From positions 1-20,024 of IMG/VR virus record IMGVR_UViG_3300045995_000205: a stretch of DNA of 20,024 bases, one strand, 5' to 3'. The position numbers and the translations under genes are program-made. How positions within the stretch are numbered: position 1 is the first letter of the stretch; every line of letters begins with the position of its first letter. Under the pieces are notes generated by a model. That model did no database searches and had not been told where the DNA came from. It saw only the letters and a list, made by a program, of their open reading frames with translations. This stretch comes from a virus. This document shows, one piece after another, positions 1 to 20,024 of the stretch.

Positions 1-593
1 TCAGTCAGGCGCATCCCTGTAGTGGTAGCGATGTCCATGCAATCCTTGAGGATCTGATCGCCACAAGCATAGACCGCATTGAACAGCTCGTCGGTGACCT
101 CGAATTCACGCTCGACTTCCGGATTCTTCCAGTCCTTCACACCGGCAGCCGGCCACTGCAATTCGGTCATGCCTTCCATCCTTGCATAAGACCAGAGAAT
201 GGACAGGATTGCCATTTCTCTATTGCCCTGGGTCTTGGCGCTGCGTTTCTTGAGGTACTGGCGCATGACCGGAAGGGTGATTTCGTACCAGGCCTTGTTT
301 CCGCACCACGCCTCGATCCGCGCGAGCTGCTTGGTGTAGCCCTTGCGGGTTTCTGCGCTCTCATAAGTTGGCAGCACGTCCGCGCGCCACTGGTCGATCG
401 CTTGCTGGACCCGGCCAATGGTTAGCGGCTTCTTGTTGTGTAGCAGATCCCATTGCTCCAGCGCCTTGACGTAATCGCTTCCAAGGCTGATCTCAGGCCC
501 ATGGGGGCGTTGATCGTATGTCCACCATGTCCACACCTGGCCGTTCTTCCCTTTGCGGGTGTGGGTGCGCAGGCGTGGCTTCTTGTTTGTCAT
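1..593 (-). CDS. int: Tyrosine-type phage integrase, N-terminal part (runs off the left edge)
   Basis: Site-specific recombinase that would integrate and excise the phage genome. The visible 197 codons hold a basic N-terminal arm-binding-like region (TRKGKNGQ near residue 14), a helical core-binding region around residues 60-150 (QQAIDQWRADVLPTYES, then KGYTKQLARIEAW), and the start of the catalytic domain. The last visible residues read IATTTGMRLT, matching the TGxRxxE box; Arg195 would be the first catalytic arginine. The remaining catalytic residues (the H-x-x-R box and the tyrosine) lie outside the window. The ATG shares an ATGA overlap with the stop of the upstream DUF4224 gene, so the two are probably translationally coupled. 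As the last gene of the leftward operon it sits where lambda int does. attP is not visible and may lie beyond the left edge. Confidence 0.9.
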   Translation of the reverse strand, partial: MTNKKPRLRTHTRKGKNGQVWTWWTYDQRPHGPEISLGSDYVKALEQWDLLHNKKPLTIGRVQQAIDQWRADVLPTYESAETRKGYTKQLARIEAWCGNKAWYEITLPVMRQYLKKRSAKTQGNREMAILSILWSYARMEGMTELQWPAAGVKDWKNPEVEREFEVTDELFNAVYACGDQILKDCMDIATTTGMRLT

Positions 594-796
594 TTCACTG
601 AACTCCAGTCAAATTCACCCGGGCCAACCACTGTACGCCCTTCGATCCAGTTTGTCGCATGCTTGGTGGTGACGATCACCCGGGCCCCATCCACGCGGTG
701 GGGAATGCCCTGCTCCTTGAGCCACTGGGCTTGCTTGCCTTGGCGTGCGTAGCCGGTAAGCCGGTGCAGGTCTGTGGATGTGAGGAATTCAGACAT
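590..796 (-). CDS. DUF4224 family protein, probable excisionase/recombination directionality factor
   Basis: A 68-residue protein matching the DUF4224 pattern: an N-terminal FLTSTDLHRLTGYARQGKQ segment followed by WLKEQGIPHRVDGARVIVT, which looks like a small winged-helix DNA-binding fold. Members of this family are typically encoded just upstream of phage tyrosine integrases, exactly as here, and are thought to act as excisionase-like or int-regulating proteins. That role is inferred from position and family, not shown by the sequence. The start is supported by an AAGGAG ribosome site about 7 bases upstream. The gene overlaps the preceding one by 8 bases and integrase by 4 bases. Confidence 0.85.
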   Translation of the reverse strand: MSEFLTSTDLHRLTGYARQGKQAQWLKEQGIPHRVDGARVIVTTKHATNWIEGRTVVGPGEFDWSSVK

Positions 797-1076
797 GGCC
801 TAGCTCCTTGCGTAGTGCTTCTCGTAAACTGCTTGTGGGTGTTATTGTGTAGCCTGCATCAAGACAGTCCAGCGCCTGCTGTGCTGCCTTGCGTAGACCA
901 TCTTGGTCGTGCATCTGTTTTGGGATAACCCCTACTTGGATGCGAACAAACCCCACTTCATAGTCGATGTGCTTCACAGGCAGCACATACGTTGTCCCTG
1001 TCAGGTCACGGAAGGTGACTTGCACATCCGGGCCTTGGACTATTCTCCCAAACTGATTAAGTCTTTCTGAGATCAC
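789..1076 (-). CDS. Hypothetical early phage protein (95 aa)
   Basis: I do not recognise this family. The product is a soluble 95-residue protein. The N-terminal half looks beta-rich (DVQVTFRDLTGTTYVLPVKH), and the C-terminal third is helical and charged (KAAQQALDCLDAGY, then LREALRKELGHV). It starts with GTG, which overlaps the stop of the previous gene as GTGA. An AGGAG ribosome site lies 8 bases upstream, supporting this start. No membrane segment, signal peptide or catalytic motif is evident. Its place between other small accessory genes of the early-left operon suggests a non-essential early function. Confidence 0.7.
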   Translation of the reverse strand: MISERLNQFGRIVQGPDVQVTFRDLTGTTYVLPVKHIDYEVGFVRIQVGVIPKQMHDQDGLRKAAQQALDCLDAGYTITPTSSLREALRKELGHV

Positions 1077-1231
1077 GATTCAAACTCCTGTCCAATCAGT
1101 GAAATGATCTGCAAGGCTTGCTCCTGCACTTGCTTCTGTAGCGCATCACGCTCACTGATAACTGCGCGGGTGTAGTCTTTGTGGGCGCGGAGATTTGCCG
1201 ATAGATTCTCAAGGTCGAGGTTAGTTGGCAC
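1073..1231 (-). CDS. Small hypothetical early protein with a coiled-coil C-terminus (52 aa)
   Basis: Function unknown. The protein is almost entirely helical and heptad-like (LENLSANLRAHKDYTRA, then ERDALQKQVQEQALQIISLI), so it may form a small coiled coil. I chose the GTG start at 1231 because GGGAG lies 6 bases upstream and the overlap with the previous gene is then only 11 bases. An in-frame ATG at 1279 would add 16 residues and give a 59-base overlap with a poorer ribosome site. The stop overlaps the next gene's GTG by 4 bases. Confidence 0.6.
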   Translation of the reverse strand: MPTNLDLENLSANLRAHKDYTRAVISERDALQKQVQEQALQIISLIGQEFES

Positions 1232-1526
1232 GATCTTCTCCCAATGCTGCACGGTCAGCGTCAAGTGCTTGCAGTTCATGGCAACGCTTGGCAGCTTCCA
1301 TAAAGCGTTCGTACCATGTATCTACGTTGTACTTCAATGTCTCAACCTCTCGGTCAGCGGCATCGAGCGCGGCGCACAGGGCGGCTCGGGCTTTGAAACT
1401 ATCAGAGTGCCGCATAGCTTTTTCTGCGACATCATCAGCGTCATCAATTGAATAGCCTGCTGCGGTAAAGCCGCACATATCTGCTGCATACGCATCAGCG
1501 AGACTTAGTAAATTTTCCTTGTTCAT
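1221..1526 (-). CDS. Hypothetical early phage protein (101 aa)
   Basis: A 101-residue mostly helical protein of unknown function. The open frame extends upstream, but the ATG at 1526 (MNKENLLSLADAYAADM) is preferred because the earlier in-frame start lies inside the preceding gene. Alanine-rich helices (KARAALCAALDAADREVETL) dominate, with a tryptophan-containing helix WYERFMEAAKRCHELQAL near the C-terminus. There is no membrane segment or recognisable catalytic motif. It follows the endonuclease-like gene after a 1-base gap and overlaps the next gene by 11 bases. Confidence 0.65.
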   Translation of the reverse strand: MNKENLLSLADAYAADMCGFTAAGYSIDDADDVAEKAMRHSDSFKARAALCAALDAADREVETLKYNVDTWYERFMEAAKRCHELQALDADRAALGEDRAN

Positions 1527-1527
1527 A

Positions 1528-2184
1528 TCAAAACCTTTGTTGTGCGGGAGTGGAAAGCGCAACATCAACAGGTACTCCCCTATAAAGGCGGCTGTAAAGC
1601 GTTTGCTTTGGAATGCCAAGCGACTCAGCCCATTGAGCAGCAGTCTTTGTCTCGCCTTGGTAGGTCAGCATCTTGTTTGTGCTTGTGTTGTTGACCTGTT
1701 CTTTTTGTGTAGACCAACGGCAATTGCCGGGGCCATACGGTAGGTCATTATTTATTCTGTCAAGAGAATGCTTTGGTGATGGCCTCGACCCCAGTTCAGC
1801 AAAAAATACTTGGAAGTCTCTCCATATTTCTGGAGGAGTACGATCTTTGTACAAGTCGTAATTCTTGTGGCTTTTATCTGTAGTCCTTCTCCACATAGCC
1901 CACCATGCGCGAAACTCCGCTGTCTCAGACATTCCGTGGGTTTTGCTATTAGAAGTTTCAGATTCCAGCTTAAAGCACCCGCAGCTTTTGGTATTGCCAG
2001 ACACTACGGATTCTCGGACTACGTTTATGGTATTTCCACAGGAGCATTGACATATGCATCTCGTCCTTTTATGTGGGACTTTCAGCACTTCTGTAACTGT
2101 GAGCCTGCCAAATACCATACCTGTTATGTCCATGCCCCACTTCTTTTCTATTGCCAGCGGCAGGATGGTTTCTTTAATGGTCAT
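1528..2184 (-). CDS. Endonuclease-like protein with Cys cluster and C-terminal HTH (AP2/HNH-like phage family)
   Basis: A 218-residue protein of the kind often annotated as an AP2-domain or HNH-like phage protein. Three parts are visible. A cysteine cluster lies at residues 43, 45, 47, 49, 68 and 70 (CICQCSCG ... SCGC), probably zinc-binding. A central core at 139-166 (HSLDRINNDLPYGPGNCRW, then KEQVNN) matches the signature of this group. A C-terminal helix-turn-helix at about 173-205 (TYQGETKTAAQWAESLGI, then SRLYRG) resembles NUMOD/HTH modules of homing endonucleases. The frame is open further upstream, but the ATG at 2184 shares ATGA with the preceding stop and has GGAG upstream. A homing or selfish-gene role is inference; no experiment-like evidence is in the sequence. 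Confidence 0.75.
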   Translation of the reverse strand: MTIKETILPLAIEKKWGMDITGMVFGRLTVTEVLKVPHKRTRCICQCSCGNTINVVRESVVSGNTKSCGCFKLESETSNSKTHGMSETAEFRAWWAMWRRTTDKSHKNYDLYKDRTPPEIWRDFQVFFAELGSRPSPKHSLDRINNDLPYGPGNCRWSTQKEQVNNTSTNKMLTYQGETKTAAQWAESLGIPKQTLYSRLYRGVPVDVALSTPAQQRF

Positions 2185-2606
2185 CCTTCGATCACTCCAG
2201 CATCCATGCGCCTTAGAACTTCCGTCATAGCCTTTTGCATTTGCAGCGGCGTCTGATTGGCCACCAGGTCTTCGTGCAGATCCAGGCAGGGAGGTATATC
2301 CATCAGTGCTGGTCCGTCGAAGCCCCATCTTCCAGTGCGCACGCGGCGTTCCTTGCAGCGGATCAATGCATCCCTCGCACGAATAGCAGTCTCCCGCACA
2401 AGCGGATCGATCTTCTCTGCGCAGACCATCGCGACATTGACAACGGCAGCGACGGTATGGAAGTCGTCATCTGATCCTTTGCCGGTCTTCATGGACTCAT
2501 AGCTCACGCGAACGGGTAAGTTCAGGCGAAGTTGCTCGTCGTCGTCGAAGGGCTTGACGCGGTTCACGGCCTTGAACATGCTCATCGGGTCGGCCGGGTA
2601 TCTCAT
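2181..2606 (-). CDS. Hypothetical early phage protein (141 aa)
   Basis: Function unknown. The product is soluble and largely helical. An acidic patch (KPFDDDEQLRLNLPVRVSYE) is followed by a long helical stretch (HTVAAVVNVAMVCAEKIDP ... ETAIRARDALIRCKERR) and a conserved-looking C-terminal segment LDLHEDLVANQTPLQMQKAM. The frame is open upstream to 2657, but the ATG at 2606 is preferred: it makes an ATGA overlap with the preceding stop and has GGAGG 5 bases upstream. I have a general impression of similar proteins in betaproteobacterial phages but cannot name a family. Confidence 0.75.
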   Translation of the reverse strand: MRYPADPMSMFKAVNRVKPFDDDEQLRLNLPVRVSYESMKTGKGSDDDFHTVAAVVNVAMVCAEKIDPLVRETAIRARDALIRCKERRVRTGRWGFDGPALMDIPPCLDLHEDLVANQTPLQMQKAMTEVLRRMDAGVIEG

Positions 2607-2839
2607 GCTGTCCTCCATCCGCTCTTGCCATCCCAGTACACCAGCGCGGTCTGCCATGCGTCAGCGGTGGCAATGCGCAGCTTGGCGCGTCCTTCTGGAT
2701 ATGCGAGCTCTACCAGTTGCACGGCTGCAACCTGGATGGCCTGGTCATCCACTGCATCGATGTCGAAGCGCAGCAGGTCCTTCCAAGCACCGGAAGTATT
2801 GAGCTGCAGCTTGACCATTCGGGGTTCAGTGTTTGGCAT
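2603..2839 (-). CDS. Small hypothetical early protein (78 aa)
   Basis: A 78-residue protein of unknown function. It looks like a small alpha/beta protein: strand-like MVKLQLNTSG and WKDLLRFDID, a helix VDDQAIQVAAVQLVELA, then strand-like AKLRIATADAWQTALVYWDG. The regular pattern suggests one compact domain. It begins 3 bases after the preceding gene ends, and its stop overlaps the next gene as ATGA. No transmembrane segment or catalytic residues stand out. Confidence 0.7.
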   Translation of the reverse strand: MPNTEPRMVKLQLNTSGAWKDLLRFDIDAVDDQAIQVAAVQLVELAYPEGRAKLRIATADAWQTALVYWDGKSGWRTA

Positions 2840-2842
2840 GCC

Positions 2843-3133
2843 TTACCCCTGCAGCCGGTGGCGCACCACGGTCGGGAAAGGGTTGTGCGCAGCCGGGCCA
2901 TCGCTGTGCGGAATGCCGCGCAGATCATCGGGCGGCGTCTCCAGAAAGTTGGAGCGGTCCTGGCCGGTCAGCTTCAAATACTCATTTTCGACCTTGGCGG
3001 TGTCTACCATCACCGATGCAACCATAGCGATTGCCTTGGCGCGCTCGATGTCCATCGGCTTGTCTTTGTTACGCAGATCCGCGAGCGTGTCCATAAGCGA
3101 CTGGCGCACCTGGTCAATGTGGGGGCTAGGCAT
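2843..3133 (-). CDS. Conserved small phage protein (MPSPHIDQVRQSL... type, 96 aa)
   Basis: The N-terminal 60 residues (IDQVRQSLMDTLADLRNKD, then PMDIERAKAIAMVASVMVDT and AKVENEYLKLTG) match a small helical family commonly seen in the early regions of proteobacterial phages, usually annotated hypothetical or putative regulatory. It would be a two- or three-helix domain. The C-terminal 30 residues are proline- and histidine-rich and look disordered. The ATG at 3133 has GGAGG 6 bases upstream; that site lies inside the last codons of the endonuclease gene, which it overlaps by 8 bases. The molecular role is unknown. Confidence 0.75.
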   Translation of the reverse strand: MPSPHIDQVRQSLMDTLADLRNKDKPMDIERAKAIAMVASVMVDTAKVENEYLKLTGQDRSNFLETPPDDLRGIPHSDGPAAHNPFPTVVRHRLQG

Positions 3134-3794
3134 TCTGTTCCTCCTTAATACGGTTTACTTGTCTAGTGATGGCACCCTTGAGCTGGTACAGCTTCATCAG
3201 CTCAGGGTCCGTTTTCCAATAGTTGTTGCGCAGCGCGTTCTCTTTCATGCTGATGCACTCCAACTTGTCGGCGGTGATTTCTTCCAGGATGGTGGTTTTC
3301 ATACCGGCCTTGAAGGTGATGACATGGCGCGCAGGGATCGAGCCATTGGCTTCCTTCCAGACCAGGCGGTGAACGCCTTCCCAGTTCAGTCCACCGTTGT
3401 TGCCTTCGCGGATCTTGCGCGTTAGGTAGCCATCGGTGTTCAGCTTGTGCGACCCTAAAGGCATCCAGTTCGGCGGCCTCTGGCCCTTCATAAAACTGGT
3501 GGAGCTCGTCTTGCCTGGAAATTTCAGTCCTGTACACCATGGCTTTTCACCGGGGCGAAAGCGCATTCCGTTGTCGCGCTTTCCATCTAGCTGTCCACCA
3601 AGTGCTTTTAAATACTCAGGCGATTTTTTAACGCCCAATTTGTTTGCAATGCCCCACACAGACTTCTCTGTGTGGCGTCCAAGGATCCGGATGATTTCGG
3701 AGTTTTTGGTATTGGGGTAGAGCTGGACTACCAGCGCCTTCTCGGCCTCAGTCCAGAAAATCTTTGGCGGCAGGATTCCGCGACTCTTAGTCAT
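3126..3794 (-). CDS. HNH endonuclease (homing-type, free-standing)
   Basis: A 222-residue protein. Residues about 12-55 form a Myb/HTH-like DNA-binding region (FWTEAEKALVVQLYPN, then SEIIRILGRHTEKSVWGIA). The nuclease core at about 112-190 reads GYLTRKIRE ... HRLVWKEANGSIPARHV, followed by KLECISMKENALRNN. His142, Asn150 and His157 sit where the HNH_3-type family has its metal-binding and catalytic positions. Such proteins cleave DNA and are often mobile in phage genomes. The ATG shares ATGA with the stop of the YqaJ gene, so it is embedded in the operon without disturbing it. Whether it is an active homing enzyme or domesticated cannot be told from the sequence. Confidence 0.85.
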   Translation of the reverse strand: MTKSRGILPPKIFWTEAEKALVVQLYPNTKNSEIIRILGRHTEKSVWGIANKLGVKKSPEYLKALGGQLDGKRDNGMRFRPGEKPWCTGLKFPGKTSSTSFMKGQRPPNWMPLGSHKLNTDGYLTRKIREGNNGGLNWEGVHRLVWKEANGSIPARHVITFKAGMKTTILEEITADKLECISMKENALRNNYWKTDPELMKLYQLKGAITRQVNRIKEEQNA

Positions 3795-5386
3795 GCTGGC
3801 ACACAGATGCTGGAAATGTGATCGATCAGGGCCGCGCAGATCCGCGGGAAGTCTGCTTCGTGGTACAGCTTTGCAGCACCGGCAGTGCCAGCAGGCTCAA
3901 ACCCCAACGTGGTCAGAAAGTCAGCGGTCAGTGTGAAACCCAGACGCTCGGCAATCTTGCCCAGCTTGAGCTCAGGTGCAGCGCCAGGCTTAGGTTTTGG
4001 CGCGTAAGTTGCGTTGAACTGCTCCATGCTCACCGGCAGATTGCCGTGCATGACCATCACAGGCTTTGCGGCTGCAGTCTGCTTTGCTGCTTCCTCTTCC
4101 AGCTTGGCATTGATGGCTGCTTGGTGCTCTGCAATGCGACTCTTGACTACCAACTGGAAGTCATCAGCAGGCTTGAGCACCAGCTGGGCCAGATCCGCAA
4201 ACAGCACAGCATGTGTGGCCGGCATTGAATTCAGGTTGATCTGGATGCGGTCGGCAATGGCATTGGCCTCGATCTTGGCGTTGGCCAGCGTGGTGGCCAC
4301 AGCATCTCGCACGCTGTCAATAGTGCGCTTGCCCTTCACCGCACCACCAAAGTCTGCCTGCACAAATGGCATATAAGGTTTGCCGATCCGTACGTTCAGA
4401 TTAGCAACGTGGTCGGCGAGTACCTTCTGGCTTTCTTGGACTATCTCCATGCGCACAGCATCCTTGCGCGCCTTCACCAGCTTATCGAGCTCTAGCCGCG
4501 TACGGCGCGCCTCGGCTGCAATGTCATCGATGGCCTTGAACAGTTCATCGATGGTGCTGGTCTGGCTCAGTGCATGCTGCTTGGCGGCTGCCAGGCGTTC
4601 TTCAACTTCAGCGCACCACTTGACCGACTTCTCAGCATCTGCAAAGTCTTGGTCAGTGGATAGTTCACGGTTCACATTGCTGATGGCAGCCATGGCAGTG
4701 GCCTTGAACTCTGCCAGGTTGCTGGCGGTAACCATGCCGGTGACCTCGATGCGCAGCGCGGGCAGCTGGTCAGGCGTATGACCGACATGCTCCACCTTCT
4801 TTTCTTCCGGCTTGAATCCCACCAGGTCAATGCTGAACTGCTCCCAGCCTGCAATGATCTTGGCGCGCAGCTCCAGATCGGGGTAATACCAGCAGTGACA
4901 TTCCTCCACCAGGTCATCACCATCCCACTTGCTAGCCATGAACATGCAGTCCTCTGCACCCGACACCATGAGTTGCTGTTCCATCTGGATACGGTACTGC
5001 AGCGGTAGGATGTCACCCATCTGCAGGATCTGCTTGAGCTCAGCATTCAGCGTCTTGTGTTCGAAGATCTTGTCTTCGCCCATAGTGCAGCCATCGAAGC
5101 TGGCGCTGTAGACGCCCATCGATCCGACGATGGGGTAAAGGTCTTCCTTCATTATCGACTCAGCCAGTGGCCGGGCCAGTGCTTCGAAGCGGTGGCCAGC
5201 GTCAAACAGTCGCTGGGTTCCTGCGTCTATTTCCTCAGTCATGCCAGTGTGCAGTTCTTTCAGCAGCTGGCTGCGCGACTTGTACGCAGACACGCCCATC
5301 ATTGCTGGCGCATCAGATGCGTTGAAATGGTTCTTTCGGTAGGCGTGCCACTCGGGGCTTCCTTGGGTGAGGTTGTGGAGTTTCAT
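3791..5386 (-). CDS. YqaJ-family (lambda exo/RecE-like) recombination exonuclease with long C-terminal extension
   Basis: A 5'-3' exonuclease that would resect double-strand DNA ends for the annealing protein encoded just before it. The YqaJ nuclease domain occupies residues 1-190: it opens with QGSPEWHAYRKNHFNASDAP and carries the PD-(D/E)XK residues Glu68, Asp98 (SFDGCT) and Glu109-x-Lys111 (FEHKT), then YRIQMEQQLMVSG. From about residue 210 to 320 a charged coiled-coil region (TDQDFADAEKSVKWCAEVEE, then TIDELFKAIDDIAAEARR) resembles DUF1351-type sequences. A further C-terminal small domain follows (KLGKIAERLGFTLTADFLTT). At 531 residues it is about twice the size of lambda Exo. It starts 3 bases after bet ends, so the two form a recombination pair. 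Confidence 0.92.
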   Translation of the reverse strand: MKLHNLTQGSPEWHAYRKNHFNASDAPAMMGVSAYKSRSQLLKELHTGMTEEIDAGTQRLFDAGHRFEALARPLAESIMKEDLYPIVGSMGVYSASFDGCTMGEDKIFEHKTLNAELKQILQMGDILPLQYRIQMEQQLMVSGAEDCMFMASKWDGDDLVEECHCWYYPDLELRAKIIAGWEQFSIDLVGFKPEEKKVEHVGHTPDQLPALRIEVTGMVTASNLAEFKATAMAAISNVNRELSTDQDFADAEKSVKWCAEVEERLAAAKQHALSQTSTIDELFKAIDDIAAEARRTRLELDKLVKARKDAVRMEIVQESQKVLADHVANLNVRIGKPYMPFVQADFGGAVKGKRTIDSVRDAVATTLANAKIEANAIADRIQINLNSMPATHAVLFADLAQLVLKPADDFQLVVKSRIAEHQAAINAKLEEEAAKQTAAAKPVMVMHGNLPVSMEQFNATYAPKPKPGAAPELKLGKIAERLGFTLTADFLTTLGFEPAGTAGAAKLYHEADFPRICAALIDHISSICVPA

Positions 5387-5389
5387 GGT

Positions 5390-6148
5390 TTACTCTGCGT
5401 CGATGGTTTCGGGGGTTACGGTTGCCTTCAGGATTTCGATGTGCTCTTCAGACAATTGGGCTTTGCTGGAGATCGTGAAAATGATGTCGCCGGCAGTCTT
5501 GCGGCCGGACTCAATCAACTTGCGCCAGGCTGGCAAGTTCTTGGCGAAGTCTTCATCGCTGTATAACGGCAGGGCCTTTGCTGTGATCTCGCCAGTTTCG
5601 GGGTTGATCTGCTTCATGGCTGGCGCCTGGCTCTCGATGAGTCGCTCGGCTTCATCCGCGTCATAGATGCCACCAAATCCAAAGGCGATGCGCGCGCACT
5701 GGATCATTGCCTTGTGGCGCAACATTCGCTTGGGGTGAGACTGCCAAGGTCCGTTGCGGCCATTGACAGCAGGGCGTGAGCACTCTTCCATCCACTCGGT
5801 TACCTTGATCGGGTGGGCCCGGTCTTTGCGGTGGATGATGCAAGTGCAGCTGTCTGCATCCTGCTCGAAGTCCATACCGTCAAACTGCGCGTTGCTGTTG
5901 ATGATGCGGGTCCAACCATCAACACCGACTACCGGAACAATGCCACCCTTGTCCGGAAACGCATAAATTTCCTTAGTCCAGGGATTCAGCTTGTACTGGC
6001 CGGCTACGATCAGCAGTGCGCTGAGCTGGGCGTCGGTGACGTCGCCTTTGAATGCTGTGGCTTTCAGCACGTTGTAGAGCTCTTCGCTCTGGGGAAGATC
6101 GAAACGAGTGGCCAGCTCGTTGATCTGTGTGGTGATCAGATTGCTCAT
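5390..6148 (-). CDS. bet: Bet/RecT-type single-strand annealing protein
   Basis: A 252-residue recombinase that anneals complementary single-stranded DNA and works with the adjacent YqaJ exonuclease. The core reads LSALLIVAGQYKLNPWTKEI, then GIVPVVGVDGWTRIIN and MLRHKAMIQCARIAFGFGGI, which is the characteristic Red-beta/RecT family pattern. The C-terminal 80 residues are less conserved and may contact the exonuclease or host SSB, as in lambda Beta; that is family knowledge. The ATG at 6148 is preceded by a GAAAGAGA ribosome site. It is the first large gene of the early-left operon, after three small genes. Confidence 0.93.
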   Translation of the reverse strand: MSNLITTQINELATRFDLPQSEELYNVLKATAFKGDVTDAQLSALLIVAGQYKLNPWTKEIYAFPDKGGIVPVVGVDGWTRIINSNAQFDGMDFEQDADSCTCIIHRKDRAHPIKVTEWMEECSRPAVNGRNGPWQSHPKRMLRHKAMIQCARIAFGFGGIYDADEAERLIESQAPAMKQINPETGEITAKALPLYSDEDFAKNLPAWRKLIESGRKTAGDIIFTISSKAQLSEEHIEILKATVTPETIDAE

Positions 6149-6166
6149 GGATCTCTTTCAGGTGGG

Positions 6167-6256
6167 TTAAAGGGTGTTCGTGGCCATACGCCACGCGGTC
6201 TTGATGGAATAGCCGCGGCGCAGCCAGTACCAGAAGTTCTTGAATTGCTCTATCAC
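6167..6256 (-). CDS. 29-residue basic/aromatic micro-protein, GTG start
   Basis: A very short gene between the 57-aa protein and bet. Its GTG at 6256 overlaps the upstream stop as GTGA, with GGAG about 8 bases upstream. The product is rich in Trp and Arg, including FWYWLRRGYSIKTAWRMA, ending with a TAA 18 bases before the bet ATG. I recall similar tiny proteins (WRRRGYS..TAWR..) in phages of Betaproteobacteria, so I judge it real rather than a chance frame; this is memory, not a search. It could be a membrane-surface peptide or a partner of Bet. Function unknown. Confidence 0.65.
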   Translation of the reverse strand: MIEQFKNFWYWLRRGYSIKTAWRMATNTL

Positions 6257-6426
6257 TGGAAGACTCCAGATACAAATCCGACCAGGCAGAGCACAGCAAA
6301 TGCGACCATCAAAAGGTCAGCCGCATGCCAGGGGGGTGTTTGGTCGACTGGCTCACCGAGCGGGTCGAAGTTGACCCGGTAGCACGTGCAGCTGCGGCCT
6401 TGATTGCAATCACCGTGGCAGCTCAT
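6253..6426 (-). CDS. Small single-pass membrane protein with N-terminal Cys cluster (57 aa)
   Basis: A 57-residue protein with a short cysteine-rich head (MSCHGDCNQGRSCTCYR; Cys3, 7, 13, 15) and one hydrophobic C-terminal helix (ADLLMVAFAVLCLVGFVSGV). It is probably an inner-membrane protein. The frame is open much further upstream, but the ATG at 6426 is clearly preferred: it overlaps the stop of the preceding gene as ATGA, and the longer reading would be antisense-like arginine-rich sequence nested in that gene. The function is not recognisable; small membrane proteins in early phage operons may inhibit host or superinfecting-phage functions, but that is speculation here. Confidence 0.7.
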   Translation of the reverse strand: MSCHGDCNQGRSCTCYRVNFDPLGEPVDQTPPWHAADLLMVAFAVLCLVGFVSGVFQ

Positions 6427-6761
6427 GCTTCGCACCTGGAGTCTTCCCAACGGTCGGCAGCAATGTCCGCGCGATCGTCGTCTGCAGCTTCTTCCATGTT
6501 CTCGAGGGCTTTTTCTTCGATGGTGGCAACCAGGTCGGAGCCAAGAACTTCGGCGATGTCCACGCCTTCGACCAGCGCCCACACCAGCTCGATGGTTGCA
6601 GCGCAGCCGGGCTCGTCGTAAGTGGCACGCTCGGCCTCTTCGTATTCCAGGTGGCACTCGATGACGAGACCCTTTTCGGTCTCGTATTCGTACTTGTACA
6701 GACCCTTGAGGTCTGCGGCTACGGGCTTGTAGCCGGTAGACCAGATCGCTTTGCTTGGCAT
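6423..6761 (-). CDS. Acidic hypothetical protein, first gene of the early-left operon (112 aa)
   Basis: Function unknown. The N-terminal part looks beta-rich (AIWSTGYKPVAADLKGLYKY, then KGLVIECHLEYEEAERA), and the C-terminal third is strongly acidic and helical (ALENMEEAADDDRADIAADR). The ATG at 6761 has AGGAG upstream at good spacing; a GTG two codons earlier overlaps that ribosome site and is less likely. As the first gene after the leftward early promoter it occupies the position of lambda N, but it is acidic, lacks an arginine-rich RNA-binding N-terminus and does not look like an N-type antiterminator. No membrane segment is present. Confidence 0.75.
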   Translation of the reverse strand: MPSKAIWSTGYKPVAADLKGLYKYEYETEKGLVIECHLEYEEAERATYDEPGCAATIELVWALVEGVDIAEVLGSDLVATIEEKALENMEEAADDDRADIAADRWEDSRCEA

Positions 6762-6797
6762 CTTCACTCCTATGCAACGGGGTGCTGCGTTGGAATT

Positions 6798-6826
6798 AAT
6801 GTAATCCCAAAAATGGGATTAGTAAA
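6798..6826 (-). promoter_or_regulatory. Candidate leftward early promoter (pL analogue)
   Basis: On the minus strand a TTTACT -35 (6826-6821) and a TACATT -10 (6803-6798) are separated by 17 bases. Each matches the sigma70 consensus at 4 of 6 positions. The spacer is almost exactly filled by a perfect operator palindrome, which is the expected geometry for a repressor-controlled promoter. It would drive all genes from 6761 leftward through integrase. The start of transcription would fall near 6791. Confidence 0.6.
6802..6821. promoter_or_regulatory. Repressor operator OL1 (perfect 8-bp palindrome arms)
   Basis: The 20-base site TAATCCCAAAAATGGGATTA has two perfect 8-base arms (TAATCCCA and TGGGATTA) around an AAAA spacer. 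It lies between the -35 and -10 of the leftward promoter. The same half-site TGGGATTA recurs in the neighbouring site and beside the cro-like gene, so it is very probably the phage repressor's target. Confidence 0.8.
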
Positions 6827-6843
6827 GCCCAAAAGTGGGATTA
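6824..6843. promoter_or_regulatory. Repressor operator OL2
   Basis: The site AAAGCCCAAAAGTGGGATTA shares the right half-site TGGGATTA exactly with OL1 and has a degenerate left arm (AAAGCCCA). Its centre is 22 bases from the centre of OL1, about two helical turns, so two repressor dimers could bind side by side on the same face. It overlaps the -35 of the leftward promoter. Confidence 0.7.
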
Positions 6844-6890
6844 CAGCAAAATATTTTTTAGGTGTTAACCCTAAGCCCTTAATGCAGGCG

Positions 6891-6916
6891 TAAAAAAGCC
6901 GCCTCGGTGGGCGGCT
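6891..6916 (-). terminator. Rho-independent terminator after the signal-peptide gene
   Basis: On the minus strand a 7-bp stem (AGCCGCC / GGCGGCT) with a 6-base loop is followed by a run of six T. It lies 21 bases beyond the stop of the 6937-7200 gene and just upstream of the leftward early promoter. It would stop lysogenic transcription coming from the repressor side before it enters the lytic operon. Confidence 0.85.
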
Positions 6917-6936
6917 GGCGGGAAACGATATGACGG

Positions 6937-7200
6937 TTACTTTTTCAGGCTTTGGTCGTAGCACACGCGCAGTGCTACTCGAACGCCCATTTCGGTCGGG
7001 GCTTTGGCTGCCTCAAGGCGACATTTTTGCCATCTTGCCTCTTCAGCCTTCGTGAGTGGAGGGGGAGAAATTTGCTTGCAATTCACTGCCTGCTCGGGGG
7101 TCACTGTGTTTGTGTACTCTTCGCCGCATCGGTAAATCTTGTCGTCAGCTGCAAGGGCAATGGTCGGCAGGATGCAAACAATCAAAAGCAACTTTTTCAT
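6937..7200 (-). CDS. Small exported protein in the rex position (candidate lysogenic conversion or exclusion gene)
   Basis: An 87-residue precursor with a clear Sec signal peptide: MKK, a hydrophobic core LLLIVCILPTIALA, and a probable cleavage after ALA near residue 17. The mature part has Cys residues (KIYRCGEEYTN, AVNCKQI, WQKCRLEAAK, RVCYDQ), consistent with periplasmic disulfides, and the first of these resembles DUF4124-like small exported proteins. AGGAAAG precedes the ATG. It points the same way as the repressor gene and has its own terminator, so it could be made in the lysogen. That place matches lambda rex and is typical for superinfection-exclusion or conversion genes. The function itself cannot be read from the sequence. 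Confidence 0.75.
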   Translation of the reverse strand: MKKLLLIVCILPTIALAADDKIYRCGEEYTNTVTPEQAVNCKQISPPPLTKAEEARWQKCRLEAAKAPTEMGVRVALRVCYDQSLKK

Positions 7201-7382
7201 ATCTTTCCTGGTTTAAATCAGATCTGGCGATTCAACTGGTTGATTGATGCCTCACCTTGCTTAAAGTCAATCTTTCTTAAAACTTACAATATATCCACAG
7301 GATTTACACAGGATATGTCCCCACTGGGGTCTTGTGCGTCCGCTTTTTCACTGATTAAATAGACAGTAAATCAAGGAGGAAA
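7201..7382. other. Intergenic region with an 11-bp-spaced direct repeat and AT-rich tract
   Basis: A 182-base gap. CACAGGAT occurs twice, at 7297-7304 and 7308-7315, one helical turn apart, inside a larger inverted pair ATATCC (7291-7296) and GGATAT (7311-7316). ATATCCACA there is one mismatch from a DnaA box. Such phasing suggests a protein-binding site; which protein is unknown. A possible rightward promoter, TTGTGC (7332-7337) and TTAAAT (7355-7360) with 17-base spacing, leads into the 7383 reading frame. No further gene is evident. Confidence 0.45.
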
Positions 7383-7622
7383 ATGAAAACAATTATTTCG
7401 GTTGTATGCGTTGAGCCAGGCCAAGCTGATGCTGCACACAAGACGGCGTCCGTTATGTCTTCACTCGGCGTGAAGTTGCTGGTTTTTTCAGACCGGCAAC
7501 TGATGGAGAATTGGATTTTTGGCGCTCATTCCATTCCTGGGCTATGCGTGAAACGGCTATCAGCATCTGCGTTTTTGTCGACTCGTCCGAGTCTGGAACC
7601 TGATCGACAAGTAGCGCAATAG
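7383..7622 (+). CDS. Possible small protein antisense to the repressor 3' end (79 aa)
   Basis: A plus-strand frame with a near-perfect ribosome site AAGGAGG 3 bases before its ATG. The first 23 codons (MKTIISVVCVEPGQADAAHK) do not overlap any other gene; the rest runs opposite the last 170 bases of the repressor gene. The N-terminus is hydrophobic but lacks a convincing signal or membrane helix. The C-terminal half mirrors repressor codons and may be under little selection. Either it is a real short gene or an antisense transcript that dampens repressor, or the ribosome site is fortuitous. No family recognised. Confidence 0.4.
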   Translation: MKTIISVVCVEPGQADAAHKTASVMSSLGVKLLVFSDRQLMENWIFGAHSIPGLCVKRLSASAFLSTRPSLEPDRQVAQ

Positions 7623-7914
7623 ATTGCGCCAGATGGCTGTGAACTCTTCTATGTTCCTCTGCGGACAACACTAAACCATTGTCCATTGCCCCTGGTTCAA
7701 AGTCCGGGTGCAATAGCTGCCACGGCTCAATGCCGAACACCTCGGCTAGCGGCTCCAGTTTGTCTATCCCTAAGTCAACCTCGCACCTGGTGATCCGATC
7801 CAAAGTACCCCTGGATGGAGCGCCTTTGCTGACGAGCTGATCCAAATTTTTTAAAGTCGGACTGGCCTTCCTCAGTTTGTTGAAGTTTTGGGAGAGAACT
7901 TCGCGCAAAGTCAT
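7453..7914 (-). CDS. Phage repressor (CI position), XRE-type HTH without S24 protease domain
   Basis: A 153-residue DNA-binding protein expected to hold the lysogenic state. Residues about 5-70 form an HTH of the XRE kind: FNKLRKASPTLKNLDQLVSK, GAPSRGTLDRITR, then LGIDKLEPLAEVFGIEPWQL. The remaining 80 residues are helical (AEEHRRVHSHLAQSIALLVD) and may dimerise. There is no S24 self-cleavage domain with its Ser/Lys pair, so RecA-stimulated autocleavage seems unlikely. The frame is open to 7998, but the ATG at 7914 is preferred because the earlier starts lie within the operators. Divergent from the cro-like gene, it would bind the four palindromes at 6802-6843 and 7936-7978. Confidence 0.85.
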   Translation of the reverse strand: MTLREVLSQNFNKLRKASPTLKNLDQLVSKGAPSRGTLDRITRCEVDLGIDKLEPLAEVFGIEPWQLLHPDFEPGAMDNGLVLSAEEHRRVHSHLAQSIALLVDQVPDSDESTKTQMLIAVSRIAQEWNERQKSNSPSVAGLKKPATSRRVKT

Positions 7915-7935
7915 GGGGAAAGTCTGCCAGAATTT

Positions 7936-7955
7936 AAATCCCATCCATGGGCTTG
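7936..7955. promoter_or_regulatory. Repressor operator OR-type, repressor-proximal
   Basis: The site AAATCCCATCCATGGGCTTG has arms AAATCCCA and TGGGCTTG around a 4-base spacer, the same layout as the leftward operators. Read on the other strand, its arms resemble OL2. It lies just upstream of a TTTAAAT -10-like element for the repressor gene and next to the second operator (centres 23 bases apart). Confidence 0.65.
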
Positions 7956-7982
7956 CATCATTCCCAAATTTGGGATTAGAAT
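7953..7982 (+). promoter_or_regulatory. Candidate rightward early promoter (pR analogue)
   Basis: TTGCAT (7953-7958) and TAGAAT (7977-7982) are separated by 18 bases; the -10 matches sigma70 at 5 of 6 positions. The operator at 7959-7978 fills the spacer, as on the leftward side. The predicted transcription start, about 7 bases past the -10, falls on or next to the ATG at 7989, so the first gene may be translated from a leaderless message. Confidence 0.6.
7959..7978. promoter_or_regulatory. Repressor operator OR-type, cro-proximal
   Basis: The site CATTCCCAAATTTGGGATTA carries the exact half-site TGGGATTA seen twice on the leftward side and a perfect 14-base core palindrome TCCCAAATTTGGGA (7962-7975). 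It sits in the spacer of the rightward promoter. Confidence 0.8.
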
Positions 7983-7988
7983 GCGCCC

Positions 7989-8219
7989 ATGGAACCAATC
8001 ATCGACTATCTGAAGCGTAGGCTTCAAGAATCTGGACCGGGTCTCTGGGAGCCAATTGCACTGGAGTGTGGGATTGCAAAAACGCTTCCACGCAAGATTG
8101 CATATTCCGATCGGGAGAACCCGGGCGTACAAACCATCCAGCCGCTGCTTGATTTTTTCCAGGCGGTTGATCGTGGAGATAGGCAGCTTCCCGAGCTGAT
8201 CGAGAAGGCAGTCGCCTAA
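7989..8219 (+). CDS. Cro-like regulator, first gene of the early-right operon (76 aa)
   Basis: A 76-residue protein in the cro position, divergent from the repressor. A small HTH is visible: LWEPIALECGIAKTLPRKIA, then a linker with the usual charged turn (SDRENPGV) and a final helix QTIQPLLDFFQAV, as in short phage Cro-type regulators. It would bind the same operators and favour lytic growth, by analogy with lambda. The start is fixed at 7989: a stop codon lies four codons upstream in frame. No Shine-Dalgarno sequence is evident, and the predicted promoter places transcription start at the ATG, suggesting leaderless translation. Confidence 0.75.
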   Translation: MEPIIDYLKRRLQESGPGLWEPIALECGIAKTLPRKIAYSDRENPGVQTIQPLLDFFQAVDRGDRQLPELIEKAVA

Positions 8220-8222
8220 ATT

Positions 8223-8441
8223 ATGGCCAACGAAAAGACCGAGCTCCGTGGACTGGCGCCTACCGAGCTCGTTCAGGCACTTGACGCCATCGCTCACGCA
8301 GAGGGTCTGGATCGCAATGCATACGTCATTGCGGTGCTCGATGCCCATGTGAAGTTGATTTGCCATAAGCAAACTTTAGTTGCGCGAATGTTGCGGGGCA
8401 ATCCATACCTAACGGGCGCGCCGGGTAGCACAACGGAATGA
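8223..8441 (+). CDS. Ribbon-helix-helix (Arc/MetJ-like) regulator
   Basis: A 72-residue protein with the Arc-type layout: a short strand ELRGLAPTELVQALDAIAHA, then EGLDRNAYVIAVLDAHVKLI. The pattern of hydrophobic residues and the Asp-Arg-Asn turn before the second helix are characteristic of this fold, which binds DNA as a dimer through its beta ribbon. It begins 3 bases after the cro-like gene and overlaps the following gene by 4 bases, so it belongs to the immediate early-right transcript. In the lambda order this is the cII position; there is no sequence similarity to CII visible. Target operator unknown. Confidence 0.75.
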   Translation: MANEKTELRGLAPTELVQALDAIAHAEGLDRNAYVIAVLDAHVKLICHKQTLVARMLRGNPYLTGAPGSTTE

Positions 8442-8671
8442 CGTTCGATGCCGCACATACGTGGCCGGATGGCACACCGCGATCCACCAACACCGCCTTC
8501 ACCTGGCGTAAGGAACCTGAGCCAGTACGGCAGCCGACCACTCACGAGCTGCGCCTGGAGAAGCAGCGCATCTACGAGCGCCAGCGATCTGCAAAGAAAT
8601 CTGCATTGCGCGTCAACCGTGAAGCATCCCTAGCCGCATTTGTTCCAAGTTCCACGAGGGCACCACGATGA
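8438..8671 (+). CDS. Small basic hypothetical protein (77 aa)
   Basis: Function unknown. The N-terminal part (TWPDGTPRSTNTAFTWRKEP) looks extended, and the middle is a basic charged helix (HELRLEKQRIYERQRSAKKS). Arginine and lysine together are high, so nucleic-acid contact is possible. It is coupled on both sides by ATGA overlaps to the ribbon-helix-helix gene and the antirepressor-like gene, which is the best evidence that it is translated. Confidence 0.65.
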   Translation: MTFDAAHTWPDGTPRSTNTAFTWRKEPEPVRQPTTHELRLEKQRIYERQRSAKKSALRVNREASLAAFVPSSTRAPR

Positions 8672-9408
8672 ACATTCAAATCGCAAATCAACAAGTGACC
8701 ATGACCAGCCTGGATCTGGTGGACTTCATTAATTCCACTGAGGAGCGCGAAAGCGAGCTTCGGCATGACCACTTCATGGCAAAGGTGCCGAAAGTTCTTG
8801 GGGAGGGTGCCCCAAAATTTCGGGACACCCACGTCAATCCACAGAACGGTCAGTCTTACCCAATTTACCGGCTTCCTAAACGCGAGGCTTGCCTGATGGC
8901 CATGAGCTACAGCTACGACCTGCAGGCCAAGGTGTACGACCGAATGACCGAGCTGGAGAGTCAAGCAGCTAAGCCGGCCGAACTTAGTCGTATGGATCTG
9001 ATCAAGCTGGCCATGGAAGCCGAGCAGGAACGCCTGGTTCTGGTTGAGAAGGTCGAAGTGCAGCAGCTGCTGATCGAATCACAGGCTCCGAAGGCCGCAT
9101 TTTTTGACACCGTGGCCACAGCCGCCAACTGCCAGAGCTTTGAGCAGACCGCCAAGGTTTGCCAGACAGGGAGAAACCGCCTCATTCGCTACTTGCGCGA
9201 GCGCCGCATCCTCAAGCACGACAACCTACCGTATCAGCACTACATCGATGCTGGCTACTTCAAGGTAATTGAGACATCAAGCTATGTGAATGGGCAGCCC
9301 AGGAACTTCACCAGTACCAAGGTAACAGGCAAAGGGCTCACCTGGATCCAGTCGAACGGCTACCACTTGCCACCTAGCGGCCAACAGCAGATTGGAACCA
9401 TGCAATGA
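8668..9408 (+). CDS. Rha/ANT antirepressor-like regulatory protein
   Basis: A 246-residue two-domain phage regulator. Residues 1-100 match the Rha domain: TSLDLVDFINSTEERESELR, HDHFMAKVPKVLG, FRDTHVNPQNGQSYPIYRLP, then a helix ending MTELESQ. A coiled-coil linker (ELSRMDLIKLAMEAEQERL) leads to an ANT/KilA-C type domain from about residue 135: KAAFFDTVATAANCQSFEQ, TGRNRLIRYLRERRIL, KGLTWIQSNGY. Proteins with these modules act as antirepressors or host-interference regulators in other phages. Coupled by ATGA overlaps to both neighbours. Confidence 0.88.
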   Translation: MNIQIANQQVTMTSLDLVDFINSTEERESELRHDHFMAKVPKVLGEGAPKFRDTHVNPQNGQSYPIYRLPKREACLMAMSYSYDLQAKVYDRMTELESQAAKPAELSRMDLIKLAMEAEQERLVLVEKVEVQQLLIESQAPKAAFFDTVATAANCQSFEQTAKVCQTGRNRLIRYLRERRILKHDNLPYQHYIDAGYFKVIETSSYVNGQPRNFTSTKVTGKGLTWIQSNGYHLPPSGQQQIGTMQ

Positions 9409-9722
9409 AAATATATCTTGCAGGGCCGATGACTGGCCATAAAGACCTGAACTTTCCGGCATTTAACGCAGCCGCAAATGTTTTGCGAGAACTCGGCTAC
9501 AGGGTGATCAACCCGGCCGAGCTCAACAAGGACCCCACAACTCCATGGGCCGAGTGCATGAAGCTGGACATCAAGTACCTGGTCGACTGCGACATGCTGG
9601 TGCTGATGGAGGGCTGGGAAACTTCGCGCGGCGCATCCCTTGAGCACCACATTGCCATGTCACTTGGCCTTCAAGTTCAGAAGCTTGCAGCGTTCATTTT
9701 TGCGCACCGGCTGGTCGCATAA
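9405..9722 (+). CDS. DUF4406 protein, nucleoside 2-deoxyribosyltransferase-like
   Basis: A 105-residue protein opening with MKIYLAGPMTGHKDLNFPAF, the hallmark of DUF4406, a Rossmann-like fold related to nucleoside 2-deoxyribosyltransferases. Further conserved parts are GYRVINPAEL, the MKLDIKYLVDCDMLVLMEGW segment, and SRGASLEHHIAMSLGL, where Glu would be the likely catalytic or ligand residue. Its role in phages is unclear; nucleotide salvage or DNA modification have been suggested from the fold alone. It starts within the stop of the antirepressor-like gene. Confidence 0.85.
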   Translation: MKIYLAGPMTGHKDLNFPAFNAAANVLRELGYRVINPAELNKDPTTPWAECMKLDIKYLVDCDMLVLMEGWETSRGASLEHHIAMSLGLQVQKLAAFIFAHRLVA

Positions 9723-9733
9723 AGGGGCCGCAA

Positions 9734-10525
9734 ATGAGCGACAAAAAAACTGATACCTGGATGCCACTGTGGATTGGATCCTACTTGGCAGACACCATGG
9801 ATCTGACAACGATCCAGCACGGCGCATATTTCCTTTTGCTTATGGCCTATTGGCGCAAGCGCTCACCGCTTCCGGACAACGATGACCAGCTGCGCAGCAT
9901 TGCGAAGCTCGATAAGTCGGAGTGGAAAAAGATGCGCCCAGTGCTATGCGCCTTCTTCAAAGTAGGAGATGGAGTCTGGTGGCACAAGCGCGTTGAGCAG
10001 GAAATGAGCAATGCAAATGCACGCCAGGATGCGGCTACACGCAAAGCAAAAGCAGCCGCAGACAAACGCTGGAGCAAACCTTCAAGCAATGCTCCAAGCA
10101 TGCCACAAGCATTTCTTGAGGATATGCATGATGAATGCCCTACACCATCACCTACACCTAAAGGTATTAATAAACCTACTTTTGTAGCTAAAGATGTGTG
10201 TGTGGGTATTCCGCCGCACACACACTTTTCGGACGAATTCAAAACCGCCGCAAAAGCCCGCCCGGACATTGACGCCGAGGCTGTTTGGGAAAATTTCAAC
10301 GACCACTATCCGCCCGAAAAGCGCACGTTGCACAGGTGGAAAACCTGGCTTTCCAACGAGCAGGCGCCGAAAAATTCAGGTGCTGCGCCAAGCGTTTTAG
10401 ATCCCGATAGCCGGGCATCCGTCGAGGCGTTGGCCCTGTCAAAAGGCATGAAACCGTGGGACCAATGCTCCGAGCAATGGCACACCTACAAAGCCCGAGT
10501 CCGTGGCCAGGCGGTGGCAGCATGA
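9734..10525 (+). CDS. DUF1376 replication-initiation-type protein (lambda O position)
   Basis: A 263-residue protein. Residues 5-95 form the DUF1376 winged-helix domain (WMPLWIGSYLADTMDLTTIQ, GAYFLLLMAYWRK, then WWHKRVEQEM), found in phage replication initiators and primosomal DnaT-like proteins. A basic helix (ARQDAATRKAKAAADKRW) and a proline-rich linker follow. The C-terminal part (AEAVWENFNDHYPPEKRTLH, then WKTWLSNE) resembles the DnaT/PriB-interacting region of similar proteins. Between the antirepressor and nin genes it sits where lambda O does. The DNA of the linker (10162-10225) contains AT-rich and inverted repeats that may be the replication origin. No separate helicase gene is in view. 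Confidence 0.8.
   Translation: MSDKKTDTWMPLWIGSYLADTMDLTTIQHGAYFLLLMAYWRKRSPLPDNDDQLRSIAKLDKSEWKKMRPVLCAFFKVGDGVWWHKRVEQEMSNANARQDAATRKAKAAADKRWSKPSSNAPSMPQAFLEDMHDECPTPSPTPKGINKPTFVAKDVCVGIPPHTHFSDEFKTAAKARPDIDAEAVWENFNDHYPPEKRTLHRWKTWLSNEQAPKNSGAAPSVLDPDSRASVEALALSKGMKPWDQCSEQWHTYKARVRGQAVAA
10162..10225. repeat. Cluster of inverted repeats inside the replication gene, possible origin
   Basis: Three inverted repeats lie in a row within the linker-coding part of the DUF1376 gene: AGGT/ACCT around an AT-rich centre (10162-10177), CTAC-TTTT-GTAG (10176-10187), and a perfect 9-bp GTGTGTGTG/CACACACAC stem (10196-10204 with 10217-10225). The surrounding bases are much more AT-rich than the rest of the gene. 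In lambda the origin lies inside gene O, so this is the natural place to look; no iterons comparable to lambda's are visible. Confidence 0.4.
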
Positions 10526-10821
10526 CCCGCACCTACGCTCTGCAAATGCTGCTCGAGCACGGACCACTCACATGGCCGGAAATTCTGGAGATCACCGGAT
10601 GGAGGACAAAGATCGCGGCCAGCGCACTGCGCCGCCTGTGCCACATGGGATCCGTGATGCGTGTGCCGCAGTGGCGCCAAACCTGCGGACATGGAATCTC
10701 ACGGAAGCAGAAAACCGCCTACGCACTGTCATCGTCCAGCACTACGCATGGGTCGCAACTTTTGACCGGGAATATGCCGAGGCTGAATACCGACGAGTCA
10801 GGGGGCTTATGCCATGGCTGA
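10522..10821 (+). CDS. Winged-helix DNA-binding protein (99 aa)
   Basis: The ATG at 10522 shares ATGA with the stop of the replication gene. The first 75 residues look like a small winged-helix domain: TYALQMLLEHGPLTWPEILE, ITGWRTKIAASALRRLCHMG, then a wing ending KQKTAYALSS. Small proteins of this type are common beside replication genes of proteobacterial phages. The last 25 residues are low in hydrophobics and unlike a fold. From about 10599 a second frame also looks coding, so this gene's tail is probably shaped by the overlapping gene. The frame is open upstream to 10456, but that lies inside the previous gene. Confidence 0.7.
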   Translation: MTRTYALQMLLEHGPLTWPEILEITGWRTKIAASALRRLCHMGSVMRVPQWRQTCGHGISRKQKTAYALSSSSTTHGSQLLTGNMPRLNTDESGGLCHG

Positions 10822-10829
10822 AACTGTGA
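10599..10829 (+). CDS. Overlapping small gene in a second frame (about 76 aa)
   Basis: A +2-shifted frame that overlaps the winged-helix gene for most of its length. Its last 45 residues look like genuine protein (NLTEAENRLRTVIVQHYAWV, then FDREYAEAEYRRVRGLMPWL), with balanced codon choice and helix periodicity, better than the other frame in the same DNA. The ATG at 10599 has GGAG 9 bases upstream; a GTG at 10671 would give a 52-residue version that keeps the protein-like part. The stop overlaps the ninB start by 16 bases. Function unknown. Confidence 0.55.
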   Translation: MEDKDRGQRTAPPVPHGIRDACAAVAPNLRTWNLTEAENRLRTVIVQHYAWVATFDREYAEAEYRRVRGLMPWLKL

Positions 10830-11281
10830 GCTTCGCCCTACAGACCTATTTCATCAATCCGGATCAGGCGAAGGCCTGCATTACGCAACAGATTGCGCCG
10901 TTCTGCCGATCCATGTGGGACCAGGGCATCGAGCGGCTGACAGTCACCGTTGAGCCAGAAGACGATGCCAAGACCGTCCAGCAGGGCAGATTCTTATGGG
11001 GTGTGGTCTACACCGAGATCGCAGAGCAGGCCAAGGTGGACGGCATCCGGTACACCACCGATGCCTGGCACAACCTGTTCAAGCGCATGTACCTACCCAG
11101 GAAAAAGAAGGTCGAGCGCATTGCCGGCCGCAAGCGTCCCGTGGTTTCCACCACTCTCGGATCGACCAAAGGCATGAAGGTCAAGCCCATGTCGAAGTAC
11201 ATCGAGCAGGTCATTTTTTATGCTTCGACCGAGTTGGGTGTGCAGTTCAGCGCGACAAGCTGGGAGACATACCGGCCATGA
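10814..11281 (+). CDS. ninB: NinB-like recombination mediator
   Basis: A 155-residue protein matching phage NinB (lambda Orf), which binds single-stranded DNA and SSB and helps load recombination proteins. Recognisable parts are LTVTVEPEDDAKTVQQGRFL with WGVVYTEIAEQAKVDGIRYT, then the conserved DAWHNLFKRMYLP and TLGSTKGMKVKPMSKYIEQV near the C-terminus. Length is close to that of lambda Orf (146 aa). The stop overlaps ninG as ATGA, preserving the lambda nin order. Confidence 0.88.
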   Translation: MAETVSFALQTYFINPDQAKACITQQIAPFCRSMWDQGIERLTVTVEPEDDAKTVQQGRFLWGVVYTEIAEQAKVDGIRYTTDAWHNLFKRMYLPRKKKVERIAGRKRPVVSTTLGSTKGMKVKPMSKYIEQVIFYASTELGVQFSATSWETYRP

Positions 11282-11823
11282 AGTCTTGCAAACACTGCGG
11301 ATCCTGCTTTATTCCTGCCAGGCCGCTGCAGTCGGTGTGCAGCCCAATATGTGCATCTAGGCTGGTCAAGGCTGCGAAAAAGGAAAACTCCGAGCGGGAC
11401 AAAGCACGTAAAGAAAAGATCAAGACCATTCCCCAACTTATCCGCGAGGCTCAATTTGCATTTAATGCTTACATCAGACAACGTGATCATCTACGACCCT
11501 GCATTTGCTGTGGAAGGACTGAAAGCATGGGCTATGGCTTGTCAGCGCATGGCTGGGATGCAGGCCACTACAGATCCACTGGAAGTGCCTCCCACCTCAG
11601 ATTCAACGAAGACAACACACACCGCCAGCTCGTCATCTGCAACAGACACGGAGCAGGCCGGGCAGTCGATTACAGGATCGGACTGATCTCAAGGATTGGT
11701 CTGGCGCGAGTCGAAGCGCTGGAACATGACAACCAGGTGCACAAGTGGGAAGCAGACGAACTCAGGGCCATTAAAGCCAAGTACCGGGAAAAGCTTAAAG
11801 AATTGGAAAAGGTGAACGCATGA
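11278..11823 (+). CDS. ninG: NinG (Rap-like) recombination endonuclease family protein
   Basis: A 181-residue member of the NinG family, whose lambda version (Rap) cleaves branched recombination intermediates. The N-terminal zinc-finger-like motif is CKHCG ... CSPIC, followed by a basic coiled coil (KAAKKENSERDKARKEKIK) and the diagnostic core LRPCICCGR ... GWDAGHYRSTGSASHLRFNE. In the next block most relatives have a CxxC-type pair, as I recall it (QCxxCNRH); here it reads HRQLVICNRHGAG, so the first cysteine appears replaced by leucine. The frame is open far upstream, but the ATG at 11278 fits the ATGA overlap with ninB. Confidence 0.9.
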   Translation: MKSCKHCGSCFIPARPLQSVCSPICASRLVKAAKKENSERDKARKEKIKTIPQLIREAQFAFNAYIRQRDHLRPCICCGRTESMGYGLSAHGWDAGHYRSTGSASHLRFNEDNTHRQLVICNRHGAGRAVDYRIGLISRIGLARVEALEHDNQVHKWEADELRAIKAKYREKLKELEKVNA

Positions 11824-12197
11824 TGAATGACAGCTATGAAATCCTGAATTCAATGCTTTGTGACTGGCACCGGTGGGCCCGGGGTTATCAGCACGTTGGC
11901 GGAATCAACACCTCGCCCATGTTCCGTGAATGCAAGAACGGCCGGCAATGGGACACGGTGTCTGAAATCATCGACTCTGACATCGAGCACACCCGCATGG
12001 CCGCGGTGGATCACCTGATCATGGGTCTGCTGGATGTGTATCGCACCGCATTGCAGATCCAGGCACGCAACCTTTGCACAGGTCGGAATGTGTGGAACTC
12101 GGCCAGGCTGCCGCAAGATCCAATCGAACGCCAGATGATCCTGGTGAAGGCGAGGGCGGCTCTGACCGTTCAATTGCAGGGTGCGGGGATCTTGTGA
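11820..12197 (+). CDS. Putative late-gene antiterminator (Q position), 125 aa
   Basis: A 125-residue protein that is the last gene before the late promoter, the position of lambda Q. The sequence is helical and includes LCDWHRWARGYQHVGG, HTRMAAVDHLIMGLLDVYRT and ARNLCTGRNVWNSARLPQDP. I recall related proteins at the same place in betaproteobacterial phages, usually annotated hypothetical or antitermination-like. There is no visible sequence similarity to lambda Q. Support for the role comes from context: a sigma70 promoter starts 6 bases after the stop and is followed at once by a terminator. Two in-frame ATG codons stand at the start; 11820 overlaps the ninG stop. Confidence 0.7.
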   Translation: MMNDSYEILNSMLCDWHRWARGYQHVGGINTSPMFRECKNGRQWDTVSEIIDSDIEHTRMAAVDHLIMGLLDVYRTALQIQARNLCTGRNVWNSARLPQDPIERQMILVKARAALTVQLQGAGIL

Positions 12198-12203
12198 AAA
12201 GTG

Positions 12204-12232
12204 TTGACGAAACAAAAAAAAACGGTTCTAAT
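12204..12232 (+). promoter_or_regulatory. Late promoter (pR' analogue)
   Basis: TTGACG (12204-12209) and TCTAAT (12227-12232) are spaced by 17 bases; five of six bases match the consensus in each element. The spacer carries an A-tract, and the position just after the Q-like gene is that of lambda pR'. Transcription would begin near 12239. Confidence 0.8.
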
Positions 12233-12262
12233 TTTCGCAGGTGGATAACTGCCTCTAAAAAT

Positions 12263-12294
12263 AGCCCTTCAGAGTAATCTGCGGGGCTTTTTGC
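12263..12294 (+). terminator. Promoter-proximal terminator (tR' analogue)
   Basis: Outer stem AGCCC (12263-12267) with GGGCT (12284-12288), a 2x2 internal loop, inner stem CAGA/TCTG with a GTAA tetraloop, followed by four further T. It ends about 50 bases after the predicted start of the late promoter, so it would abort late transcription unless an antiterminator acts. Confidence 0.8.
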
Positions 12295-12414
12295 TTTATG
12301 CGGGGTCGATCATCAATCACAGGCTGTCTATCCCTTAGATCGCACCCTGCACCCTCTCCAAAACCACCGCGCAGACCTTTTAAGGCCAGCACACACAGAT
12401 TCTTCATTGCTGTG

Positions 12415-12550
12415 GTCGTGCACTGCGGTGGCATCCGGTAGATGTGGAATCTACCTAAGCAGCGACAAAACACCCACTAGGCCGCCAGTCACTCCCTGGC
12501 ACCTGGTGGGTGCGCTGCGAACATCTCCCTTGATCAGTTGATCACTGATC
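12415..12550 (+). ncRNA. Structured late-leader RNA candidate
   Basis: Three hairpins follow each other. First, GTCG/CGAC and CTGC/GCAG pairs enclose a perfect 7-bp hairpin GGTAGAT-GTGGA-ATCTACC (12437-12455). Second, an 11-base stem CACCCACTAGG/CCTGGTGGGTG with one wobble pair (12471-12481 with 12502-12512) holds an inner CCAG/CTGG stem. Third, GATCAGT/ACTGATC (12532-12550) has a 5-base loop. No known RNA family is recognised; it is not a tRNA. Confidence 0.45.
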
Positions 12551-12553
12551 TTT

Positions 12554-12574
12554 GCCCTTCGGGGCTTTCTTTAT
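12554..12574 (+). terminator. Terminator before the terminase genes
   Basis: GCCC-TTCG-GGGC (12554-12565) is a short stem with a stable TTCG loop followed by TTTCTTTATT. It closes the structured leader and precedes the small terminase gene by about 40 bases. Read-through would again require an antiterminated polymerase. Confidence 0.65.
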
Positions 12575-12611
12575 TGGCTAATAACTGGGCTACCCCGGCG
12601 AAAGGCAAATC

Positions 12612-12938
12612 GTGTCTGAAATTAATCAAAGTAAATCAAAGGGTAGAGGTGGCGCGCGTAAAGGCGCTGGACGCAAAGCTGGCGCAACTACAAAACGGTC
12701 TCAAGAGATCGCAGCACGTTCTTTCGAGGATGGGATAAGCCCACTGGAGTACATGCTTGAAGTGATGCGCAAGAAAATCTCCGATGAGATGGAGCCCGAG
12801 TCCATGTGGAAGGCCATGGCCATGAAGTTTGAGGCTGCCAAGGCTGCGGCGCCGTATATGCACCCCAGACTGGCTGCCATTGAACACACCGGCTCTGGAG
12901 GTGGGGATATAGGAGTTTCATTCCGTTGGGCTGAATGA
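12612..12938 (+). CDS. Terminase small subunit
   Basis: A 108-residue DNA-recognition subunit of the packaging motor. The basic start KGRGGARKGAGRKAGATTKR and the block SPLEYMLEVMRKKISDE ... AAKAAAPYMHPRLAAIEH are typical of small terminases in many temperate phages. It begins with GTG at 12612, with GAAAGG as a weak ribosome site, and its stop overlaps the large subunit's ATG as ATGA. The following gene being a clear large terminase makes the assignment firm. Confidence 0.85.
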   Translation: MSEINQSKSKGRGGARKGAGRKAGATTKRSQEIAARSFEDGISPLEYMLEVMRKKISDEMEPESMWKAMAMKFEAAKAAAPYMHPRLAAIEHTGSGGGDIGVSFRWAE

Positions 12939-14236
12939 CGGTCATCACAATCCCGTACATGCCCCGCAAAGCATTCCTGCCCCTTCACTACAGGAAGTGC
13001 CGCTGGGCGGTGGTGGTTGCCCACCGTAGAGCTGGAAAGACAGTTGCTTGCATCAATGAGCTGATCAAGTCCGCAATTACTTGCACCATGCCGGATGGAC
13101 GGTTTGCTTATGTGGCGCCGTTTTATTCTCAGGCCAAGAGTGTTGCTTGGGACTACCTCAAGCGGTTTAGCGCAGTCATACCAGGCATTGTCGTAAATGA
13201 ATCTGAGCTGCGTATTGATTACCCGAATGGAGCGCGTGTCCGGCTCTTCGGAGCAGACAACGCAGACGCCCTACGTGGACAGTTCTTCGATGGACTTGTG
13301 GCGGATGAGTACGGAGACTGGAAGCCCTCAGTATGGGGTTACGTTATTCGCCCGGCACTGGCTGATCGGCAAGGATGGGCTGTGCTTATTGGCACCCCAA
13401 AAGGCCGAAACCAGTTCTGGGAGATGTACTGCCACGCCCAGGTCAACGAGAACTGGCTCTGCCTGACGGTCAAGGCCAGTGAATCCGGATTGTTGCCGGC
13501 CGACGAGCTTGCAGAGCTGCAGCTTGAACTGACAGAGGATGCATGGCGCCAGGAAATGGAATGCGACTTTGATGCCGCTCTACCTGGTGCGATCTTCGGC
13601 AAAGAAATCTGGCTGGCCGAACAGCAGGGACGAATCAAGCCGGGTTTGTATGACCCAGAGTTGAAAGTCCACGCGGTACTTGATCTGGGATGGTCGGACG
13701 ACACGGCAATCTGGTGGTTTCAGGTGGGCAAGGAATTGAGGCTGATCGATTGCTATGCAACGCATGGCCAACCAATCCAGCACTACCACGACAAGTTGAT
13801 CGAGCGGAAATACGCATACGGCGACTGGCTGTGGCTTCCGCACGATGCCCGGGCCAAGAGCTTGCAGACAGGTCGGAGTATTGAAGAACAGTTTCGCGTC
13901 CTTGACTGGAAGCCCCGCATCGTCCCTGAGTTGGGACTGATTGATGGTGTGCAAGCCGCCAGATTGACGCTTGGAGACTGTTTCATTGACGCCAAGTGCG
14001 TTGATGGCCTAGACGCTCTCAAGCAGTACCAGAGAGAGTACGACGAAGACAAGAAGTGTTTCAGGGATAAGCCTAGGCACGACTGGACGAGCCATTACGC
14101 AGACGCATTTCGATATGCCTGTTTGGTGTGGCGTGAAGAAATGAAGCCCAAGGCTCAACCCACAACCCGCTGGCCGCAAGACCGGACCATCAGCGAAATC
14201 ATCAAGCGGCAGACCCGCAAAAGGCAAGAAGAATGA
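12935..14236 (+). CDS. terL: Terminase large subunit (packaging ATPase and nuclease)
   Basis: A 433-residue motor protein that translocates DNA into the prohead and cuts concatemers. The N-terminal ATPase domain shows Walker A at residues 29-36 (AHRRAGKT) and Walker B at 120-125 (GLVADE), then the coupling-motif-like VLIGTPKGRNQF. The C-terminal RNase H-like nuclease starts near VLDLGWSDDTAIWW, with further acidic residues around WLPHDARAK and the final HYADAFRYACLVW. Length fits the family. It is flanked by ATGA overlaps with terS and with the next small gene. Confidence 0.95.
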   Translation: MTVITIPYMPRKAFLPLHYRKCRWAVVVAHRRAGKTVACINELIKSAITCTMPDGRFAYVAPFYSQAKSVAWDYLKRFSAVIPGIVVNESELRIDYPNGARVRLFGADNADALRGQFFDGLVADEYGDWKPSVWGYVIRPALADRQGWAVLIGTPKGRNQFWEMYCHAQVNENWLCLTVKASESGLLPADELAELQLELTEDAWRQEMECDFDAALPGAIFGKEIWLAEQQGRIKPGLYDPELKVHAVLDLGWSDDTAIWWFQVGKELRLIDCYATHGQPIQHYHDKLIERKYAYGDWLWLPHDARAKSLQTGRSIEEQFRVLDWKPRIVPELGLIDGVQAARLTLGDCFIDAKCVDGLDALKQYQREYDEDKKCFRDKPRHDWTSHYADAFRYACLVWREEMKPKAQPTTRWPQDRTISEIIKRQTRKRQEE

Positions 14237-14478
14237 CCCAACTCACATTTGGCAGCTTTGGATCGGCCCAGGCCGTGACCACCAGCGACACCACACCCGT
14301 CACTTGCCGTGCAATCTATGTCGGTGGCGCCGGTAATGTGGCAGTGAAGACCAGCGCATCAGCTACGGCTGTGACGTTCACTGCGCCGCCGGTTGGCTCG
14401 ATCTTGCCCATCTTGATTGATGGCGGCCAGATCATGGCCACGAACACGACCGCAACTCTGTTGGTGGCCCTGGCGTAA
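14233..14478 (+). CDS. Small beta-rich hypothetical protein between terminase and portal (81 aa)
   Basis: A threonine- and alanine-rich protein with alternating hydrophobic residues (TPVTCRAIYVGGAGNVAVKT, then TFTAPPVGSILPILIDGG and ATLLVALA), suggesting an all-beta fold. I recall similar proteins in head-gene clusters of phages, where they are often labelled as small structural or decoration-type proteins. No function can be read directly. Its ATG overlaps the terL stop, and its own stop overlaps the portal ATG as TAATG. Confidence 0.7.
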   Translation: MTQLTFGSFGSAQAVTTSDTTPVTCRAIYVGGAGNVAVKTSASATAVTFTAPPVGSILPILIDGGQIMATNTTATLLVALA

Positions 14479-16949
14479 TGGCACTCGACGGAGATTCTCT
14501 AGCCAACTCGCTGGAGAAGAAGGAAGATTTAGGCAAGACGCCACAGGCCAAAGCGCGCCGGTGGAAGCTTGAGCTTAAATTGGCTGACAAGCGGGAGAGT
14601 GCATGGCGCAAGAAGGTCTCGGACATTTACAAGACCTACGCTCCAGAGACTGCCGCAACGAACTCCTTCAATATTCTGTGGACAAACACGGAAACCTTGC
14701 GCCAGGCGGTTTATAACAGCCTACCCGAGCCGCAAGTACGCCGCCGGTACACAGACGCAGATCCGCTGGGAAAGAGCGTAAGCGAGGTTCTAACCCGCGC
14801 GCTGGAATTCGCCCAAGAGACATACGACTTTGATGCAGTCATAAAGGGCGATGTGCTGGCGATGCTTCTGCCTGGTCGTTCTGTCAGTCGTGTGCGCTAT
14901 GTGCCGGACATCAAGCAGATTGCTGGGGAAGATTCTGAAGCTGACGACGACACACAAGAGTCAGAAGCCTATGAGGAAATCGACTGGGAGCAAGTTGTCT
15001 GTGAGCGCATCCAGTGGGATGATCTTCGCATTTCAGCCGGCAAGACATGGGATGAGGTGTGCTGGGTGGCTTTTCGCCATCGGTTCACGCGCGAGGATTG
15101 CACAGAGAAATTTGGCGAGGAAATTGGCAAGAAAGTGCCGCTCGATTCAGTTGAAGACGAGGACGTAAAGAAGTCCAAGGACGTTGATGATCTATTCAAG
15201 ACCGCAGAAGTCTGGGAAATTTGGGACAAGGACGAGAAAGAAGTCTTGTGGCTTTGCCCGACATATCCGACCATTCTGAAAGAGCAGGACGATCCGATGG
15301 AGCTGCAAGGCTTCTTCCCGATCCCGCGGCCTCTGTACGCCATTGAGAACGATCAGAGCCTGATTCCTCAACCCTTGTATGCCCAATACGAGCAGCAGGC
15401 CAAGGAATTGAACCTGATCTCAATGCGGATCAACAAGATCATCAACGCATTGAAGGTTCGGGGTATTTACGACTCGACGCTCTCTGAGTTGTCTGAGCTG
15501 ATGAAGGCCGGAGACAACGAGCTGATCGCCGCTGCCAACGTCACAGCACTATTGGAGCGCGGTGGGCTTGAGAAGGCAATCTGGATGATGCCGATCGACA
15601 CCGCAGCAATGGTGTTGAAGGAGCTTTACGCCCAACGCGATGCCACGAAACAGGTGATTTACGAGATTACCGGCATCAGCGACATCATGCGCTCTGCATC
15701 TGACCCGAATGAAACGTTTGGCGCGCAGAAGATCAAGACGCAGTGGGGAACTCAAAGACTCCAGCGCATGCAGCTTGAAGTTCAGCGCTACATCCGTGAC
15801 CTGGTCAGGCTGAAGGCTGAGATCATTGCGGAGAAGTTCCAGCCGGCCACTCTTGAAGCGATGACGTTGGTCAGCCTGCCGCACCAGGCGCAGTTGGATC
15901 AGCAGTACGCCCAACAGATGGGCCAGTACCAGCAGGCCATGCAGCAGTACCAGATGCAGATGCATCAGCCTGCGCAGCCTGGACAGCCTCCGCAGCAGCC
16001 ACCACCACAGCCGCCACAAAAGCCGGTTGGTGTTGTGACATGGGAAGCGGTTGTCAAAGCTCTGCACGACGATGCCACCAGGACATATCGGGTGGACATT
16101 GAGACGGACTCGACTCTCTCGGCCAGCCAAGAATCCGACATGACGGAACTCGGCGGACTGATCAAGGGCATTGGTGGCATGTTCCAGGCTCTTGAGCCAT
16201 TGATGCAAAACGGCGGCATGCCCATTGAGACGGTCAAAGAACTGATGCTGTCCGTGGTTCGCCGTGCCAAGCTGGGTTCAGCGGTTGAGGATGCCATCGA
16301 GAAGATGCAGCAACCCAAACCCCAGGATCCGAACGCCGGCCAGATGCAGATCGAGCAGATGAAGGCCCAAGCAGCTCAACAGACCGCGCAGATGAATGCC
16401 CAGGTGCAAGGCCAGCAAGCCCAGGCACAGATGCAGCATGAAGCGCAGTTGGAGCAGATGAAGGCCCAGCTCGCAGATCAGCAGCACCAGCGCGAGATGC
16501 AGCAAAAGGCCCAGGCTGACCAGATGGAGGCGCAGAACTCCATGACTATGGAGCAGCATAAGCAAGAGATGCAGGCCCAGCAAATCAACGCACAGAACCA
16601 GATTGAAGCCCAGCGCGACCAGCATCGCATGGACTTGGAAGCCGCGCAGGCCGACCGTGAGCAGCAATACAAACTGCAAATCGAGATGGCAAAGATCGAA
16701 TGGGAGCGCGAGAAGGCAACCATCGAATACCGCAAAGCCATTGAAGTTGCTGAGATTGCAGCCGCCACGACCTTGCAGACTGCCCAGGCCAGCGCAGCTA
16801 TGTCTGCCTCTAAGGGTGAGGCGGTGGAGGGCGATTCAAAGGCACAAGCAAGCAGCCAGAAGGCCACGCTTGATGCGGTGGTGGCTCACTTGAGCAAGCC
16901 TAAAAGAATAGTTCGTGGGACAGATGGAAAAGTCGTAGGGATTGAATAA
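14478..16949 (+). CDS. Portal protein, large P22-like type with Gln-rich C-terminal region
   Basis: An 823-residue portal forming the dodecameric ring through which DNA enters and leaves the head. The N-terminal 450 residues have the P22/podovirus portal look: WRKKVSDIYKTYAPETAATN, NTETLRQAVYNSLPEPQVRR, a stem region FNILWT, and YEITGISDIMRSASDPNETF with GAQKIKTQWGTQRLQRMQLE. Residues about 475-516 are Gln/Pro-rich. From 609 to about 750 there is a long Gln-, Ala- and Met-rich coiled coil (QMQIEQMKAQAAQQTAQMNA), which may form an internal barrel like the P22 portal C-terminus. It is longer than the P22 portal (725 aa). The next gene starts within its stop codon. Confidence 0.9.
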   Translation: MALDGDSLANSLEKKEDLGKTPQAKARRWKLELKLADKRESAWRKKVSDIYKTYAPETAATNSFNILWTNTETLRQAVYNSLPEPQVRRRYTDADPLGKSVSEVLTRALEFAQETYDFDAVIKGDVLAMLLPGRSVSRVRYVPDIKQIAGEDSEADDDTQESEAYEEIDWEQVVCERIQWDDLRISAGKTWDEVCWVAFRHRFTREDCTEKFGEEIGKKVPLDSVEDEDVKKSKDVDDLFKTAEVWEIWDKDEKEVLWLCPTYPTILKEQDDPMELQGFFPIPRPLYAIENDQSLIPQPLYAQYEQQAKELNLISMRINKIINALKVRGIYDSTLSELSELMKAGDNELIAAANVTALLERGGLEKAIWMMPIDTAAMVLKELYAQRDATKQVIYEITGISDIMRSASDPNETFGAQKIKTQWGTQRLQRMQLEVQRYIRDLVRLKAEIIAEKFQPATLEAMTLVSLPHQAQLDQQYAQQMGQYQQAMQQYQMQMHQPAQPGQPPQQPPPQPPQKPVGVVTWEAVVKALHDDATRTYRVDIETDSTLSASQESDMTELGGLIKGIGGMFQALEPLMQNGGMPIETVKELMLSVVRRAKLGSAVEDAIEKMQQPKPQDPNAGQMQIEQMKAQAAQQTAQMNAQVQGQQAQAQMQHEAQLEQMKAQLADQQHQREMQQKAQADQMEAQNSMTMEQHKQEMQAQQINAQNQIEAQRDQHRMDLEAAQADREQQYKLQIEMAKIEWEREKATIEYRKAIEVAEIAAATTLQTAQASAAMSASKGEAVEGDSKAQASSQKATLDAVVAHLSKPKRIVRGTDGKVVGIE

Positions 16950-17374
16950 TGGCAACGCTCACATACGTTAAGTACCAAATCGGCACAGAGGTTTTACAGG
17001 AGGCAGCAAATGCCGGCACTGATTCATGGCGCCTGATCCTGTCCAACACTGCTCCAAACGTGGCGACGAACACCACGGCTGCAAGCGCAACTGAATTGGC
17101 TACATCAGGTGGATATACCGCTGGCGGTGTCGCCTGTTCAGTAACCAGTGCAGCGCAGACGGCTGGTGTTTACAAGCTCGTTTTGGCCGCTCCCGTATCC
17201 CCAACATGGACTGCATCCGGCGGCGGCTTCACGTTTCAGTATGTGATTCTCTACAACTTGACAAACACGCAGTGCATTGGGTATTGGGATCGTGGCGCAG
17301 CAACTGTCCTGGCTGCTGGTGACACCTATACACCCACGCTTGATGCAACCAACGGAACTTACACGGTGACCTAA
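16949..17374 (+). CDS. Probable virion protein, beta-rich (141 aa)
   Basis: A Thr-, Ala- and Gly-rich protein resembling small phage structural subunits: ATLTYVKYQIGTEVLQEAAN, SWRLILSNTAPNVATNTTAA, then FQYVILYNLTNTQCIGYWDR. The alternation of polar and hydrophobic residues and the absence of charged helices suggest a beta-sandwich. No family name is recognised. It is coupled to the portal (TAATG) and to the following gene in the same manner, indicating co-translation of a virion module. Confidence 0.7.
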   Translation: MATLTYVKYQIGTEVLQEAANAGTDSWRLILSNTAPNVATNTTAASATELATSGGYTAGGVACSVTSAAQTAGVYKLVLAAPVSPTWTASGGGFTFQYVILYNLTNTQCIGYWDRGAATVLAAGDTYTPTLDATNGTYTVT

Positions 17375-18045
17375 TGGCAGCGAAAACAGACCAAGTCATC
17401 ATTCTCCCGCTTGACACGGGCAACACCGGTAAGAAGATCCGCACCAAGGAGAGCGTTGTAGGTGCGAACACGGTGGAAGAGTACTTCTTCATTCCTTCGT
17501 CTGAGCGCACCGTAACAGGTCAGTACAAGTTCGTCATTCCTGCTCAAGCAATCCCTACGGCTGCTCACACTGGAACAACAACAGGATTCTTGTTCCTGAT
17601 CAACCCACTGTCTTCTACGGTGAACATCGCTGTTGACCGGATTTCATTCAAACAGAACTTCAGCACCACTTTGGCGGTTGACCTGATTGCTCCGTTGATT
17701 CATACATCCCGGATCACATTCACAGGAACATTGTCAGCAGCAGCTACAACACCCGCCAAGCGCAAAACAGCAGATGCTGCGGCTCAGGGCTTGATTGCCA
17801 CTGCAATGACAGGCCTCACAGTTACGAAGCTGGGCGATGTGTATGGCCTTGTCGGCCAAACAATGGACTTAGTGACAGGTGGCGCAGGCCACTGGATCGC
17901 GCAGTCCGACGAGTGGAACCCGCAGGACGAGGACGATGAATTGGTATTGGTTCCGGGGGAAGGCATTGTGGTCTGGTCTACGCTTGCCGTGACCACTGCA
18001 AACCGAAAGCTCCTCGTCAACGGGGCGTGGTTCGAGTTCAACTAA
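17374..18045 (+). CDS. Probable virion structural protein (223 aa)
   Basis: A 223-residue beta-rich protein (VIILPLDTGNTGKKIRTKES, VEEYFFIPSSERTVTGQYKF, VNIAVDRISFKQNFSTTLAV, then an acidic segment WNPQDEDDELVLVPGEGIVV and WSTLAVTTANRKLLVNGAWF). The start and end motifs recall phage proteins annotated only as structural or hypothetical in head clusters. No enzymatic motif is seen. It starts in the stop of the preceding gene, and the next gene's ATG follows its TAA directly. Confidence 0.65.
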   Translation: MAAKTDQVIILPLDTGNTGKKIRTKESVVGANTVEEYFFIPSSERTVTGQYKFVIPAQAIPTAAHTGTTTGFLFLINPLSSTVNIAVDRISFKQNFSTTLAVDLIAPLIHTSRITFTGTLSAAATTPAKRKTADAAAQGLIATAMTGLTVTKLGDVYGLVGQTMDLVTGGAGHWIAQSDEWNPQDEDDELVLVPGEGIVVWSTLAVTTANRKLLVNGAWFEFN

Positions 18046-18987
18046 ATGACCTGGCAACTCATTGATGGCGTAATTGCCAATGATGCGTTTGCCACGCCTG
18101 CAACGCCGGGCACATCGCAGCTCGTTGATGGCATAAACAACCAGGCGTTTGCAAGTGCAGCAAGCGCAACCGCCCAGCCAGTTGATGCGGTCTTAGGGCT
18201 GACGACCTGGGTGTCAGCGGGTGGCCCTACAGCCTATGCAGACACGTTAAGTGTTGGTGGGTATGCAGTAGCAGGCAAGACAGCATCAGACTCAGTAGCT
18301 CGCAGTGATGCAGCTGCTGCCGGTGCTTATGCCTTATCAGGCAAGACGGTTTCTGATGCTGTTGGGCGTGTTGATGCACTTGCAAAGGGTTCGTACTCGA
18401 TAGCGGGTCAGTTAGTTACAGATGTTGTGACTACGGGCGGCGGTTCAGTCGCCTACGCTGACAGCTTGAGCGCCGGCAGTTATGCGCTATCTGGCAAAGC
18501 CCTAACGGACAGCAAGGCTGTTTCCGATTCGCTCGCTGTTGGTGCTTATGTGCTGACAGGCAAGGCAATTGCTGATTCGCTGGCTAGGCTCGATGCCCTG
18601 GCTAAGGGCTCATACGTTTACACAGGCTTGGACCTTGTAGACGTTAAGACGGGTGTCACCGCATATGCGGATGACTTGTTCAATGGCTCCTACCTGGTAA
18701 CGGGACAGAGCATTGATGATTTGGTTTCAGGCGACCAGCCGGTCAAGGTTGGCGGAGATGACGCACCACACGGATACAAGAAGCGCTATCAGGTCCAGGT
18801 CAAAGACAAGGTGCACTTGTTTGAAAGTGACCAAGAGGCTGTGGCTTATCTGAATAGCCTTAAAAAGAAGGTGCAGAAGAGGGCCGTAGTCAAACAGATT
18901 GACCCGGCCTACACGGCCATGATGCAGGCCATCTTAGAAGCCGACCTTGACGAACAGGACATTGAAGACATTTTGATGCTGCTATGA
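18046..18987 (+). CDS. Tandem-repeat virion-module protein (313 aa)
   Basis: A 313-residue protein with seven copies of a short motif of the form GxYxLxGKxxxD, centred on tyrosines 73, 95, 117, 146, 168, 190 and 216. Five consecutive steps keep to 22 residues except for one spacing of 29, and the last is 26. The N-terminus has three weaker copies of another unit (QLIDGVIAND, QLVDGINNQA, QPVDAVLGL). The C-terminal 80 residues are different: charged and helical (GYKKRYQVQVKDKVHLFESD, then MQAILEADLDEQDIEDILML). The repeat part probably forms a regular beta structure, and the tail may be an assembly or anchoring domain. No family is recognised. The next gene overlaps its stop as ATGA. Confidence 0.65.
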   Translation: MTWQLIDGVIANDAFATPATPGTSQLVDGINNQAFASAASATAQPVDAVLGLTTWVSAGGPTAYADTLSVGGYAVAGKTASDSVARSDAAAAGAYALSGKTVSDAVGRVDALAKGSYSIAGQLVTDVVTTGGGSVAYADSLSAGSYALSGKALTDSKAVSDSLAVGAYVLTGKAIADSLARLDALAKGSYVYTGLDLVDVKTGVTAYADDLFNGSYLVTGQSIDDLVSGDQPVKVGGDDAPHGYKKRYQVQVKDKVHLFESDQEAVAYLNSLKKKVQKRAVVKQIDPAYTAMMQAILEADLDEQDIEDILMLL

Positions 18988-19385
18988 ACTACGAACAAAT
19001 TCAAACTGATCTGGGTTTCACGGACGCCGACAAGGCGACCTGGCTGGAGATCAATGGCAAGTATTACGAAGACCCCGAACAAGGATGGAAAGACAAGCTG
19101 ATCATGCATGCCTTCCCGACGCGCTCGGCAGCGGTCTATGTGATGCCTGGTTACGAGTCCCCGGCTTCTGGTAAGTGGATCGAGACCCCGAGACAGCGCC
19201 GCGAGGACTTCAAGTCTACGGGGACGAGGGAATGGGAGGGAATGAAGAATGAAAAAGCCCATTCCGACGCAATGAAGAAGAGCGAAGAAGCAAAGCAGGA
19301 TCAAGCCCTTGATCACGCAGTCCGCACAGCCTGGCAGCACATGCCAGAAGCTAAGAAACAGCAAGCACTCGCAGAAGCGGGTTAA
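18984..19385 (+). CDS. Hypothetical protein of the late operon (133 aa)
   Basis: A soluble, charged protein with no recognised family. The N-terminal half (NYEQIQTDLGFTDADKATWL, then GWKDKLIMHAFPTRSAAVYV) looks folded, and the C-terminal 50 residues are a charged helix rich in Lys, Glu and Ala (MKKSEEAKQDQALDHAVRTA). It may assist assembly rather than being a shell protein, but that is a guess. Its ATG overlaps the stop of the repeat protein, and it is followed after 9 bases by the next gene. Confidence 0.65.
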   Translation: MNYEQIQTDLGFTDADKATWLEINGKYYEDPEQGWKDKLIMHAFPTRSAAVYVMPGYESPASGKWIETPRQRREDFKSTGTREWEGMKNEKAHSDAMKKSEEAKQDQALDHAVRTAWQHMPEAKKQQALAEAG

Positions 19386-19394
19386 GGAACACAC

Positions 19395-19616
19395 ATGGCC
19401 TTCACTGAAGCAACACTGACAGCCCAGCTCGATGCAACCGGCACTGGCCGCACGATCACGCTGGAGCGATTCAACACAGACAGCGCAACCATCACCACGA
19501 TCTTTGCGGTGGGTGTTACGGCACCTTACGCCGGCCGGTCGCGCTGGATGGACATTGCACAGACCAATAGCGCAGCACAAGCCGCCACGGCAGTGCAGAA
19601 CGCGCTGACGCTTTAG
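19395..19616 (+). CDS. Small hypothetical protein (73 aa)
   Basis: A 73-residue protein of unknown function with AAGGA 8 bases upstream of the ATG. The body is beta-rich (GRTITLERFNTDSATITTIF, then VGVTAPYAGRSRWMDIAQTN), ending in an alanine helix (AQAATAVQNALTL). It is the last gene before the terminator at 19637. The threonine-rich composition is like the other small probable virion proteins of this cluster. Confidence 0.65.
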   Translation: MAFTEATLTAQLDATGTGRTITLERFNTDSATITTIFAVGVTAPYAGRSRWMDIAQTNSAAQAATAVQNALTL

Positions 19617-19636
19617 AGCTTTCCAGCTCACCACCA

Positions 19637-19660
19637 AGGCCACTTTCGAGTGGCTTTTTT
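19637..19660 (+). terminator. Terminator within the late gene cluster
   Basis: A perfect 6-bp stem GCCACT/AGTGGC closed by a TTCG loop (19639-19654) and followed by six T. It lies between the 73-residue gene and the scaffold-like gene, so polymerase without antitermination would make less of the downstream genes. Confidence 0.85.
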
Positions 19661-19680
19661 ATTGCCCGAAGGAAAAGTAA

Positions 19681-20024
19681 ATGCTTGAAAACGAAGGGGC
19701 TACCCCCGACGACATAGCACCCGTTGACACGGTTGTAGACGCTCCTGAACCCAAGTCCATGGACGACACGATCCGCGAGACTCTGCGAAGTCTCAAGGAA
19801 AAAGGCGCTGAGATTGAATCCGAGCCAGAGCCGGTCAAGGCTGAGAAGGTTCGGGATGAAAAGGGCAAGTTTGCTCCTGACAAGCCTCTGATCAAAGAAG
19901 TTGATGAGGCGGCAGAAAAGCCCGAGGTCGTCACCAAAGCAGCGCCGAACACCTGGCGCAAGGAAGTGGCCGAAAAGTGGGGCGCCTTGCCTCCCGAGGT
20001 GCAATCTGAAGTTGAGCGGCGTGA
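19681..20024 (+). CDS. Scaffold-like head assembly protein, N-terminal part (runs off the right edge)
   Basis: The first 114 codons of an acidic protein. It reads MLENEGATPDDIAPVDTVVD, then SMDDTIRETLRSLKEKG, the motif RDEKGKFA near residue 60, a Lys/Glu-rich linker, and APNTWRKEVAEKWGALPPEV near residue 92. This combination of an acidic disordered start, a DEKGKFA motif and the EKWGALPPEV helix is familiar from phage proteins annotated as putative scaffold. Scaffolds template head assembly and leave before DNA enters. GAAGGAAAAG precedes the ATG. The rest lies beyond the window, so the assignment depends only on the N-terminus and the place after the portal. Confidence 0.7.
   Translation, partial: MLENEGATPDDIAPVDTVVDAPEPKSMDDTIRETLRSLKEKGAEIESEPEPVKAEKVRDEKGKFAPDKPLIKEVDEAAEKPEVVTKAAPNTWRKEVAEKWGALPPEVQSEVERR

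Follow-up and report, generated by a model that had tools for sequence, protein, structure and literature searches.

The window analysed here comprises a whole viral record, a linear contig of 20,024 bp that is probably a fragment. Within it, a repressor gene and a cro-like gene diverge from a pair of palindromic sites, and a second, matching pair lies beyond the repressor gene. The genes, promoters and sites of the region are the following, the 20-bp sites being scored with the weight matrix (PWM) described below.

5390-6148, minus strand: gene for a RecT/Bet-like annealing protein, downstream of PL
6798-6826, minus strand: PL promoter, TTTACT (6826-6821), 17-nt spacer, TACATT (6803-6798), assigned from the sequence; relatives have TTGACA here
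6802-6821: operator OL1, TAATCCCAAAAATGGGATTA, PWM 28.5 bits (top match), within the PL spacer, with a counterpart in 16 relatives
6824-6843: operator OL2, AAAGCCCAAAAGTGGGATTA, PWM 20.5 bits, the mirror of OR2, abutting or overlapping the PL -35
6897-6916, minus strand: intrinsic-terminator-like hairpin, stem of 7 pairs (6 GC) with a T-tract, -13.6 kcal/mol
7453-7914, minus strand: prophage repressor gene, 153 aa, N-terminal helix-turn-helix (HTH) and helical C-terminus
7921-7929, minus strand: repressor promoter, extended -10 TGG-CAGACT, 6 nt before the repressor ATG at 7914
7936-7955: operator OR2, AAATCCCATCCATGGGCTTG, PWM 19.0 bits, conserved in position, abutting or overlapping the PR -35 and spanning the -35 region of the repressor promoter
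7953-7982, plus strand: PR promoter, TTGCAT (7953-7958), 18-nt spacer, TAGAAT (7977-7982), assigned from the sequence and from relatives
7959-7978: operator OR1, CATTCCCAAATTTGGGATTA, PWM 25.2 bits, conserved in position, within the PR spacer and overlapping the edge of its -10
7989-8219, plus strand: gene for a Cro-like repressor, 76 aa, four-helix HTH, PHROG 9425 'transcriptional repressor'
8668-9408, plus strand: KilAC/Rha-type antirepressor gene, downstream of cro, a candidate repressor inactivator

The sequence-only reading had placed four 20-bp palindromes at these positions, in pairs spaced 22 and 23 bp from centre to centre, with OL1 in the spacer of a leftward promoter and the cro-proximal site in the spacer of a rightward one. 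All of these positions and spacings were recovered exactly from the sequence, and the promoters read there are TTTACT-17-TACATT (leftward) and TTGCAT-18-TAGAAT (rightward). The half-site TGGGATTA, searched for throughout the 20,024-bp contig, is confined to the proposed sites: it occurs four times against 0.25 expected, twice in OL1 and once each in OL2 and OR1, and none of 100 shuffled sequences held four copies. The half-site at 7936-7955 is imperfect (TGGGCTTG), which is why the site nearest to cro is named OR1 and the one nearest to the repressor gene OR2.

The window Cro, used as a query, retrieves relatives in viral contigs and in the genomes of Variovorax, Acidovorax, Methylibium and Piscinibacter, and a divergent HTH repressor gene lies upstream of cro in nearly every locus inspected. 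From 14 of these relatives, 28 right-hand sites were used to build a symmetric 20-bp PWM, with the window and all left-hand sites excluded. Applied to the window, this matrix ranks the proposed operators first to fourth (28.5, 25.2, 20.5 and 19.0 bits), the fifth match reaching 10.5 bits, and the fourth-best score is at most 7.5 bits in 200 order-1 Markov sequences of window length. Two left-hand and two right-hand operators are also the top four matches in the 14 near relatives and in L014 and L040 (about 7-10 kb each); several of these 16 loci are Comamonadaceae-type prophages, and the set includes the near-duplicates L018/L021, L019/L020 and L024/L025. The four matching sites are thus real and conserved, and the earlier proposal of a lambda-type OL/OR logic with two sites per side gains strong support from this conservation in at least 16 related loci.

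Operator spacing in the related loci is mostly about 22-24 bp, but the right-hand sites of L014, at 35 bp, show that this distance is not fixed. The left region mirrors the right one in the window and in relatives, with site 1 within the spacer; site 2 adjoins the -35 in relatives (GGGTTGACA/GGGATTGAC) and terminates in GGG(A)TTGAC, so that the -35 is abutted or overlapped. In the fully listed records (e.g., those of 59.7, 45.7, and 38.2 kb), the four immunity sites are the only places with the exact core TCCCR-N4-YGGGA, and the one-mismatch core is found at further places in larger records at about the rate of a reversed control pattern. Three operators per side, as a plan, were not found in the window or among the top four matches of the near relatives, which hold two only; a third site on the right, about 30 bp from site 2, is often present in deeper TCCC-type relatives (L070, L031, L033, L035, and others).

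PL and PR of the window each match 8 of 12 consensus positions and, because the generic promoter scanner has a threshold of 9 of 12, neither is reported by it; relatives have TTGACA and TATGAT or TATGCT at these positions. The predicted start of the PR transcript, at about 7989, coincides with the A of the cro start codon. The repressor -10 stands exactly 6 nt from the ATG in the near loci aligned over this region, the distance from the cro -10 to its ATG is 5-8 nt in the near group, and both genes start with ATG in this group. Since a normal spacing from -10 to +1 makes transcription begin at the AUG or no more than about 2 nt away from it, the repressor and cro mRNAs are both predicted to be leaderless. 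A precedent exists in PY54, whose leaderless cI and cro mRNAs were measured by RACE (PMC4488713). In several loci of the ACCG operator class it is OR2 that lies in the PR spacer, OR1 being placed in a cro leader of 21-25 nt, so a leaderless cro is not universal. The PL -10 is followed by a CCATCGCAGCA-like stretch in the window (6780-6800) and likewise on the left side of several relatives (L012, L014, L024, and L038), possibly serving as a start-region or antitermination element.

The Cro-like protein matches the profile of PHROG 9425 over residues 1-69 (E 2.1e-20), and its AlphaFold model is a four-helix HTH whose best Foldseek match is weak (E 1.2). The repressor matched none of the Pfam and PHROG models and, as a query, found no relatives in viral contigs; its assignment rests on the relatives, tblastn against their loci and the AlphaFold model. 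About 70-80 N-terminal residues are common to the repressors of the window and its relatives (at best 55% identity, E 1e-25, by tblastn against loci), and the C-termini differ among relatives. The model has a confident N-terminal HTH, with pLDDT mostly above 90, and a helical C-terminus without strands; the best Foldseek match is a Salmonella temperate-phage repressor (5d4z), a weak one (E 0.03). An S24 domain was detected neither in the window repressor nor in any of 15 aligned repressors, which makes RecA-stimulated self-cleavage unlikely.

Among the neighbouring genes, PL points towards a small ORF and the RecT/Bet gene, and the KilAC/Rha gene is placed two small genes after cro. An antirepressor as a family-wide partner of the switch was considered and rejected, as none was found near cro in relatives. 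The hairpin at 6897-6916 (minus strand) would stop the leftward repressor transcript ahead of OL. At 7383-7622 on the plus strand, an ORF of 79 aa with a good AAGGAGG ribosome site is convergent with the repressor gene and overlaps its 3' end; it has no family match. The interval between OL and the repressor gene (window 6843-7450), compared in L012, L013, L036, L024, L025, and L022, corresponds to the rex position of lambda. The gene content of this interval is different in nearly every relative and runs from no gene at all to several small ORFs, including membrane- or lipoprotein-like ones, and a PADLOC search for a defence function with ten of these proteins gave no matches. Farther to the right, the ORF at 14478-16949 (823 aa) matches phage portal proteins (Mx8/Mx9 and others), which rules it out as a primase and places structural genes soon after the early right region.

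The sequence of the operators follows the recognition helix of Cro. Operators of the TCCCR type, with minor variants, pair with the Cro helix AKTLPRK. A wider Cro search brought up two further classes: AGCCGGATGCGGCT operators (AGCCG class) pair with SPSLLPK (L059 and L065); and ACCG-N4-CGGT operators pair with xxSFIRK (L060, L061, L062, L064, L066, L069, L072, and L074). The ACCG class has a different operator but retains two OL sites (22-24 bp) and two OR sites (25 bp). In L060, L061, L062, L069, and L072, OR1 lies inside the cro leader, another promoter geometry on the same two-plus-two plan. This covariation supports the view that Cro reads these sites, as far as can be judged from sequence comparison. 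In L032 and L034, however, the AKTLPRK helix is retained and OR1 is of a GTCCTA type, so the operator is not set by the Cro helix alone. The correlation between Cro helix and half-site has been studied earlier, as cited in PMC4997575.

Taken together, the four sites are very probably the OL and OR operators of a lambda-type immunity switch of a temperate phage, two on each side, through which a dimer of the 153-aa repressor would control PL and PR. Bound to OL1/OL2 and OR1/OR2, the dimer would keep off both PL, with the recombination operon, and PR, with cro, the antirepressor gene and later genes. OL1 and OR1, near-consensus sites within the promoter spacers, are presumably the stronger ones and would be occupied before OL2 and OR2, which would reinforce the repression of PL and PR. 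OR2 spans positions -22 to -41, that is, the -35 region, of the extended -10 promoter of the repressor gene, so its occupancy should shut this gene, either by autorepression or through Cro. A single weaker site, OR2, may thereby do the job of lambda OR3 and reinforce the repression of PR as well. Both the repressor and cro would be translated as leaderless mRNAs, their start codons lying at the predicted +1 or about 2 nt from it at most. Because a LexA-type self-cleavage domain is undetected in the repressor, induction probably proceeds through an antirepressor, for which the KilAC/Rha protein is the candidate in this phage, or through another signal.

How the two proteins share the sites admits another reading, in which the repressor binds all four and Cro binds only OR2, repressing the repressor gene and not PR or PL. 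This division of labour is documented in phiKO2 and PY54 (PMC4997575, PMC4488713), OR2 is the natural target to shut the repressor promoter, and in L032 and L034 OR1 has changed with the Cro helix unchanged. The shift of the operator class at all four sites together with the Cro helix, in the ACCG and AGCCG classes, speaks against it, but the repressor changes along with the operator class too, so class covariation does not separate this division from a Cro that reads every site. We hold it to be a tentative possibility, somewhat on the improbable side. At the other extreme, the palindromes could be host-regulator sites or chance repeats unrelated to repressor and Cro; but they keep the same places about the repressor/cro pair across distinct hosts, and their sequence class follows the phage proteins, which leaves this reading with almost no probability.

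Two further possibilities concern what the bound repressor may do beyond blocking PL and PR. The paired clusters flank the repressor gene in all near relatives, which would suit a 1.1-kb loop bridging OL and OR through repressor oligomers, and loops across about 2.3 kb are described for lambda (PMC5880393). Against this, the distance from OL1 to OR1 varies among relatives between 0.46 and 2.3 kb without significant helical phasing (P 0.64 after a period scan), and the variable repressor C-termini have no conserved oligomerisation domain; looping is rated as unlikely, if well short of implausible. Less probable still is activation of the repressor promoter by repressor bound at OR1, on the model of lambda CI at OR2. 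In favour of it, the -10 of this promoter (CANACT) is weak and a -35 is not recognisable. Counted from a start at the repressor ATG, however, the centres of OR1 and OR2 fall at about -54.5 and about -31.5, and neither matches the -42 of lambda. An alternative -10, TTAAAT (7937-7932), would put OR1 at about -43; being the sole fitting -10 and not conserved in relatives, it does not sustain a lambda-like activation from -42.

Repression of PL and PR from two operators per side, the preferred reading, can be set beside known systems. In lambda, the repressor and cro genes are divergent, operators lie over PL and PR with the repressor gene between OL and OR, recombination genes lie to the left of PL, and operators are spaced by about 23 bp. 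The window is alike in the operators that lie between its diverging repressor and cro genes, in the matching operators beyond the repressor gene that overlap a leftward early promoter, in the recombination gene to the left of PL (RecT/Bet) and in an operator spacing of about 23 bp. It differs in having two sites per side instead of three, each of 20 bp and of another sequence, in a repressor without a detected S24/LexA autocleavage domain of the lambda type, in a cro predicted to be leaderless as well as the repressor, and in a spacing from site to repressor promoter that departs from the activation position of lambda.

The telomere phages N15, phiKO2, and PY54, with their immB regions, offer a second comparison (PMC4997575, PMC4488713). 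As in the window, N15 and phiKO2 have two OL operators and a repressor without a self-cleavage motif, and the cI and cro mRNAs of PY54 are leaderless by RACE, those of the window by prediction. The OR sites number three in N15 and phiKO2, one in PY54 and two in the window; in the telomere phages OL controls plasmid replication and the operator differs from that of the window. Distant homologues of the window Cro occur in Pseudomonas phage PAJU2 and Achromobacter phage CF418P1. The latter resembles the window in its near-leaderless cro and in the AACCCAAATATGGGTT of its PR spacer, but it has extra sites and its cro is unannotated, whereas PAJU2 differs in its longer annotated cI (a 705-bp CDS) and its cro leader. 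In CF418P1 (OQ817832), the unannotated cro homologue lies at L085:2929-3165, with an operator in the promoter spacer and a near-leaderless ATG, and annotated ORFs overlie it on the opposite strand. As for the repressor, the best structural match, 5d4z, shares about 20% sequence identity with it; the entry titles of PDB 5d4z/5d50 describe Rep-Ant of a Salmonella temperate phage, a short repressor acted on by an antirepressor. We take this phage to be SPC32H.

The sequence-only reading had seen in these operators a new-looking immunity specificity. This holds insofar as no described phage immunity system with this operator was found: the repressor, Cro and DNA gave no match in the annotated phage collection, where PAJU2 and CF418P1 are the only looser Cro relatives, and no description of the operator or the family was found in an open-access literature library. 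On the other hand, the core TCCCR-N4-YGGGA is common to many related prophages, which makes it a feature of the family rather than a specificity peculiar to this phage. The switch is most likely a compact variant of the known lambda-type kind. A broader claim, for which we see an even chance, is that it belongs to an undescribed and widespread family of switches with four operators and double-leaderless repressor and cro mRNAs, in which one site does the work of lambda OR2 and OR3 and at least three specificities have arisen through paired changes of the Cro and repressor helices and of the operators.

The locus would represent a compact, naturally minimised lambda-like switch with clean, sequence-matched operator sets, from phages of environmental bacteria whose immunity is almost unstudied. 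The several specificities carried by one architecture may allow testing which residues set operator choice and which prophages should be cross-immune, and the two-plus-two family as a whole may allow testing how such a switch works when it lacks both a third operator and a cleavable repressor.
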